Below, in pieces: positions 1 to 64,000 of a DNA stretch of 64,000 nt. The position numbers and the translations under genes are program-made. Within the stretch, counting starts at the first letter, position 1; each line of letters opens with the position of its first letter. The notes under the pieces were generated by a model, which saw nothing but the letters and a program-made list of their open reading frames with translations, was not told the origin of the DNA and ran no database searches. The stretch is from Nitrobacteraceae bacterium AZCC 2146 (GTDB lineage: Bacteria; Pseudomonadota; Alphaproteobacteria; Rhizobiales; Xanthobacteraceae), in NCBI GenBank assembly GCA_036924855.1, contig JBAGRP010000001.1, forward strand, positions 6,622,001 to 6,686,000, read 5' to 3'.

Positions 1-190
1 GTGGAGCGGCGGCCCCGTACCGGATGCTGTGACTTCGCCACAGTTACCCTTATAGTTGGTGCGCCTCCGGCGTTAAGTTCAGGGCGGCCATCGCGATTTT
101 GGGGCGCAATCGCGAAATTGGGCCGTGTGGAATGCGTCTTGCTCGGCAAGCAAGCGGCAGCTCGCCGGAACATGCTCAAGGGGAGATCCC

Positions 191-3100
191 GTGCAGACGA
201 CGCTGCTCGGCTTGGCGATTGCTTTCATCATGGCGCTGATTGCCGCTTTGATCGGGCCGTATTTCATCGACTGGAACCAGTTCCGGCCGCAATTCGAGGC
301 GGAAGCGACGCGCGTGGTCGGTGCGCCGGTTCGTGTCAGTGGGGCGCTGGACGCGCGGCTGCTGCCGGCGCCGTCGCTGCGGCTTCGTTCCATCGTCGTC
401 GGCGGTTCCAACGATCCCGGCAAGGTTCGCGCGGACAAGCTGGACGTCGAATTCAGCCTGAGTTCGCTGATGCGCGGCGAATGGCGCGCTACCGAACTCA
501 CCATCAATGGCGCGGCAGTTGACCTCGGCCTCGACGCGCAGGGCCGCATCGAGCTGCCGACTGCGACCGGGCCGTTCAATCTCGGCGCACTGGCGATCGA
601 CCGGCTGAATCTCACCGGACGGGTCGCACTGCATGATGCTGCGAGTCGCGGCACGCTTGAACTGAACGATATCGCCTTCAGCGGCGACGTGCGCTCGCTT
701 GCCGCGGGCGCGATGCGCGGCGATGGAAACTTTACGCTCTCGGGCGCGCGCTACCCGTTTCGCGTGTCGTCAGGCCAGACCGTGGATGGCAGCGGCACCC
801 GCGTCCATCTCACCATCGATCCCGGTGCTCGGCCGCTCACCATCGATCTCGACGGCACGCTGAGTTTCGACGCCCGCATGCCGCGGTTCGATGGCGCGCT
901 CGTTCTGGCGAGCCCTTCAGGCCTGAAGAAGAGCGCCGACGACAAGCTGCCGACGCCATGGCGGATGTCTGCGAAGGTGAAGGCCGATCCGGCGACGGCG
1001 CGGCTCGAAGCGCTTGAAGCCAGCTATGGCACGGAGGACACCGCGCTCAAGCTCGCTGGGCTCGCCGACGTTCGCTTTGGCGCATCGCCGCTGTTGCACG
1101 CCGTGCTCTCAGCGAAGCAGTTCGACGGCGACAGGCTACTTGCCAAGGAAAGCGGGGACAACGAGCCAACAAAGCTGCTGCCGGGTCTTCGCAAGCTTAT
1201 CGCCGCCGTACCGCAGCCGCCGCTGACGACGCAAATTGAGATCAGCGCCGAGCAGATCATGCTGGGCGGACGGCCCGTGCAGAATTTTGGTGCGGACCTG
1301 CGTGGTGACAAGACATCATGGACCATCGATCGCCTCGAGCTTCGTGCGCCAGGCACGACCCGCGTGGCGCTGAGCGGCGTGCTAGCGCAGCCCGGACCGT
1401 CGGGGAACTTCAGGGGCGCGGTCAGCATCGACTCCACCGATCCCGACACGCTCGCCGCGTGGCTACAGGGGCGCAGCGAAGTCACCTATCGCAATCAGAA
1501 GCCGCTGCGCGTGCGCGGCAATCTGAATGCTTCAGCGGATCGTCTGGCCGTGGACGCGTTGAAGGCCGAGATCGACGGCGGCATGGTGGAGGGACGCATT
1601 GCGTTTGCAAATCAGGCGACAGGCGGCGGATCGCGTTTTGACGCGGATCTGAAAGCCGATCGGCTCGACCTCGATGCCGCCGCGGCGTTGATCCGATCGC
1701 TCGGCGGACCGCAGGCGGAATGGCCGGATGCCGGTCAGTTGTCACTGGACATCGGCCGCGCCATTTCGGCGGGGCAGGAGATGCGCCCGTTCGTGGCGCA
1801 ACTTGGCTATGGTCCGAAGACGATCTCGCTCGATCGCTTCAAGGTCGGGGAGGTCACGGGCCTGACGCTGGAAGGCAGCGGGTCATTCGATCGGATCGAT
1901 GCGACTGGGAGGCTGGCGCTGAATGCAACATCGGCGTCGCTTGGCCAGATCAGCGGAATGATCGCGCCGTGGGCGCCGGCTGTCGCCGCGAGGCTCAACG
2001 TGATGACGCCCGGGAAGGGGGCGGTGCGCGTCAAGCTCGCGCTCGATCTCGCCAGGGATCAGCAGCACGCCGATCGCGCCAGCGCGCGCGCTGTGCTGGA
2101 CATCGATGCGCCGCAGATCAAGGGCATCACCACGATAACGGCGACACCGGCCGTCATGGCAATGCGTGGCATCGATCTCGACACATTGTCGCGAAGCGAG
2201 TTCGTCGTTGACTCCAAACTATCTGGGCAGGGCAGGCAATTGCTGACATTGCTCGGCCTCGATAGCGCGATCGCGGCAAGCGATGCACCGATCAGTTTCG
2301 ACGGCTCGGCGGCAGGCGTCTGGCGAGCGCCGTTACGCGTGAAAGCCAAACTCTCCGGCACCGAGCTTGATGCCGACGTCCAGGGCAGCGCAGAGCCATG
2401 GGGTGAGCAACCGAAGGGCGACATCGCGCTTGTGGTTCGCCGGGCCAGTCTGGCGCCACTGTTCGATCTCAAATCGTCCGACGCGCTCGCGCAGAACGTC
2501 AGCCTGACGTCGCGTGTCACGTTGGCCGGCAACAAACTCATCTTCGAAGACGTGGACAGCACGGTTGCCGGCTCGCGGATGCGCGGCCGCGTCGCGCTGA
2601 CCTTGGGAGCCGACAAGGCGATCGATGGCCAGGTCGGCTTGGACACGATTGAACTTGCGCCGGCGTTCGGCCTCGCGATCGGGACGCGTGGACACGATGC
2701 CACCGAACCGCTCGGGCGCGGATTGCTGCAGGGCTGGCGCGGACAGTTGGCGTTTCAGGCGCTGCGTGGCACGCTGCCAGGCGGCGGCGAGGTCCGTCCC
2801 GTCAGCGGCGTCGTGAAGAGCGACGGCCAGTCGCTGAACATCGATGCCATCAGGGGGAATATCGGCGGCGGCGACTTCACGGCGGACATCGACGCCAAGG
2901 CAACGCTATCGGGCTTTGCCATGAATGCTCACATGCAACTGTCGAACGTCGATGGCGCGGCATTGCGCTATCGATCCCTCACAATGCCTGCCGGCCGCGC
3001 GTCGCTGCGCATGACGCTCGCGAGTCAGGGCCGTAGCGCGTCGGCGCTGGAGGGCGCATTGGCCGGCAATGGATTGCTGACGATCGACTCCGCCCGCATC

Positions 3101-3880
3101 GCGGGCCTCGATCCCCGGGCCTTCGATGTTGCCATGCGCGCCAGCGACACCGGCCAGGCTACGGACGATGCGAGATTGCGGCAGATCGTCGAACCGGCCC
3201 TGTCTGTCGGCGCGCTGTCTGTGGCTTCGGCGCAGATTCCCTTCACAATCAAGGACGGCCGCTTGCGTGTCGGCGCCACCACGCTCGATGCGGACGGCGC
3301 GCGCGCCGTCGTCTCGGGAGGCTATGACATCGCCGCCGATCAAACGGACCTTCGCGCCAGCCTGACGGCGACCGCAACCGGATCGTCCAGCATCCGTCCT
3401 GAAATTCAGGTATTTGCGGTGGGATCGCCGGATCGGCTCGATCGTACGGTTGATGTGGCCGCGCTGTCGTCATGGCTGGCGGTGAGGGCGATTGATCGCG
3501 AAACTCGCAGACTTGACTCGCTCGAGCGCGGTGACGCGCCGCTTGCTGCCTTGCCTGCTACAATTCCTCCGCCGGCCACGCCCCCTGCCGAGACGCCGCA
3601 GGAGCCCTCGGCGCTGCAGCCTTCAGGCGTGCCAACCCCGTTGGACGTTCCGGTTCCCGGTCGCGATCCGCGCCGGCTGCCACCGAGGCTGACCGCGCCG
3701 CGTCCGGCCATCGCGCCACCAATTCCCGCGCCGCCCGTTGTCAGCCAGCAAGTCGCGCCACTGCCGGCGCCGATCGAGATTCGGCCCGTTCCCGGCGCGG
3801 CACGCCCGCCGCGGCCACGTCCGGCGCCGCCGCTCGTGCTGACGCCGCCAGCCGCGACTTCAGCGCGGCCGACGTTCTAA
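191..3880 (+). CDS. AsmA-family inner-membrane/periplasmic protein
   Basis: Predicted 1229-residue AsmA-like protein. A single N-terminal membrane helix (about residues 5-25) is followed by FIDWNQFRPQFEAEA, typical of the AsmA entry segment, and then a very long region rich in beta-strand-like repeats that should lie in the periplasm. The last 100 residues are Pro/Ala rich and probably disordered. AsmA-like proteins are bridge-like and are linked to outer-membrane lipid homeostasis; that role is family knowledge, not read from this sequence. I chose the GTG at 191 because AGGGGAGA lies just upstream and the helix then starts at once. The open frame extends back to 125 without RBS support. The flanking genes are unrelated. 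Confidence 0.8.
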   Translation: MQTTLLGLAIAFIMALIAALIGPYFIDWNQFRPQFEAEATRVVGAPVRVSGALDARLLPAPSLRLRSIVVGGSNDPGKVRADKLDVEFSLSSLMRGEWRATELTINGAAVDLGLDAQGRIELPTATGPFNLGALAIDRLNLTGRVALHDAASRGTLELNDIAFSGDVRSLAAGAMRGDGNFTLSGARYPFRVSSGQTVDGSGTRVHLTIDPGARPLTIDLDGTLSFDARMPRFDGALVLASPSGLKKSADDKLPTPWRMSAKVKADPATARLEALEASYGTEDTALKLAGLADVRFGASPLLHAVLSAKQFDGDRLLAKESGDNEPTKLLPGLRKLIAAVPQPPLTTQIEISAEQIMLGGRPVQNFGADLRGDKTSWTIDRLELRAPGTTRVALSGVLAQPGPSGNFRGAVSIDSTDPDTLAAWLQGRSEVTYRNQKPLRVRGNLNASADRLAVDALKAEIDGGMVEGRIAFANQATGGGSRFDADLKADRLDLDAAAALIRSLGGPQAEWPDAGQLSLDIGRAISAGQEMRPFVAQLGYGPKTISLDRFKVGEVTGLTLEGSGSFDRIDATGRLALNATSASLGQISGMIAPWAPAVAARLNVMTPGKGAVRVKLALDLARDQQHADRASARAVLDIDAPQIKGITTITATPAVMAMRGIDLDTLSRSEFVVDSKLSGQGRQLLTLLGLDSAIAASDAPISFDGSAAGVWRAPLRVKAKLSGTELDADVQGSAEPWGEQPKGDIALVVRRASLAPLFDLKSSDALAQNVSLTSRVTLAGNKLIFEDVDSTVAGSRMRGRVALTLGADKAIDGQVGLDTIELAPAFGLAIGTRGHDATEPLGRGLLQGWRGQLAFQALRGTLPGGGEVRPVSGVVKSDGQSLNIDAIRGNIGGGDFTADIDAKATLSGFAMNAHMQLSNVDGAALRYRSLTMPAGRASLRMTLASQGRSASALEGALAGNGLLTIDSARIAGLDPRAFDVAMRASDTGQATDDARLRQIVEPALSVGALSVASAQIPFTIKDGRLRVGATTLDADGARAVVSGGYDIAADQTDLRASLTATATGSSSIRPEIQVFAVGSPDRLDRTVDVAALSSWLAVRAIDRETRRLDSLERGDAPLAALPATIPPPATPPAETPQEPSALQPSGVPTPLDVPVPGRDPRRLPPRLTAPRPAIAPPIPAPPVVSQQVAPLPAPIEIRPVPGAARPPRPRPAPPLVLTPPAATSARPTF

Positions 3881-3948
3881 GGCATGGTTCAGAAATACGC
3901 AGAGATATAGCGCCTGCTGCGACGAAGCCGGGCAGGCGTTCTCTGCAC

Positions 3949-4206
3949 TTAGATCGTCGCGTTACGATCCGGCGCTCGCTGCTGCGGCACCGCGCGCGTT
4001 CGGAAGTAATCGAGCACGAAAAGGCGGATCGCCGAGGACAGATTGCCCTGCTGACGATTCGTATCAATTTCGCCGACGAGCTCCGAGAGTGTCATGTCTC
4101 GAAGATTCGAGATTTCCTTCATGCCGTTCCAGAAAGCCTCTTCGAGGCTCACACTGGTTTTGTGGCCGGCAACGACGATCGATCGTTTAACTACGGGCGA
4201 TTTCAT
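3949..4206 (-). CDS. Ribbon-helix-helix domain protein (RHH_4 type)
   Basis: 85-residue protein with a basic strand (KRSIVVAGHKTSVSLE) followed by two helices (EAFWNGMKEIS and MTLSELVGEI), the layout of the RHH_4 family of short DNA-binding proteins. The C-terminal part (SAIRLFVLDYFR) fits the end of the fold. It overlaps the upstream DUF4169 gene by four bases (ATGA), so the two are probably translationally coupled. In related genomes I recall this pair beside fumC, as here. The DNA target is unknown. The family call is from pattern recognition. Confidence 0.8.
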   Translation of the reverse strand: MKSPVVKRSIVVAGHKTSVSLEEAFWNGMKEISNLRDMTLSELVGEIDTNRQQGNLSSAIRLFVLDYFRTRAVPQQRAPDRNATI

Positions 4207-4391
4207 GATGCGTCCTCGCCATCGATGTGGTGCTGATCCAGCATATTATTCGCACGGGATGTGCGCTGCTCTTCCAAGGTTCGTTCGGATTTGGTGCGGC
4301 CAAAGCGCGCCCGGTTGGCCTCGGCCTGCTTTGCCGATTGATCTCGTGCGGTGCGCTTTTTAAATCGGTTCAGATTGATCAGGTCGCCCAT
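4203..4391 (-). CDS. DUF4169 family small basic protein
   Basis: 62-residue, highly charged protein starting MGDLINLNRFKKR and continuing with a long Lys/Arg/Glu-rich helix (AEANRARFGRTKSERTLEEQR). This matches the DUF4169 family found in rhizobia and relatives, whose function is unknown. The ATG at 4391 has a GGGAG ribosome site upstream; a TTG six codons earlier is open but less likely. It is the first gene of a two-gene operon with the RHH gene, and its promoter should lie in the AT-rich gap 4392-4687. Confidence 0.78.
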   Translation of the reverse strand: MGDLINLNRFKKRTARDQSAKQAEANRARFGRTKSERTLEEQRTSRANNMLDQHHIDGEDAS

Positions 4392-4687
4392 GATCGCTCC
4401 CGTCTTCAAAAAAATGATGGAGCGAGAAACTTTTTACCCACCATCCAACAGTTGTACGTGTCGTTGGTGAGTTTGGTTTCGATGTCCATTATAAAAATAA
4501 TCTCCGGCATTTCATTCGAGCTCCGCGAAAAATATAATCCAGTGCGAAGCGCTACGCTGTCACCTTCTGCTCTATCACGGTAAAAAACACCGGCGATAGG
4601 TGATCGTTCTAAGCATTTAGCTTATATGACTTATAACTATTTCTGCGCGGGGTCATTCTCAACAAGCTGTGACTACCGCATTTGGAG
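4392..4687. other. AT-rich intergenic region between fumC and the DUF4169 gene
   Basis: About 296 bp without a convincing gene, clearly richer in A+T than its neighbours. It lies upstream of the minus-strand DUF4169/RHH pair and downstream of fumC, so it must hold the promoter of the pair and the 3' end of fumC. I see no clean -35/-10 pair and no obvious terminator hairpin. Confidence 0.5.
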
Positions 4688-6118
4688 TTAGCCGGGATGT
4701 ATCATTTTGACCGGCTGAACCAGTCGGTCAAACTCGGTCGATGTAACAAACCCCAGTCGCACGGCCTCTTCTTTTAATGTCGTTCCGCTCGCATGTGCAA
4801 ACTTGGCCACCTTCGCAGCATTATCATATCCGATTTTTGGAGCGAGCGCAGTGACCAGCATTAGCGATCGCTGCATTAAATCTTGAATTCGCTTCTCGTC
4901 GGCGCGAATCCCATTCACACAGTTTTCTGTGAACGATCGCGCAACGTCAGCGATCAATTGGATGGACTGCATCATGCAATGTGCCATCACCGGCTTGTAC
5001 ACGTTAAGTTCGAAATGACCCTGGCTGCCGGCAACCGTTATGGCCGTGTGGTTGCCGAATACCTGACAGCAGACCATTGTCATTGCTTCACATTGTGTCG
5101 GATTCACTTTTCCGGGCATGATTGACGAGCCCGGTTCGTTCTCCGGAAGCATCAATTCGCCAAGCCCTGAACGAGGACCCGAGCCGAGCAAGCGAATGTC
5201 ATTTGCAACTTTAAATAGTCCAGTTGCGACGGAGTTTATCGCGCCGTGCACGAACACGTAAGCATCGTTCGAAGCCAGGGCTTCGAACTTGTTGGGCGCG
5301 CTGGTGAACGGCAGTTTGGTGATAACTGCCGCGTGCTTTGCAAACAGCTTTGCGAAGCGCGGCTTTGAATTGAGGCCGGTGCCAACGGCGGTGCCGCCCT
5401 GGGCCAGCGGATACAGATCTTTCACCGCGCTGCGCAAGCGCGCGATTCCGCTCTCGACCTGTGCGGCGTAGCCCGAGAATTCCTGGCCAAGAGTCAGCGG
5501 CGTTGCGTCTTGTGTGTGGGTACGGCCGATCTTTACGATCTTGGCGAATGCTTTCTCCTTTTTTCGCAATGCGGAAAGTAGTTCGCTCAAAGCGGGGATC
5601 ATATCGGAAGTGATGCTTTGGGTTGCCGCGATGTGCATCGCGGTTGGAAACGAATCGTTCGACGACTGACTCATGTTGACGTGGTCGTTGGGATGAACCG
5701 GCTTCTTGCTGCCGCGCTCGCCACCGAGCATTTCGTTGGCGCGATTGGCGATGACCTCGTTGAGGTTCATGTTGGTCTGCGTACCAGATCCGGTCTGCCA
5801 CACCACCAGCGGAAAGTGATCGTCGAGCTTGCCATCGATGACGTCCCGGGCGGCGCGGGCGATGGCGCGGGCTCGTTTCTGGTCCAGCAGGCCGAGTTCG
5901 AGATTGGTTTCAGCCGCGGCGAGCTTGACGATGCCCAGCGCACGAACGATCTGCATCGGCATGCGATCATGGCCGATGCGGAAATTTTGCCGGGACCGTT
6001 CGGTCTGCGCGCCCCAGTAGCGATCTGCGGCGACCTCGATCGGGCCGAAGCTGTCGGTCTCCGTGCGGGTGGCCTTGGTGGCGGTTGGAGAGGCGGGGGT
6101 CTTGGACGATTTTGCCAT
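4688..6118 (-). CDS. fumC: Class II fumarate hydratase
   Basis: 476-residue fumarase C, the iron-independent homotetrameric enzyme that interconverts fumarate and malate in the TCA cycle. The superfamily signature [13 protein letters not shown] is present at about residue 330 and carries the catalytic-loop serine. [10 protein letters not shown] near residue 200 carries the catalytic-site His, and [15 protein letters not shown] is the fumarate-site segment. The ATG at 6118 (MAKSSKTP) has AGGA upstream; an in-frame GTG ten codons earlier is possible. The first 20 residues are Ala/Thr/Lys rich and look disordered. sspB lies upstream on the same strand. Confidence 0.96.
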
Positions 6119-6215
6119 GGATCGGGTCCTTGCTATGCCGCGATCCATGACGGGTGCGGCGCATGCGTATGGGGCCGCTCGTCAGCGGCTCCTTCACCTT
6201 ACACCGTGGTGTCGG

Positions 6216-6734
6216 CTATTTCTTCCGGAAGCGGTCTAAACGGACGACCTCGGCGCCTTCGCTCGGCTTGGCCGGTTCGTCTTCGGAGGGCGTTGCGGGG
6301 GCAGCTGCCGGAGCGGCGAGCGCCGAGGCCGCGGTCTCTGCCGAGGTGGTCGCGCCGGCGGTCGCCTCTGCGGCAGTCTCCGTTGGCTCGAATTGCAGGC
6401 CGAACTGCACCGACGGATCGAAGAAGCTCTTGATGGAATTGAACGGCACCACCAGGCGCTCAGGAACGCCGTTGAAGGAGAGGCCGACCTCGAAGCGGTC
6501 CTCGGTCACTACCAGATCCCAGAACTGGTGCTGCAGAATCACCGTCATCTCTTCCGGATACTGCGCCAGCAGCCGGGGCGAGAGTTTTACGCCTTCGGCG
6601 GTCGAGACGAAGGTGATGAAGAAATGATGCTCGCCGGGCAGGCCGTGTTCGGCCGCGTCGATCAGCACGCGGCGCAGCACGCCGCGCAACGCATCGCGCG
6701 CCAGGACGTCGTATCGGATATGATCGGTTGCCAT
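6216..6734 (-). CDS. sspB: SspB-family ClpXP adaptor
   Basis: 172-residue alphaproteobacterial SspB homologue. The conserved core (IRYDVLARDALRGVLRRVL, HHFFITFVSTAEGVKLSPRL, YPEEMTVILQHQFWDL, FNGVPERLVVPFNSIKSFFDPS) covers residues 5-115. A long Ala/Glu-rich linker follows, and then a basic tail (VVRLDRFRKK) of the kind that docks on the ClpX N-domain. SspB binds ssrA-tagged or specific substrates and delivers them to ClpXP. It lies 97 bp upstream of the fumC start on the same strand, an arrangement I recall from Bradyrhizobium relatives. Confidence 0.9.
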   Translation of the reverse strand: MATDHIRYDVLARDALRGVLRRVLIDAAEHGLPGEHHFFITFVSTAEGVKLSPRLLAQYPEEMTVILQHQFWDLVVTEDRFEVGLSFNGVPERLVVPFNSIKSFFDPSVQFGLQFEPTETAAEATAGATTSAETAASALAAPAAAPATPSEDEPAKPSEGAEVVRLDRFRKK

Positions 6735-6902
6735 CAGTCGGTCCCGTCGTATTTCGAAAAAGCCACATGCGGATCGGCGGCGATGCCGTGGCCCGACTCA
6801 CGCCATTCACCCCATGCTACCCCGGCATAAGCCTGAGGTCAGCAGGCCAGGCAAGCTGGCGGCCTCTATATAGGGTGGAAATAGAGGGGATAAAGCCGAG
6901 CG

Positions 6903-7142
6903 CGGTTTTCAGGCTCAGTTCCCCCCGGACGGAAGGTAGAAATCGGTTGGCCTGATCCCGCCGTCGCTCTGTCGATCGGGTTGACGGGCGCGAGCGGATT
7001 GATCCTGGCGCTGACCTCGGACCGGTCGTGGTCGACGTTCCTGGTGACGGCGGTTGCAGCCATTTTGGCGTTCGCCACGCGACTCAACCCGCTATGGTTG
7101 TTGGTGGCGGGCGGCTGTCTTGGTTTCGCTGGCATTCTCTGA
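6903..7142 (+). pseudogene. Decayed C-terminal fragment resembling a chromate (ChrA-type) transporter
   Basis: The +3 frame reads hydrophobic residues ending WLLVAGGCLGFAGIL and a stop at 7140-7142. This resembles the last helices of ChrA-family transporters, where NPLWLL...G closes the protein. No start codon with an RBS and no upstream domain are visible: the frame before 6950 does not look like a membrane protein, and the sequence runs straight into the tctB leader. I read it as the tail of a deleted gene. The assignment rests on a short stretch, so a fortuitous hydrophobic frame cannot be excluded. Confidence 0.45.
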
Positions 7143-7231
7143 GGAAAATCGCTAGGCAAGCTCTGTCTGGGGACCGCAAGCCGCTTCCCAAAAGACGTTG
7201 GGCTACAAGCTCGTTACAGGGGAACGTACCG

Positions 7232-7732
7232 ATGAGTGATGCGCCGAGCCATGTGCCGGGAAAATCCATCATGCCAAGCTGGGTCAAGGGCCCGCAGGAT
7301 TTTGTAGGCGGTCTCGCCTTGATGGCGATTGCGCTGTTTGCGTTGTGGGCGTCGAGCGACCTGCAGGGAATGCACGGCTTCTCGTTCGGCGCCGGAACCG
7401 CGCCGCGGATGTTCGGCGTGCTGTTGCTGGGGCTGGGGGCCGCCGTTGCCGTGGTCGGGCTTCTGACCGAAGGCCCTCATCTGGCGACCTATGCCTGGCG
7501 CGGACCGTTGTTCGTCACCCTGGCGATCGTGTCCTTTGCGGTCACGATCCGGCCGATGGGGCTGGTCATCTCGGCCTTCCTCAGCTTCATGATCTCCGCA
7601 CTAGGCACGCCCGAAACCCGGTGGAAAGAAACCACCATTGTCGGCGTCTTGCTGACGGCGTTTTGCAGCTTTCTGTTCCCCTATGCGCTGGGGCTGCCGT
7701 TGCAGCTTCTCCCCGCATTCTTGATTCGTTGA
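7232..7732 (+). CDS. tctB: Tripartite tricarboxylate transporter, small membrane subunit TctB
   Basis: 166-residue protein with four predicted membrane helices (for example FVGGLALMAIALFALWAS and GVLLLGLGAAVAVVGLL) and the TctB-like segment GTAPRMFGVLLLGLG. In TTT transporters this small subunit pairs with TctA to import carboxylates captured by the periplasmic TctC. The ATG at 7232 is preceded by ACAGGGGAA; the frame is open further upstream without a better start. The stop lies 10 bp before tctA, so the two are cotranscribed. Confidence 0.88.
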   Translation: MSDAPSHVPGKSIMPSWVKGPQDFVGGLALMAIALFALWASSDLQGMHGFSFGAGTAPRMFGVLLLGLGAAVAVVGLLTEGPHLATYAWRGPLFVTLAIVSFAVTIRPMGLVISAFLSFMISALGTPETRWKETTIVGVLLTAFCSFLFPYALGLPLQLLPAFLIR

Positions 7733-7742
7733 GGCTGCAATC

Positions 7743-9257
7743 ATGGATATCTTTTCCAACCTCGCGCTCGGTTTCGGCGTCGCCTTCACCCCGATCAATC
7801 TCCTGCTCTGTCTGATCGGAGCCCTGGTCGGCACCCTGGTCGGCGTGCTGCCGGGCATCGGCACTATCGCCACCGTGGCCATGCTGCTGCCGATCACCTT
7901 CGGTCTGCCGCCAGTCGGCGCGCTGATCATGCTCGCTGGCATCTATTACGGCGCGCAGTACGGCGGCTCGACCACGTCGATCCTGGTCAACATTCCCGGC
8001 GAGGCGACGTCGGTCGTCACCACGCTCGACGGTTTCCAGATGGCCAAGCAGGGCCGCGCTGGTCCGGCGCTGGCCATCGCCGCGATCGGATCGTTCTTCG
8101 CAGGCTGTGTAGCGACGGTTCTGATTGCCGTGCTGGGCGCGCCTTTGACCAAGCTTGCGCTCGCCTTTGGGCCTGCCGAATACTTCTCGCTGATGACCCT
8201 CGGCCTGATCTTCGCGGTGGTGCTGGCCAAGGGCTCGGTGCTGAAGGCGATCGCGATGATCGTGTTCGGGCTGCTGTTGTCGATGGTCGGATCCGACATC
8301 GAGACCGGCGCCTCACGCATGGCCTTCAACATTCCCGAACTGGCCGATGGTCTCGGTTTCGCCACGGTGGCGATGGGCGTGTTCGGCTTCGCGGAAATCA
8401 TCCGTAACCTCGATGCGGGTGCGGAGATGGACCGCGAACTGGTGCAGCAGAAGATTACCGGCCTGATGCCGACCAAGAAGGATCTGAAAGACTCGGCGCC
8501 GGCGATTTTGCGCGGCACGGTGCTTGGATCTATTCTCGGCATTCTGCCGGGCGGCGGTGCGGTGATCGCGTCGTTTGCGGCCTACACGCTTGAGAAGAAG
8601 CTCGCCAAGGACCCGTCGCGGTTCGGCCGCGGCGCCATCGAAGGCGTTGCCGGTCCGGAAAGCGCCAACAATGCTGCGGCGCAAACGTCGTTCATTCCGC
8701 TGCTGACGCTCGGCATTCCGCCGAACGCCGTGATGGCACTGATGGTCGGCGCGATGACGATCCATGGCATCGTGCCGGGTCCGCAGGTGATGCAGAAGCA
8801 GCCGGAACTGGTCTGGGGCATGATCGCCTCGATGTGGATCGGCAACCTGATGCTGCTGGTCATCAACCTGCCACTGGTGGGGATCTGGGTGCGGCTGCTG
8901 CGTGTGCCGTATCGCCTGATGTTCCCGGCGATCGTGATCTTCTGCGCTATTGGCATCTACTCGATCAACAACGCGCCGATGGACGTGGTGCTGGCCGGCA
9001 TGTTCGGTCTGGTCGGTTACTGGCTGATCAAGCACGATTTCGAGCCAGCGCCGTTGCTGCTCGGCATGGTGCTGGGACCGCTGATGGAAGAGAACCTGCG
9101 TCGTGCGCTGCTGATTTCCCGCGGCGATGCGACAGTGTTCTTTACCCGTCCGCTGTCCGCCAGCCTGATGGCCGTCTCGGCTTTCTTGCTGATCCTGGCG
9201 GTGTTGCCCTCGCTGCGCAAAAAGCGCGACGAGGTGTTTGTGGAATCCGAAAGCTGA
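7743..9257 (+). CDS. tctA: Tripartite tricarboxylate transporter, large permease TctA
   Basis: 504-residue, about 12-helix permease. It carries the TctA hallmarks GVLPGIGTIATVAMLLP near the N-terminus, YYGAQYGGSTTSILVNIPGE around residues 75-95, and the repeated half GSILGILPGGGAVIASFAAY near residue 265. Together with TctB and the binding protein it forms a secondary, ion-driven importer for a carboxylate whose identity the sequence does not show. It is followed by a strong hairpin (9274-9304) and then by tctC. Confidence 0.93.
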   Translation: MDIFSNLALGFGVAFTPINLLLCLIGALVGTLVGVLPGIGTIATVAMLLPITFGLPPVGALIMLAGIYYGAQYGGSTTSILVNIPGEATSVVTTLDGFQMAKQGRAGPALAIAAIGSFFAGCVATVLIAVLGAPLTKLALAFGPAEYFSLMTLGLIFAVVLAKGSVLKAIAMIVFGLLLSMVGSDIETGASRMAFNIPELADGLGFATVAMGVFGFAEIIRNLDAGAEMDRELVQQKITGLMPTKKDLKDSAPAILRGTVLGSILGILPGGGAVIASFAAYTLEKKLAKDPSRFGRGAIEGVAGPESANNAAAQTSFIPLLTLGIPPNAVMALMVGAMTIHGIVPGPQVMQKQPELVWGMIASMWIGNLMLLVINLPLVGIWVRLLRVPYRLMFPAIVIFCAIGIYSINNAPMDVVLAGMFGLVGYWLIKHDFEPAPLLLGMVLGPLMEENLRRALLISRGDATVFFTRPLSASLMAVSAFLLILAVLPSLRKKRDEVFVESES

Positions 9258-9273
9258 CATGCGGCGTTGCGTC

Positions 9274-9304
9274 GCGGCCCGAAGTCGAATGGACTTCGGG
9301 CCGC
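9274..9304 (+). terminator. Perfect 13-bp hairpin between tctA and tctC
   Basis: GCGGCCCGAAGTC (9274-9286) pairs perfectly with GACTTCGGGCCGC (9292-9304) around a 5-base loop. No clean U-run follows, so it may stabilise an upstream or processed mRNA end, or act as a partial terminator, rather than a strong intrinsic terminator. Its position suggests separate dosage of the binding protein and the permease. Confidence 0.6.
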
Positions 9305-9373
9305 GCGTTGTATTGATTTCCCCCAGATCCGTCGCGTTGGCGATCACATAACAATCTCTGGGGAGGCACTATC

Positions 9374-10366
9374 ATGAAGTTATTTAGCCGCACGCTTGCG
9401 ACCGCCGGTCTGGCGGCGCTCGTCGGCCTCGGGGCGATTTCTGTTGCCGCCCAGGCCCAAGCCCAGGACTATCCGACCCGCGCCATCACCATGATCGTGC
9501 CGTTCGCCGCAGGTGGTCCCACCGACGTCATCGCCCGGATCGTCACCGGCCACATGGCGCAGACGCTGGGCCAGAGCATCATCATCGAGAACGTGGTCGG
9601 CGCCGGCGGCACCACCGCGACGACGCGCGCCGCGCGCGCCACCAATGACGGTTACACGCTGATCACCGGCCACATGGGCACCCACGCTGCGTCGGTGCCG
9701 CTGTACCCCAAGCTTGCCTATCATCCGGAAAAGGACTTTGAGCCGGTCGCGCTGCTCGCGGGCACGCCGATCCTGATCCTCGCGCGCAAGGACTTTGCGC
9801 CGAAGGATCTCAAGGAATTCATCACCTATGTGAAGGCCAACACCGCGAAGCTCAACGCGGCGCATGCCGGCATCGGTTCGGTGTCGCATGTGTCGTGCGA
9901 ATTGCTGAATTCGGTGCTCGACATCAAGCCGACCGGCGTTCCCTTCAACGGCACCGGTCCGGCGATGAACGCGCTGGTCGGTGGTCAGGTCGATTACATG
10001 TGCGACCAGATCGTCAACGCCGTGCCGCAGATCAATGGCGGCACCATCAAGTCCTACGCGATCGCGACGCCGGAGCGCAATCCGTCGCTGCCGGACCTGC
10101 CGACCACCGCGGAAGCCGGACTGCCGGCGTTCCAGGCGCAGGCGTGGAATGCGATCTTCGCCCCGAAAGGCACGTCGCCGGCGATCGTCGCCAAGCTCAA
10201 TGCCGCGGCCGTGAAGGCGCTGGACGACGAAAACGTCCGCAAGCGGCTGCTCGAGCTCGGCAGCGTGATCCCGAAGCCGGCGGAACGTACCCCGGAAGCG
10301 CTGGCAGCGCTGGTGAAGAGCGAGATCGCCAAATGGACGCCGGTGCTGAAGCAGGCGTCGAACTAA
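9374..10366 (+). CDS. tctC: Tripartite tricarboxylate transporter binding protein (Bug/TctC family)
   Basis: 330-residue periplasmic binding protein. A signal peptide (KLFSRTLATAGLAALVGLG then AQAQAQD) is followed by YPTRAITMIVPFAAGGPTDVIAR, the conserved start of Bug proteins, and by GAGGTTATTRAARATNDGYTL. These proteins bind di- or tricarboxylates, aromatic acids or similar compounds; the ligand cannot be predicted. GGGGAGG lies ahead of the ATG. A strong terminator hairpin follows at 10394-10419. Confidence 0.93.
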   Translation: MKLFSRTLATAGLAALVGLGAISVAAQAQAQDYPTRAITMIVPFAAGGPTDVIARIVTGHMAQTLGQSIIIENVVGAGGTTATTRAARATNDGYTLITGHMGTHAASVPLYPKLAYHPEKDFEPVALLAGTPILILARKDFAPKDLKEFITYVKANTAKLNAAHAGIGSVSHVSCELLNSVLDIKPTGVPFNGTGPAMNALVGGQVDYMCDQIVNAVPQINGGTIKSYAIATPERNPSLPDLPTTAEAGLPAFQAQAWNAIFAPKGTSPAIVAKLNAAAVKALDDENVRKRLLELGSVIPKPAERTPEALAALVKSEIAKWTPVLKQASN

Positions 10367-10393
10367 GCCGAAGCGGAATTCTCGTCTGATTTC

Positions 10394-10419
10394 AAGGGCC
10401 GGATGCAGATCCGGCCCTT
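10394..10419 (+). terminator. Terminator hairpin after tctC
   Basis: AAGGGCCGGAT pairs with ATCCGGCCCTT around the tetraloop GCAG, followed by GTCGTTTG. The 11-bp perfect stem directly after tctC fits transcription termination, although the U-tract is interrupted. Confidence 0.7.
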
Positions 10420-10528
10420 GTCGTTTGTGCGGCGGGTGCGCACTTTTCCGGGTATAATCCGGGAATCGCCGTGTCGAATGGCGGGCCGGAGCGATAAGTT
10501 CGCCGGCTCAAAACCCGCAAGATCGATC

Positions 10529-11323
10529 ATGAACCAGTATCACGACCTGCTAGAGCGAATTCTCAGCGACGGCGCCGAAAAGCACGACCGCACCGGCACC
10601 GGTACGCTGTCGGTGTTCGGCCACCAGATGCGCTTCAATCTGGCCGCCGGCTTTCCGATGCTGACCACCAAGAAGCTGCCGTTGAAGGCGATCATCCACG
10701 AATTGCTGTGGTTTCTCGCCGGCGACACCAACATCAAATATCTCAAGGACAACGGCGTCTCGATCTGGGACGAGTGGGCCGACGCCAATGGTGATCTCGG
10801 CCCGGTCTATGGCTCGCAATGGCGATCCTGGCCGGCCGCCGACGGCCGCAGCATCGACCAGATTTCCAACGTCATCGACATGATCAAGCGCAATCCGGAT
10901 TCGCGCCGGCTGATCGTGACGGCGTGGAATCCCGCCGACGTCGACAAGATGGCGCTGCCGCCGTGCCACTGTCTGTTTCAATTCTATGTCGCGAACGGCA
11001 GGCTGTCGTGCCAGCTGTATCAGCGCTCGGCCGACGTGTTCCTCGGGGTGCCCTTCAACATCGCGTCCTACGCGCTGCTGACGATGATGGTCGCGCAGGT
11101 CACGGGCCTGAAGGCCGGCGACTTTGTCCACACGCTCGGCGACGCGCATCTGTACTCCAACCATCTGGAGCAGGCGCGGCTGCAACTGACCCGCCCGACG
11201 CGTGCGCTGCCGGTGATGAAAATCAATCCGGCCGTGAAGGACATCTTCGCCTTCCGCTACGAAGATTTTGCGCTCGAAGGCTACGACCCGCATCCGCATA
11301 TCAAGGCCGAGGTCGCGGTGTGA
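10529..11323 (+). CDS. thyA: Thymidylate synthase
   Basis: 264-residue ThyA, which methylates dUMP to dTMP with methylene-tetrahydrofolate in the cytoplasm. The catalytic cysteine lies in [13 protein letters not shown] (about residue 148), and the dUMP/folate-binding signature [18 protein letters not shown] follows. The length is the same as E. coli ThyA. The ATG at 10529 gives the canonical start [12 protein letters not shown]; an upstream open frame to 10403 is not needed. The last codons overlap the GTG start of folA by four bases, so the dihydrofolate made here is recycled by a coupled enzyme. Confidence 0.97.
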
Positions 11324-11856
11324 CCGCGACTAACAAGTCTGTTCCTGACATCGTGCTCATCGTCGCCGTTGCCGAGAATGGCGTGATCGGGCAGGGCAAT
11401 GCAATTCCGTGGCGGCTAAAGTCCGACATGCAGCGCTTCAAGGCGCTGACAATGGGCAAGCCCATTGTGATGGGGCGCAAGACCTTCGAGTCGCTGCGCA
11501 AGCCGTTGCCGGGGCGAACCAACATCGTCGTCACCCGCAATGCCGGGTTTCAGGCCGCCGGTGCGGTGGTGACCACATCGTTCGCATCTGCCCGTTCGGT
11601 CGCTCTCGGCGACGCGCTGCGGCGTTTAGCCACTGAGATTGCGGTGATCGGCGGCGCGGAGATTTACGCGCAATGGATGGGTGTGGCCGACCGGCTCGAG
11701 ATCACCGAAGTCCACGCCCGGCCGGAAGGTGATACGCACCTGCCGCCCATTGATCCTGCGGTGTGGGAAGAGTTCGCGCGCGTCCGGCATCCGGCCGCGG
11801 CCGAGGACAGCGCCGATTTCTCCTATGTGACATATCGCCGGCGCTCGCCGCGTTAA
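11320..11856 (+). CDS. folA: Dihydrofolate reductase
   Basis: 178-residue DHFR, which regenerates tetrahydrofolate with NADPH. The Met20-loop region [21 protein letters not shown] includes the active-site Asp, followed by [14 protein letters not shown] (NADPH site) and [13 protein letters not shown]. The start is the GTG at 11320, formed inside GTGA with the thyA stop, and it gives [17 protein letters not shown]. The thyA-folA order with overlap is a common folate operon. A C-terminal YVTYRRR matches the last beta strand. Confidence 0.95.
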
Positions 11857-11877
11857 CCGCGTTTCCGGCTGTTAACA

Positions 11878-11905
11878 TTGACAATTGTGGCTTTAAGCAT
11901 AGCTC
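11878..11905 (+). promoter_or_regulatory. Candidate sigma-70 promoter ahead of hflK
   Basis: TTGACA (11878-11883) is followed after 16 bases by TAGCTC (11900-11905). The -35 is perfect and the -10 is weak. It sits in the gap between folA and hflK, about 100 bp before the hflK start. Confidence 0.4.
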
Positions 11906-12006
11906 CAGCGTTCCAGAACCCGCGTTGTAAGAGCGGGGGCCGTCCCCTATAAAGCCGTCCAGATGTGGCGAGACCGGTTGTCCGGTTCGCGCAGAGGAGA
12001 TTGTGA

Positions 12007-13155
12007 ATGCCGTGGAAGAATCAAGGCGGAGGTCCGTGGAGCTCTGGTCCGAAGGGACCATGGGGTTCCGGTCCGCAATCGTCCGGACCGAGGCCGCCTG
12101 ATCTCGAAGACCTTCTGCGACGCGGCCAGGATCGTCTGCAGTCGCTGTTGCCCGGCGGATTTGTCAGCGGCGCGGGCATCACGCTGGTGCTGTTGGCCGC
12201 GCTGGCGATCTGGGGCCTGTCCGGATTCTTCCGGGTGCAGTCCGAAGAACTCGGCGTCGTGTTGCGCTTCGGCAAGCATGTGCGCACCGTGCAGCCCGGC
12301 CTGAACTACCATCTGCCCTATCCGATCGAGACCGTGCTGCTGCCGAAGGCACTGCGTGTCTCGACGCTGAGCATCGGTATGTCGCTGATCGACGATCCCG
12401 CGCGCCGCGGTCGCACCATGCGCGACGTGCCCGAGGAAAGCCTGATGCTGACCGGCGACGAGAACATCGTCGACGTCGACTTCACCGTGCTGTGGCGGAT
12501 CAAGCCGGACGGCGTCGGCAATTTCCTGTTCAACATCCAGAACCCCGAAGGCACCGTGAAAGCGGTCGCCGAAAGCGCAATGCGCGAGGTGGTTGGTCGC
12601 GCCAACATTCAACCGATCCTGACCGGCGCCCGCACCACCACCGAAGCCGGCGTGCAGGAATTGATGCAGAAGACACTCGACAGCTACGGCTCGGGTGTTC
12701 TGGTGCAGCAGGTGCAGATGCAGAAGGTCGATCCGCCGGCCCAGGTGATCGACGCCTTCCGCGACGTGCAGGCGGCGCGCGCCGATCTCGAGCGTCTGCA
12801 GAACGAAGCCCAGACCTATGCCAACCGCGTCGTTCCCGATGCGCGCGGCCGCGCCGCGCAGATTCTGCAGGTCGCCGAAGGGTACAGGGAGCAGGCGATC
12901 GCCGAGGCCAAGGGCCAGAGCGCGCGCTTCCTGAAGGTCTATGACGAGTACAAGAAGGCGCCCGACGTCACCCGTCAGCGCATCTACCTGGAAACCATGG
13001 AGCGGATTCTCGGCGGCGCCGAGAAGCTGGTCTATGACGGCGGCACGGGCAGCTCGCAAGGCGTCGTGCCCTATCTTCCCCTGAATGAACTGACGCCGCG
13101 GCGTCAGCCTCCGGCGCCATCTGGTCAGCCTCAGCCAAGCGGGAGCACCCGATGA
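12007..13155 (+). CDS. hflK: FtsH protease regulator HflK
   Basis: 382-residue SPFH-domain membrane protein. The N-terminus is Gly/Pro/Trp rich (MPWKNQGGGPWSSGPKGPWG), as in other HflK proteins, followed by one membrane helix (about residues 58-80) and the SPFH domain beginning SEELGVVLRFGKHVRTVQPGLNYHLP. A helical region rich in Ala/Glu (residues 250-320) follows. HflK and HflC form the large cage around FtsH that restricts access to membrane substrates. Its stop overlaps the hflC start (ATGA), so the subunits are translationally coupled. Confidence 0.95.
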   Translation: MPWKNQGGGPWSSGPKGPWGSGPQSSGPRPPDLEDLLRRGQDRLQSLLPGGFVSGAGITLVLLAALAIWGLSGFFRVQSEELGVVLRFGKHVRTVQPGLNYHLPYPIETVLLPKALRVSTLSIGMSLIDDPARRGRTMRDVPEESLMLTGDENIVDVDFTVLWRIKPDGVGNFLFNIQNPEGTVKAVAESAMREVVGRANIQPILTGARTTTEAGVQELMQKTLDSYGSGVLVQQVQMQKVDPPAQVIDAFRDVQAARADLERLQNEAQTYANRVVPDARGRAAQILQVAEGYREQAIAEAKGQSARFLKVYDEYKKAPDVTRQRIYLETMERILGGAEKLVYDGGTGSSQGVVPYLPLNELTPRRQPPAPSGQPQPSGSTR

Positions 13156-14042
13156 AGTCCGGAATTTCAGGTATCGTCGCACTGATCGTGCTGCTCGCCG
13201 TCATCATCGTCGGCTACAGCTCGCTGTTCACCGTGCGCCAGACCGAGCAAGTGCTGGTGGTGCGACTCGGTGAGCCGGTCAAAGTCGTCACGGAGCCGGG
13301 GCTGAACTACAAGTGGCCGTTCATCGACAGCGTGATCAGCATCGACAAACGGATTCTCGATCTGGAAAACCCGGCGCAGGAAGTCATCGCGTCGGATCAG
13401 AAGCGCCTCGTCGTCGATGCCTTCGCCCGCTACCGCATCAAGAACGCGCTGCGTTTCTATCAGAGCATCGGTTCGATCCAGTCGGCCAATATCCAGCTCA
13501 CCACGCTGCTCAACGCGTCGCTGCGCCGCGTGCTCGGCGAGGTCACCTTCATCCAGGTCGTGCGTGATGAGCGCGAAGGCCTGATGAACAAGATCCGCGA
13601 CCAGCTCGACAAGGAAGCCGACGGCTACGGCATCTCCGTGGTCGACGTCCGCATCCGCCGCGCCGATCTGCCTGAGCAGAACAGCCAGGCGGTCTATCAG
13701 CGGATGCAGACCGAGCGTCAGCGCGAAGCGGCTGAATTCCGCGCGCAGGGCGGCCAGAAGGCGCAGGAGATCCGCTCCAAGGCCGATCGTGAAGCGACGG
13801 TGATCATCGCCGACGCCAACTCCACGGCCGAGCAGGTGCGCGGCACCGGCGACGGCGAGCGCAACCGGCTGTTCGCGGAAGCCTATGGCAAGGACGCCGA
13901 CTTCTTCGCGTTCTATCGCTCGATGACGGCCTACGAGAACGGGTTGAAGAGCAACGATACCCGCTTCCTGCTGCGGCCGGATTCGGAGTTCTTCCGTTTC
14001 TTCGCCAATCCGTCGGGAAAGCCCGCCGCCGCGAAGCCGTAA
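13152..14042 (+). CDS. hflC: FtsH protease regulator HflC
   Basis: 296-residue partner of HflK. An N-terminal membrane helix (IVALIVLLAVIIVGYSSLF) leads into the SPFH domain (TEQVLVVRLGEPVKVVTEPGLNYKWPFID). The motif VVDVRIRRADLPEQNSQAVYQRMQTER is conserved in HflC, and the C-terminal helix is rich in Ala/Glu/Arg. The length is normal for the family. It follows hflK with a four-base overlap, and a long bulged hairpin (14118-14166) follows it. Confidence 0.95.
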   Translation: MKSGISGIVALIVLLAVIIVGYSSLFTVRQTEQVLVVRLGEPVKVVTEPGLNYKWPFIDSVISIDKRILDLENPAQEVIASDQKRLVVDAFARYRIKNALRFYQSIGSIQSANIQLTTLLNASLRRVLGEVTFIQVVRDEREGLMNKIRDQLDKEADGYGISVVDVRIRRADLPEQNSQAVYQRMQTERQREAAEFRAQGGQKAQEIRSKADREATVIIADANSTAEQVRGTGDGERNRLFAEAYGKDADFFAFYRSMTAYENGLKSNDTRFLLRPDSEFFRFFANPSGKPAAAKP

Positions 14043-14117
14043 GGCGAACGCCTCCGCGCTCGTTCAGCATACGCAAATACCTGTTTTGCGTTCGCTCTCG
14101 CTCTGATCTATGGATGG

Positions 14118-14166
14118 GCGCGCCTGAGCGGTTCGGTTAATCCCGAACCGCTCCCAGCAGGCGCGC
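14118..14166. repeat. Two-tier inverted repeat between hflC and the DUF2065 gene
   Basis: GCGCGCCTG (14118-14126) pairs with CAGGCGCGC (14158-14166), and inside it AGCGGTTCGG (14127-14136) pairs with CCGAACCGCT (14143-14152) around TTAATC. Together they make a 19-bp stem with a five-base bulge. No U-tract follows, so this may be a bidirectional or RNA-processing structure separating hflKC from DUF2065-degP. Confidence 0.6.
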
Positions 14167-14215
14167 TTCGTTATAAAAAGCGCTCAGGGTGCGAACGTTC
14201 GGGAGTTGAAGTCGG

Positions 14216-14416
14216 ATGAGGTCCATAGCGTTCGCCGACTTCCTCATCGGCATCGGTATTCTGTTCGTGCTGGAAGGCATCCTGTTCCTGGCAATTCCCG
14301 GCTGGATGCGGCGGGCGATGAAAAGCGCGCTGGCGACGCCGGACAACATTCTGCGCATCGCCGGCATCGGCTCCGCGATCGCAGGCCTGATCCTGATCTG
14401 GATCGTGCGCCGCTAG
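14216..14416 (+). CDS. DUF2065 family small membrane protein
   Basis: 66-residue protein with two predicted membrane helices (DFLIGIGILFVLEGILFLAIPG and ILRIAGIGSAIAGLILIWIV) and a short basic loop. It matches the DUF2065 (YjeT-like) family that often accompanies hflK-hflC. The function is unknown; the context points to membrane protein quality control. There is no overlap with its neighbours. Confidence 0.82.
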   Translation: MRSIAFADFLIGIGILFVLEGILFLAIPGWMRRAMKSALATPDNILRIAGIGSAIAGLILIWIVRR

Positions 14417-14612
14417 GCCAGCCCGCCGGACAGCCTCCCTGTTCAAAAATGCCTGTCCGATCAACGCGATCGTGTAACCCTGCGTCCGCATTTCGCCGCA
14501 ATCGACAGCCCTGATAGAAGCCGCATCTGCGGGCCCTCGAAGGCTTGCGCCGACGCGTGGTTCGGGCGCACTCTTCATCAAATTGCCGACTCTCTTCAGG
14601 AGCGTTTCTCAC

Positions 14613-16130
14613 ATGTCCATCGCGATTCCAGCCTTGAGCTATCGCCTTCGCCCGCTGCTGACGGCGCTCTGCCTCGGCACCGCGGTTGCCACGTTCTCCG
14701 CACCGGCATTTGCGCGCGGTCCCGACGGGATCGCCGACGTCGCGGAAAAGGTGATCGATGCGGTGGTCAATATTTCCACCACGCAGACCGTGGAGGCCAA
14801 GGGCGGCGGCGGCAACAGCGGGGAAAATAACCGGGGGGCGATGCCTCAATTGCCGCCGGGCTCGCCGTTCGAGGAGTTCTTCGACGACTTCTTCAAGAAC
14901 CGCCGCGGCGGTCCGGGTGGCGACAAGAACGGCGGCCTGCAGCCGCGCAAGACCAATTCGCTCGGTTCCGGCTTCATCATCGACACCTCCGGCATCGTGG
15001 TTACCAACAACCACGTCATTGCCGACGCCGACGAGATCAACGTCATTCTCAACGACGGCACCAAGATCAAGGCCGAACTGGTCGGGGTCGACAAGAAGAC
15101 CGATCTGGCGGTTCTGAAGTTCAAGCCGGTCAAACCGCTGGTCGCGGTGAAGTTCGGCGATTCCGAAAAGCTGCGGCTCGGCGAATGGGTGATCGCGATC
15201 GGCAACCCGTTCAGCCTCGGCGGCACCGTCACCGCCGGCATCGTCTCGGCGCGCAACCGCGATATCAATTCCGGCCCCTATGACAGTTACATCCAGACCG
15301 ACGCCTCGATCAACCGCGGCAATTCCGGCGGCCCGCTGTTCAACCTCGATGGCGACGTCATCGGCGTCAACACGCTGATCATCTCGCCGTCGGGCGGCTC
15401 GATCGGCATCGGCTTTGCGGTGCCGTCGAAGACGGTCTCCGTGGTGGTCGATCAGCTCCGCCAGTTCGGCGAATTGCGCCGCGGCTGGCTCGGCGTCCGC
15501 ATCCAGCAGGTCACCGACGAGATCGCCGAGAGCCTCAACATCAAGCCCGCGCGCGGCGCGCTGATCGCCGGCGTCGATGACAAGGGCCCGGCAAAGCCCG
15601 CCGGCATCGAGCCCGGCGACGTCGTCGTCAAGTTCGACGGCAAGGAGGTCAAGGAGCCGAAGGATCTGTCGCGCATCGTCGCCGATACCACAGTCGGCAA
15701 GGCCGTCGATGTGCTCATCATCCGCAAGGGCAAGGAAGAGACCAAGCAGGTCACGCTCGGCCGGCTCGACGATGGCGACAAGGCCGTGCAGGCTTCGGTG
15801 AAGACCGCGCCGGAAGCCGAGAAGCCGGCGACCCAGAAGGCGCTCGGCCTCGATCTCACCGGGCTCAGCAAGGATCTGCGCACCCGCTACAAGATCAAGG
15901 ATAGCGTCAAGGGCGTGATCGTCACCGGCGTCGACAGCGGCTCCGACGCCGCCGAGAAGCGGCTCGCTGCCGGCGACGTCATTGTCGAAGTCGCGCAGGA
16001 AGCCGTCACCAACGCCGGCGACGTCAAGAAGCGCGTCGACCAGTTGAAGAAGGACGGCAAGAAGTCCGTGCTGCTGCTGGTGTCGAACGCCGACGGCGAA
16101 TTGCGGTTCGTGGCACTGAGCGTGCAGTAG
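14613..16130 (+). CDS. degP: Do-family periplasmic serine protease DegP/HtrA
   Basis: 505-residue protein with a signal peptide (cleavage expected after SAPAFA). The trypsin-like domain carries the triad His in VVTNNHVIADADE, Asp in KKTDLAVLKFKPV and Ser in INRGNSGGPLFNLDGDV. Two PDZ domains follow (around residues 285-375 and 410-500). It degrades or refolds misfolded envelope proteins. The ATG at 14613 is preceded by AGGAG. The linkage hflK-hflC-DUF2065-degP suggests a shared envelope-stress function, though the 200-bp gap may hold a separate promoter. Confidence 0.95.
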   Translation: MSIAIPALSYRLRPLLTALCLGTAVATFSAPAFARGPDGIADVAEKVIDAVVNISTTQTVEAKGGGGNSGENNRGAMPQLPPGSPFEEFFDDFFKNRRGGPGGDKNGGLQPRKTNSLGSGFIIDTSGIVVTNNHVIADADEINVILNDGTKIKAELVGVDKKTDLAVLKFKPVKPLVAVKFGDSEKLRLGEWVIAIGNPFSLGGTVTAGIVSARNRDINSGPYDSYIQTDASINRGNSGGPLFNLDGDVIGVNTLIISPSGGSIGIGFAVPSKTVSVVVDQLRQFGELRRGWLGVRIQQVTDEIAESLNIKPARGALIAGVDDKGPAKPAGIEPGDVVVKFDGKEVKEPKDLSRIVADTTVGKAVDVLIIRKGKEETKQVTLGRLDDGDKAVQASVKTAPEAEKPATQKALGLDLTGLSKDLRTRYKIKDSVKGVIVTGVDSGSDAAEKRLAAGDVIVEVAQEAVTNAGDVKKRVDQLKKDGKKSVLLLVSNADGELRFVALSVQ

Positions 16131-16737
16131 CTCTTTTCTTAATCTCTCCCCGCAAGTGCGGGGTGAGGTTAAGAGGGCTTCGCCCTGAATATTCCTCGGC
16201 AGATTCAAACAGCCAAGCCTCCGCATTCTCGCGGCTCATCGAGCCCGAGTTTTGCGGGTGGTTTCCCCTCGAACATGAGGGGTGGCAGCGCGCCGAAAGG
16301 CGCGGGGGTGGTAGATGACGCGATCCGCTTCGCCGCATCGGCGACAAAGCTGAGACCGCGCAACGCCTTTCGGCGCGCTACATCGCAGGCAAGTTTACGC
16401 AGCCTGCGGCTGCTATGGGCGATTTTGGGCGCTGGGACCGTTCTTCCGGGTACAGGTGCGAGCCTCCGACCCGCTGATCCGGCGGGATTTCCCCACCTTC
16501 GCCTGTACCGCGTCCAGCCAACCTGAGTGGCAGGGCCTCGTAGTAGGCCCGGACGGTGACCCAAGGCCTCCCGAGTGCGCAGGGATACGTCCCCCCCACA
16601 CCCGCAGGGCCGCCATCCCATTCCACCGCAAGACGCCTCATGAAGCGCCCTCGCGAAGGGATGCAGGGGAATATAATCAAGATAGGATTGTTGTCGACAA
16701 GGTCGATATGAATTTTTTTCTTCCCGACCCCTCGCCT
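16131..16737. other. Structured noncoding block of unknown identity
   Basis: About 600 bp downstream of degP without a credible gene. It contains many nested inverted repeats: CCCCTCGAACATGAGGGG (16264-16281), CCGCATTCTCGCGG (16222-16235), GGGCCTCGTAGTAGGCCC (16533-16550), GCAGCCTGCGGCTGC (16400-16414), and a perfect 16-bp inverted pair, AGCGCGCCGAAAGGCG near 16288 and CGCCTTTCGGCGCGCT near 16364. Minus-strand open frames exist but have odd composition and no RBS. It could be a long structured RNA, a mobile-element noncoding end, or an old repeat. I cannot match it to rnpB, tmRNA or 6S RNA. Confidence 0.5.
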
Positions 16738-16864
16738 GTCATTCCGGGGCGCGAGCAGCGCCAGCTGCGAGCTAGCCCGGAATCCATATTCTCGACGGTG
16801 GTTATGGATTCCGGGCCCGCGCCACCCGTCGGCTACGCCGACGACTGGCGCGTCCCGGAATGAC
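16738..16864. repeat. Paired GTCATTCCGGG palindromic repeat
   Basis: GTCATTCCGGG at 16738 and CCCGGAATGAC ending at 16864 bracket two hairpin units, one to about 16793 and one from about 16806. Both have GC-rich inner arms. The same arm sequence recurs at 28828, 40569 and, with one change, 25367. This is a REP/BIME-type intergenic element, probably present only outside genes. Confidence 0.8.
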
Positions 16865-16892
16865 GAAGGAGAGGCTGTGTCGTCGCGCGAGT

Positions 16893-16924
16893 ATCCCGGA
16901 TGGCGCTTCGCTTTATCCGGGCTA
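16893..16924. repeat. Short CCCGGAT-type palindrome
   Basis: TCCCGGATGGCGCTTCGCTT and the adjoining TATCCGGGCTAC form a small hairpin unit (arms CCCGGAT and ATCCGGG) just before the serB stop. It resembles common short intergenic palindromes of Bradyrhizobium-type genomes and may double as a 3' end for serB. Confidence 0.5.
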
Positions 16925-16943
16925 CGAAACTACGGGCAGAACC

Positions 16944-17834
16944 TCAGCTCACAAACTCGGACCGCTTGTAGCCCTGCGCATAGAGCAGCGCGGTGAGGTC
17001 GCCGAAGTCGATGCGGCCGTGGGCGGCGGCGGCGACGGCGGGCTTGGCGTGGTAGGCGACGCCGAGGCCGGCGCTTTCGATCATGGCGAGATCGTTGGCG
17101 CCATCGCCGACGACGAGGGTGTCGATGCCATCGACGTCGAAGGATTCACGCAGGTTATCGAGCGTCGCGAGCTTTGCGGCGCGGCCCAGAATCGGCTCGG
17201 CGACCAGGCCCGCGAGTTTGCCGTCTTCCACCAGCAATTCATTGGCGCGGTTTTCCTGAAAGCCGATCAGCGCTGCGACCTTGCTGCTAAACAAGGTGAA
17301 GCCGCCGGAGACCAGGCAGGTATAGGCGCCGTGCGCGCGCATGGTCTGCACCAGTTCGCGACCGCCCGGCGTCAGCGTGATCCGCGTCGCCAGCACCTCA
17401 TCGACGATGGCGACGGGCAGGCCCTTCAGCAGCGCGACGCGCTCGCGCAGCGCCGGCTCGAATTCGATCTCGCCGCGCATGGCGCGTTCGGTAATGGCGG
17501 CGACATGGGCCTTGAGGCCGGCGAAGTCAGCGAGTTCGTCGATGCATTCCTGGCCGATCATGGTGGAATCCATGTCGGCGAGAAAAAGCTTCTTGCGCCG
17601 GTTGGCCGCAGGCTGCACCACAATGTCGATCGGACGATCGCCGCGCGCGGCGCGCAAGCGATCGGCGATGGCCTGAATATCGTCGGTGCTGGTAAAGGTG
17701 ATGTCGGCGGCGATGCCTTCGTGCAGCCAGTGCGGCGTCGCATCGGCGGGCAGGATCGCGCAGGCGCCTTCGATCACGGTGCTTTCGAGCGCGGGATCGG
17801 CGGGATGGCAGATGAGTGTTGCGACGAGAGACAT
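16944..17834 (-). CDS. serB: Phosphoserine phosphatase
   Basis: 296-residue HAD-family enzyme that makes L-serine from phosphoserine in the last step of serine synthesis. The nucleophile motif DMDSTMI is at about residue 89, the SGGFTLFSS motif near 180, and [10 protein letters not shown] near 255 binds Mg. An N-terminal domain of about 80 residues matches the extra domain of long SerB proteins. The ATG at 17834 lies only three bases from the divergent miaA GTG, so promoter and RBS elements of each gene must lie inside the other's coding start. Confidence 0.95.
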
Positions 17835-17837
17835 GAC

Positions 17838-18794
17838 GTGAGTTCCGGACCGAACAACAGAGCGCTGCTTATCGCAGGGCCGACCGCCAGCGGCAAGTCG
17901 GCGCTGGCGCTGCGGCTGGCGCGTGCGCACGATGGCGTGATCATCAACACCGACTCCATGCAGGTGTATCGCGACCTGCGGGTGCTCACCGCGCGGCCGA
18001 CGCCTGAAGAGGAGGCGAGGGTTCCACACCGGCTCTATGGCCACGTCGATGCCGCGGTGAATTTTTCCGCTGGCGCATGGGTAGCTGACGCGGCGGCTGT
18101 GCTTGCGGAGGTGCGCGCGCAAAACCGTCTGCCGATTTTTGTCGGCGGCTCCGGGCTGTATTTCAAGGCGCTGACGCGGGGGCTGTCGTCGGTGCCGGCG
18201 ATTGCTCCGGAGGTGCGCGACGATGTGCGCGCGCGGCTGGAGCGGGATGGCCCGGAGGCGTTGCATGCGCAACTGATGATAAGCGATCCCGTCTCGGCCG
18301 AACGGCTCAATCCGCGCGACCGCACCCGTATCGCCCGCGCGTTGGAGGTGGTGGAAGCGACCGGGCGTTCGCTCACCGATTGGCATCGCGACGGCCTGCC
18401 TCCGCTGCTGCCGCCGGACGACATCGCCGCGCTGTTTCTCGCACCGGAGCGCGACGACCTCTATGCACGGATCGATGCGCGGTTCGATATCATGCTGAAA
18501 GCAGGCGCGCTGGACGAAGTCGCGGCATTGGCATCGCGAAATCTCGATCCGCTGCTGCCGGCGATGAAGGCCCATGGCGTGCCGGCGCTGATCCGGCATC
18601 TGCAAGGCGAGATCACGCAGGAAGAGGCGGCGGTGATCGGCCGCGCCGATACGCGGCATTACGCCAAACGGCAGTTCACCTGGTTCAGGCATCAGCTACC
18701 GGAATTCGAATGGATGAAGCCGGAGGCGGCGGGCGCATGGCTGGGTGAGCAATTTTCGCGCTCGCCCAACGCCCAAGACCCCGCTACTCTCTAA
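17838..18794 (+). CDS. miaA: tRNA dimethylallyltransferase
   Basis: 318-residue MiaA, which adds the isopentenyl group to A37 of tRNAs reading UNN codons. The P-loop [12 protein letters not shown] is at the start, followed by [11 protein letters not shown] (catalytic Asp), [16 protein letters not shown] and [12 protein letters not shown]. The C-terminal [14 protein letters not shown] contains the expected tRNA-binding segment. The likely start is the GTG at 17838 ([15 protein letters not shown]); the frame is open far upstream only as the antisense of serB. It lies just ahead of the ilvB promoter. Confidence 0.94.
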
Positions 18795-18819
18795 AAATCG
18801 CGTTTCAGCCGCCTCTCCC

Positions 18820-18847
18820 TTGACATCCCGGGTTTGGCAGCTATGTT
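18820..18847 (+). promoter_or_regulatory. Promoter of the ilvB leader
   Basis: TTGACA (18820-18825), a 16-base spacer and TATGTT (18842-18847) form one of the best sigma-70-type promoters in the window. Transcription should start near 18854, giving a leader of about 210 nt before ilvB. Confidence 0.75.
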
Positions 18848-18879
18848 CCGCGCAACCTTTGGAACGTTCGGTCGATCTC

Positions 18880-18945
18880 ATGCGCAACAAAATTACTCAG
18901 ATTCTTATTCTCGTCGTACCCTGGCGCACCGCCGGGGGTGGCTGA
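18880..18945 (+). CDS. ilvB leader peptide
   Basis: A 21-codon open frame beginning ATGCGCAACAAA. Codons 8-13 read Ile-Leu-Ile-Leu-Val-Val (ATT CTT ATT CTC GTC GTA, 18901-18918), and codon 5 is another Ile. The TGA stop (18943-18945) lies in the loop of a hairpin. Six consecutive branched-chain codons directly ahead of an intrinsic terminator and ilvB mark a control peptide for ribosome-mediated attenuation. There is only a weak ribosome site (GGAACG about 15 bases upstream). Confidence 0.88.
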   Translation: MRNKITQILILVVPWRTAGGG

Positions 18946-18998
18946 CGCCATCCCGACTACGGGCGGTGTGCGCAGGGTCCCTCTCGGGACCTTTTTTA
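18919..18998 (+). promoter_or_regulatory. ilvB attenuator: antiterminator, pause hairpin and terminator
   Basis: Terminator: GGTCCC (18976-18981), loop TCTC, GGGACC (18986-18991), then TTTTTT. Antiterminator: CCCTGGCGCACCGCC (18919-18933) can pair with 18962-18977 over 15 bp with one G-U and one bulged G, consuming the 5' side of the terminator. A third hairpin, GGGGTGGC/GCCATCCC (18935-18954), holds the leader stop codon in its loop. A ribosome stalled on the Ile/Leu/Val codons would leave 18919-18933 free and allow readthrough. A ribosome at the stop codon would cover it and permit termination. Confidence 0.88.
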
Positions 18999-19066
18999 TT
19001 GTCCGAACCTCGACCGATAAAACGTCCAGACCAAGCCGCGCCAACGGGCGCATCCGGAGCCAGCCA

Positions 19067-20857
19067 ATGACTACCGCAGCGAGTGACAACAAGCCTCACG
19101 ACCCCAACCAGATGACCGGCGCCGCGATGATCGTCCGCGCGCTCGCGGATCATGGCGTCAAGCACATCTTCGGCTATCCCGGCGGCGCGGTGCTACCGAT
19201 CTATGACGAGATTTTCCAGCAGAGCGAGGTTGAGCACATCCTGGTGCGCCACGAGCAGGGCGCCGGCCACGCTGCCGAGGGCTATGCCCGGTCGACGGGC
19301 TTACCGGGCGTGGTGCTGGTGACGTCCGGGCCGGGCGCCACCAACATGGTGACGCCGCTGGCCGATGCCCTGATGGATTCGATCCCGCTGGTCTGCATCA
19401 CCGGGCAGGTTCCTACTCACTTGATCGGCAATGACGCGTTCCAGGAATGCGACACCGTCGGCATCACCCGTCCCTGCACCAAGCACAACTGGCTGGTGCG
19501 CGACGTCAACGATCTCGCCAAGGTGCTGCATGAAGCGTTTTACGTCGCCACCACCGGCCGTCCCGGTCCGGTCGTCGTCGACGTGCCGAAGGACGTGCAG
19601 TTCGCGACCGGCACCTACCATCCGCCGCGCAAGTCCGACGTGCACGTCTCCTATTCGCCGCGGGTGAAGGGCGATGCGACGCAGATCCGCAAGGCCGTGG
19701 CGCTGCTGGCCAACGCGAAAAAGCCGGTGATCTACACTGGCGGCGGCGTGATCAATTCCGGCACCGCGGCGTCAAAACTGCTGCGCGAGTTGGTGGAGGC
19801 GACTGGCTTTCCGATCACCTCGACGTTGATGGGCCTCGGCGCCTATCCGGCGTCCGGCTCGAACTGGCTCGGCATGCTCGGCATGCACGGCACCTACGAG
19901 GCCAACATGGCGATGCATGATTGCGACGTCATGCTGTGCGTCGGCGCGCGCTTCGACGACCGCATCACCGGGCGGACCGACGCGTTCTCGCCGAACTCGA
20001 AGAAGATCCACATCGACATCGACCCGTCCTCGATCAACAAGAATATCCGCGTCGACGTGCCGATCATCGGCGATTGCGGCAACGTGCTCGGTGACCTGCT
20101 ACAGGTGTTCAAGGCGGAAGCCAAGAAGCCCGACACCAAGGCGTGGTGGAAGGAGATCGCGACCTGGCGCGCGCGCAATTCGCTGGCCTACAAGAAGAAC
20201 AGCGATGTGATCCTGCCGCAATTCGCGATCCAGCGATTGTTCGAGGCGACGCGCGGCCACGACACCTACATCACCACCGAAGTCGGCCAGCATCAGATGT
20301 GGGCGGCGCAGTTCTTCGGCTTCGAGGAACCGCATCGCTGGATGACCTCCGGTGGATTGGGCACCATGGGCTACGGCCTGCCGGCGGCATTGGGCGTGCA
20401 GGTGGCGCATCCTGACAGCCTCGTCATCGACATTGCAGGCGATGCCTCGGTGCAGATGACCATGCAGGAGATGTCGACGGCGGTTCAGCATGGACTGCCG
20501 ATCAAGATCTTTATCTTGAACAACCAGTATATGGGCATGGTGCGGCAGTGGCAGCAACTGCTGCACGGCAACCGGCTGTCGCATTCCTATTCGGAAGCGC
20601 TGCCGGATTTCGTCAAGCTGGCGGATGCCTATGGCGGCGTCGGCTTCCGGGTAGAGAAGCCCGGCGATCTCGACGGCGCGCTGCAGGACATGATCAAGGT
20701 GAAGAAGCCGGTGCTGTTCGATTGCCGCGTGGCGAACCTGGAAAACTGCTTCCCGATGATCCCGTCCGGCAAGGCGCATAACGAAATGCTGTTGCCGCTG
20801 GAAGCCAATGACGAAGCCACCGCGCTCGCCTTCGCCGGCGGCAAGGCGCTGGTGTGA
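19067..20857 (+). CDS. ilvB: Acetolactate synthase large subunit
   Basis: 596-residue thiamine-diphosphate enzyme that makes acetolactate or acetohydroxybutyrate, the committed step for Val, Leu and Ile. The catalytic Glu lies in LVRHEQGAGHAAEGYAR (about residue 60), the FAD/central domain follows, and the ThDP motif GDASVQMTMQEMSTAV...LNNQYMGMV is near residues 460-495. The ATG at 19067 has GGAG upstream and follows the attenuator. An in-frame extension to 18938 would run through the terminator and is rejected. ilvN follows after a palindromic repeat. Confidence 0.97.
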   Translation: MTTAASDNKPHDPNQMTGAAMIVRALADHGVKHIFGYPGGAVLPIYDEIFQQSEVEHILVRHEQGAGHAAEGYARSTGLPGVVLVTSGPGATNMVTPLADALMDSIPLVCITGQVPTHLIGNDAFQECDTVGITRPCTKHNWLVRDVNDLAKVLHEAFYVATTGRPGPVVVDVPKDVQFATGTYHPPRKSDVHVSYSPRVKGDATQIRKAVALLANAKKPVIYTGGGVINSGTAASKLLRELVEATGFPITSTLMGLGAYPASGSNWLGMLGMHGTYEANMAMHDCDVMLCVGARFDDRITGRTDAFSPNSKKIHIDIDPSSINKNIRVDVPIIGDCGNVLGDLLQVFKAEAKKPDTKAWWKEIATWRARNSLAYKKNSDVILPQFAIQRLFEATRGHDTYITTEVGQHQMWAAQFFGFEEPHRWMTSGGLGTMGYGLPAALGVQVAHPDSLVIDIAGDASVQMTMQEMSTAVQHGLPIKIFILNNQYMGMVRQWQQLLHGNRLSHSYSEALPDFVKLADAYGGVGFRVEKPGDLDGALQDMIKVKKPVLFDCRVANLENCFPMIPSGKAHNEMLLPLEANDEATALAFAGGKALV

Positions 20858-20871
20858 TGCACTAAAGGGGG

Positions 20872-20976
20872 ACCTCATCCTGAGGAGCCGCGCCCTTGCG
20901 CGGCGCCTCGAAGGATGAGTGCCCGATCTCATGGTTCGAGACGCGCGAAGACGCGCTCCTCACCGTGAGGGACGTA
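20872..20976. repeat. CCTCATCCTGAGGAG-type palindromic repeat between ilvB and ilvN
   Basis: CCTCATCCTGAGGAGCCGCGC and GCGCGGCGCCTCGAAGGATGAG form one arm pair (20872-20920). A second unit, CTCATGGTTCGAGACGCGCG with CGCGCTCCTCACCGTGAGG, ends near 20970. This is a classic intergenic repeat of this bacterial group. Its place inside the ilvB-ilvN message suggests an RNA-stability or dosage effect. Confidence 0.65.
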
Positions 20977-21019
20977 ACATCGTGGCGAAAGCCAAAAGAG
21001 AATTTGACAGGGAACGACA

Positions 21020-21562
21020 ATGGAACAGCCCGCATCCGCCTATTTCATGGAAGATCGCCACGATCCCAACGAGACGCATACGCTCTCGGTGCTGGTTGCC
21101 AACGAGCCAGGCGTGCTGGCGCGGGTGATCGGGCTGTTCTCCGGCCGCGGTTACAACATCGAGAGTCTCACGGTGTCGGAGACCGAGAGCAAGAAACACG
21201 TTTCGCGCATCACCATCGTCACCACGGGGACGCCGATGGTGATCCAGCAGATCAAGCACCAGCTCGACCGCATGATCCCGGTGCATCGCGTCGTCGACAT
21301 GACGCTCACCGGCCGCTCGATCGAGCGCGAGCTGGCGATGGTCAAGCTGCGCGGTACCGGCGAGCATCGCGTCGAGGCGCTGCGGCTGGCGGAAGCATTC
21401 CGCGCCCGGGTGATCGACGCCACCACCGAGAGCTTCGTGTTCGAGATCACCGGCAATTCCGCGAAGATCAACCAGTTCATCGACCTGATGCGGCCGCTTG
21501 GCCTGGTCGAAATCTCCCGTACTGGCGTCGCCGCCATCAGCCGCGGCCCGGAGGGGATGTAG
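21020..21562 (+). CDS. ilvN: Acetolactate synthase small regulatory subunit
   Basis: 180-residue IlvN/IlvH protein. The N-terminal ACT domain reads HTLSVLVANEPGVLARVIGLFSGRGYNIESLTV (residues 20-52), the segment that binds valine for feedback inhibition. The C-terminal domain includes SFVFEITGNSAKINQFIDLM and ends RTGVAAISRG. The length is typical of the longer IlvH form. It probably shares the attenuated ilvB transcript. The EamA gene follows 19 bp later. Confidence 0.95.
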   Translation: MEQPASAYFMEDRHDPNETHTLSVLVANEPGVLARVIGLFSGRGYNIESLTVSETESKKHVSRITIVTTGTPMVIQQIKHQLDRMIPVHRVVDMTLTGRSIERELAMVKLRGTGEHRVEALRLAEAFRARVIDATTESFVFEITGNSAKINQFIDLMRPLGLVEISRTGVAAISRGPEGM

Positions 21563-21581
21563 CTTCGCGCGCATCGCAACC

Positions 21582-22457
21582 ATGAAACCTTTCGATATCG
21601 CACTCGCCACCGCGGTGGCCGTGACCTGGGGACTTGCCTTCGTGGCGAGCCGGCTGGTGCTCGACGAATTGCCGCCGCCGCTGATGACGGCGCTGCGCTT
21701 CGTCATCGCGGCGCTGCCATGCCTGTTCGTGCGGCGCCCCGACGTGTCGTGGCCGCTTCTGATCGCGATCAGTTCGACATTGTTTCTCGGACAGTTTCTG
21801 GCGCAGGCGTTCGGTATCGCCCATGGCGTGCCGGTCGGGCTCGCCAGCGTGATCGTGCAGAGCCAGGCACTGTTCACGGTGGCGTTCGCGGTGGTTGTAT
21901 TTCGCGAAGTGCCGACGCCGCGGCAGGTTATCGGCATTGGCGTCGCCGCGTTCGGGCTGCTGCTGATCTGCTTCACCGTCGGCTATGATTTCAGCGTCGG
22001 CGCCTTCACGGTGCTGATGATCTCGCCGATCAGTTTCGCGGTCGGCAATCTGCTGCTGCGCCGCGCCCGTCACGTGCCGATGTTCGACCTGTTCGCCTGG
22101 CTCTGCCTGGTGCCGGCGCTGCCGCTGCTGGCGCTGGCCTTGATCGCGGATGGGCCGCAGCCGACCTGGCAGTCGCTGACTCACATGTCCCCGACGGGCA
22201 TCGCCTGCATCATCGGGCTCGGCGCGATCTCGACCAGCGTCGCCTATTGGCTCTGGGGCCGGTTGCTGCGCGATTATACCGCGGCGCAGGTGGTGCCGTT
22301 CGCGCTGCTGGTGCCGTTCGTCGGCGCCGGTGCGTCGAGCGTTGTGTTCGGCGAGCACTTCGGGCCGCTGCGGCTCGGCGGCATGGTCGTCGTGGTCTGC
22401 GGTATCGCCGTGATGCTGCTGTCGCCACGGCCGCTGGCCATCGCCGAAGGCGCCTGA
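21582..22457 (+). CDS. EamA/DMT-family transporter
   Basis: 291-residue protein with ten predicted helices in two EamA repeats. The first begins VTWGLAFVASRLVLDELPPPLMTALRFVIAALP, and the second half contains LGAISTSVAYWLWGRLL and LLVPFVGAGASSVVFGEHF. DMT exporters of this type move amino acids or other metabolites outward. The substrate is not readable, but the position between ilvN and ilvC points to branched-chain amino acids or their keto acids. The ATG is 19 bp after the ilvN stop, and a LysE-type gene follows after 5 bp. Confidence 0.85.
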   Translation: MKPFDIALATAVAVTWGLAFVASRLVLDELPPPLMTALRFVIAALPCLFVRRPDVSWPLLIAISSTLFLGQFLAQAFGIAHGVPVGLASVIVQSQALFTVAFAVVVFREVPTPRQVIGIGVAAFGLLLICFTVGYDFSVGAFTVLMISPISFAVGNLLLRRARHVPMFDLFAWLCLVPALPLLALALIADGPQPTWQSLTHMSPTGIACIIGLGAISTSVAYWLWGRLLRDYTAAQVVPFALLVPFVGAGASSVVFGEHFGPLRLGGMVVVVCGIAVMLLSPRPLAIAEGA

Positions 22458-22462
22458 GCCCG

Positions 22463-23068
22463 ATGATGTCCCAGCAACTTTTCATCGCCTTCATCGTGTT
22501 CGCCGTCGTGATGTTCATCACGCCGGGGCCGAACAACATCATGCTGCTGGCGTCGGGGCTGAATTTCGGCTTTCGCCGCACGCTGCCGCATCTCGCCGGC
22601 GTCGTCTTCGGTTTTGCCTTCATGATTGCCGTCACCGGCCTGGGATTGGGCGCGGTGTTCACGACCTATCCGATGCTGCAGACCGCGCTGAAATATGCCG
22701 GCGCCGCCTACCTGGTCTATCTCGCAGTTGCGATAGCGCGATCCGGGCCGCCTGATCCCGGCGAGGCAGAACGGCGCCGGCCGATGACGTTTTTCGGCGC
22801 CGCGTTGTTTCAGTGGGTCAACGTCAAGGGCTGGGTGATGGTGATCGGTACCATCACCGCCTATGCGACGATCGCGAGCTATCCCTGGAACATCCTGCTG
22901 CAGGTGGCGCTGTCGCTGCTGATCGGGGCGGTGTCGTGCGTGGCCTGGGTGCTGTGCGGCACCTCGCTGCAATCGCTGGTAAAATCGCCCCGCGCCGTGC
23001 GTGCCTTCAATGTCGTGATGGCCGTACTGCTGCTGGCGTCGCTGTATCCGGTGCTGATGGAGCTATGA
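22463..23068 (+). CDS. LysE/RhtB-family amino acid exporter
   Basis: 201-residue, six-helix protein with the LysE signature FAVVMFITPGPNNIMLLASGLNFGFRRTLPHLAGVVFGF in its first 60 residues, then YAGAAYLVYLAVAIAR. This family exports amino acids. It starts 5 bp after the EamA stop (MM start, ATG at 22463), so the two exporters are cotranscribed, both ahead of ilvC. Specificity for branched-chain amino acids is inference from context. Confidence 0.87.
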   Translation: MMSQQLFIAFIVFAVVMFITPGPNNIMLLASGLNFGFRRTLPHLAGVVFGFAFMIAVTGLGLGAVFTTYPMLQTALKYAGAAYLVYLAVAIARSGPPDPGEAERRRPMTFFGAALFQWVNVKGWVMVIGTITAYATIASYPWNILLQVALSLLIGAVSCVAWVLCGTSLQSLVKSPRAVRAFNVVMAVLLLASLYPVLMEL

Positions 23069-23170
23069 GCCGGGGGACTGGCCACAAATCACCGTCGCGG
23101 GCTTGTCTCGCGGCTTTCGTCGCCCTAGAAACCGGCGGCAATTCATGGTCATCCGCCATTCGGCGAATGA

Positions 23171-24241
<1,071 letters not shown>

Positions 24242-24257
24242 GCTAGCGGACATCGTG

Positions 24258-24381
24258 CCCGGATGCAGTGCAGCGCACCGCCTTTGCGGCGTGGTGCGCT
24301 GCTGATCCGGGGCCGACGGTTTAAGCGCGGTGGGTCCCGGATCTGCGGAGCAGCGTGAAGAACGCTGCACCGCGTCCGGGA
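24258..24381. repeat. Twin CCCGGAT-arm palindromes after ilvC
   Basis: One unit pairs CCCGGATGCAG (from 24258) with the downstream CTGATCCGGG, with CAGCGCACC/GGTGCGCTG inside. A second unit pairs TCCCGGATCTGCGGAGCAGCG with CGCTGCACCGCGTCCGGGA (to 24381). It is another intergenic repeat of the group, lying between ilvC and its terminator. Confidence 0.65.
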
Positions 24382-24407
24382 CATGAGATTCACGCTCTAT
24401 ACTATTC

Positions 24408-24440
24408 AAAAACGGGACCGCGGCGACGCGGTCCCGTTTT
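24408..24440 (+). terminator. Rho-independent terminator of the ilv operon
   Basis: A perfect 10-bp stem, CGGGACCGCG (24413-24422) and CGCGGTCCCG (24427-24436), with loop GCGA. It is flanked by AAAAA and TTTT, so it can act in both directions. Confidence 0.85.
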
Positions 24441-24479
24441 CATGTGATAGTATCGGCGAACGCAAAGCAGGGCCTCATC

Positions 24480-25337
24480 ATGCGATCCATCGTCATCACC
24501 GGCACCTCGACCGGCATCGGCCATGCCAGCGCGAAGGTCTTGCTCGGCCACGGCTTTCGCGTGTTCGGCAGCGTGCGCAAGCAGGCCGACGCCGACCGGC
24601 TGCAGGCGGAGTTCGGCGCGAATTTTGTTCCGCTCGTATTCGATGTCACTGACGAGCCCGCGGTGCTGGCGGCTGCCGGCGAGGTGCGCGCGGCGCTGAA
24701 CGGCGAGACCCTCGCAGGGCTCGTCAACAACGCCGGCATCGCGGTGTCCGGGCCGCTGCTCGACCTCTCGGTCGGCGATTTCCGCCGCCAGATGGATGTC
24801 AATGTGATCGGGCCGGTGATCGCGACCAAGGCCTTCGCGCCGCTGCTCGGCGCCGATCCGTCGCTGAAGGGGCCGCGCGGCCGGATCGTGATGATCAGTT
24901 CGGTGTCGGGCACCAACGGCAACCCGCTGATCTCGCCCTACAGCACTTCGAAACATGCCGTCGAGGGCCTGTCCGAAAGCCTGCGCCGCGAATTCATGCT
25001 GTTCGGCATTGACGTTGTCGTGATTGCGCCGGGCGCGGTGAAGACGCCGATCTGGGACAAGGCCGAGGAGATCGACATCTCGACCTATCGCGCGTCGCCG
25101 TTCCTTCCGGCGCTGGAGCGGATGCGCGCCTTCATGATGAAACTCGCCGACAGTGGGCTTCCTGCGGAGAAGATCGGCGGACTCGTTCATGATGCGCTGA
25201 CGTTGCCGCGTCCGCGCGTGCGTTATGAGATTTCACCGGAGCCGTTCCGGATGCTGATGATGCGGGTGTTGCCGAAGCGGCTGCTCGACCGGATGATCGC
25301 CAAGCAGCTTGGGCTGATGCCGAAGGGTGGTGGTTAG
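24480..25337 (+). CDS. Short-chain dehydrogenase/reductase
   Basis: 285-residue classical SDR. The cofactor motif is TGTSTGIGHASAKVLLGHGF at residues 7-26, NNAGIAVSGPLL (NNAG motif) is near residue 85, catalytic Ser lies in MISSVSGTNGN, and the YxxxK pair is in YSTSKHAVEGLSES (about residue 157). PGAVKTPIWDK follows. The substrate is unknown. The ATG at 24480 has AGGG upstream and starts just after the bidirectional terminator, so it probably has its own promoter inside or beyond the repeat region. Confidence 0.9.
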   Translation: MRSIVITGTSTGIGHASAKVLLGHGFRVFGSVRKQADADRLQAEFGANFVPLVFDVTDEPAVLAAAGEVRAALNGETLAGLVNNAGIAVSGPLLDLSVGDFRRQMDVNVIGPVIATKAFAPLLGADPSLKGPRGRIVMISSVSGTNGNPLISPYSTSKHAVEGLSESLRREFMLFGIDVVVIAPGAVKTPIWDKAEEIDISTYRASPFLPALERMRAFMMKLADSGLPAEKIGGLVHDALTLPRPRVRYEISPEPFRMLMMRVLPKRLLDRMIAKQLGLMPKGGG

Positions 25338-25366
25338 TGCGTTCCGGCTTGGAGAACTCAATCATT

Positions 25367-25434
25367 GTCGTTCCGGGATGCGCCTTCGCGAATAGGGCAT
25401 TGCCCTATTCGCTGAGGCGCAGGCCCGGAATGAC
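25367..25434. repeat. GTCRTTCCGGG palindromic repeat
   Basis: GTCGTTCCGGG at 25367 and CCCGGAATGAC ending at 25434, with inner arms GCGCCTTCGCGAATAGGGCA and the matching GCCCTATTCGCTGAGGCGC, form a long hairpin between two convergent genes. It is of the same family as the repeats at 16738, 28828 and 40569 and may also serve as a bidirectional terminator. Confidence 0.75.
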
Positions 25435-25440
25435 GATGCG

Positions 25441-26076
25441 TTAGTGCGCTTGCGCTTCGGTCTTCAGAGTTCTCATGCGGCGCGACTGGACAACGGCCGC
25501 AATCCTGAATGTCATCACGGCCAGTAGCGGCAGCAGGAACCAGGCATAGTTGGACGTTTGCGGAATCCGCATGCCGAAGCTCACCATGAACTGAAACCAG
25601 AGATAATAGACGCCCGACGTGTGCAGGATGCGCCAGGCGCGTGGACCGATCGCTGTCGCGGTGCGGTCGAACGACGTTGCAGCCATTGCGATGATGAAGG
25701 CATAGCCGATGCCGCCGAAGATGAAGGAGGCCGGCGACGTGGCTTCCATAAACAGCGGCGGCGACATCATGGCGAAGCAGGCGATGGCGACGGCGTGAAT
25801 GCCGTGCGAGGCCGCGAAGGTGAGCCCGAGATAGCGCCGGTTGCGCCGCAGCCAGCGCGTTCCCGCGGCGGGCCAAAGTTGCGCCAGAGCGGATGCGGCG
25901 AAGGCGAGGCAGAAGAACAGCAGCGAGCTTCGCGCGGTGAAGCGGATCACCATGCGCACGCCCTCGACCTCGAACTGCCGCATCGCGGCGATCCAGATGC
26001 AAAGTCCGGTGAGGACCAGTGTCAGGGCGCCGGCCAGCCGCCAGCCTTCGAACCAGTTTTGATGACGCGGCTGCAT
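25441..26076 (-). CDS. Ferric-reductase-like heme membrane protein
   Basis: 211-residue protein with about six predicted helices. His residues in LTFAASHGIHAVAIACFAMM and RAWRILHTSGVYYLWFQF are placed as heme ligands of the ferric-reductase-like transmembrane domain shared by MsrQ/YedZ and Nox-type proteins. There is no FAD/NAD domain, so an electron partner is needed; it is not encoded nearby. It is divergent from a TetR-type gene, with palindromic operators in the gap, and is the likely regulated target. Confidence 0.7.
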   Translation of the reverse strand: MQPRHQNWFEGWRLAGALTLVLTGLCIWIAAMRQFEVEGVRMVIRFTARSSLLFFCLAFAASALAQLWPAAGTRWLRRNRRYLGLTFAASHGIHAVAIACFAMMSPPLFMEATSPASFIFGGIGYAFIIAMAATSFDRTATAIGPRAWRILHTSGVYYLWFQFMVSFGMRIPQTSNYAWFLLPLLAVMTFRIAAVVQSRRMRTLKTEAQAH

Positions 26077-26094
26077 GGCAGGTCTCCGAGGTTG

Positions 26095-26113
26095 ATGTAA
26101 TCACTGATTACAT
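26095..26113. promoter_or_regulatory. Palindromic operator for the TetR-type regulator
   Basis: ATGTAATCA C TGATTACAT is a perfect 9+1+9 palindrome in the 93-bp gap between the divergent genes. It lies 19 bp upstream of the membrane-protein start and overlaps where its promoter or RBS should be. A degenerate copy follows at 26138-26156. The symmetry and length fit a TetR dimer site. Confidence 0.8.
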
Positions 26114-26137
26114 AGATCCGGGGTGCAGACGTCAATC

Positions 26138-26156
26138 GTGTATGCAGTGCTTACAT
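26138..26156. promoter_or_regulatory. Second, degenerate operator copy
   Basis: G TGTATGCA G TGCTTACA T keeps most half-site positions of the perfect palindrome at 26095-26113, with starts 43 bp apart. It lies 14 bp before the regulator start, where binding would block its own transcription. Confidence 0.55.
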
Positions 26157-26169
26157 TCACGTTCGGGTG

Positions 26170-26910
26170 ATGTTAGACAAGGCGATGCCCAAACCCGCCA
26201 AGCCTCGAATCGTCAAGTCTCGAACCGCCAAATCCGCTGCCCTGAAGCCTTCGGCTGCGAAACCACGCCGGAATGCAGCGCGCGGGTCCGCGTCGCCGCC
26301 CAAGGCCTACCATCATGGCGACCTGCGGCGCGTGCTGATCGAAGCGGCGCTGGAGTTGGCCGAGGAGGGCGGCTCCGAGGCGGTAAGCGTCCGCGAAGCG
26401 GCGCGTCGTGCCGGGGTGTCGCCGGGTGCGCCGTTCCGCCATTTTCCTAGCCGCACGGCGCTGATGATGGCGGTGGCGGAGGAGGCGCAGCGGCGCTTCC
26501 GCGCCGAGATCGAAGCGGCGATCGCGACCACCTCGGCCGCCGATCCCCTGGTGCGGCTGCGGGCGTTCGGGGTCGCCTATCTGCGCTGGGCGATGCGCAA
26601 CCCGGCCCATTTCGAGGTGATCTCCAGCGGCAAGTATTTCAGCCACGACCAGTCCGGGCAGCTCGCCGAGGACAACGACGAAATCATCGGCATGACCGAA
26701 GGATTGCTGTCGGAGGCCTTCGCCCGCGGGCAGTTGCGGACGCCGGATCTCAGGACGGCCAAAATCGCCGGCCGCGCGCTGGTCTACGGCTTTGCCCGGA
26801 TGAAGATCGACGGTCACTTTCCGCGTTGGGGGATTGCCGACGACGAAGCGGAGCGGATGGCCGACGCCATCGTCGGGCTGTTCATCGACGGGATCGCAAA
26901 GCCGGCTTAG
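26170..26910 (+). CDS. TetR/AcrR-family transcriptional regulator
   Basis: 246-residue protein. A Lys/Ala/Pro-rich N-terminal tail of about 45 residues precedes the HTH domain HGDLRRVLIEAALELAEEGGSEAVSVREAARRAGVSPGAPFRHFPSRTALM (about residues 47-98). The C-terminal domain matches the WHG-type ligand-binding domain (GVAYLRWAMRNPAHFEVI). It probably represses itself and the divergent heme membrane protein through the palindromes in the gap. The start is uncertain: GTG 26167, ATG 26170 or ATG 26185. Confidence 0.88.
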   Translation: MLDKAMPKPAKPRIVKSRTAKSAALKPSAAKPRRNAARGSASPPKAYHHGDLRRVLIEAALELAEEGGSEAVSVREAARRAGVSPGAPFRHFPSRTALMMAVAEEAQRRFRAEIEAAIATTSAADPLVRLRAFGVAYLRWAMRNPAHFEVISSGKYFSHDQSGQLAEDNDEIIGMTEGLLSEAFARGQLRTPDLRTAKIAGRALVYGFARMKIDGHFPRWGIADDEAERMADAIVGLFIDGIAKPA

Positions 26911-27095
26911 GGCTGGGGTACCCCGCTCGCCGCGCCAAATTGCCCCGGAACGGGCCGGACGACTCGCAAGTTCATTGCCTGTTCATGAAGGTTCTACTAC
27001 ATTTTTATGACACGTCGCGGTGTCCGGCTGCGTCGTTCGCCTTCTGGCCGCTGCCAGCCAAGGTTTCGGGCTATGCCGGCGTAGTTGTGTACCGC

Positions 27096-28802
27096 ATGGT
27101 GCCCCCGCTCAATCCAGTGCCCACTGCTACAACTGCCGCCGCCGCGACGCCGATGGGCATCTGGCGGCTGCTGGCCGTGGCTGCGCCGCACCTGGGTGCG
27201 CTGCTGGTGATGCTGCAGACGGAGACCGATTTCGCCTCGCGGCTCGGCTTCGTGCTGGCCTGGGGCATCCTGAACTTCTTCTGGATCGCGCTGCTGCGCC
27301 GCCCGGCACTGTCCGGCGCGCTGTCGCTGACCCTGGTCGTCATCCTGGTGCTGCTGTCGCGGCTGAAGCACGACGTGGTGCAGATGACCGCCAACTTCGT
27401 CGACCTGATGGTGATCGACCGCGACACCGCCGCCTTCCTGTTCACGATCTTCCCGAACCTGCGCTGGTCGGCGGTCGGCGCCGCCGTGGTGGTGCTGCCG
27501 TTGATGTATGCGCTGTGGTGGCTCGACCCGTTCCGGATCCGTCGGCTGCCGGCCGCGGCCGCCATGCTGGCCTGCCTCGCCGGGCTGGTCGGCTATGCCT
27601 TCGCCTGGCCGGACGAGGCCTGGCGCGGCTATTACGACGACGGGTACCTTTCGAAATTCGCCCGCTCCGGCGTCACCGCGGTGTCCGACTTCGCCAGTTA
27701 CGGGTTCATGGAATCCGACGCTGTCGTCACCGAGCGGCTGAAAATGCCGCTGGTGGATTCCTGCCATCCGGCGGGGCGGCGGCCGAACATCATCATGGTG
27801 CACGACGAGTCCTCGTTCGACATTCGTCAGGCGCCGGGTGTGAAGACGCCGCAGGGCTATGGCACCCACTTCAATTCCTGGGACGGCAAGGCGCGAAAGT
27901 TTCTCGCCGAGAGCAATGGCGGGCCGAGCTGGTTCACCGAATACAACGTGCTGGCCGGACTGTCGTCGCGCTCGTTCGGGCGGTTCTCTTACTTCGTGAC
28001 CCGGATCGCATCGGGCCGCGTCGAGCGCGGCCTGCCGCTGGCGCTGCGGCGCTGCGGTTACAGCACGATCTCGCTGTATCCGGCGTTCGGCGCCTTCATG
28101 AGCGCGCGGAATTTCCAGACCACTACCGGCGTGCAGCGCTTCTATGACGCGAAAGATCTGGGCGCCAAGGGCGTCGAGCCGGACAGCTTCTTCTACGATT
28201 CCGCGGTGCGGCTGATGGCCGAGGCCCCGCCGGCCAATCCGCTGTTCATGTTCGTCTATCTCGCCGCCAATCATTTTCCATGGGAGACCAAATTCCGGCC
28301 GGACCTGACGCCGTCGTGGCGCAGCCCCGGCAATGTGCCGGTGGTCGATGAGTATCTGCGCCGCCAGGCGATGAGCGTCGACAATTACGGCGCGTTTCTC
28401 GCCAGACTGAAGAAACAGTTTCCGGCGCAGCCGTTCCTGATCGTGCGCTACGGCGATCATCAGCCGGAATTCTCGCCCTCGGTGATCGATCCGGCGCTCG
28501 ACGAAGCCGGCGTCGGCAAGAAGCTGATGGCCTATGATCCCCGCTACTACGCGACCTATTACGCGATCGATGCGATCAATTTCGAGCCGGTGAAGAGCCC
28601 GGTGGTGATGGATACCATCGACGGGCCGTATCTGCCGTTGGTGATCCAGGAAGCCGCCGGCATTCCGCTCGATCCCTCCTTCGAGGAACAGCGCAAGATC
28701 ATGCTCCGCTGCAAGGGCGTGTTCTATGCCTGCAAGGACGGCGCCGAGGCCAGGCGCTTCAACCGGCTGCTGATCGACGCCGGGATGATCAAGAATTTGT
28801 AG
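27096..28802 (+). CDS. LTA synthase/sulfatase-fold membrane transferase
   Basis: 568-residue protein. Five N-terminal helices (to about residue 160) are followed by a periplasmic alkaline-phosphatase-fold domain: RPNIIMVHDESSFDIR (first metal site), GGPSWFTEYNVLAG (nucleophile loop), FMFVYLAANHFPWETKF and IVRYGDHQPEF (metal-binding Asp-His). Relatives transfer phosphoglycerol or phosphoethanolamine to glycans or lipids. At the position where LtaS has its nucleophilic Thr, this protein seems to have Ser. An in-frame ATG at 26985 would add 37 residues; I prefer 27096, but neither has a good RBS. Confidence 0.75.
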   Translation: MVPPLNPVPTATTAAAATPMGIWRLLAVAAPHLGALLVMLQTETDFASRLGFVLAWGILNFFWIALLRRPALSGALSLTLVVILVLLSRLKHDVVQMTANFVDLMVIDRDTAAFLFTIFPNLRWSAVGAAVVVLPLMYALWWLDPFRIRRLPAAAAMLACLAGLVGYAFAWPDEAWRGYYDDGYLSKFARSGVTAVSDFASYGFMESDAVVTERLKMPLVDSCHPAGRRPNIIMVHDESSFDIRQAPGVKTPQGYGTHFNSWDGKARKFLAESNGGPSWFTEYNVLAGLSSRSFGRFSYFVTRIASGRVERGLPLALRRCGYSTISLYPAFGAFMSARNFQTTTGVQRFYDAKDLGAKGVEPDSFFYDSAVRLMAEAPPANPLFMFVYLAANHFPWETKFRPDLTPSWRSPGNVPVVDEYLRRQAMSVDNYGAFLARLKKQFPAQPFLIVRYGDHQPEFSPSVIDPALDEAGVGKKLMAYDPRYYATYYAIDAINFEPVKSPVVMDTIDGPYLPLVIQEAAGIPLDPSFEEQRKIMLRCKGVFYACKDGAEARRFNRLLIDAGMIKNL

Positions 28803-28827
28803 TTGGTGTCGTGTAATGCCCAAGTTC

Positions 28828-28876
28828 GTCATTCCGGGCTCGCTCGCAGCTGTCGCTGCTCGCGCCCCGGAATGAC
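28828..28876. repeat. GTCATTCCGGG palindromic repeat
   Basis: GTCATTCCGGG (28828-28838) and CCCCGGAATGAC (28865-28876) enclose an inner arm CGAGCAGCGACAGCTGCGAGC-like palindrome. The repeat lies between convergent genes. It is of the same family as the copies at 16738, 25367 and 40569. Confidence 0.8.
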
Positions 28877-28908
28877 GGAGCTTGGTTTGATCGGCGTAAA
28901 ACGAATTA

Positions 28909-30468
28909 CTACTTCGTTCCGATCCTCTCCCACAGCCATCTTGCCACGACATCCGGCGAGCTTGCGTCATCGCCGCCGGCGGCGCGCAGATTGGCCTCGC
29001 GCATGGTGGCGATATCGATTTTGCCGAGCAGCGGTTGCAGCGCTGCACGTAACGCCTGATCGTTGCCGCGCTTTGGCGCCAGCAGCATGATGGCATCGTA
29101 GGGCGGGATCGCGTGTTTGGGATCGTCGAGCACCACCAGATCGTATTTCGCGATCAGCCCGTCGCTGGTGTAGCCGGCGATGACGTCGACCTCGCCGGAG
29201 GCCACCGCGGCATACATGAAATCCGGCTGCATCTGGCGCTGCGCGCGGAACGTGAGGCCATAGGCCTTCTGCAATCCGGCCCATTCCGGTCGCGAGAAGA
29301 ACTCGTAGTCCGCCGCCATGGTCATGGTCGATGTATGCGACGCCAGATCGGCAATCGACTTGATGCCGAGCGCCTCGGCCTTGCGGCGCGGCATCACCAG
29401 CGCATAGGCATTGGCAAAACCGAGTTCACCGAACAAGGTGATATTGGCTTTTGCCAGCGTGTCTTTCAGGACGCTGAGCAACTCCTCGCGCGGCTTGACG
29501 TCGGTGTGGTGAAACTGGTTGGCCCATAGCGTGCCGGAATAATCGACGTAGACATCGATATCGCCGGAAGCCAGCGCGTCGTAGATCACATTGGAGCCGA
29601 GGCCTTCGCGCGTGGTGGCGGGGAGACCGGCCGCCTGCAGCCGCTGCGCCATCAAGGCCGCCAGCACATATTGCTCGGTGAATGTCTTGGCGCCGACGAC
29701 GACGCGCGAACCGGAATGCGACAGCGACGGCACCAGAGTTGCCACCACCAGCGCGGCGATGCCGAGGGCACCGATTGCGGTGCGAATGCGGTGGCGCAGG
29801 CGGATGCCGGTCTCGATCAGTGCCAGCAATTGATCGACCGCCAGCGCCAGCAATGCGGCGGCAAAGCAGCCGAACAGCACGAACACCCAGTTCTGGGTCT
29901 GCAGTCCCGCAAAGATGTAGTTGCCGAGGCTGGTCTGGCCGATCGGTGTCGATAGCGTCGCGGTACCGATCACCCACACCGCGGAGGTGCGGATCCCCGC
30001 CATCATCACCGGCAGCGCCAGCGGCAGTTCGACCATGAACAGCGACTGCCGCGGCGTCATGCCGACGCCTTGCGCCGCTTCGGTGAGCGCGGCATCGACG
30101 CCGTCGAGGCCGGTGATGGTGTTGCGCAGCACCGGGAGCATCGAATACAGCGCCAGCGCCAGCACCGACGGCAGGAAGCCGAAGGCGGAGAAGCCCGCGC
30201 CGAACCATTGCAGCGACAATGCTGCCAGCGCCAGCAGCAGCGGATAGAACAGCGCCAGCAGCGCCAGGCCCGGCACGGTCTGTACGATGCTGGCGAGGCC
30301 GAGCAGGGCGCCGCGCAGCACGGGGCGATTGCGGGCGATGATCGCCAGCGGCAGGCTGATCACGAGGCCCAGTGCCAGCGCGGTGACGCTGACGCGGACA
30401 TGGCTGCCGAGATAGTCCGGCAGATGGCCGAGCGCCTCGCTCCAGCGCGGATCGGTGAACAGACTCAT
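28909..30468 (-). CDS. OpuC-type ABC transporter, fused permease and substrate-binding protein
   Basis: 519-residue fusion. Residues 1-230 form a six-helix permease with the EAA-like loop EAAQGVGMTPRQSLFMVELPLALPVMMAGIRTS. Residues from about 255 start VVVGAKTFTEQYVLAALMAQRL, the hallmark of osmoprotectant (glycine betaine/choline/carnitine-type) binding domains, and run to the end with YVDYSGTLWANQF and GYTSDGLIAKYDL. The binding domain would face the periplasm tethered to the last helix. It overlaps the ATPase gene by four bases (ATGA). Confidence 0.9.
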   Translation of the reverse strand: MSLFTDPRWSEALGHLPDYLGSHVRVSVTALALGLVISLPLAIIARNRPVLRGALLGLASIVQTVPGLALLALFYPLLLALAALSLQWFGAGFSAFGFLPSVLALALYSMLPVLRNTITGLDGVDAALTEAAQGVGMTPRQSLFMVELPLALPVMMAGIRTSAVWVIGTATLSTPIGQTSLGNYIFAGLQTQNWVFVLFGCFAAALLALAVDQLLALIETGIRLRHRIRTAIGALGIAALVVATLVPSLSHSGSRVVVGAKTFTEQYVLAALMAQRLQAAGLPATTREGLGSNVIYDALASGDIDVYVDYSGTLWANQFHHTDVKPREELLSVLKDTLAKANITLFGELGFANAYALVMPRRKAEALGIKSIADLASHTSTMTMAADYEFFSRPEWAGLQKAYGLTFRAQRQMQPDFMYAAVASGEVDVIAGYTSDGLIAKYDLVVLDDPKHAIPPYDAIMLLAPKRGNDQALRAALQPLLGKIDIATMREANLRAAGGDDASSPDVVARWLWERIGTK

Positions 30469-31277
30469 GCCGCGCCATCCCCGCCGTCTTTGGGCAGCAG
30501 CATCTGCAGCCGTGCGGCCTGGCGCCGCGGCGTGCCGAGCAATTCGCCGACATAGGGATCGTCGCTCTGCGAGAGGTCCGTGGGCGTGCCCTGTGCCAGC
30601 AGTTTTCCGGAGCGCATCACGGCGACGCGGTCGGCGAGCAGGATCGCTTCGGTCATGTCGTGGGTGATCATGATGGTGGTGAGGCCGAGCTTTTTGTGCA
30701 GCGCGCGATAGTCGTCGCCGAGGGCGTCGCGGGTGAGGGGATCGAGCGCGCCGAACGGTTCGTCCATCAACACGATGCGCGGTTTGGCGGCGAGTGCGCG
30801 GGCGACGCCGATGCGCTGGCGCTGGCCGCCGGAGAGTTCATGCGGAAAGCGATCGCGATGCTGCGCGCGGTCGAGCCGGACCAGATCGAGCAGTTCATCG
30901 ACCCGTGCGGATATCTCATTCGCCGGCGTGCCGAGCAGTCTGGGGGTGATGCCGATATTGTCGGCGACGCTCATATGCGGAAACAGCCCGCCGCTCTGGA
31001 ACACATAGCCGATGCGGCGGCGCAGCCCGATCGGATCGACGGAGGTGACGTCCTCGCCGGCCACGGTGATGGAGCCGCTGCTCGGTTCGATCAGGCGGTT
31101 GGCGAGCCGTAGCAGCGTGGTCTTGCCGGAGCCGGAGCCGCCGACGATGGCAAGGAACTCGCCCTCGGCGACATCCAGCGAGACGTCATCCACCGCCAGG
31201 ACACGTTTCGCGCCGAGGCCGCCGTCAAAACTCTTGCCGACATGGGCGAAGGCGATCAAGGGCGAGACCGTGGTCAT
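30465..31277 (-). CDS. OpuC-type ABC transporter ATP-binding protein
   Basis: 270-residue ATPase. Walker A is GGSGSGKTTLLRL (about residue 42), the Q-loop is in RIGYVFQSGGLFPHMSVADNI, the signature is LSGGQRQRIGVARAL, and Walker B is IVLMDEPFGALDPLTRD. The H-loop is ITHDMTEAI. Unlike longer OpuAA/ProV proteins it has no C-terminal CBS pair, so osmotic gating through CBS domains is not expected. It is the first gene of the two-gene transporter operon. Confidence 0.92.
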   Translation of the reverse strand: MTTVSPLIAFAHVGKSFDGGLGAKRVLAVDDVSLDVAEGEFLAIVGGSGSGKTTLLRLANRLIEPSSGSITVAGEDVTSVDPIGLRRRIGYVFQSGGLFPHMSVADNIGITPRLLGTPANEISARVDELLDLVRLDRAQHRDRFPHELSGGQRQRIGVARALAAKPRIVLMDEPFGALDPLTRDALGDDYRALHKKLGLTTIMITHDMTEAILLADRVAVMRSGKLLAQGTPTDLSQSDDPYVGELLGTPRRQAARLQMLLPKDGGDGAA

Positions 31278-31390
31278 GATCTCCGACTATCACAGCCGGG
31301 CCACCCTACCAAGCTGCGGCCGGGGCGTTGAATTGTTATCGCGAGGGCGCTAAGCCATCCGCAGAACGAAAATGGCATCGGGGAACGCGC

Positions 31391-32215
31391 GTGCAGGCAG
31401 GTGGAGCCGCGGCAGCAAGAGCGGTGGCGCTTGACGACGCGACGGTGGCGTTTCGCGTTGCCGATGCGCGCGTCTACACCGCCGTGGACAAGGCGACCCT
31501 GGGGGTGGACGACGGCGAGTTCGTCGCCATCGTCGGCCCCACCGGCTGCGGAAAATCGACGCTGCTGAACGTCGCCGCGGGGTTGCTGAAGCCGGCATCG
31601 GGCGCGGTGCGGATTTTCGGTGCCCCGCTGAACGGGCTGAACCATCAGGCCGGCTATCTGTTTCAGGCCGACGCGCTGTTTCCCTGGAAGACCGCGATCG
31701 ACAATGTCGCGATCGGACTGGAGATCAAAGGCGTCGCCCGCGCCGAGGCGCTGGAGCGGGCGCAGGCGTGGCTGACCTCGGTCGGGCTCGGCGCGTTCGG
31801 CAATCGCTACCCGCACATGCTGTCGGGCGGCCAGCGCAAGCGTGTCGGGATGGCGCAGGTGCTGATCCGCGATCCCGGGATATTGCTGATGGACGAGCCG
31901 TTCGGGCCGCTCGATGCGCAGACCCGGCAGATCATGGGCAACCTGCTGCTGCAGCTGTGGACGAAGGATCGCAAGGCGGTGCTGTTCGTCACCCACGACC
32001 TCGAAGAGGCGATAGCGCTGGCGGATCGCGTCGTCATCATGTCGGCGGGGCCGGGCTCGCGCATCATCGGCGATTGGCGCGTGCCGCTGCCGCGGCCGCG
32101 CGATATCTTCGAGGCGCGGCTCGACAAGGATTTTCACGCGCTGCATCGCGAGATATGGAACGTGCTGAAGGACGAAGTGATGAAGGGCTACGCGCAGTCG
32201 GCGGGGGCGGCATGA
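31391..32215 (+). CDS. NitT/TauT-type ABC transporter ATP-binding protein
   Basis: 274-residue ATPase of the nitrate/sulfonate/taurine family. Walker A is GPTGCGKSTLLNV, followed by GYLFQADALFPWKTAIDNVAIGLEIKG (typical of SsuB/TauB), LSGGQRKRVGMAQVL and ILLMDEPFGPLDAQTR. The GTG at 31391 has GGGGAA upstream. It opens a set with the permease (32917) and binding protein (34483), interrupted by PEBP and cupin genes. The substrate is not predictable from the ATPase. Confidence 0.92.
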   Translation: MQAGGAAAARAVALDDATVAFRVADARVYTAVDKATLGVDDGEFVAIVGPTGCGKSTLLNVAAGLLKPASGAVRIFGAPLNGLNHQAGYLFQADALFPWKTAIDNVAIGLEIKGVARAEALERAQAWLTSVGLGAFGNRYPHMLSGGQRKRVGMAQVLIRDPGILLMDEPFGPLDAQTRQIMGNLLLQLWTKDRKAVLFVTHDLEEAIALADRVVIMSAGPGSRIIGDWRVPLPRPRDIFEARLDKDFHALHREIWNVLKDEVMKGYAQSAGAA

Positions 32216-32295
32216 CGGCGTCATCGAGATGACGAATCTCTAATACAGGCTGCGCGGCGGATCGCGTACACAGCGCTCTTCAGGAGGACCACATC

Positions 32296-32871
32296 ATGAC
32301 ATCGCTCAAGACCATCACATGTGCAGCAGGCCTCGTTCTCGGCCTTGTCCTCGGCCTTGGCGCCCATGTCGCCGCCGCGGCGGAGGCGTTCACGCTGTCT
32401 TCATCGACCTTCAAGGATGGCGGCATGATGCCCGGCAAGACCGGCGGCGCCAAGAAGGACAATCCGAATTGCCTCGGCGAAAACATCTCGCCGCAGCTGT
32501 CGTGGAGCAATCCGCCGGCGGGTACCAAAAGCTATGCCATGATCGTGGTCGATCCGCAGGCCCGCAACGGCTTTGGCCTCGATCACTGGATCGCCTATGG
32601 CATTCCGGTGTCGGTGACTGACTTTGCCGAAGGCGAGGTCAGCGGGCCGTCGGACAAATATGTCGGCGGCAGCGGCAATTTCGGGCAGCCCAACTATTCC
32701 GGGCCATGCACCCCGGTGGGTGCGCCGCACCACTACAATTTCACGCTGATCGCCACTGACCTTGACGCCAAGGACTTGCCGGCGGGACTGACGCGCGAGC
32801 AGTTGCTGGCGAAGCTCGAGGGCCACGCCAAGGGGGCGACCGGCCTGGTCGGCCTGTTCGTGCATCCCTGA
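32296..32871 (+). CDS. YbhB/YbcL-type PEBP family protein, secreted
   Basis: 191-residue protein with a signal peptide (CAAGLVLGLVLGLGAHVAAAA) and the phosphatidylethanolamine-binding fold: NCLGENISPQLSWSNPPAGTKSYAMIVVDPQA, then LDHWIAYGIPVSV, YSGPCTPVGAPHHYNFTLIATD and a C-terminal GLVGLFVHP. Bacterial members have unclear roles in binding small ligands. It sits between the ATPase and permease of an ABC importer, 80 bp after the first and 45 bp before the second, so it may act with that system in the periplasm. CAGGAGG precedes the ATG. Confidence 0.9.
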   Translation: MTSLKTITCAAGLVLGLVLGLGAHVAAAAEAFTLSSSTFKDGGMMPGKTGGAKKDNPNCLGENISPQLSWSNPPAGTKSYAMIVVDPQARNGFGLDHWIAYGIPVSVTDFAEGEVSGPSDKYVGGSGNFGQPNYSGPCTPVGAPHHYNFTLIATDLDAKDLPAGLTREQLLAKLEGHAKGATGLVGLFVHP

Positions 32872-32916
32872 TCGCCGCGTGATGCCGTTGCACCGGAAGC
32901 CGGGAGTGGATCGATC

Positions 32917-33705
32917 GTGAACAGGCTCACTCTGCTGCTGTGTCAGGTGCTGGTCGCCGTGGTGTTTTTCGGGCTGTGGCAATTGCTCAGCACCGTGCCG
33001 CTGTTCGGCGTCACGGTGCTGCCGCCGTTCTTCTTCTCCAATCCCGTCGACGTCGCCAGCCAGGTCGTCGCCTGGTTCGCCAGCGGCGTGATCTGGAAAC
33101 ACCTGCTGATCACGCTATGGGAGTCGATCCTTGCTTTCGCGATCGGCTCGCTCGGCGGCGTCATGGTCGGCTTCTGGTTCGCGCGCCAGCCGCGGGTCGC
33201 GGCGGTGTTCGATCCCTATGTGAAAATGATCAATGCGCTGCCGCGCGTGGTGCTGGCGCCGATCTTCACGCTGTGGCTGGGGCTCGGCATCTGGTCGAAG
33301 GTGGCGCTGGGCGTCACGCTGGTGTTCTTCATCGTGTTCTTCAATGTCTATCAGGGCGTCAAGGAAACCAGCGCCACGCTGGTCGACAATGCGCGGATGC
33401 TGGGCATGAGCGAGCGGCAGCAACTGCGGCACGTCTACTGGCCATCGGCCCTGTCATGGATGTTTTCGTCACTGCATACGGCCGTCGGCTTCGCCGTCGT
33501 CGGTGCTGTCGTCGGCGAGTATCTCGGCTCCGCCGCCGGGCTGGGCTATCTGATCCAGCAGGCCGAAGGCACGTTCGATGTCGCGGGTGTGTTCGCCGGG
33601 ATGATCGTGCTGTCGGCTTTCGTCATCCTCATCGACCTGGCGGTGACGCTGGCTGAACGGCGCCTGCTGGTCTGGCGGCCGACCGCAGCTGAAAGTCGCG
33701 GCTAG
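32917..33705 (+). CDS. NitT/TauT-type ABC transporter permease
   Basis: 262-residue, six-helix permease. It contains the SsuC/TauC-like segment PYVKMINALPRVVLAPIFTLWLGLGIWSKVALG and the EAA loop NARMLGMSERQQLRHVYWPSALSWMFSSL. VGAVVGEYLGSAAGLGYLIQQA near residue 205 is also typical. The partner ATPase is at 31391 and the binding protein at 34483. It is followed by palindromic repeats. Confidence 0.92.
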   Translation: MNRLTLLLCQVLVAVVFFGLWQLLSTVPLFGVTVLPPFFFSNPVDVASQVVAWFASGVIWKHLLITLWESILAFAIGSLGGVMVGFWFARQPRVAAVFDPYVKMINALPRVVLAPIFTLWLGLGIWSKVALGVTLVFFIVFFNVYQGVKETSATLVDNARMLGMSERQQLRHVYWPSALSWMFSSLHTAVGFAVVGAVVGEYLGSAAGLGYLIQQAEGTFDVAGVFAGMIVLSAFVILIDLAVTLAERRLLVWRPTAAESRG

Positions 33706-33742
33706 CGCTCGCTTTGAACAGATGCCGGGCGATGGCCGTGCG

Positions 33743-33870
33743 CTCCCTCGCCCCGCTTGCGGGGAGAGGGTCGGGGTGAGGGGAGTTCGAGAGTCTCTCT
33801 GGCTCCCCTCACCCAGATTACTCGTTTCGCTCGCAATCCGACCTCTCCCTGCAAAGCGGGGAGAGGTGAA
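33743..33870. repeat. CTCCCCGC...GCGGGGAGAGG repeat cluster
   Basis: CTCGCCCCGCTTGCGGGGAGAGG, then GGGTGAGGGG with CCCCTCACCC, and a final CCTCTCCCTGCAAAGCGGGGAGAGG unit form three linked palindromes between convergent permease and cupin genes. A shorter relative (CTCTCCCCGCAAGTGCGGGG) follows degP at 16145. This repeat type is very common between genes in rhizobial-group genomes. Confidence 0.75.
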
Positions 33871-33890
33871 GAATGCGCGGAGAGGTTAAG

Positions 33891-34340
33891 TCAGTTCAGC
33901 ATCTTGGTGTCATCGGGAGCCTGCGGCGGCGTCTTGATGGCGATCGACTTGAACGGCCGGCCATCTGGCTTGGTGCCGGCGTGCGCGGTGCCCTTCGGGA
34001 TGATGACCAGATCGCCCGCCTTGACCGGCACTTCCTTGTCGCCGAGCCAGATCGTCCCGGTGCCTTCGAGGATGTACTGAATCTCGTTGGTGTTGGGATG
34101 CATGTGCTTGGGCACATTGCCGTCTTGGACCGAGAGGGTCGCGCCATCCGCCGTCATGAACGTCTTGGAGCGGAAGCCGGTGGCTGAGGCGGGGCCCAGC
34201 GCGTCGCCGGTCAGCTCGGGAATGTGGATGACCTGGGCAACGATGTTCTCGGCGGCCAGGGCCGGCAGCACAAATTGGGTGACAGCGCAGCCGGCCGCAA
34301 ATGCAGCAGCGATCGACAGGGTGGCGACAATGCGATTCAT
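33891..34340 (-). CDS. Secreted cupin-domain protein
   Basis: 149-residue protein with a signal or anchor segment (ATLSIAAAFAAGCAVTQFVLPALA) and one cupin barrel: the first motif is KHMHPNTNEIQYILEGTGTIWLGDKE, with two His and a Glu as likely metal ligands, and the second is GDLVIIPKGTAHAGTKPD. It probably binds a metal and a small ligand in the periplasm. It lies on the opposite strand inside the ABC gene set, divergent from the binding-protein gene. Confidence 0.85.
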   Translation of the reverse strand: MNRIVATLSIAAAFAAGCAVTQFVLPALAAENIVAQVIHIPELTGDALGPASATGFRSKTFMTADGATLSVQDGNVPKHMHPNTNEIQYILEGTGTIWLGDKEVPVKAGDLVIIPKGTAHAGTKPDGRPFKSIAIKTPPQAPDDTKMLN

Positions 34341-34482
34341 GGAAGTTTCTTCCCTTTTGCGATTTCCAGTGCGGCCGATGCTACGTGGCCGAACCGCTGT
34401 TGACCAGCGGCCGGGCAGGCGGCTTCTCAAAGGGCGCATGCTCCTCTATCCTGCAGGGCAACAAGGCAGCAGGGAGAAAATC

Positions 34483-35511
34483 ATGAAGAAGATGTTCGGC
34501 AGACTGCTGGCGCCGCTCCTCGCAATCTTGCTGATGTCCGATCTTGCCGCAGCGCAAAGCAAGGTGACGATCGCCGTCGGCGGCGGCGCCTGTCTGTGCT
34601 ACCTGCCGACCGTGCTGGCCAAACAGCTCGGCGAATTCGACAAGGCCGGCCTCAGCGTCGAACTGGTCGATCTGAAGGGCGGCTCCGATGCGCTCAAGGC
34701 CGTGCTCGGCGGCAGCGCCGACGTGGTGTCCGGCTATTTCGACCACTGTGTCAATCTCGCCGCCAAGAAGCAGGAGTTGCAGTCTTTCGTTGTCTATGAC
34801 CGCTATCCCGGTCTCGTTCTGGTGGTCTCGCCGAAGCACACCGATGAGATCAAATCAGTCAAGGATCTGGCCGGCAAGAAAGTCGGCGTCAGCGCGCCCG
34901 GCTCCTCGACCGACTTCTTCCTCAAATACATGCTGAAGAAGAACGGCCTCGACCCGGCCGGCACTTCTGTCATCGGCGTCGGCCTTGGCGCCACCGCGGT
35001 GGCGGCGATGGAGCAGGGCCAGATCGATGCGGCGGTGATGCTGGACCCCTCGGTGACTGTGCTGCAGGGCAGCCACGCGGATTTGCGCATTCTCAGCGAT
35101 ACCCGTACGCAGAAAGATACGCTGGCGGTCTTCTCGGGCGAGTATCCGGGCGGCGCACTGTACAGCACCACGGCCTGGGTTAATTCGCACGAGAAGGAAG
35201 TGCAGGCCTTGACCAATGCGATCCTGAATACGCTGAAATGGATTCATTCGCATTCGCCGGAGGAGGTGATGGCGAAAATGCCTCCGGAGACGGTCGGCAA
35301 GAACAAGGAGCTTTATCTCGCAGCGCTGAAGAACACGATCCCGATGTATTCGGAAACCGGCAAGATGGACCCCAAGGGGGCCGACGCGGTGCTGGCCGTA
35401 TTCAGCGAGGGGTCACCGGAAGTCGCCAAGGCGAATATCGACGTCACCAAGACCTACACCAACAAATATGTCGACCAGGCCGGCAAGACGACGGGGACGA
35501 ATGCCAAATAA
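34483..35511 (+). CDS. NitT/TauT-type ABC transporter substrate-binding protein
   Basis: 342-residue periplasmic protein with a signal peptide (LLAPLLAILLMSDLAAAQS) and a SsuA/THI5-like fold: YLPTVLAKQLGEFDKAGLSVELVDLKGGSDALKAVLGGSADVVSGYFDH, then VKDLAGKKVGVSAPGSSTDFFLKYML and EQGQIDAAVMLDPSV. The family binds nitrate, sulfonates, taurine, pyrimidine precursors or aromatic acids. CAGGGAG precedes the ATG. It probably serves the permease and ATPase upstream. Confidence 0.92.
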   Translation: MKKMFGRLLAPLLAILLMSDLAAAQSKVTIAVGGGACLCYLPTVLAKQLGEFDKAGLSVELVDLKGGSDALKAVLGGSADVVSGYFDHCVNLAAKKQELQSFVVYDRYPGLVLVVSPKHTDEIKSVKDLAGKKVGVSAPGSSTDFFLKYMLKKNGLDPAGTSVIGVGLGATAVAAMEQGQIDAAVMLDPSVTVLQGSHADLRILSDTRTQKDTLAVFSGEYPGGALYSTTAWVNSHEKEVQALTNAILNTLKWIHSHSPEEVMAKMPPETVGKNKELYLAALKNTIPMYSETGKMDPKGADAVLAVFSEGSPEVAKANIDVTKTYTNKYVDQAGKTTGTNAK

Positions 35512-35529
35512 ACTTCCGTGGATGACGGC

Positions 35530-36237
35530 ATGACGTCTCCCGTTATCCATCGCGTCGCCACGCTCGACCTCGCGTTCAAGCCAGCACCGTGGGTTTTCGC
35601 GGACGAGCGCCGCACCGATATCGATGCGCATTTCTCGCTGAAGCAGCGCGAGACGCCTGAAATTTTCAACGGCCGGGTGCTGCTCGGCCGCAATCCGGTG
35701 TTTACCGAAGGCCGCTTCGACGCCGACTATTTCGAGACCGATTTCGCCAGCTTTCTGGCATGGCGGGATTTCGGTTTTCCGGACAACAGCGTCTTCAACG
35801 GCTTCGGCATGGGCGCCTTGCGTGCGAGCGACGGCGCCTTCGTGCTCGGCGAGATGGCCGGGAACACCGCGAACGCCGGCAAAATCTATTTTCCGTCGGG
35901 CACGCCGGACCTTGACGATCTGCGCGGCACGACGGTCGATCTAGCGGAAAGCGTGGTGCGTGAGGTGGAGGAGGAAACCGGCCTGACGCCGGCGGACTAC
36001 CGTGCGGCAGAAGACTGGCATTGTGTGGTTACGGGATCGGCGATTGCGATGATGCGGATTCTCGATGTCGCGCTGCCAAGCGAGGCGTTGCGCGCGAAGA
36101 TGGAAGCCAATCTGGCTATACAGGCTGCGCCGGAGCTAAGCGCGATCCATCTGGTGCGCACGACCCGCGATTTCACGCCGGCCATGCCGCTATTCGTGAC
36201 AGCGTTCATTGAAGCCCAGTTCGCGCCTGCGGCCTGA
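35530..36237 (+). CDS. NUDIX hydrolase
   Basis: 235-residue protein with a NUDIX-like box in LAESVVREVEEETGLTPADY (around residue 145), giving REVEEETG as the metal-binding core. The N-terminal half (RVLLGRNPVFTEGRFDADYFETDF, FLAWRDFGFPD) resembles an extra N-terminal domain. The nucleotide substrate is unknown. The start may be the GTG at 35518 or the ATG at 35530. It abuts the PPK2 gene (TGATG overlap), suggesting a small nucleotide-metabolism pair. Confidence 0.82.
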   Translation: MTSPVIHRVATLDLAFKPAPWVFADERRTDIDAHFSLKQRETPEIFNGRVLLGRNPVFTEGRFDADYFETDFASFLAWRDFGFPDNSVFNGFGMGALRASDGAFVLGEMAGNTANAGKIYFPSGTPDLDDLRGTTVDLAESVVREVEEETGLTPADYRAAEDWHCVVTGSAIAMMRILDVALPSEALRAKMEANLAIQAAPELSAIHLVRTTRDFTPAMPLFVTAFIEAQFAPAA

Positions 36238-37268
36238 TGCGGCTGGCGCCGGCCGCTCTGGCGCGCTACCGTTCCGATCCCTTGTCCGGAGCCGTCGATC
36301 CTATGACCGCCAAGTCCACCGCGCCCGCGCTGAAAGCCTTTGTCGAGCCGTTTCGCGTCGATGGTTCGAAAGAATTTCATATCAAGGCGCATGACACCAG
36401 CGGGAACGGTGGGCTGCACAAGGAGACCGGCAAGAAGATCATCGAGGCCAATCGCCGCCGATTGCAGGAGCTGCAGGAAAAGCTCTACGCGCAGGACAGG
36501 TGGTCGCTGCTGCTGATCTTCCAGGGCATGGACGCCGCCGGCAAGGACAGCGCCATCAAGGCCGTGTTCGACGGCATCAATCCGCAGGGCTGCGAGGTCA
36601 CCTCGTTCAAGACGCCGTCGTCGAACGAGCTCGATCATGATTTCATGTGGCGCCACACGATCGCGCTGCCGCAGCGCGGTCGCATAGGCATCTTCAATCG
36701 TTCCTACTACGAGGAATGCCTGGTGGTGCGGGTGCATCCGGAAATTCTCGCCAAGCAAAAGATTCCGCCGGATCTGGTGACGAAAACTATCTGGCGCGAG
36801 CGCTTCGAAGATATTTCCGCGTTCGAGAAATATCTCGCGCGCAACGGCACCGTGGTGCTGAAATTCTTCCTCAACGTCTCCAAGGAAGAGCAGCGTCTGC
36901 GCTTCCTCGACCGGCTCGACGAACCCGCCAAGAACTGGAAGTTCTCGATGGCCGATATCGGCGAGCGGGCGCAGTGGGACAAGTATCAGGACGCCTATCA
37001 GGACACGATCGCGGGCACATCGAGCAAAGACGCGCCATGGCATGTGGTGCCGGCCGATCGCAAATGGTTCGCCCGCGTGGTGATCGGCTCGACCATCGTC
37101 AGTGCGCTGGAGAAACTGGATCTGAAATTCCCGACGGTCGAGGGCGACGCGCTGAAGGAATTCAAGATGGTGCGCGAGACGCTGGAGAAAGAGGGGCCGG
37201 TGGTGGTGAAGAAGGCGGCGGCGCATAAGAAGGTGGGGACGAAGAGCAAGGTGCTCGCGAAGGGGTGA
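36237..37268 (+). CDS. PPK2-family polyphosphate kinase
   Basis: 343-residue kinase that moves phosphate between polyphosphate and nucleotides. Walker A is FQGMDAAGKDSAIKAVFDGINPQG, the Walker B region is GIFNRSYYEECLVVRVHPE, and the lid is RERFEDISAFEKYLARNGTVVLKFFLNVSKEEQ. The C-terminus is Lys rich. The ATG at 36237 overlaps the NUDIX stop; a second ATG at 36303 (MTAKSTAPALKAF) is an equally plausible start. A single-domain enzyme of this size would use NDP or NMP; the class cannot be fixed from sequence alone. Confidence 0.9.
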   Translation: MRLAPAALARYRSDPLSGAVDPMTAKSTAPALKAFVEPFRVDGSKEFHIKAHDTSGNGGLHKETGKKIIEANRRRLQELQEKLYAQDRWSLLLIFQGMDAAGKDSAIKAVFDGINPQGCEVTSFKTPSSNELDHDFMWRHTIALPQRGRIGIFNRSYYEECLVVRVHPEILAKQKIPPDLVTKTIWRERFEDISAFEKYLARNGTVVLKFFLNVSKEEQRLRFLDRLDEPAKNWKFSMADIGERAQWDKYQDAYQDTIAGTSSKDAPWHVVPADRKWFARVVIGSTIVSALEKLDLKFPTVEGDALKEFKMVRETLEKEGPVVVKKAAAHKKVGTKSKVLAKG

Positions 37269-37282
37269 TATCTGTCTCCGCG

Positions 37283-37400
37283 AGTCGTCCCCGCGAAAGC
37301 GGAGACCCATGCGCCGTGTCCTATCGTCTCGGAACTGGAGCGAACGCCTTCCCTCAAGCCGAAAGGCGGGGGGTGGGTCCCCGCTTTCGCGGGGGACGAC
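37283..37400. repeat. GTCGTCCCCGCGAAAGCGG inverted pair
   Basis: GTCGTCCCCGCGAAAGCGG near 37283 is matched in inverse orientation by CCGCTTTCGCGGGGGACGAC ending at 37400, with TGGGTC/GACCCA extending both arms. The unit spans 118 bp between PPK2 and the leuA leader and is another intergenic repeat family. GGTCAG-CTATC-CTGACC (37433-37449) is a separate small palindrome of unknown use ahead of leuA. Confidence 0.7.
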
Positions 37401-37560
37401 ATCTGAGAGTGGGGCGGCTCGATCTCCGTTTAGGTCAGCTATCCTGACCATCTTTTGGCGTTGCGGCGCCCCGCATTTCTCGTTTACAACCGGCTCAGGC
37501 GCGCTGCGGCAACAAACCGTCAATGGTTTTGGCCGAGAATGCGGGCTTGAAGGTGTGGCA

Positions 37561-37689
37561 ATGCTGATTCGCAGCGAAATGGTTGGAGTTCACGGGGGAG
37601 CGGCTGTTGCCGTTCGTTCCGAAGCGATTCCGGCTGCGTCGCTGTCCACGCTCCTTCTCGGCGGGCTGCTGCTTCTTATCTGCCCCTGA
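37561..37689 (+). CDS. leuA leader peptide (Leu-rich)
   Basis: 42-codon open frame (ATG 37561, or ATG 37579 for 36 codons) ending SLSTLLLGGLLLLICP and a TGA. Its last 16 residues hold eight Leu codons (CTG, CTC, CTT mixed), seven of them in LLLGGLLLL. It lies 100 bp ahead of leuA and ends inside an RNA hairpin region, as expected for a leucine attenuator. The peptide is longer than the ilvB leader, so the true start is uncertain. Confidence 0.7.
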   Translation: MLIRSEMVGVHGGAAVAVRSEAIPAASLSTLLLGGLLLLICP

Positions 37690-37725
37690 GCGCCGTCTGG
37701 GCATTTTTGCCTGGGCACTCAGGGG
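37681..37725 (+). promoter_or_regulatory. Candidate leuA attenuator hairpins
   Basis: TGCCC (37681-37685) can pair with GGGCA (37699-37703), followed directly by TTTTT, a short terminator-like hairpin. The overlapping CCCCTGAG (37683-37690) can instead pair with CTCAGGGG (37718-37725). The two forms exclude each other, and the leader stop codon sits in their shared 5' arm. The short stem makes the terminator assignment tentative. Confidence 0.5.
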
Positions 37726-37788
37726 ACCGTGAGATTTCCAGCCCCCTCCGGCGCTCAAACAGCAGCGCCCCGACCTAAGGAACACTCC

Positions 37789-39354
<1,566 letters not shown>

Positions 39355-39380
39355 TCGCCCAACAAACTTGCACGGACTAA

Positions 39381-39408
39381 AAAACGCGGCGCCTCGGCGC
39401 CGCGTTTT
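39381..39408 (+). terminator. Rho-independent terminator of leuA
   Basis: ACGCGGCGCC (39384-39393) and GGCGCCGCGT (39396-39405) form a 10-bp stem flanked by AAA and TTT. It is a strong terminator just after leuA. Confidence 0.85.
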
Positions 39409-39544
39409 GCATTGCAGCATAGGTTGTGCCCGCCCCCTGCGAACGGGCAATGGTATTTGCACCCGCTTCTCTGTATTGCTGCTGCTGGCATACAAGCGAG
39501 GGGCCGTTCAACGAGCTCCGCCATCGTCATTCGGGAGAGAAAGC

Positions 39545-40546
39545 ATGCGCAAGTTGATCCTGGCAGCGGCATCGGTCGCGATCATGGCTCTGATCGGTCC
39601 GGCATCGGCCCAGTCGCCGATCGTCATCAAGTTCAGCCACGTGGTGGCGCCGAACACGCCGAAGGGCCTTGCGGCTGAGAAATTCAAGGAACTCGCCGAA
39701 AAATACACCGACGGCAAGGTCAAGGTCGAAGTCTACCCGAACTCACAGCTTTACAAGGACAAGGAAGAGCTGGAAGCCTTGCAGCTCGGTGCGGTGCAAA
39801 TGCTGGCGCCGTCGAACTCGAAGTTCGGGCCGATCGGCGTCAAGGAGTTCGAGGTGTTCGACCTGCCTTACATCCTTCCGGACCTCACCACGCTGCGCAA
39901 GGTGACCGACGGTCCGCTCGGCGCGAAACTGCTCAAGCTGCTGGATGCCAAGGGCATGACCGGTCTTGCCTATTGGGACAACGGTTTCAAGCAGATGACC
40001 GCCAACAAGAAGCTGGTGGCGCCGGCCGACTACAAGGGCCTGAAATTCCGCATCCAGTCGTCAAAGGTGCTTGAAGCCCAGTTCCGCGCGCTCGGCGCGA
40101 TCCCGCAGGTGATGGCGTTCTCCGAAGTGTACCAGGCGCTGCAGACCGGCGTGGTAGATGGCCAGGAAAATACGCCGTCGAATATCTACACCCAGAAAAT
40201 GCACGAGGTGCAGAAGTACACCACGCTGACCAACCACGGTTATATCGGTTATGTCGTGGTCGTGAACAAGAAGTTCTGGGATGGCATTCCGGCCGACACC
40301 CGCGCTCAGCTCGACAAGGCGATGAAGGAAGCCACCGCCTATGGCAATGGCCAGTCGGCAAAGGAGAACGACGACGCGCTGGCCGAAATGAAGAAGTCCG
40401 GCAAGACCGAGTTCATTGCCCTGACGGCCGGCCAGGATGCCGCCATGCGCAAGGCGGTGGAGTCGGTTTATACCGACGTGGCCTCGCGCGTCGGCAAGCC
40501 GCTGATCGACGAGTTTCTCAAGGAAACGCGCGGCGCCACTAACTAA
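39545..40546 (+). CDS. dctP: TRAP transporter substrate-binding protein (DctP type)
   Basis: 333-residue periplasmic protein with a signal peptide (LILAAASVAIMALIGPASAQ) and the DctP fold: IKFSHVVAPNTPKGLAAEKFKELAEKYTDGKVKVEVYPNSQL at the N-terminus, then KLVAPADYKGLKFRIQSSKV, whose Arg binds a carboxylate, and VVDGQENTPSNIYTQK. The ligand is probably a C4-dicarboxylate or related acid. GGGAGAAAGC precedes the ATG. The membrane subunits follow 246 bp later, beyond a palindromic repeat. Confidence 0.93.
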   Translation: MRKLILAAASVAIMALIGPASAQSPIVIKFSHVVAPNTPKGLAAEKFKELAEKYTDGKVKVEVYPNSQLYKDKEELEALQLGAVQMLAPSNSKFGPIGVKEFEVFDLPYILPDLTTLRKVTDGPLGAKLLKLLDAKGMTGLAYWDNGFKQMTANKKLVAPADYKGLKFRIQSSKVLEAQFRALGAIPQVMAFSEVYQALQTGVVDGQENTPSNIYTQKMHEVQKYTTLTNHGYIGYVVVVNKKFWDGIPADTRAQLDKAMKEATAYGNGQSAKENDDALAEMKKSGKTEFIALTAGQDAAMRKAVESVYTDVASRVGKPLIDEFLKETRGATN

Positions 40547-40568
40547 GCCAGATCGACGACAACGTGCC

Positions 40569-40717
40569 GTCATTCCGGGATGCACTTCAGACGGCGAAGC
40601 CGGCTGGAGGGCAGACCCGGAATCCAGAGATGGTTGAGCATCTCGGGATTCCGGGTTCGCTCGCAGCTTACGCTGCTCGCGCCCTCAGGCGCGCCAATTG
40701 GCGCGTCGGGGAATGAC
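40569..40717. repeat. Two-unit GTCATTCCGGG palindromic repeat inside the TRAP operon
   Basis: Unit one runs from GTCATTCCGGG (40569) to CCCGGAATCC; unit two runs from GGGATTCCGGG to GGGGAATGAC (40717), with CGCTCGCAGC...GCTGCTCGCG inside. It belongs to the same family as the copies at 16738, 25367 and 28828. It lies between the binding-protein and membrane genes, where a hairpin could uncouple their expression. Confidence 0.78.
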
Positions 40718-40792
40718 AGCAGGGGCAAATTCGCAAAACTTGAAGATCGTGCCACCTGATGTCGGGCGGTTGATCCATATCTGGGGGACTTG

Positions 40793-41368
40793 ATGTTTCT
40801 ACGCATCCTCGATCGGCTTGAGGAAACCCTGATTACGTTTCTGATCGGGGCCGCGACGGTGATCATCTTCATTGCAGTGATGCATCGCTACCTCGTCGGG
40901 ATTCCGCTGTTCTATCCGCTGCTGTTTCCGATCAACCTGTCTTGGGCGCAGGAACTGTGCATCTACATGTTCGTGTGGATGGCCAAGTTCGGCGCGGCCT
41001 ATGGTGTGCGCACCGGCATTCATGTCGGTGTCGATGTGCTGGTGAACCAGCTCGACGCGCGTTGGCGCAAGGGCACGATCCTGTTCGGCCTGTTCTGCGG
41101 CGCGTTCTTCACCGCCGTGATCGGCACCATGGGCGCGAAATTCGTCTACGGGCTGATGTATACCGATCAGGTCACGCCGGACATGGAGCTGCCGAGCTGG
41201 ATGGTCTACCTCTGCATTCCGCTCGGCTCCTATCTGATGTGCTTTCGTTTCCTCCAGGTCGCGTTCACCTTCTGGCGCGGCGGCGAGTTGCCGCATCATG
41301 ATCACGCTTACGTCGAGGGGATCGATGTGGAAGCGCCCGGCGCCGGCGTCGCGGAGATCACGCGATGA
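40793..41368 (+). CDS. dctQ: TRAP transporter small membrane subunit (DctQ type)
   Basis: 191-residue, four-helix protein: ETLITFLIGAATVIIFIAVMHRYL, then WAQELCIYMFVWMAKFGAAYGVRTGIHVGVDVLV, the DctQ-like core, and GSYLMCFRFLQVAFTFWRGGE at the end. It joins the large DctM subunit to form the membrane complex. The ATG at 40793 has GGGGGA upstream. The stop overlaps the dctM start by four bases (ATGA). Confidence 0.92.
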   Translation: MFLRILDRLEETLITFLIGAATVIIFIAVMHRYLVGIPLFYPLLFPINLSWAQELCIYMFVWMAKFGAAYGVRTGIHVGVDVLVNQLDARWRKGTILFGLFCGAFFTAVIGTMGAKFVYGLMYTDQVTPDMELPSWMVYLCIPLGSYLMCFRFLQVAFTFWRGGELPHHDHAYVEGIDVEAPGAGVAEITR

Positions 41369-42690
41369 GCACCGCATTTATTTTTTGCCTGCTGATCGCG
41401 CTGATGCTGACCGGCATGCCGATCTCGATCGCGCTGGGCCTCACGGTGCTGTCGTTCATCTTCCTGATGACGCATGTGCCGATCGAGTCCGTTGCGCTGA
41501 AGCTGTTCACCGGCATCGAGAATTTCGAGATCATGGCGATCCCGTTCTTCATCCTTGCCGGCAATTTCCTCACCCATGGCGGCGTGGCGCGACGCATGAT
41601 CAATTTCGCCACTTCGATGGTCGGGCATTGGCATGGCGGCCTCGGCCTTGCCGGCGTGATGGCCTGCGCGCTGTTCGCCGCGGTTTCCGGCTCCTCGCCG
41701 GCAACCGTGATCGCGATCGGCTCGATCATGATGCCGGCGATGGTGAGACAGGGCTTCCCGAAGAGCTTTGGCGCCGGCGTCATCACCACCTCGGGCGCGC
41801 TCGGCATCCTGATTCCGCCGTCCATCGTGATGGTGGTCTATGCGGTGGCGACCGGCGGCAGCGTTGCGCTCGATCCATCGGGGCATCGGGTGACGTCGGC
41901 TTCGGTCGGCCAGCTCTTTATGGCCGGCGTCATTCCCGGCCTGATGCTGGCGACGCTGCTCGGCGCGACCACGTTCTACCGCGCCTGGAAGAACGACTAT
42001 CCGCGGCTGCCGCGAGCGAGCTGGGCCCAGCGCTGGGTTGCGTTCCGGAGATGCATCTGGGGGCTATTGCTGATCCTGATCGTGCTCGGCGGCATCTATG
42101 CCGGCTGGTTCACGCCGACCGAAGCCGCCGCTGTCAGCGCGGTCTATGCCTTCGTGATTGCCGTATTCGTCTATCGCGACATGGGGCTAAAGGACGTGCC
42201 AAGGGTGCTGCTCGCCTCGGCCAATATGAGCGCGATGATCCTCTACATCATCACCAACGCCGTGCTGTTCTCGTTCCTGATGGCGAACGAAAACATTCCG
42301 CAGCAGATCGCCAACTGGATGTCGACCGCCGGCGTCAACTGGGTGGTGTTCCTGCTGGTGGTGAACCTGTTGCTGCTGATGGCGGGCAACGTCATGGAGG
42401 CGACCTCGATCGTGCTGATCATGGCGCCGATCCTGTTTCCGGTGGCGGTCAAGCTCGGCATTCACCCGGTACATCTCGGTATCCTGATGGTGGTCAACAT
42501 GGAGGTCGGCATGTGCCATCCGCCTGTCGGGCTCAATCTCTACGTCGCCTCGGGCATCGCCAAGATGGGCATCACGGAACTGACCATCGCGGTGCTGCCA
42601 TGGTTGCTGACCATGATCGCGTTCCTTGGCGTCGTCACTTATGTGCCGGAGCTGTCGTTGTGGCTGCCGCGCATGCTCGGGATGCTGTGA
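41365..42690 (+). CDS. dctM: TRAP transporter large permease (DctM type)
   Basis: 441-residue, about 12-helix permease. Conserved DctM segments include PFFILAGNFLTHGGVARRMINFA, FAAVSGSSPATVIAIGSIMMPAM, GALGILIPPSIVMVVYAV and NMEVGMCHPPVGLNLYVASGI. It drives Na+-coupled uptake with DctP and DctQ. It overlaps dctQ by four bases. The set is complete and looks functional. Confidence 0.95.
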   Translation: MSTAFIFCLLIALMLTGMPISIALGLTVLSFIFLMTHVPIESVALKLFTGIENFEIMAIPFFILAGNFLTHGGVARRMINFATSMVGHWHGGLGLAGVMACALFAAVSGSSPATVIAIGSIMMPAMVRQGFPKSFGAGVITTSGALGILIPPSIVMVVYAVATGGSVALDPSGHRVTSASVGQLFMAGVIPGLMLATLLGATTFYRAWKNDYPRLPRASWAQRWVAFRRCIWGLLLILIVLGGIYAGWFTPTEAAAVSAVYAFVIAVFVYRDMGLKDVPRVLLASANMSAMILYIITNAVLFSFLMANENIPQQIANWMSTAGVNWVVFLLVVNLLLLMAGNVMEATSIVLIMAPILFPVAVKLGIHPVHLGILMVVNMEVGMCHPPVGLNLYVASGIAKMGITELTIAVLPWLLTMIAFLGVVTYVPELSLWLPRMLGML

Positions 42691-42795
42691 CGAAATCGGG
42701 GCACGCATAATATCCGGCAACAGCCTGTCCAAAGCTTAAGTTGAAAGGGCAGGCGGGGGCGCTCATCTTCAGGCAACTATCCAATGGAGGTTGCC

Positions 42796-43383
42796 ATGAA
42801 GAAGATTTTGCTCGCCAGTGTCGCGGTGCTCGTCCTCGCCGGATCGACCGCGGTCTTTGCCCAGCACCGCCCGTGGTCGCATCAGCACGCCCGGATGAAT
42901 CCGGAAGACCGCGCCGCCTTTGCGGATGCGCGGATCGCCGCGGTGAGGGCCGGGCTGAAGCTGACGCCGGACCAGGAGAAATTGTGGCCACCGGTGGAAG
43001 CCGCGGTGCGCGATTTCGCCAAGCTGCGGATCGACCGCGCCAATGCCCGCATGAATGAGCGTCAGGACGACGCCAAGGGTCCGCAGACGCCGGATAACCC
43101 GGTCGCCCGGCTGCAGCAGCGCGCCGACGCCATGGCCACCACGGCGGCCGCGCTGAAGCGCATCGCCGAGGCTGCCGATCCGCTCTACAAGACCCTCGAT
43201 GACGGCCAGAAGCGCCGGCTGGCGATCCTGACCCATATGGAGGGCCGGTTCGGCGGCGGCGAGGGCTGGCGTGATCGCGGCGGCGAGCGCGATTCCGACC
43301 GGGATGGCGGTCGCGACCGTGACCGCGGCGGTCCGGACAGGGGATTCGGACGGGATCGCGGTCCCGGCCCGGACCGGCTGTAA
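42796..43383 (+). CDS. Periplasmic LTXXQ (Spy/CpxP-like) protein
   Basis: 195-residue protein with a signal peptide (KKILLASVAVLVLAGSTAVFA) and a helical body. The motif LTPDQEKLWPPVEAAVRDFAKLR (from about residue 54) is the LTXXQ signature of Spy/CpxP-type periplasmic chaperones. The C-terminus is unusual: about 45 residues rich in Arg, Asp and Gly (repeats of RDRGG/DRDGGRDRD), probably disordered. The ATG at 42796 has GGAGG upstream. It stands alone and is followed by a strong terminator. Confidence 0.85.
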   Translation: MKKILLASVAVLVLAGSTAVFAQHRPWSHQHARMNPEDRAAFADARIAAVRAGLKLTPDQEKLWPPVEAAVRDFAKLRIDRANARMNERQDDAKGPQTPDNPVARLQQRADAMATTAAALKRIAEAADPLYKTLDDGQKRRLAILTHMEGRFGGGEGWRDRGGERDSDRDGGRDRDRGGPDRGFGRDRGPGPDRL

Positions 43384-43419
43384 CCGGCGCGCCTGCCAGA
43401 CCACACCTGACTACGACGA

Positions 43420-43445
43420 AGCCGCTGAATTTCAGCGGCTTTTTC
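43420..43445 (+). terminator. Rho-independent terminator
   Basis: AGCCGCTGAA (43420-43429) and TTCAGCGGCT (43431-43440) form a 10-bp stem followed by TTTTC. It ends the LTXXQ gene. Confidence 0.9.
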
Positions 43446-43559
43446 GCATTTTGCGGGATGCGGCGATGGCCCGGGGATATTATATCGTCGCTCGCTGGAC
43501 ATCATCAGATCGCTTTGCTAAACGACGCCGTCCCTTACGGGGATATCCGGATTGGATCC

Positions 43560-43635
43560 GGGCGCATAGCTCAGTTGGTAGAGCAGATGACTCTTAATCA
43601 TCGGGTCCCAGGTTCGAGCCCTGGTGCGCCCACCA
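43560..43635 (+). tRNA. tRNA-Lys (anticodon CUU)
   Basis: 76-nt cloverleaf: acceptor arms GGGCGCA and TGCGCCC, D arm GCTC-AGTTGGTAG-AGC, anticodon stem GATGA/TCATC with loop CTCTTAA giving anticodon CTT, and T arm CCAGG-TTCGAGC-CCTGG. The CCA tail is encoded. It reads AAG codons, frequent in this GC-rich genome. Confidence 0.97.
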
Positions 43636-44140
43636 ACAAAATCAAACACTTACACTGTTTGAAGTAGTGGTGGTGAAACGCGGTCGACACCGCGGTTTGC
43701 AGTCTTGTTCTCTTTCGAACGTCAGGACCGCCGCTTCGGCGAGTTGCTTCTCGCGGCGGGGATCGTGGCCTCCTTCAGCTATGTCCGGTAAAGGTCGCGA
43801 TCTGCGGCCCCATGGCCAGGCACTCGCGTGGACTCGGAACATGAGATTGATTCCCTCATTGGCATGAATCCGGGCTTGGCCATGAAATGTTGCGGCCGAG
43901 TTACAGTCTCTGGAATTCCCTCGATTTGCTGGAACCCGCGGTTCCGATCGCACAAGCCTTCGGCAGTTGCCCACTTATGATTCACGCTCTGCCTGCGATG
44001 TGCATTGCGTAGAGGAGTCCGCGGGGCGTCCAATCGGGTATGAGCTGATGCTGATTCGCGATCGGGGTGCGGGGGCGCACCGACACAAGGCAGGAAGGAT
44101 CGCGGAACAGCAGGCCAGCCGACCATATGAGGAGCGGATC
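43636..44140. other. Intergenic region between tRNA-Lys and prkA
   Basis: About 505 bp with no convincing gene. Open frames on both strands have low-complexity or unlikely products. GGAACC-CGC-GGTTCC (43931-43945) is a small palindrome that might be a regulator site for the prkA operon. No repeat of the tRNA 3' end and no integrase are seen, so there is no sign of an integrated element. The prkA promoter must lie here; no -24/-12 element with correct spacing was found. Confidence 0.4.
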
Positions 44141-46084
44141 ATGTACAACGATTCCCTGTTCAATGCGTTTGCGAGGTCCTTCGAGGCCCGAAGCGAAACC
44201 GATATGTCGATGGCGGAGTATCTCGAATCGTGTCGAGGTGATCCGATGCGATACGCCAATGCGGCCGAGCGGTTACTAGCAGCCATCGGCGAGCCTCAAA
44301 TGATTGACACGGCCAAGGATCCTCGCCTTGGCCGTATTTTTTTGAACAGGACAATACGCGCGTATCCGGCCTTCGCCGGGTTTCACGGCATGGAAGAGAC
44401 GATCGAGCGCATCGTCAGCTTCTTCCGGCATGCAGCGCAGGGCCTGGAAGAGCGCAAGCAGATCCTCTATCTGCTCGGCCCCGTCGGCGGCGGCAAGTCG
44501 TCACTTGCCGAGCGACTGAAATCGCTGATGGAAGTTCATCCCATCTATGTGTTGAAAGCCGAAGACGAACTCAGCCCCGTCTTCGAGAGTCCGCTCAGCC
44601 TGTTCGATCCGGAATCTCTGGGGCCGATGATCGAAGAGAAGTACGGCATTCCGCGCCGGCGATTGAACGGGCTGATGAGCCCGTGGTGCTACAAGCGGCT
44701 CGAAGCCTATGGTGGCGATATCTCGCGCTTTCGCGTGGCCAAGATCCAGCCATCGCGGTTGCGACAGATTGCGATCGCGAAAACGGAGCCCGGCGACGAG
44801 AACAATCAGGATATCTCCTCGCTCGTCGGCAAGGTCGACATCCGCAAGCTGGAGATGTTCGCCCAGAACGATCCCGACGCCTACAGCTATTCCGGTGGAT
44901 TGAATCGCGCCAATCAGGGCGTGCTCGAATTCGTCGAGATGTTCAAGGCGCCGATCAAGATGCTGCATCCGTTGCTGACCGCAACGCAGGAAGGCAACTA
45001 TATCGGCACGGAGAATATCGGAGCCATTCCGTTCACCGGCGTCATTCTCGCGCATTCGAACGAGTCCGAGTGGCAGAGCTTCAAGACGAACAAGAACAAC
45101 GAAGCCTTCATCGACCGCATCTGCGTTATCAAGGTGCCTTACTGCCTTCGGGTCACCGAAGAGCAAAAGATCTATGAGAAGCTGATTCAAGGATCCGAGC
45201 TCGCTTCCGCACCGTGCGCGCCAGCGACGCTGGAAACGCTGGCCCGCTTCTCCGTCATGTCGCGCCTGCGCAAGCACGAGAACTCGACGGTATTTGCGAA
45301 GATGCGTGTCTACGACGGCGAGAGCCTGAAGGAATCCGACCCGAAGGCGCGCAGCGTCCAGGAATACAAGGACGCGGCCGGCGTCGACGAGGGCATGGAT
45401 GGCGTCTCGACCCGCTTTGCCTTCAAGATTCTGGCTGCGACCTATAACCACGACACCGCGGAGATCGGCGCCGATCCGGTGCATCTGATGTATGCGCTCG
45501 AACAGTCGATCCGCCGCGAGCAGGTGCCGGAGGAAATCGAGAAGCGCTATCTGGAATTCATCAAGGCCGAACTGGTGCCGCGCTATGCGGAGTTCATCGG
45601 CCACGAAATCCAGAAGGCCTATCTGGAGTCCTATTCCGACTATGGCCAGAATCTGTTCGATCGTTACGTCGATTACGCGGATGCGTGGATCGAAGACCAG
45701 GACTTCAAGGATCCGGACACCGGCCAGCTGCTCAACCGCGAGCTTCTCAATCAGGAGCTGACCAAGATCGAGAAGCCGGCAGGGATCGCCAATCCCAAGG
45801 ACTTCCGCAACGAGGTCGTGAAATTCTCGCTGCGGTCGCGCGCCCAGAATGGCGGCAAGAATCCGTCATGGACCAGTTACGAGAAGATCCGTGAAGTGAT
45901 CGAGAAGCGGATATTCTCGCAGGTCGAGGATCTTCTGCCGGTGATCTCTTTCGGGTCGAAAAAGGATGGCGAGACCGAGAAGAAGCACGGCGAGTTCGTC
46001 GACCGGATGGTGGAGCGCGGCTACACCGAGCGTCAGGTTCGTCGGCTGGTCGAGTGGTACATGCGGGTGAAACAAGCCGGCTGA
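44141..46084 (+). CDS. prkA: PrkA-family serine protein kinase / AAA protein
   Basis: 647-residue protein of the PrkA (YeaG) family. The N-terminal AAA domain contains GPVGGGKSSLAERLKSLMEV (P-loop, about residue 110) and GVLEFVEMFKAPIKMLHPLLTATQEGNYIGTE. The C-terminal half (from about residue 390) is the kinase-like PrkA domain. In enterobacteria YeaG acts in starvation and stress. TGAGGAGCG precedes the ATG at 44141. It heads a compact operon with yeaH-like and spoVR genes. Confidence 0.93.
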   Translation: MYNDSLFNAFARSFEARSETDMSMAEYLESCRGDPMRYANAAERLLAAIGEPQMIDTAKDPRLGRIFLNRTIRAYPAFAGFHGMEETIERIVSFFRHAAQGLEERKQILYLLGPVGGGKSSLAERLKSLMEVHPIYVLKAEDELSPVFESPLSLFDPESLGPMIEEKYGIPRRRLNGLMSPWCYKRLEAYGGDISRFRVAKIQPSRLRQIAIAKTEPGDENNQDISSLVGKVDIRKLEMFAQNDPDAYSYSGGLNRANQGVLEFVEMFKAPIKMLHPLLTATQEGNYIGTENIGAIPFTGVILAHSNESEWQSFKTNKNNEAFIDRICVIKVPYCLRVTEEQKIYEKLIQGSELASAPCAPATLETLARFSVMSRLRKHENSTVFAKMRVYDGESLKESDPKARSVQEYKDAAGVDEGMDGVSTRFAFKILAATYNHDTAEIGADPVHLMYALEQSIRREQVPEEIEKRYLEFIKAELVPRYAEFIGHEIQKAYLESYSDYGQNLFDRYVDYADAWIEDQDFKDPDTGQLLNRELLNQELTKIEKPAGIANPKDFRNEVVKFSLRSRAQNGGKNPSWTSYEKIREVIEKRIFSQVEDLLPVISFGSKKDGETEKKHGEFVDRMVERGYTERQVRRLVEWYMRVKQAG

Positions 46085-46103
46085 GGCGGGGACTCCATTA
46101 GCC

Positions 46104-47378
46104 ATGCATATCGTTGACCGACGGCTCAATCCGAGCAGCAAAAGTCTCGAAAACCGGCAACGCTTCCTCCGTCGCGCGAAAGCGTTGGTGCAGGGGGCGG
46201 TCAAGAAGTCCGCGCAGGATCGCGACATCAAGGACGTGCTGGAGGGCGGGGAAGTCAGCATCCCGCTCGACGGCATGAACGAGCCGCGCTTCCGCCGCGA
46301 GGGCGGAACACGGGACATGGTGCTTCCCGGCAACAAGAAGTTCGTCGAGGGCGACATACTGCCGCGCTCGGGCGAGGGCAGCGGGAAAGCGTCCGAGCCG
46401 GGCGAAGGCGACGGCGAGGACGCGTTCCGGTTCGTTTTGAGTCGCAACGAATTCGTCGATCTGTTTCTCGATGACCTCGAATTGCCGGACCTTGCCAAGC
46501 GCAAGCTGGCGGAAGCGGAGAGCGAGGGACTGCACCGTGCCGGCTACGCGACCTCCGGTTCTCCCGCCAATATCTCGGTGACGCGCACGGTGCGGCTGGC
46601 GCTGGCAAGGCGTGTCGCCTTGCGAAGACCGCGGCCGGAAACGATCGCGCAGCTCGAGGCCGAGATCGCCAATTGCGACGAGCCGCGATGCAGCGAACTT
46701 CTCGTTGAGATCGATGCACTGAAGGCCAAGGCACGCCGGATTCCGTTTATCGATCCGATCGATATTCGCTATCGCCGCTTCGAGACGGTGCCAAAACCGG
46801 TTGCCCAGGCGGTGATGTTCTGTCTGATGGACGTGTCCGGCTCAATGTCCGAGCACATGAAGGACCTGGCGAAACGCTTCTACATGCTGCTCTACGTGTT
46901 CCTGACGCGGCGCTATCGTCATGTCGAGATCGTTTTCATCCGTCACACCGATCGTGCCGAAGAGGTCGATGAGGACACCTTTTTTCATGGGCCCGCTTCA
47001 GGCGGCACATTGGTATCCAGCGCGCTGGCGACCATGCACGATATCGTGCGATCGCGCTTTCGCCCGGCGGATTGGAACATCTACGCGGCGCAGGCGTCGG
47101 ATGGGGACAACTCCTATGCCGACGGTGACGTTGCTGGCCGTCTTCTCATCGAGAAGATCCTGCCGGTGACGCAGTTCTTCGCCTATCTCGAGGTCGGCGA
47201 AGCTGGCGGCCATCCCGGTTTCGAATTGTCCGGCTCGTCGCTGTGGACGTTGTATCAGCGCCTGCAGGCCGAAGGTGCGCCGCTTTCGATGCGCAAGGTC
47301 AGCGATCGAAGCGAGATCTTCCCGGTCTTCCACGATCTGTTCAAACGCCGCCGGCACCAGGAGAGAGCCGCATCATGA
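46104..47378 (+). CDS. yeaH: YeaH/YhbH family protein (DUF444)
   Basis: 424-residue protein. The N-terminus IVDRRLNPSSKSLENRQRFLRRAK and the C-terminal von Willebrand-like domain with MIDAS-type LMDVSGSMSEHMKDLAKRF (about residue 240) are typical of DUF444. The domain also contains SGGTLVSSALATM and the end segment WTLYQRL. The family always travels with prkA and spoVR and is thought to act with the kinase. The gap to prkA is 19 bp, and the stop overlaps spoVR (ATGA). Confidence 0.93.
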   Translation: MHIVDRRLNPSSKSLENRQRFLRRAKALVQGAVKKSAQDRDIKDVLEGGEVSIPLDGMNEPRFRREGGTRDMVLPGNKKFVEGDILPRSGEGSGKASEPGEGDGEDAFRFVLSRNEFVDLFLDDLELPDLAKRKLAEAESEGLHRAGYATSGSPANISVTRTVRLALARRVALRRPRPETIAQLEAEIANCDEPRCSELLVEIDALKAKARRIPFIDPIDIRYRRFETVPKPVAQAVMFCLMDVSGSMSEHMKDLAKRFYMLLYVFLTRRYRHVEIVFIRHTDRAEEVDEDTFFHGPASGGTLVSSALATMHDIVRSRFRPADWNIYAAQASDGDNSYADGDVAGRLLIEKILPVTQFFAYLEVGEAGGHPGFELSGSSLWTLYQRLQAEGAPLSMRKVSDRSEIFPVFHDLFKRRRHQERAAS

Positions 47379-48922
47379 CCGCGAATTCAGCTGAGCGTCT
47401 GTACGAAGGAGCAGATTGGGATTTCGCGACCCTGCAGCGGATCCACGATGCCTGCGAGAAAATCGCAAAGTCGGAACTGGGGCTCGATGTCTATCCGAAC
47501 CAAATCGAGGTGATCACCGCTGAGCAGATGCTCGACGCCTATTCGTCTGTCGGCATGCCGCTGTATTACAAGCACTGGTCGTTCGGCAAGCACTTCGCCC
47601 ACCAGGAGGCCTTTTATCGCAAGGGGTTGATGGGCCTCGCCTACGAGATCGTCATCAACAGTTCGCCCTGCATCTCCTATCTGATGGAGGAGAACACCGC
47701 GACGATGCAGACGCTGGTCATCGCGCACGCGGCGTTTGGTCACAATCATTTCTTCAAGAACAACTATCTGTTCAAGCAGTGGACCGACGCCGACGGCATC
47801 CTCGACTATCTCGATTTCGCCAAGGGCTATGTCGCGCAGTGCGAGGAGCGGCACGGCCGGCTCGCGGTGGAACAGACGCTGGATGCCGCGCACGCCCTGA
47901 TGTCGCATGGCGTGGACCGCTATCCCGGCAAGAAGAAGCTCGATCTTCGCGCAGAAGAAAAGCGGGCAGGGCAGCGCCGCTCTCATGAGGAGAGCGCATT
48001 CAATGATCTCTGGCGCACCGTACCGACCGGGCCGCTCAAAAGCGCCTCGACGCTGAGCGACGAGCGGCGCCGCACCTTGCTCGGGTTACCGCAGGAGAAC
48101 CTGTTATATTTCCTGGAAAAATCTGCGCCGCGGCTGCAGTCCTGGCAGCGCGAGTTGCTGCGAATTGTTCGGCATATCGCGCAGTATTTCTACCCGCAGG
48201 GCCAGGTCAAGGTGATGAACGAAGGCACCGCGACCTATGTGCACTATCGCATCATGATGCGCCTGCACGAGCAGGGGCTTATCTCCGATGGAAATTTCCT
48301 CGAGTTCCTGCAGTCGCACACCAATGTGGTGTTTCAGCCGGATTTCGACGATCCACGCTTCTCAGGCTTCAATCCCTACGCGCTTGGCTTCGCGATGATG
48401 CAGGATATCGAGCGCATCGTCGTCAATCCCGAAGATGAGGACCGTGAATGGTTCCCCGACATTGCCGGGACCGGCGATGCGATGGCGGTGCTGCGCGACG
48501 TCTGGGCAAACTACCGCGACGAGAGCTTCATCAATCAGTTTCTCAGCCCGCGGCTGATGCGGAAGATGCGCATGTTTCACCTTCACGATGATCCCGCGGA
48601 AACCGCCGGCATCCGGGTCGATGCCATCCACGACGCACGAGGCTATCGTCGGGTTCGGCGCGAGTTGGCACGGCAGTACGATGTCGGGTTCATCGATGCC
48701 AATATCGAAGTGGTCGATGTCGATCTTGCCGGCGATCGCCGGTTGATGTTGCGGCACACGGTGGTGAAGGGCGCTCAGCTGAATGAGGCAGATGCGAAGC
48801 GCGTGCTTCAGCATCTGGCCGACCTCTGGAGCTACGACGTGTCGCTCGCCGAAGTAGATGCCACAGGAACGCTTCTCAAGGAGCATGTTTCCAGCCCGCG
48901 TGGAATTCCTGCGGCAGCCTGA
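47375..48922 (+). CDS. spoVR: SpoVR family protein
   Basis: 515-residue SpoVR (YcgB-like) protein. Conserved parts include YPNQIEVITAEQMLDAYSSVGMPLYYKHWSFGKHF, LMEENTATMQTLVIAHAAFGHNHFFKNNYLF and NPYALGFAMMQDIERI. Despite the name, the family is widespread in non-sporulating bacteria, where it forms the prkA-yeaH-spoVR set induced in stress. Biochemical function is unknown. It overlaps yeaH by four bases. Confidence 0.93.
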   Translation: MTANSAERLYEGADWDFATLQRIHDACEKIAKSELGLDVYPNQIEVITAEQMLDAYSSVGMPLYYKHWSFGKHFAHQEAFYRKGLMGLAYEIVINSSPCISYLMEENTATMQTLVIAHAAFGHNHFFKNNYLFKQWTDADGILDYLDFAKGYVAQCEERHGRLAVEQTLDAAHALMSHGVDRYPGKKKLDLRAEEKRAGQRRSHEESAFNDLWRTVPTGPLKSASTLSDERRRTLLGLPQENLLYFLEKSAPRLQSWQRELLRIVRHIAQYFYPQGQVKVMNEGTATYVHYRIMMRLHEQGLISDGNFLEFLQSHTNVVFQPDFDDPRFSGFNPYALGFAMMQDIERIVVNPEDEDREWFPDIAGTGDAMAVLRDVWANYRDESFINQFLSPRLMRKMRMFHLHDDPAETAGIRVDAIHDARGYRRVRRELARQYDVGFIDANIEVVDVDLAGDRRLMLRHTVVKGAQLNEADAKRVLQHLADLWSYDVSLAEVDATGTLLKEHVSSPRGIPAAA

Positions 48923-49004
48923 GTTACGACCAGAAGCACGCCGAATAGGACCGGAATGGCAAGGAGAATTCGCTGCACGGCATGCCGCAGCACCGCACGC
49001 CATC

Positions 49005-50651
49005 CTATTCGGCTGCAGCCGCCAGTTGACCCAGCCGATCAAAGATGACCTCTCCGTCGAGGATGGTGAGATCGCAACGCACGTCCTTCTCGATGTCTTC
49101 CGGACGGCACGCGAAAATGTCGTGGCTGAGAACGGCGATATCGGCCAGTTGGCCCGGCACGAGGCGGCCGACACGATCTTCGGCGAACTGGGTGTACGCG
49201 CCGCACCAGGTATAGGCATGCACGGCTTCTGCCATGGACAGCTTTTGGCCCTCGCCGAGGACGGTATGGCGGTTGGACATCCGTGTCGTCATTGTGAAAA
49301 GATTTTTGAACGGATCCGTGGTGGAGACCGGCGCGTCCGAACTCGCGGCCGGGTGCAAGCCGGCGTCGAGCCATTTGCGCATCGGATAAGCGACGTCGGT
49401 GCGGGCCTGGCCGAGGTTCGTGATGTAGAGATCGCCGAATTCGTACATGAAGATCGGCTGTGGCACCGGATCGATCCCGCCTGCTGCCATGCGCGCGATC
49501 TGTCCGTCGCTGAGGAAGCCGCAATGCTCGATGCGGTGACGGCGGCCGAGAATCGGGCTTTCTGCGGTGCCGGCTTTCTCGATGCCGGAGAGCACCTGTT
49601 CGATCGCAGCGTCGCCAATGGCGTGAATCGCGAGCTGATAGCCAAGGCTGTGATAGTGCGCGAGGAACTGGTGCATCTCCTTGTCGGAGAAGCAGAAGAT
49701 GCCTCTGTTGTCAGGGTCGCCGACGAGATAGGGCTCGCTCATCGCGGCAGTGAGGCCGCCGGCGCTGCCGTCGCCGAACACTTTCATTGCGCCGTAGCGC
49801 AGCAGCCCGACTTCGCGGCCGAACGTGTAGCCGGCGGCATGCGCCTTGTCGCCGATCCCATCGGGGTTGCCATAGATGCAGACCCAGGTGCGCAGCGGCA
49901 GACTGCCCGCCCGTGCGGCCTCTTCATAGGCCTCGATCTCCTCCATCCCCGAATACATTCCGACGGCGGCGTCCATGACGCTGGTGAAACCCTGCGAGAC
50001 CATGAAGCGTCCGGCGCGGTGGATTGCCTCGAGAAGTTCAGCCCGCGTCGGCTGCGGCGCCACGTCGGTGATGAGGCGCATGGCACGTTCGGCCAGCAGT
50101 CCCGTCAGCTTGTTGTCGCGTCGTTCGATCATGCCACCGTCGGGGCTCGGCGTGTTGTGGCCGATGCCGGCTGCGCGCATGGCCTGTGTGTTGACCACGG
50201 CGACATGGCCGCAGGTCCGCTTGATGTAGACGGGATTGTTGGGGGCAACCCGGTCGAGTTCTTCAGCCGTCGGATGACGACGCTCGGTCAGTTCATTGTG
50301 GTCGTAGCCGCGCCCCAGGATCCATTCGCCGGGTTTGGCGAGCTTGACCTGGTGCGCGACCCGCCGCAGAATCTCGTCGATGCTGCCGACGCCGCTCTCG
50401 GGCCGCAGATTGATCTCGTTCATGTAGAGGCCAAGCGGCAGAAGATGCATGTGCGCATCGTTCAGTCCGGGAATTGCGACACGACCGGCCAGATCGATTG
50501 TGCGCGTGGCTGGACCCGCAAGATCGGCGATCGCTGCCGCACTTCCAGCCGCGACGACGCGTCCAGAAGCCACGGCGATCGCTTCGACGAAACCTTCGTT
50601 GAGGCCACAGAACACGCGCCCTCCCGTCAGGATAAGGCTTGGCTTTTCCAT
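49005..50651 (-). CDS. YtcJ-like metal-dependent amidohydrolase
   Basis: 548-residue amidohydrolase-3 family enzyme. The metal-binding HxH lies in LNDAHMHLLPLG (about residue 67), further metal ligands are in QLAIHAIGDAAIEQVL and RHRIEHCGFLSDGQI, and the catalytic Asp region is HPAASSDAPVSTTDPFKNLF. The C-terminus closes with GRLVPGQLADIAVLSHDIF. Substrates of this family vary (hydantoins, amides, lactones), so specificity is unknown. It is convergent with spoVR. Confidence 0.9.
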   Translation of the reverse strand: MEKPSLILTGGRVFCGLNEGFVEAIAVASGRVVAAGSAAAIADLAGPATRTIDLAGRVAIPGLNDAHMHLLPLGLYMNEINLRPESGVGSIDEILRRVAHQVKLAKPGEWILGRGYDHNELTERRHPTAEELDRVAPNNPVYIKRTCGHVAVVNTQAMRAAGIGHNTPSPDGGMIERRDNKLTGLLAERAMRLITDVAPQPTRAELLEAIHRAGRFMVSQGFTSVMDAAVGMYSGMEEIEAYEEAARAGSLPLRTWVCIYGNPDGIGDKAHAAGYTFGREVGLLRYGAMKVFGDGSAGGLTAAMSEPYLVGDPDNRGIFCFSDKEMHQFLAHYHSLGYQLAIHAIGDAAIEQVLSGIEKAGTAESPILGRRHRIEHCGFLSDGQIARMAAGGIDPVPQPIFMYEFGDLYITNLGQARTDVAYPMRKWLDAGLHPAASSDAPVSTTDPFKNLFTMTTRMSNRHTVLGEGQKLSMAEAVHAYTWCGAYTQFAEDRVGRLVPGQLADIAVLSHDIFACRPEDIEKDVRCDLTILDGEVIFDRLGQLAAAAE

Positions 50652-50658
50652 AACCGAT

Positions 50659-50874
50659 CTACCTTTTGATATTTGGGCGATGCGCGGCGAATGGCGATTG
50701 TGACGCGATTACCAATCCAGCCAGTCGGGCCTCGCGACGTCGCTTGAGTTCGGCGACGCCGAAGTGACTCCAATTCCGGGGATGCCATGGACGAAATTCG
50801 ATACGGCGTGTCTGAAAAAAGTCCGCCGTACTGATCGTTTCCATCTCCGCCACCGAATTGGATTGTCCTGTCAT
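50659..50874 (-). CDS. Small hypothetical protein
   Basis: 71-residue frame starting MTGQSNSVAEMETISTADFF and ending in a basic stretch (AELKRRREARLAGLVIASQ). It lies 7 bp upstream of the amidohydrolase start on the same strand. There is no recognised domain. The frame is open further (to 50940). It might be a real small gene or simply leader DNA; only position and an acceptable composition support it. Confidence 0.3.
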   Translation of the reverse strand: MTGQSNSVAEMETISTADFFQTRRIEFRPWHPRNWSHFGVAELKRRREARLAGLVIASQSPFAAHRPNIKR

Positions 50875-50983
50875 CGTCCAAAACGGCGCACGGTGCAAGA
50901 TCTCAGATTGTGCAATGCGAGCCCGCAGATTCAGCACCATGCTGATTGCGCACAGCGGTGCCGCTCAGCGACGCTCCTGTCGT

Positions 50984-52426
50984 TTATTCATTGAGTGTCA
51001 TGGGTAGCGGACGCTTCAACAACGAAGCAGGATATTTCCCGCTTCGTTTCAATTTCGCGCCAAGTGACGGATCTGCCAGCCGGAATATCGACCTTGGGCT
51101 TTGATCTGGGCTGGCGGCATGAATGTGCCGGGCCGGCGGGTCGATCGTGATGGCGTCAGAAATATCCAGCTGGCTGAAAGCATTGCGTTCCAACCGCTCG
51201 GAAGGATCTGTCACCAGCACCCATGTTTCATCATCAATCTGCATGACCAGGTCCACGTCGTCATCCCAGGCGCAAAGCACCACCTCCATTTGGGAGAAGC
51301 CCCCCGAATCGCTTGCAAATGCCTGGGCGGCCGCCTCGACGGCGCCGCTGACGCCCTGGGCATTGCTGGCCAGCACGTCACGGATAAGCACCGTAATCGG
51401 ACCGCGCGTGGGCGCCGTGCCGTGCATGATCAGATGAGCCTCGGGTGCCTGATGTCTGCCGAATCGACGCGCGCGCCGGCAGCGCCATGTCAGGTATTCC
51501 TCCGGTTCCTGCTTCATGCCGGAGGGATCGTATTGAATAACCGCGCCATGAACCCGGGCTTGGGAATTCCCCGCTTTCCAGTAACTGTCCGGCAGCCACG
51601 CGGTTTCGATCTGTCTTTGCGAGGAGGCAAGCGTCCATGCCTGATCGAGCAAGAAGGCTTCCGAGAGGTCTGGATAGGCTCTGCTGAGACGCTGCCAAAT
51701 GTCCAGCAGCGCACGCGCGGACTCTGTCTGGTGGAAGAATATAGCGCCGGGTTGCATTTCACCGGAAGGTCGCATGTGGACGGCGAAATCGCATCCGAGT
51801 GACTGAGGCAGCAAAGGATTTTCATGAACCGTCGCCTCGGGGGCAATCCAGAAAACCGGACGGTTCGTCTGCTCCCATTGCCGAATGATAAAATCGATCT
51901 TGGAAGAGCGTTGCGCGCCGACTGTCGTGTCTGGAGCAAGGCCCTCCATGACGCCGTCGAGGCCCAGCCGCTTCAGGTCGAAGGCCAGTTGCGCCGCGGG
52001 AAGAAATCCCCGCCGGTTTGACGAAACAAAGAGCGTGTCCTCTTTGCGATAGAGCCCGGTGGGCACGGAGAGCGGTTTAACGCCGCCCCACCAGATGTGA
52101 TGCGGGGCCGCATTGCCCTGTGACCCGATCGATCCGTAGGCGTGGAGCTTGGATTTGATCAAATCGAAGGTGGGGTTTTCGCCAAACGGAAGGATGACAA
52201 TGGAATTCTCGTGAAGCGAGCTGATCAGGGTCTCGACGCGAGGCGCTGTCGCGGAATTCAGCACGATCACCGAGGTGGCCGGCGCCGTCGCGACGTTCTC
52301 GCCGTCCCATAAGACGGTGTTGCAGTAGCGCCGGGTTAACCGAAGCAGACGGTGGCGCTGTATGGCGCCGAGGGAAAGCGTGTTGGCATTGCCCTCCTTC
52401 AGTAATTCGTCGATGGCATCGCTCAT
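50984..52426 (-). CDS. Putative glycosyltransferase-like protein of unknown function
   Basis: 480-residue protein without signal or membrane segments. The middle (FVSSNRRGFLPAAQLAFDLKRLG; FAVHMRPSGEMQPGAIFFHQTESARALLDIWQRLSRAYPDLSEAFLLDQAWTLA) resembles the nucleotide-diphospho-sugar transferase fold, where a late DQ pair follows a 'single-file' region. No clear DxD motif is seen, so the call is tentative. It is encoded 83 bp downstream of the HAD/PRTase gene on the same strand and next to the flagellin cluster, which suggests a role in glycan or flagellin modification. The start MSDAIDELLKEG at 52426 is chosen. Confidence 0.45.
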   Translation of the reverse strand: MSDAIDELLKEGNANTLSLGAIQRHRLLRLTRRYCNTVLWDGENVATAPATSVIVLNSATAPRVETLISSLHENSIVILPFGENPTFDLIKSKLHAYGSIGSQGNAAPHHIWWGGVKPLSVPTGLYRKEDTLFVSSNRRGFLPAAQLAFDLKRLGLDGVMEGLAPDTTVGAQRSSKIDFIIRQWEQTNRPVFWIAPEATVHENPLLPQSLGCDFAVHMRPSGEMQPGAIFFHQTESARALLDIWQRLSRAYPDLSEAFLLDQAWTLASSQRQIETAWLPDSYWKAGNSQARVHGAVIQYDPSGMKQEPEEYLTWRCRRARRFGRHQAPEAHLIMHGTAPTRGPITVLIRDVLASNAQGVSGAVEAAAQAFASDSGGFSQMEVVLCAWDDDVDLVMQIDDETWVLVTDPSERLERNAFSQLDISDAITIDPPARHIHAASPDQSPRSIFRLADPSLGAKLKRSGKYPASLLKRPLPMTLNE

Positions 52427-52509
52427 GTGCGGTGGACCTGTCAGGAGGGGATATCATGACTGATACGGCCGACAGGCTGAATTCAGGCGAACATGAAATC
52501 TTGCACGGC

Positions 52510-54942
52510 TTACTGCGCCATGACCCGGCCGCCGCTCAGCGGCGTCAAACCGATGCTCATGATCACAACCGGCACCGTCTGAGGCGGAACATTGATGACC
52601 AGGGCCCCGTCGTCCTGCGTCGCGCGAAAATATCGACCGCTGCGAACCAGTCCGGCGTGGCCGACGTGTTCGTCCTGCAACGTTACAATGTCGACGCTCT
52701 GCAGCGCCTCGCTAACGTCCTTTCCGCCGTGCATGAACGGGCCGGAGACGAGCCCCTCCCTTGCCAACTTTGCGATCGGCACGACCACGCATTGAATGCC
52801 CATCCTGTGCGCGATCGGAATTCTCACGCGCATATCTCCGAAGCCGGTTCGATAATAGCTGACCTCCACCAGGCTCGATGAGCCGTCGGCACCGAACAGC
52901 CCGACCGCGATCTGCCCGCATTTGACGTCGTCAAAGATATCCGAGGGCAGTCGGTTCGAGCCGAACAGCAAATAGAGAAAATTGTGAACCGGCGCCAAGG
53001 CTGAGAAGCTGCCCGCGGGCCACATCGGCGGATTTGTGGCCGTGCATGCCAGTGGAAATGCCTGCGCAACATGTAGCCCGCTGGCGAAGTTGCCGTCCAG
53101 CAAAGGTGCGAGGGCGAGGGTGCCGAGATTGACGTCATGGGTCAACGACCCGAGCAGCTGCAATTCGTCGTCGGTGGGCATCAGAAGCAGTCGCCCGAGA
53201 ATAGCTGCGGCCGATCGTGCGGCCACATCGAGGTCCGCGAACGGTGCAAGACGACAGGCCGGAGAAAGCTCGGCCGCAGCCGCGGCAAAGGCGATCGCGC
53301 CCGCCTGGACCTGCTTTCCCAGGTCAAGTTGATCGAGCGGCTGCGGATTGTCCTCGTACAAGGCTTCGCCGTCGCGATAGCTGCGAACGGACCCGGTGGC
53401 CGCGCAGCACATCTGCTCGAGCAACGCGACGTTCCGCAGCAGCATCCGCTTGACGTGCGGCGTCACGACCATGTCGGAGATGAAGCCTTCGAAACTGTCC
53501 TCCCCCGAAAGATCATCGGTCGATTCGTCCGTCGTCAACAGATACAAGCCGTGCAGACGAATGTTGAGACCTTCGATATCGAAGATACTCCGAAGCGACT
53601 TCTGGATACTTCCGGAATAGCCGAGATCGATGACGACCAGATTCCGGCAATCGTCGAAATTCACAATCTGGCGCCGCAGATGGCGCAGCAACTCGATCCG
53701 GATGCCTGCTGCCAGCACGGCGATTTCCCCGGCATCGATCAAGTCGGGAAGCGCGTCGGCCAGTTCTTGGCCGCTCGCTATGCCATTTGCGCAGCTTGCA
53801 AAAAAGTCGGCGACGGAAGCAGGCAGAACCTTTGCTATCTCCGAGAAGGCTTTGGCATCAATCTCGGAAAGCTTGTTTAACAAATCAATCAGCGGATCGA
53901 GCGTCGCGGCCGATCCCATCACGCTGACCCGGCGATTCAATGCGACATAAGACGCCGGTCTGTCTCGCATCTGCTCCCATATTCGATGCGACAGAAAACC
54001 GTCGCGGCCGAGAAATGCCACTGCGGTGCGGCCGTGGCTCCGGTCGATTTTCTCAACACGATCAGCAACGAATGCGTCGAACGCGCGCAAGACGGGCCCG
54101 AGCACGTTGACACCCAGATCGAGCATCGGTGACGTCGCGGGGGACTGCGAAGCGACGACCCGTCGCAATGTTCGCAATCCGTGATCGAGCGTGACGGCCG
54201 TCCCGGGACATAGCAACTCTCCGACGGAGGTCTCCCGGTTGAAAATAGATGCCAGCGCCGGCGTTGACTGAGGATAGTGCCTGGCCGCAATGCCGTAATG
54301 GCGAGCGCCCTCGATATCGGACTTCTCATTGTCTCCCATATGCACGGCGTCGCACGGTGCGACGGATTGCTCCGAGAGATAAACGGAAAAAAGTTTGTCG
54401 CCCTTGTTCGTGCGGCTTTCGCTGGATGAATAAAGGAAATCCCAGCAAAGCCCTGGATGGCACGATTGAAGCAGTTCGGCGAGCTGTGCGACGCTCCAGT
54501 ACGTATCCGAGATGAATCCGGTACGCGCGCCGGCCGCCCGCAGTTCCAGGTATTGCCGAAGCATTCCGGGGTGAGGCCGGCAGAGATCAAGCTCCGCTGC
54601 GAATTCTGCTTGTACGAGATCCGGCAGCGCTGCGCGCGTCAGTCCGAACAGTCGAAGCGGGAAAAGGCTGTAGATCTCCTCGATGCTGACCTCGGCAGAT
54701 CCGGTTTTCTTCAGTGCCGCCTTGCGTGCGCGCGTTTCTGCCTGGCGGCGATGCTGCACATAAGAAGTTGCCGCATTGGGAAACAAACTGAAAACAGCAG
54801 ATAGCTGAAATGCCCGCTCGAAAACCCCCTCCGGTGATGTGCAACTTCGCAGAATAAATGTATCGAACACATCGAATGAGAACGTCTGCGTTTCCAAGCA
54901 TTGCGAATTATATTTTTGCATTTCTGCGTTATGTATATTCAT
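52510..54942 (-). CDS. Large HAD-superfamily protein with PRTase-like domain (COG5610-like)
   Basis: 810-residue protein. Residues 21-235 form a HAD domain: FSFDVFDTFILRS (motif I), TGFISDTYW (motif II), NKGDKLFSVYL (motif III Lys) and VHMGDNEKSDIEGA (motif IV). A second part has TAVAFLGRDGFLSHRIW and NLVVIDLGYSGSIQKSL, a phosphoribosyltransferase-like pattern. The last 250 residues are unassigned. Such proteins usually occur in surface-polysaccharide clusters. The gene is divergent from the ECF sigma gene and shares a strand with the glycosyltransferase-like gene. Confidence 0.65.
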   Translation of the reverse strand: MNIHNAEMQKYNSQCLETQTFSFDVFDTFILRSCTSPEGVFERAFQLSAVFSLFPNAATSYVQHRRQAETRARKAALKKTGSAEVSIEEIYSLFPLRLFGLTRAALPDLVQAEFAAELDLCRPHPGMLRQYLELRAAGARTGFISDTYWSVAQLAELLQSCHPGLCWDFLYSSSESRTNKGDKLFSVYLSEQSVAPCDAVHMGDNEKSDIEGARHYGIAARHYPQSTPALASIFNRETSVGELLCPGTAVTLDHGLRTLRRVVASQSPATSPMLDLGVNVLGPVLRAFDAFVADRVEKIDRSHGRTAVAFLGRDGFLSHRIWEQMRDRPASYVALNRRVSVMGSAATLDPLIDLLNKLSEIDAKAFSEIAKVLPASVADFFASCANGIASGQELADALPDLIDAGEIAVLAAGIRIELLRHLRRQIVNFDDCRNLVVIDLGYSGSIQKSLRSIFDIEGLNIRLHGLYLLTTDESTDDLSGEDSFEGFISDMVVTPHVKRMLLRNVALLEQMCCAATGSVRSYRDGEALYEDNPQPLDQLDLGKQVQAGAIAFAAAAAELSPACRLAPFADLDVAARSAAAILGRLLLMPTDDELQLLGSLTHDVNLGTLALAPLLDGNFASGLHVAQAFPLACTATNPPMWPAGSFSALAPVHNFLYLLFGSNRLPSDIFDDVKCGQIAVGLFGADGSSSLVEVSYYRTGFGDMRVRIPIAHRMGIQCVVVPIAKLAREGLVSGPFMHGGKDVSEALQSVDIVTLQDEHVGHAGLVRSGRYFRATQDDGALVINVPPQTVPVVIMSIGLTPLSGGRVMAQ

Positions 54943-55467
54943 TACAGAATCCCAGTCGCCGTGTTCAATAAACGACAGCGCACAGAAAATCAGGCGAAAA
55001 AGTAATGCGCCGAGTGAGATTTCGGGAGACCACTGATACCGCAGTTCAAAAATGCGATAGCTTCAAATCATCGATTCGAATCAGTTTTCAGAATGAGGTG
55101 TTATTAGCAATCGCTGCTCATTCGTGGTGATGCGGTTCGTGTCGAATGCGAAGTGATAGGCAGTCGTTCGTTGGTTCGTATTTTCTGCGTCGTTGTGGAA
55201 GCCGAAGCAGAAATCGAGTGGCTGTTTCAGCGGAGGTGGTTTTTGCGATCGCTTGCGCGGCAATTCGGTGAATGGATAGCGCCATCTCGCGGGGCAGATC
55301 GGATCGATCGGGATGGGAATATCTTGCCGATCAGCAGGCATTAAATGCCCAGTAAGCGACTGTAAAATACATGGAAATTGTTCGCCCGGTTTTGCGCGCG
55401 CGGGCGTTCAACACTCGGAAGCCTTGCGGGCTAATCGTCCGCTGGCATAGCGAGTCGGGAGATACGG
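54943..55467. other. Low-GC intergenic region between the HAD gene and the ECF sigma gene
   Basis: About 525 bp, clearly lower in G+C than the flanks, containing promoters for two divergent genes. Short open frames (for example 55081-55341 minus, 86 codons) have no family resemblance and no RBS. TGTAAAATACA (near 55363) is a small palindrome. No clear -35/-10 or ECF-type motif could be assigned. Confidence 0.45.
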
Positions 55468-56154
55468 ATGGCGTACGCGCTTGATATCTGGGCTCCGGCC
55501 GATAGTGCGCCGGCAGTCATTTCGAAGGCGGAGAGCAGTTCGCCGGAGCCCATGAGAGCTTCGCGAGATGATGTTACGCTGGCACCGGTTCAGGATGAAG
55601 ACGAAGAACTTCTCAATCGGCTTGCTTCGAATGACGAGGCTGCATTTCGACTCCTGGTCGAGCGCCACATCGATCGGGCATTTGGAATCGCCCTCCGCAT
55701 CGTCGGTAGTCGTGCGGATGCGGAAGATGTCGTCCAGGACACCATGCTCAAGGTATGGACGCATCGCGGGAGATGGCAGCACGGGCGCGCCAAGTTCTCC
55801 ACATGGCTTTACCGCGTCGTCACCAATCGCTGCATCGATCTTCACCGCAGGCCTCGCACCGACAACGTGGATGCGGTGCCGGAGCCGGCGGACGCGCAGC
55901 CTGACGTTGTCAGCACCATGCAGCGTGACGAAGTCACGCATATGTTGGAAAATGCGATGCAGCGGTTGCCAGAGCAGCAGCGTGTCGCGGTCATTCTCTC
56001 TTATCATGAGAACATGAGTAATGGTGAGATCGCCGAAGTGATGGACACGACGGTCTCGGCCGTCGAGTCCCTCCTCAAGCGCGGCCGTCAGCAGCTCCGT
56101 GACCTGCTCCGTCGGCACGAGCCGGACATCCGTCACTCGTTTACCGATTACTAA
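55468..56154 (+). CDS. ECF-type RNA polymerase sigma factor
   Basis: 228-residue sigma factor with regions 2 and 4 only. Region 2 reads FRLLVERHIDRAFGIALRIVGSRADAEDVVQDTMLKVWTHRGRW, and region 4 reads LPEQQRVAVILSYHENMSNGEIAEVMDTTVSAVESLLKRGRQQLRDLL. An N-terminal extension of about 45 residues is unusual. In relatives, sigma factors of this sort are encoded beside a small membrane protein and a periplasmic metal-sensor-like protein. Here those genes lie 3.4 kb downstream (59554 and 60027), after fliC, fliD and fliS. Control of the flagellin genes is inference. Confidence 0.92.
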   Translation: MAYALDIWAPADSAPAVISKAESSSPEPMRASRDDVTLAPVQDEDEELLNRLASNDEAAFRLLVERHIDRAFGIALRIVGSRADAEDVVQDTMLKVWTHRGRWQHGRAKFSTWLYRVVTNRCIDLHRRPRTDNVDAVPEPADAQPDVVSTMQRDEVTHMLENAMQRLPEQQRVAVILSYHENMSNGEIAEVMDTTVSAVESLLKRGRQQLRDLLRRHEPDIRHSFTDY

Positions 56155-56298
56155 CCATAATCCAGTCGACCCCGGTTAAATCCCGCCTGACTTTGGCCTG
56201 CTGACCCGTTGTACCGGGTGGACGGGGGCTGGCCTGCGTCTGGGATCACCATCCCCGTGACGCGGCACACGCTGCCGCACAATCCAAGGAGCACTGCA

Positions 56299-57123
56299 AT
56301 GCCCGTCATCAATACCAACACCGCCGCCAACTCTGCCGTAAAATATCTGAACATCAACGCGGCTCAGGAATCGAGCTCGCTCGGAAAGCTGTCGAGTGGC
56401 TCGAAGATCACCAAGGCTTCCGATGACGCCGCCGGCCTCGCGATTTCGACGCGCATTTCGTCTGACATCACCACCCTGCAGCAGGCCGCAACCAACGCTT
56501 CGCAGGCGACGTCGATCCTGCAAACCGCCGACGGCGGCGCTTCGAACATCAGCGACATCCTGGCTCGTATGAAATCGCTGGCGTCGGAATCCGCGTCGGG
56601 CACCGTCACCGACAGCAGCCGGACCTACATCAACTCGGAATTCACCGAGCTGACGAGTGAAATCGACAGCATCGCGACAGGTACGCGCTACAGCGGCCAG
56701 AGCCTGCTCGATGGCAGCAGCTCGTTCGCGTCTGGCGTTTCCGTTCTGGTCGGATCTTCGGCGTCGGACACCATCACGGTCAAGCTGACCAGCCTTACGT
56801 CCAGCACGCTCGGTATCACTTCGCTGGACATCAGCACGCAGGACGGCGCAACGTCGGCGCTCACCACGCTCGATGATGCCATCGATACCGTGTCGGCTGC
56901 GCGGGCGACGATCGGCGCCCAGGAATCGCGCTTCAATTTCAGCGCCAGCTCGATCTCGACCCAGACGGAAAACCTTCAGTCTGCCAATTCGGCGATCACC
57001 GACGTCGATATCGCGGCGGAGCAGGCCAAGTTGTCCTCTGCCGAGGTCAAGACGCAGGCCGCGGTGTCCGCTGAATCTGCGGCCAACAAGATGCCGCAGT
57101 ATCTGCTGAATCTGCTGGGTTAA
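56299..57123 (+). CDS. fliC: Flagellin
   Basis: 274-residue flagellin. The N-terminal D0/D1 segment has SLGKLSSGSKITKASDDAAGLAISTRISSDITTLQQAATNASQATSILQTADG, and the C-terminal D1/D0 has DAIDTVSAARATIGAQESRFNFSASS and ends MPQYLLNLLG. The central variable region is only about 100 residues, so D2/D3 surface domains are nearly absent. The protein has no cysteine and very high Ser/Thr/Ala. CCAAGGAGC precedes the ATG. It lies 144 bp after the ECF sigma gene and 63 bp before fliD. Confidence 0.96.
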   Translation: MPVINTNTAANSAVKYLNINAAQESSSLGKLSSGSKITKASDDAAGLAISTRISSDITTLQQAATNASQATSILQTADGGASNISDILARMKSLASESASGTVTDSSRTYINSEFTELTSEIDSIATGTRYSGQSLLDGSSSFASGVSVLVGSSASDTITVKLTSLTSSTLGITSLDISTQDGATSALTTLDDAIDTVSAARATIGAQESRFNFSASSISTQTENLQSANSAITDVDIAAEQAKLSSAEVKTQAAVSAESAANKMPQYLLNLLG

Positions 57124-57186
57124 CGAAGGTGATGACGGGCTGGCAGCGCGTGCCGGCCCGTCATTTCTCGTATCGGGGGAGCGGCC

Positions 57187-58884
57187 ATGACAACGGTTAG
57201 CAGTACGGCTTCTACCACCACGACGGCCGCGAGCACCGCAAGTACGACGACGACATCCGGAACCAAGACCACCACCAGCGTCGATTGGGACGCGCTGATT
57301 GCAGCGCAGGTCGCAACCAAGACGGCCCAGGCAACGACCATCGACACCAAGATAACTGCCAACGAAGCCAAGATCGCGGCCTACCAGAGCCTTCAGACGC
57401 TGTTGAGCACGCTCTCCACCGACACAGATTCGTTGAGCGATTCAATCGTCAACTCACTATCCTCGAGTGTTTATGGCACCAGGGCGGCCACCATCACCAC
57501 GACCGGCGATGTCAGCGCAAGCGCGGCTTTGTCGATGTCGATCAGCAACGGCGCGGCAACGGGCGACCATACCCTGACGATCAGCCAGATTGCGGAAGCG
57601 CAGAAGGTTCTGGGCTCCGCGGTTTCCGACCAGACGGCGGAGCTTGGCTACGCCGGAACGTTTTCCCTCGGCCTGGCGGACGGAACCAGCGCGGATATCT
57701 CGGTCTCCAGCGGAATGTCGCTGGAGGATTTGGTCGATGCGATTAATGCACAGACCTCGACCACGAATGTCCAGGCTTCGATCATCCAGGTGTCCAGCAC
57801 CGATTTTGAAATGGTGTTGTCGGCTACCAAGGATAATGCGGACATCGTCACCAGCAGCGTGTCGGGCGACGATGTCATGAACGAGCTTGGCGTGACCGAC
57901 AGTTCCGGCGATTTCACGAACGTGCTGCAGGTCGCGCAGGCCGCTGTCTTCACCCTCGATGGGATATCGATCACGCGGGATACCAACGATATCACCGACG
58001 TTCTCAGCGGGGTCACCTTCAACCTGCTGCAGACGACGCCGACCGGGGCGACGGTCAATATCGCCATTGAAGCGGACACGAGTTCAATCGAGACCGCGCT
58101 GCAGACGTTTGTGACCTCGTACAACGCTTTTCGCGATTACGTCGCCGGTCAACAGACACTTGCCAGCGACGGCACGGTGGATTCCACGTCGGTGCTGTTC
58201 GGTGACGGCACCCTGCGCGATATCACGACGCAGATGGAGCAGGCGCTGAACTCTTCGATCGGTGGGCTGTCGCTCTCCGATCTCGGGCTGTCGTTCGACG
58301 AAACTAATGATCTGGTGCTCGATACGAGCGTTCTGTCTACCACGATGACAAATAGTCTTGATGACGTCATATCGCTGCTGGCGAACCGGGTAACCCCGTC
58401 ATCCAGCAGCCTTGCGGTGGTCAATATCGGCACGTCGGTTCCGGCTTCCTTTACGCTTGACCTCGTTGTCGACGGATCCGGAAGCCTGACATCCGCGTCC
58501 GTCGGCGGAGACAGCTCGCTCTTTACGGTGAGCGGCAATTCGATCATCGGAAAATCGGGCACGATCTATGCTGGCCTGGCGTTCACCTATACCGGATCGA
58601 CCTCGCAATCGATTGCTATCACCGCCACCTCTGGAATCGCCGCGCAGATCCACAGCATCGCTAAAAGCACCTCGAATACCAGTACGGGCACGATCCAGAG
58701 CGTAATCACCAACCTGCAGGCGCAGGACGATACCATGCAGACGCAGATCGATGACATCAATGCGAGAGCGGCGGTCTACAAGGATATGCTGACCGCGCAG
58801 TACGCAAAATACCAGTCGGCCATTTCGAGCGCCAATTCGATGCTCGATTATCTTTCAGCTCTCCTCAATAGTTCCGGAAATTGA
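57187..58884 (+). CDS. fliD: Flagellar filament cap protein FliD
   Basis: 565-residue hook-associated protein 2 that caps the filament and folds incoming flagellin. After an unusual N-terminus of about 30 residues made almost wholly of Thr/Ser/Ala, SVDWDALIAAQVATKTAQATTIDTKITANEAKIAAYQSLQ is the FliD N-domain. The FliD_C region includes TFVTSYNAFRDYVAGQQ and LNSSIGGLSLSDLGLSFDETNDLVLD, and the coiled C-terminus is INARAAVYKDMLTAQYAKYQSAISSANSMLDYLSALL. fliS follows 2 bp after the stop. Confidence 0.93.
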   Translation: MTTVSSTASTTTTAASTASTTTTSGTKTTTSVDWDALIAAQVATKTAQATTIDTKITANEAKIAAYQSLQTLLSTLSTDTDSLSDSIVNSLSSSVYGTRAATITTTGDVSASAALSMSISNGAATGDHTLTISQIAEAQKVLGSAVSDQTAELGYAGTFSLGLADGTSADISVSSGMSLEDLVDAINAQTSTTNVQASIIQVSSTDFEMVLSATKDNADIVTSSVSGDDVMNELGVTDSSGDFTNVLQVAQAAVFTLDGISITRDTNDITDVLSGVTFNLLQTTPTGATVNIAIEADTSSIETALQTFVTSYNAFRDYVAGQQTLASDGTVDSTSVLFGDGTLRDITTQMEQALNSSIGGLSLSDLGLSFDETNDLVLDTSVLSTTMTNSLDDVISLLANRVTPSSSSLAVVNIGTSVPASFTLDLVVDGSGSLTSASVGGDSSLFTVSGNSIIGKSGTIYAGLAFTYTGSTSQSIAITATSGIAAQIHSIAKSTSNTSTGTIQSVITNLQAQDDTMQTQIDDINARAAVYKDMLTAQYAKYQSAISSANSMLDYLSALLNSSGN

Positions 58885-58886
58885 TA

Positions 58887-59288
58887 ATGAACAGGTCAAT
58901 GTCTCAGGCGAACCAGGCTTATCGCAGCGCGTCGGTGGCCGTCCCGCCGCTGAAGGCGATGATCATGCTGCACGAGGGGGCTATGATGTTCCTTCAGAAG
59001 GCGATTCAAGCTGCCGAGGCGCGACGGTTTGAGGAGAGCCATGGTTACATGATGCGCGCCACTGCGATCTTGCGGGGCCTTAGCCACAATCTGGATTTCA
59101 ATCGCGGCGGCGCCGTAGCCGAACGGCTGTACCGTACCTACCATGCGCTCATCATGGCTTGCTTGCGGTCATTCGGCCGGCCCGATGCATCGGCAAGCTA
59201 TCATCGCATCGTCGCAAGCCTGGCCGAATTGCGGGATGCGTGGAAATTTGTCGCGGTCACCACGACAAAAACGACCGGGACATTGTGA
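58887..59288 (+). CDS. fliS: Flagellar export chaperone FliS
   Basis: 133-residue helical protein: NQAYRSASVAVPPLKAMIMLHEGAMMFLQKAIQAAEARRFEESHGYMMRATAILRGLSHNLDFNRGG matches the FliS four-helix core that binds the flagellin C-terminus before export. The C-terminal helix is AELRDAWKFVA. It starts 2 bp after the fliD stop (ATG 58887 or 58899), so the two are coupled. A 265-bp gap with no gene follows. Confidence 0.88.
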   Translation: MNRSMSQANQAYRSASVAVPPLKAMIMLHEGAMMFLQKAIQAAEARRFEESHGYMMRATAILRGLSHNLDFNRGGAVAERLYRTYHALIMACLRSFGRPDASASYHRIVASLAELRDAWKFVAVTTTKTTGTL

Positions 59289-59553
59289 TCCAGGCATGAA
59301 CGGACGCGGCTCTCGACGCAATAATGGGCTGGCCGTTGCGCCGCATCTCGCGGAACGCTGGGCATGCATCCGGCTGTCGTTTCGGTCCCTCGGTGCGGGA
59401 CGGATATTTCCGGCTTTAAAGGCCTTCCAGCACTGTTCATAAGCGAAGACCGTATGCAGCTTTGCCGCCGGCATGCTATCGTGCCGGAGTACCAGCGCCT
59501 GTTTCCAGGGCAGGCACAGTGTGGTCGTGCGATCGGAACAGATATTGCCTTTG

Positions 59554-59997
59554 ATGAATATTACGGAATTCGAGGATTTGCTCGACCGGCTTGGGGAGGA
59601 TATGTCCATCTGGCCCGTGCCGCTGCAGCAGGCGGCCGCCGTTTTGCTGCGCTCCTCCGACGAAGCCCGCAGGCTCCTGGAAGAAACCAGACTGATGAGA
59701 CGGGCCCTCGCCGGCGCCCCCATCCGGGCACCGGCCGGGCTTGCCGACAGGATCATGCTGGGTGTCCGTCAGCCGGCACCTGAGCCCGCCGCCGCTCCCT
59801 CGCGACCTTTATCCGGCGGGAATGGCGCGCGTGTATCCCTGAAGTCGCCACGCCCGCTGACTTTGGCCTTCACGGCGTGCTTTCTGGCCGGAATATTCGT
59901 CGGGATTTTCCCATCCTTATTGCCCGATGAACCCGCCCGCATCGATTTCCCCAGCTTTCTGGCCCACGTGATGGATATCTCGCGCGCGACCGACTAG
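59554..59997 (+). CDS. Putative anti-sigma-type small membrane protein
   Basis: 147-residue protein. The N-terminal segment FEDLLDRLGEDMSIWPVPLQQAAAVLLRSSDEARRLLEETR is the conserved cytoplasmic part seen in small proteins encoded next to alphaproteobacterial ECF sigma genes. A single membrane helix follows (LTLAFTACFLAGIFVGIFPSLL, about residues 107-128). It lies just ahead of a metal-sensor-like gene. Together they look like the control pair for the ECF sigma factor at 55468, although no direct binding evidence is visible. A TTG three bases upstream is an alternative start. Confidence 0.6.
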   Translation: MNITEFEDLLDRLGEDMSIWPVPLQQAAAVLLRSSDEARRLLEETRLMRRALAGAPIRAPAGLADRIMLGVRQPAPEPAAAPSRPLSGGNGARVSLKSPRPLTLAFTACFLAGIFVGIFPSLLPDEPARIDFPSFLAHVMDISRATD

Positions 59998-60026
59998 TGA
60001 TCGCTGCAGATACTGGAACGATTGCC

Positions 60027-60530
60027 ATGCGGTTTCCGCAAATTACCCTGTCTTCCCTTGCGCTTGTGGTCTCGGTTGGCGTCAATCTGTTTGTCGCAGG
60101 CTGGCTCGTGGGCGATCGCGCGGGATATCGCGGGCCGCCGCCACCACCACCACCGGGTTCGATGCAGCCATTTCTTGCATCTCTGGAAGGCACGCTAAGC
60201 CCAGGCGGAGCCAGGGTCATGGATACCATGGTTCGGGGCCTTCAGGGTCGCGGCCCGCTTTTTCGCAGGTTCGAGGACCTCGGCGAGCGCATGCAGAAGG
60301 CCCTTGTTGGCGAGCGGTTCGATCGGGCCGCCTTTCTGGCTGCGGCTCAGGAACTGAACGCAGAGCAGTCGGCAGACCGCATGGCCGTGGCCGAGGAAAT
60401 TGCCAATGCGATGGAGAAATTATCCCCCGAGGATCGCAAGCGCCTTGCCGAGATGAGGCCAGATCACGGTTTTGGCGGCGGCATTTCTCGCTATTTGCCG
60501 GGGGCCAATTTTCCGGGACCCCGACGTTAG
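60027..60530 (+). CDS. Periplasmic heavy-metal-sensor-like protein
   Basis: 167-residue protein with an N-terminal membrane anchor (LSSLALVVSVGVNLFVAGWLVGD), a Pro-rich linker (PPPPPPPG), and a helical periplasmic domain (RFEDLGERMQKALVGERFDRAAFLAAAQELNAEQSADRMAVAEEIANAMEKLSPEDRKRLAEM). This matches the CnrX/ZraP-like 'periplasmic heavy metal sensor' family. No metal-binding His or Cys cluster is obvious, so sensing of metal is doubtful. The upstream GTG at 59997 overlaps the previous stop (alternative start); ATG 60027 gives a direct membrane anchor. Confidence 0.75.
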   Translation: MRFPQITLSSLALVVSVGVNLFVAGWLVGDRAGYRGPPPPPPPGSMQPFLASLEGTLSPGGARVMDTMVRGLQGRGPLFRRFEDLGERMQKALVGERFDRAAFLAAAQELNAEQSADRMAVAEEIANAMEKLSPEDRKRLAEMRPDHGFGGGISRYLPGANFPGPRR

Positions 60531-60887
60531 GGCTCGATCCTGGCACCAGATCAGACCTGTTGAAAATCATCTTGTCTGACGTGCAGGCAGGATAACCCAG
60601 CCTGTTCGCAAGGCGACTGCACCATCCAGAGATCCGCACCGGGTAATTTTTGCCGGCATACGCCGTGTGGTCTCCAGCCGCGGCGTCGAGATGACAAACA
60701 GAATGAAATCCCTTGAATAAAGCGCGATGCGCGCCAGTGCGCGCCAGCTTGGCAGTCCGCTCACGCAGAAATTCTGCCTGAAATCGTCGCGCCGCCCGTT
60801 TCAATACAGAGCGGAAATCAACGTCACCAAAAACTGCCGCAACAATTCCAGAGCGCGTTCGCGCCCCGGAAGCGGCTGGAGCATGCC
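60531..60887. other. Intergenic region ahead of flgD
   Basis: About 357 bp with no credible gene. It must hold the promoter for flgD-flgE onward. I see no clean sigma-54 (-24/-12) or sigma-28 motif; TTGGCAG...ACGCA near 60749 has wrong spacing. The GC-rich inverted arms near 60725 are weak. Confidence 0.4.
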
Positions 60888-61559
60888 ATGAGTGTTAGCG
60901 CAACGACTGCAACAACCGCGGCCACGACCGCAGCTACCACAGCGAGTTCGACTTCGACAGCCGCGTCGTCGCTGACATCGAGCGATTTCCTGACGCTGCT
61001 CGTCAGCGAACTGCAGAATCAAAATCCGCTCGATCCCACCAGCACGACGGACTTCGTCAACCAGCTGGCGTCGTATGCAAACTTCGATTCACAGACCACG
61101 CTCAACTCCAACATGAGCGCGCTCACGACTTCGTTCAACAGCCTCATGACGCTGAACTCTGCCAACTACATCGGCCACACGATCGAAGCCACCGGCGATA
61201 CCGGAACTCTGCAAAACGGCGAGATTGAATTCGGATATTCGCTGACTTCGGCTGCGAAGAACGTCACGCTCACCGTCAGCGATTCATCGGGCAATGCGGT
61301 GTGGACCGGCAGCGGAACGACGACCTCCGGTGACAACAGCTTTACGTGGGACGGAACCAAGACGGACGGAACGCAGCTCAGCGATGGCGGTCAGTACACG
61401 CTCAGCGTGACGGCCACCGACGCCAGCGGAGCCTCCGTCTACGATTCCACCACGGTTTCCGGCACCGTCACCAGCGTCGATTTTTCGAGCAGCACGCTGA
61501 AGCTCTTGATCGGAAATACTTCCGTCTCTTCCGCCGACGTTATCGGCGTCACATCCTGA
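60888..61559 (+). CDS. flgD: Flagellar hook assembly scaffold FlgD
   Basis: 223-residue FlgD, the cap that guides hook polymerisation. The N-terminal 28 residues are almost all Thr/Ala/Ser. The conserved FlgD motif SSDFLTLLVSELQNQNPLDPTSTTDFVNQLASYANFDSQTTLN follows, and the C-terminal half has FlgD-type Ig/tudor-like strands (GNAVWTGSGTTTSGDNSFTWDGTKTDGTQLSDGGQYTLSV). The start MSVSATTAT is at the ATG. flgE follows after 19 bp. Confidence 0.93.
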   Translation: MSVSATTATTAATTAATTASSTSTAASSLTSSDFLTLLVSELQNQNPLDPTSTTDFVNQLASYANFDSQTTLNSNMSALTTSFNSLMTLNSANYIGHTIEATGDTGTLQNGEIEFGYSLTSAAKNVTLTVSDSSGNAVWTGSGTTTSGDNSFTWDGTKTDGTQLSDGGQYTLSVTATDASGASVYDSTTVSGTVTSVDFSSSTLKLLIGNTSVSSADVIGVTS

Positions 61560-61578
61560 ATCGTTAGGGAGTTTAACT

Positions 61579-62838
61579 ATGAGTCTTTCAGGAGCGCTTT
61601 CATCCGCGATTTCGGCACTGAGCGCGCAAAGCCAGGCGCTGGCGGTCATCAGTGACAACATCGCAAACTCGCAGACGACAGGTTACAAGACGAACTCGGC
61701 ACTGTTCGAGTCTCTGGTCACGAGTTCGTCGAGCGCCTCTTCCTATTCATCGGGAGGGGTCACGAGCAGCGCGCGATCGAACATTTCCGCGCAAGGGCTG
61801 CTGACGACGACGACCAATGCAACCGACATCGCCATCCAGGGCAACGGATTTTTCCCGGTGACGACGTCGCTCACGGGTGGTTCCACGCTCTATACGCGAA
61901 ATGGCACCTTCTCGATCGATAGCAGCGGCTATCTCGTCAATGATGGCTCCTATCTGCTCGGCTGGCGCACGGATGCCTCGGGTGCAGTTGTCGGAAGCTC
62001 CAGCAGCGATACCCTTGTGCCGATCGACACCAGCATCGCGGCGACGAGCGGAAGCGCCACCACCACGACGACGGTCGCCGCAAATCTGCCGGCGGACGCC
62101 GCCGTCAACGCAACATTTACAAGCTCGATGTCCGTATACGACTCGCTCGGAACGGCGAATACGGTTCAGGTCACGTGGACGAAGACGGCGGAAAACAACT
62201 GGTCTGCCAGCTTTGGCAATCCGACGCTGTCGTCCGACTCGACCCAAACGACCGGGACGACGTCGGGATCGATCGCAGTCGTTTTCAACAGTGACGGCTC
62301 TTTGGCGAGCGCCACCCCGGCAACGATCAGCATCTCGGGATGGACCGATGGCGCTGCTGACAGCACCATCACGATGAATCTCGGAACTGCCGGCAAGACC
62401 GATGGGCTTTCGCAATACGCATCGGGCGCGACAACGCCGGCGGTCGATGTAACCAGCATCTCGTCGGACGGTCTGCCATACGGCAAGCTCAGCAGCGTTG
62501 CTGTCGGTGACGACGGAGTCGTCAACGCGACCTATTCCAACGGACAGACGATCGCGATCTACAAGATTCCGGTAGCGACGTTTACGGCACCTGACGGCTT
62601 GCAGGCAAAGAGCAACGGGCTCTATGCGGCAACGGCGGATTCGGGGAGCGCGGTGGTGCAGGCCTCCGGCACCAATGGGGCAGGCACCATCTATGGCAGT
62701 GAACTGGAAGCAAGCACCACCGACACCAATACGGAGTTCAGCTCGATGATATCGGCCCAGCAAGCCTATTCGGCGGCGTCGCAGGTCATTACGGCCGTCA
62801 ACAAGATGTTCGATACGCTGATCTCGGCTGTCAGGTAA
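61579..62838 (+). CDS. flgE: Flagellar hook protein FlgE
   Basis: 419-residue hook protein. The N-terminal rod/hook motif LSGALSSAISALSAQSQALAVISDNIANSQTTGYKTNSALFESLV and GNGFFPVTTSLTGGSTLYTRNGTFSIDSSGYLVNDGSYLLGW are canonical, as is the C-terminal GSELEASTTDTNTEFSSMISAQQAYSAASQVITAVNKMFDTLI. The middle domain is variable. It starts 19 bp after flgD and is followed 6 bp later by a small gene. Confidence 0.95.
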   Translation: MSLSGALSSAISALSAQSQALAVISDNIANSQTTGYKTNSALFESLVTSSSSASSYSSGGVTSSARSNISAQGLLTTTTNATDIAIQGNGFFPVTTSLTGGSTLYTRNGTFSIDSSGYLVNDGSYLLGWRTDASGAVVGSSSSDTLVPIDTSIAATSGSATTTTTVAANLPADAAVNATFTSSMSVYDSLGTANTVQVTWTKTAENNWSASFGNPTLSSDSTQTTGTTSGSIAVVFNSDGSLASATPATISISGWTDGAADSTITMNLGTAGKTDGLSQYASGATTPAVDVTSISSDGLPYGKLSSVAVGDDGVVNATYSNGQTIAIYKIPVATFTAPDGLQAKSNGLYAATADSGSAVVQASGTNGAGTIYGSELEASTTDTNTEFSSMISAQQAYSAASQVITAVNKMFDTLISAVR

Positions 62839-62844
62839 TCCCAT

Positions 62845-63105
62845 ATGGGCAACAATGACGCTGATGAGAAACTGTTTTCCAGGCTTCGCCGGATCGCGAT
62901 GTCGATCAAGACGGCGAGTCCCCTCGACAACCGTCGGCGCCTGCTCGCCCTGGAAGCCGATCTTCGGTCTGTCCGGGATGGTCTGGACCAGCGCTGTCGT
63001 CTCCTGACGCAGAAAATGAACGAGGCTGGCGCCCAGTTGAACGCCGTATCGGCTTACGCCCGCTGCGCGTCACTTCGGCGCGATCCGTCGCAACCGTCAA
63101 ACTAA
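62845..63105 (+). CDS. Small flagellar-cluster protein of unknown function
   Basis: 86-residue protein that is helical and charged (DEKLFSRLRRIAMSIKTASPLDNRRRLLALEADLRSVRDGLDQRCRLLTQKMNEAG), like a chaperone or regulator in size. It starts 6 bp after flgE and ends 19 bp before a FlgN-like gene, so it is part of the flgE-flgK operon. No family was recognised. A role in export of hook-junction proteins is possible but unproven. Confidence 0.6.
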   Translation: MGNNDADEKLFSRLRRIAMSIKTASPLDNRRRLLALEADLRSVRDGLDQRCRLLTQKMNEAGAQLNAVSAYARCASLRRDPSQPSN

Positions 63106-63124
63106 CAAGCAATGGAGTGATCAC

Positions 63125-63583
63125 ATGAGCCCCGAACGACAATCACGACAGTCGATGGCCCGAACTGGCGGCGGACGCATTGAGGATCTCATCGAGCTGA
63201 TCGATGCGCTGCTTGACGTCGTCACCGAGGAGAATATCGCGCTGGCGATAGGGCTGCCCGCGTCGCAATCGCGCCATACCGAGCGCAAGCTAGTGCTTGC
63301 GGACCAATTCGAGAAATGGGTAGTTGATGTGACGATGCGGCAGCGGCTGTTGAGCACGCCCGACAAGGCGTTGCAGGGGAAGGTGCTGCAGCATATCGAA
63401 TCGCTCCGTTCGGCGATGGATGAGAACGTGATGCGGTTGCGGGCGGCGATCGAGGCGAGCCAGCGGCGGATCGACGCGGTCATGGCGGCAATCCGCGAGC
63501 AGATCTCGGATAATTCGCCCTACAATGCCAAGGGCCGCGTCAACGGTCATTCAGCGTCCTACGCTACCAGCATAAGAGCGTAA
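63125..63583 (+). CDS. FlgN-like flagellar chaperone
   Basis: 152-residue helical protein: IEDLIELIDALLDVVTEENIALAIGLPASQSRHTERKLVLADQFEKWVVDV and a long C-terminal helix (ESLRSAMDENVMRLRAAIEASQRRIDAVMAAI). The size, all-helical content and position directly upstream of flgK match FlgN, which carries FlgK/FlgL to the export gate. The last 15 residues (NAKGRVNGHSASYATS) look flexible. It starts 19 bp after the preceding gene. Confidence 0.75.
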   Translation: MSPERQSRQSMARTGGGRIEDLIELIDALLDVVTEENIALAIGLPASQSRHTERKLVLADQFEKWVVDVTMRQRLLSTPDKALQGKVLQHIESLRSAMDENVMRLRAAIEASQRRIDAVMAAIREQISDNSPYNAKGRVNGHSASYATSIRA

Positions 63584-63608
63584 CATCCTGGAATAATAAG
63601 GCTATCCT

Positions 63609-64000
63609 GTGTCGCTCGACGTCGCACTCCGCATCGCCACCAGCAGCTTGATGACGACGCAGGTTCAGATCAGCGTCGCATCGGCGAATATTTCGAACGC
63701 GGACACGACGGGCTACACGGTCAAGACCGCGAACCAGGTGGCGACCGTCAGTGCCGGTGTCGGTACCGGGACGATGATCACTGGCATCACCAGCAACGTG
63801 GACAAGTTGCTGCTGAAATCTCTGATGCAGGCGACATCGGCGCTTGGCTCCGCAGACACCAGTAACAGTTATCTCAACGAGCTGCAGGCGCTGTACGGAA
63901 CATCGAGCGGTACGGATAGCACGGGAACGTCGCTCGCCAATACCATTGCCTCGCTGGAAACGGCGATCTCCTCGTTATCCGGGACGTCAAGCAGCGCTGC
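63609..64000 (+). CDS. flgK: Flagellar hook-associated protein FlgK, N-terminal part
   Basis: The frame opens at a GTG at 63609 and runs past the window end, so only about 130 residues are visible. ALRIATSSLMTTQVQISVAS, followed by ANISNADTTGYTVK, is the canonical FlgK/rod-protein N-terminal motif. NQVATVSAGVGTGTMITGIT and LMQATSALGSADTSNSYLNELQALYG continue as in FlgK. It starts 25 bp after the FlgN-like gene. The gene is cut by the window, not broken. Confidence 0.88.
   Translation, partial: MSLDVALRIATSSLMTTQVQISVASANISNADTTGYTVKTANQVATVSAGVGTGTMITGITSNVDKLLLKSLMQATSALGSADTSNSYLNELQALYGTSSGTDSTGTSLANTIASLETAISSLSGTSSSA

Follow-up and report, generated by a model that had tools for sequence, protein, structure and literature searches.

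An ECF sigma factor with a predicted membrane-anchored anti-sigma factor in a hook-and-filament gene cluster of a Nitrobacteraceae bacterium

The closest described relative of the system reported here is the RpoE6-Asf6 pair of Azospirillum. According to PMC12826043 (J Bacteriol, 29 Dec 2025), a flagellum-specific sigma factor was previously not known in the Alphaproteobacteria. In that account RpoE6 activates fliC2 from the sequence CGCCAG-N16-CGTGAG, the fliC2 promoter is silent without RpoE6, and Asf6 both binds RpoE6 in a two-hybrid assay and opposes it. FliC2 is a minor flagellin, RpoE6 has non-flagellar targets, and swim plates revealed no detectable defect in cells lacking RpoE6. The same source describes synteny with Bradyrhizobium, R. 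palustris, and Magnetospirillum, in which two genes are left as "hp, hp"; strains for which it gives the cluster include Rhodopseudomonas palustris BisA53 and Bradyrhizobium diazoefficiens 110spc4, and what the counterpart in B. diazoefficiens does is given as undescribed.

In this report, we describe a cluster from Nitrobacteraceae bacterium AZCC 2146 in which an ECF sigma factor likely switches on its own gene together with the hook-and-filament genes, and in which the predicted anti-sigma factor is a membrane protein whose gene lies 3' of fliS. The new elements are the proposed three-promoter regulon, the proposed identity of the two "hp" genes, the coupling of sigma and FliD across the order, and the joint loss, in most cases, of the membrane anchor and its partner.

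Gene order and promoter-like sites

The window (the whole 64,000-nucleotide stretch of DNA that was analysed) contains six genes in the order sigma-fliC-fliD-fliS-AS-MR, all on the plus strand, followed by further flagellar genes. An earlier note on this DNA had listed sigma, fliC, fliD, fliS, a membrane protein, and a metal-sensor-like protein, and this order was found to be exact from the open reading frames and the Pfam and NCBIfam assignments. The genes are as follows.

55468..56154, plus strand: ECF sigma factor, 228 aa, PRK12538 family, relative of Azospirillum RpoE6
56299..57123, plus strand: fliC, small flagellin, 274 aa from ATG, PF00669/PF00700 (Flagellin_N/C)
57187..58884, plus strand: fliD, filament cap, PF02465/PF07195 (FliD_N/C)
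58887..59288, plus strand: fliS, flagellin export chaperone, PF02561
59554..59997, plus strand: AS, predicted membrane-anchored anti-sigma factor, 147 aa from ATG (Asf6 homology, hydropathy, pLDDT)
60027..60530, plus strand: MR, PF13801 (Metal_resist) protein, predicted periplasmic input partner of AS
60888..61559, plus strand: flgD, hook cap, PF03963/PF13860
61579..62838, plus strand: flgE, hook protein, a conserved neighbour whose same-place homologue is annotated flgE in Azospirillum lipoferum
62845..63105, plus strand: 86-aa protein without a Pfam family; a similar-sized protein lies 3' of flgE in Azospirillum lipoferum
63125..63583, plus strand: FlgN-like protein, 20.1 bits, under the Pfam cut-off of 30.5
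63609..64000 (window end), running on to 65381, plus strand: flgK
65394-66305, past the window end and after flgK: flgL-like gene

Regions 2 and 4 of the sigma product were confirmed with Pfam and NCBIfam, and its match to PRK12538 scored 428 bits; with these two regions only and PRK12538 as the best family, an identity as FliA (sigma-28) was rejected. The whole genome holds one FlhA and two hook-filament kits.

One ECF-type promoter signature, CGCCTGAATT-N11/12-CCGTT, was found upstream of sigma, fliC, and flgD. The sites, together with a candidate activator dyad, are located as follows.

55337..55349, plus strand: dyad GGCA-N5-TGCC, a candidate activator site 46 bp before the -35 box of sigma
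55383..55408, plus strand: P1, ECF-type promoter-like site of the sigma gene, CGCCCG-N16-CGTT
56184..56210, plus strand: P2, ECF-type promoter-like site of fliC, CGCCTG-N17-CGTT, 115 bp upstream of the ATG
60775..60800, plus strand: P3, ECF-type promoter-like site of flgD, TGCCTG-N16-CGTT

A promoter matrix was trained on 61 sites from 22 family loci and applied to 34 held-out loci, with the threshold set at the 99th percentile of 2,040 control windows in which the true sites had been masked. The held-out loci exceeded this threshold before sigma (33/34), fliC (32/34), and flgD (29/30), and elsewhere before fliD (6/33), fliS (0/32), AS (0/32), and flgE (1/30). For the family training loci, scored against the 99th percentile of 1,320 windows, the corresponding counts were 20/22, 22/22, and 22/22 for sigma, fliC, and flgD, 1/19 for AS, and 0/22 each for fliD, fliS, and flgE. 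One held-out locus, L174, fell under the threshold at both sigma and flgD. The distances before fliC and flgD are near-constant in other families, and in multi-flagellin lineages 13 of the 14 further strong sites precede an extra fliC copy. Only one of 17 regions upstream of triad-type and paralogous sigma genes passed. Because the signature is common to sigma, fliC-fliD-fliS, and flgD, the sigma factor likely activates its own gene and the hook-and-filament genes.

Taken by itself, the motif has low specificity: its strict form gave 13 genome-wide matches versus 9 for the reversed pattern, and a genome-wide regulon drawn from the motif alone was dropped on that count. The scan used a single spacer length, so P2 is absent from its list. 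The relaxed pattern gave 8 matches in 20 kb of A. lipoferum, three of which precede flgD, the gene just upstream of flgK, and fliC; at a matrix score of at least 14 only one site was retained, before the gene just upstream of flgK. The relaxed-pattern sites in A. lipoferum are best treated as a lead.

The dyad bears on whether a different regulator, such as a sigma-54/FlbD-type or CtrA-type activator, drives the flagellar genes while the ECF sigma factor merely fine-tunes a minor flagellin. It is enriched in the 120 bp that precede the sigma promoter, being present in 13/22 family loci and 14/33 order loci versus 32/880 and 53/1320 of the respective control windows, and the lack of a detectable swimming change in plates for Azospirillum without RpoE6 (PMC12826043) is consistent with such a regulator. 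Upstream of flgD, the dyad was found in 4/22 family and 3/29 order loci. However, it is absent upstream of fliC (0/22 family and 0/33 order loci), where nearly all loci carry the ECF-type site, and the silence of the Azospirillum fliC2 promoter without RpoE6, reported in the same source, also speaks against it. Any regulator of the sigma gene itself would stand above the sigma step rather than replace it. We therefore regard this alternative as quite unlikely.

Conservation within the order

The gene-order comparison across relatives that the earlier note had called for covered 24 further places in the family sample where sigma identity is at least 59%. Of these, 21 showed sigma-fliC-fliD-fliS; the remaining three are second sigma copies, each in a genome where the flagellar one is present too. 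The 21 other family loci with a single-copy-type sigma (60-86% identity) all keep sigma-fliC(1-5)-fliD-fliS, as do 33 loci from other families of the order. Among close named loci of 57-79% identity, 14 were found, of which six (L101-L106) were labelled and L093-L100 were not.

An AS homologue lies 3' of fliS in 19/22 family loci and in 31/33 order loci, where the two misses are contig ends. The three exceptions in the family (L072-L074), which have no recognisable AS at that place, would fit a cluster in which AS is not the partner of the sigma factor, with another anti-sigma factor or expression of the sigma gene alone exerting control. Against this stand the recurrence of AS homologues 3' of fliS in the remaining loci and the two-hybrid binding of Asf6 to RpoE6 (PMC12826043), and we consider it very improbable.

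The sigma factor and FliD were counted in 347 genomes of the order, with sigma scored as present at E <= 1e-79 (a strong match) and FliD when FliD_N exceeded its cut-off. As read from the listings, both were present in 39 genomes, FliD only in one, sigma only in none, and neither in 307, three of which have a FliD_N match under the cut-off. The single FliD-only genome, G154, carries FliD on a 3,417-bp contig. The Fisher p value for this co-occurrence is 6e-51, a statistic that ignores relatedness. In 38 of the 39 pairs, sigma and FliD lie on the same contig within 10 kb of each other. The cluster is a minority trait (22/149 family genomes, 39/347 order genomes), and the sigma gene was found in only two of the six other same-genus genomes of the sample. 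In a class sample of 337 genomes, again read from the listings, FliD_N was above cut-off in 67 and a linked sigma was found in only 7 of these; a class-wide coupling was rejected. Tight sigma-FliD coupling is a feature of the order.

The predicted anti-sigma factor, its neighbour, and their proposed origin

AS is composed of a predicted four-helix N-terminal domain (residues 3-72), a linker, and a hydrophobic helix (residues 102-122), as judged from structure prediction and hydropathy, and it carries a DLLDRLGEDMSIWP stretch. The block-mean pLDDT over residues 1-70 of the model is 93-99. The identity of AS with Asf6 is 29% (A. brasilense) and 33% (A. lipoferum), with matches by both phmmer and HMM, and the homology spans the N-terminal ~70 residues. 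Residues G14, W20, and P21 are invariant among 38 AS sequences. No Pfam family was listed for AS up to E 1, with no FlgM match, and NCBIfam gave one weak "anti-sigma factor" match (21 bits versus a cut-off of 100). A Foldseek search with the model returned nothing better than E 5.6, an AS profile found no match among PDB sequences up to E 1, and the match to RsiW, which like RskA and ChrR has the helical bundle of a class I anti-sigma domain, was weak. AS is predicted to be the anti-sigma factor of the cluster's sigma. The control link from sigma to flagellin that the earlier note had put forward gains from this Asf6-homologous N-terminus as well as from the promoter conserved at sigma, fliC, and flgD.

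The MR sequence shows a hydrophobic stretch near its N-terminus. The suggestion that MR is a metal sensor is unsupported: in an alignment of 10 MR proteins, neither His nor Cys fills half or more of the rows at any column, and Met does so only at start-like columns. An MR profile gave 8 weak matches to PDB sequences (E 0.013-0.97), two of them Spy-type, and did not match CnrX among the solved structures. Pfam was run on the MR proteins of the window, L065, L067, L070, L079, L091, and L239-L241, of which that of L070 scored 26.3, under the cut-off of 29.2; other MR calls were made with our own HMM or phmmer.

Most AS homologues seen are 74-125 aa long and lack both the hydrophobic helix and MR, with place and promoters unchanged. 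The unit of sigma and an associated membrane-periplasmic pair is present here but is not constant: MR is absent and AS mostly short without a helix in most relatives. With the anchor called from hydropathy and reading of the sequences, anchor and MR were both present in 11 cases, both lacking in 38, and the anchor occurred alone in two. For this count L072-L074 (no AS) were removed; L198, L204, L206, L208, L212, L217, L221, L224, and L226 were dropped before the trees as near-duplicate or cut rows, and the trees contain neither the named loci nor L229 and L230, two family loci that turned up a second time in the order sample. L174 of the promoter test and L236 of the tree, whose contigs have the same length, are probably one record. 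When relatedness was respected, supported branches left 3-4 independent pairs, the association was not significant (median p 0.25 in a sign test), and co-loss was not retained as a statistical claim. The anchor and the periplasmic partner mostly vanish together. Since both are missing in most relatives, two same-genus loci included, an envelope input cannot be general.

The prevalence of short, soluble AS homologues at the same place and behind the same promoters would also suit an AS that is relieved by flagellar export or a cytoplasmic cue, as in FlgM, with MR as a bystander. In the window, however, AS retains its hydrophobic helix and MR, and MR accompanies 11/13 anchored AS proteins versus 0/38 unanchored ones; we regard this reading as unlikely.

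The statement that such sigma genes are often directly followed by the pair was borne out in the family sample, where sigma-AS-MR was found in 14 of 15 more distant sigma loci and the 15th is cut by a contig end. These adjacent triads (L078-L091) share a homologous sigma (43-50%), AS, and a PF13801-like protein with the cluster. In contrast, the stretches retrieved around them showed no flagellar genes, 13/14 do not pass the promoter matrix, and the sigma clades are separate: the flagellar sigmas (54 rows, Azospirillum included) stand apart from the 14 triad sigmas, with support of 95/76 (not starred) for the flagellar set alone and 100/98 with three paralogues, for an outgroup of our choice. 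Several triads adjoin efflux-type genes, Pfam-checked in L078 and L087. In three loci from other bacterial orders, fliC-fliD-fliS precedes an uninterrupted sigma-AS-MR whose AS has a hydrophobic helix. Both arrangements support the earlier proposal that the flagellar cassette was inserted into an older three-gene module. An envelope-stress triad sigma-AS-MR may have been recruited to a flagellar filament operon, fliC-fliD-fliS may later have been placed between sigma and AS-MR in this order of bacteria, and most lineages may then have trimmed AS to a soluble protein of 74-125 aa and lost MR.

That the triad still serves envelope or efflux stress, with the flagellar genes as passengers inside it, is consistent with the triads that lack flagellar genes, several of them beside efflux-type genes, and with the PF13801 membership of MR. 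It is extremely improbable when set against the promoter at near-constant distances before fliC and flgD in other families, the presence of the sigma factor in 39/40 FliD genomes of the order, and the gene calls adjoining the cluster, among which no efflux gene was apparent by eye.

A proposed switch and its relation to known systems

In the preferred model of a sigma-driven flagellar switch, the predicted four-helix domain of AS (residues 3-72) would clamp the sigma factor at the inner membrane, and MR would hold or release AS according to the state of the envelope or of flagellar assembly. Released sigma would transcribe its own gene from P1, fliC-fliD-fliS from P2, and the flgD hook operon from P3. 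Since AS and MR lie behind fliS without a site of their own, read-through from P2 would raise the inhibitor alongside the product, a negative feedback.

The data suggest that in one order a flagellum-specific sigma factor goes with the FliD-type filament almost without exception, and they provide it with a likely regulon (its own gene, the flagellins, and the hook operon) and a probable anti-sigma factor from among unannotated genes. The relatives offer a natural series from membrane-anchored to soluble inhibitor, and the three promoters, used as reporters, make the signal that opens the switch testable. More tentatively, the Alphaproteobacteria may possess here a FliA-FlgM of their own, a captured envelope-stress triad that became the late-gene switch of the FliD-type flagellum across the order. 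The membrane version in the window might read the envelope or the growing hook-basal body, sister lineages might repeatedly have shed the anchor and sensor as the inhibitor shrank to a FlgM-sized soluble protein, and, given the single FlhA and the two hook-filament kits, the switch may swap a whole outer flagellum on one engine.

The sigma factor of the window is 50% identical over 159 residues to RpoE6 of A. brasilense, and both systems have fliC-fliD-fliS beside the sigma gene and an Asf6-homologous anti-sigma gene. The -35 box of fliC differs from that of the RpoE6 promoter by one base, the -10 shares CGT, and the spacing is 16-17. In Azospirillum, however, the sigma gene follows fliS with asf6 directly behind it, whereas here sigma comes first and AS is displaced behind fliS. 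Asf6 has 98 aa without a hydrophobic helix and no MR is annotated beside it, whereas AS is anchored and followed by MR; in PMC12826043 no promoter was found directly before rpoE6, whereas the sigma gene here has a promoter-like site.

The CnrY-CnrX-CnrH system of Cupriavidus metallidurans likewise combines an ECF sigma factor, a membrane anti-sigma factor, and a sensor protein (PMC4803752, PMC7406223). It differs in that CnrY is a class II anti-sigma factor (PMC7406223), in that MR has no conserved metal ligands in the 10 aligned sequences despite its PF13801 match, and in that the conserved sites here precede sigma, fliC, and flgD rather than an RND efflux operon. With FliA-FlgM the cluster would share the logic of late genes governed by a sigma/anti-sigma pair, in spite of a sigma with regions 2 and 4 only and an AS without a FlgM match. 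The short AS relatives (74-125 aa) are near FlgM in size.

Gene cluster and its conservation

The gene order that the earlier note had described for this cluster was found to be exact, with all six genes on one strand:

55468-56154, +, ECF sigma factor gene
56299-57123, +, fliC
57187-58884, +, fliD
58887-59288, +, fliS
59554-59997, +, AS, a membrane protein of 147 aa (predicted anti-sigma factor)
60027-60530, +, MR, a PF13801 protein of 167 aa

The genes for flgD and flgE are located downstream of MR, and flgK, a flgL-like gene, and then genes without a flagellar appearance follow past the end of the window. A GC-rich inverted repeat is found in the fliC-fliD gap (57133-57164), with a similar one, judged by eye, at the same place in many other family loci; it is perhaps an attenuator that keeps the flagellin mRNA in excess. 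Divergently upstream of the cluster, on the minus strand (50984-54942), are a gene of 480 aa not assigned to any Pfam family and a weakly HAD-like gene of 810 aa, possibly for flagellin modification. The former has a relative at 15 of 22 family loci, the window included. An LTXXQ-family (PF07813) protein is encoded elsewhere in the window (42784-43383).

The gene order was compared across genomes, as the earlier note had suggested. Among 149 Xanthobacteraceae genomes, sigma matches (E ≤ 1e-40) were found in 37 genomes at 40 places, 39 of them besides the window's own. At 21 of these 39 (sigma identity 60-86%) the order is sigma-fliC-fliD-fliS, with flgD-flgE further on, and AS is found behind fliS at 18 of the 21, as it is in the window. 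Loci L072, L073, and L074 keep sigma-fliC-fliD-fliS and the flgD site, with neither AS nor MR between fliS and flgD. The sigma genes at L075-L077 (59-60% identity) are second copies in genomes that also carry the flagellar copy, with an MFP-RND-like pair alongside (by eye). The sigma genes at 15 places are more distant (43-50%); 14 of these are directly adjacent to AS and MR (hereafter, triads), in agreement with the earlier note's statement that sigma genes of this type are often followed directly by a membrane protein and a periplasmic-type protein, and the other one ends at a contig edge. Several triads adjoin efflux-type genes (by eye), with the OEP and HlyD families confirmed at L078 and HlyD at L087.

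Outside the family, 33 loci of the order have sigma-fliC-fliD-fliS to the extent of the contig, with 1 to 5 copies of fliC, and AS is behind fliS in 31, both misses being contig ends. The same gene order was found at six named loci from Rhodopseudomonas, Bradyrhizobium, Rhodoplanes, Bosea, and Pleomorphomonas, on which basis the taxonomic order is taken to be Hyphomicrobiales. The lineage of L219-L228 has 2 to 5 fliC copies after sigma, and many of these copies carry a promoter copy of their own ~105 bp upstream. The cluster is patchily distributed, occurring in 22 of the 149 family genomes and in 2 of the 6 other genomes sampled from the same genus.

Counted from match listings for 347 genomes of the order, a strong sigma (E ≤ 1e-79) is present in 39, FliD (FliD_N above cut-off) in 40, and both in 39 (Fisher p 6e-51, relatedness ignored). 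In G154, the one genome with FliD alone, the contig that carries FliD is 3,417 bp long. A weaker set of sigma matches (E 3e-55 to 9e-46), separated by a wide E-value gap from the strong set, was not counted as orthologous. The two genes share a contig less than 10 kb apart in 38 of the 39 pairs, and less than 3 kb apart in 28. Class-wide the coupling fails: FliD occurs in 67 of 337 genomes and a linked sigma in only 7. The observation thus holds: it makes mechanistic sense, and the arrangement is conserved throughout the order sample wherever a flagellum of this type is present.

The source genome encodes one FlhA. Despite this, a second hook-filament kit, separate from the sigma cluster, was found near 2.25 Mb of the same contig (L234:5496-16988), with two large flagellins (~750 aa, DUF1522), a FlgE-type protein, FlgK, a FlgL-like protein, FlbT, and FlaF. 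Since the 39 sigma-FliD genomes encode one FlhA in 12 cases, two in 25, three in 1, and none in 1 (a fragmented genome), two outer kits on one engine would apply to at most some genomes, this one included. The genome also has a second ECF sigma gene (contig position ~6293667-6295108; L233:7667-9108), flanked by a fliI-fliJ pair on one side and flhA on the other, and an RskA_C-type anti-sigma gene overlaps its end.

Promoter-like sites before sigma, fliC, and flgD

At 22 family loci, a shared bipartite site was found upstream of these three genes, consisting of CGCCTGAATT, a spacer of 11 or 12 bases, and CCGTTTAA. In the window these are:

55383-55408, P1, before the sigma gene
56184-56210, P2, before fliC
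60775-60800, P3, before flgD

A matrix derived from 61 family sites was then applied to 34 loci outside the training set, searching 390 bp for sigma and 250 bp for other genes and controls; the threshold was the 99th percentile of 2,040 control windows with the true regions masked, and loci without a usable start were omitted for that gene. Sites above threshold were found for sigma (33/34), fliC (32/34), and flgD (29/30), and elsewhere for fliD (6/33), fliS (0/32), AS (0/32), and flgE (1/30). The held-out loci are related and hence not independent trials, yet the site-to-gene distances are near-constant. Extra fliC copies are preceded by 13 of 14 further strong sites. The motif alone is common genome-wide (13 matches versus 9 for the reverse pattern), and it is position and conservation, rather than the motif, that make these candidate promoters convincing.

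Only 1 of 17 triad-type and paralogous sigma genes scored above threshold for a P1-type site. A related CGCAGGGTTT...GGGTTCAA-like form is seen at several of them, and thus the sigma factor and its promoter may have diverged together. A GGCA-N5-TGCC dyad (55337-55349) lies 46 bp upstream of the sigma -35 box. It is near -66/-67 in several relatives, is present in two copies 21 bp apart in L054 and L196, and in a few also precedes flgD; the dyad hints at an activator tying sigma to the flagellar hierarchy.

Proposed mechanism and origin

Most likely, AS would retain sigma at the membrane, MR would set the state of AS, and sigma, once released, would drive P1, P2, and P3. The promoter step is proposed because of site conservation and the Azospirillum data, and AS is most likely an anti-sigma factor because of homology. 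That MR is the input partner of AS is a guess, made because of co-occurrence and the precedent of CnrYXH, a triad with an input protein (available text of PMC4803752 and PMC7406223).

In a sigma tree that we chose to root on triad-type sigmas, the 14 family triad sigmas form one clade (support 100/99) and the flagellar sigmas a separate one (95/76; 100/98 with three paralogues added). Sigma comes first in L236, L237, and every labelled locus of the order. In L239, L240, and L241, from other orders, fliC-fliD-fliS is followed without interruption by sigma, an AS that contains a hydrophobic helix, and MR; the exact placement of these loci is unsure, since L241 has a long terminal branch and L239 and L240 share a long one. 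The simplest reading is that a triad was recruited beside fliCDS and that a later rearrangement placed fliCDS between sigma and AS-MR, a direction that we infer.

Comparison with RpoE6-Asf6 of Azospirillum

According to the available text of PMC12826043, fliC2 promoter activity in Azospirillum brasilense requires the ECF sigma factor RpoE6, the promoter is CGCCAG-N16-CGTGAG (5' RACE and deletion), and Asf6 binds and opposes RpoE6. The same text had already noted the shared gene order for Bradyrhizobium, Rhodopseudomonas, and Magnetospirillum, with the two genes behind fliS labelled 'hp, hp'. No other paper describing this system was found, judged by title and abstract in a search mostly outside subscription journals.

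Homology was found between Asf6 (L173, L175) and the AS N-terminal domain, with G14, W20, and P21 invariant across 38 sequences. When a relaxed pattern was applied to A. lipoferum, it gave 8 matches in 20 kb; three precede flgD, the gene immediately before flgK, and fliC, and the matrix retains only one of these three. Azospirillum has sigma and the AS homologue behind fliS, without MR, as does L238, whereas in the window sigma is ahead of fliC, with AS and MR behind fliS. The core, an ECF sigma and anti-sigma controlling a small flagellin, is already known from Azospirillum, where it was published in late 2025; what is new is the split arrangement, with its membrane anchor and sensor, and the order-wide three-promoter regulon.
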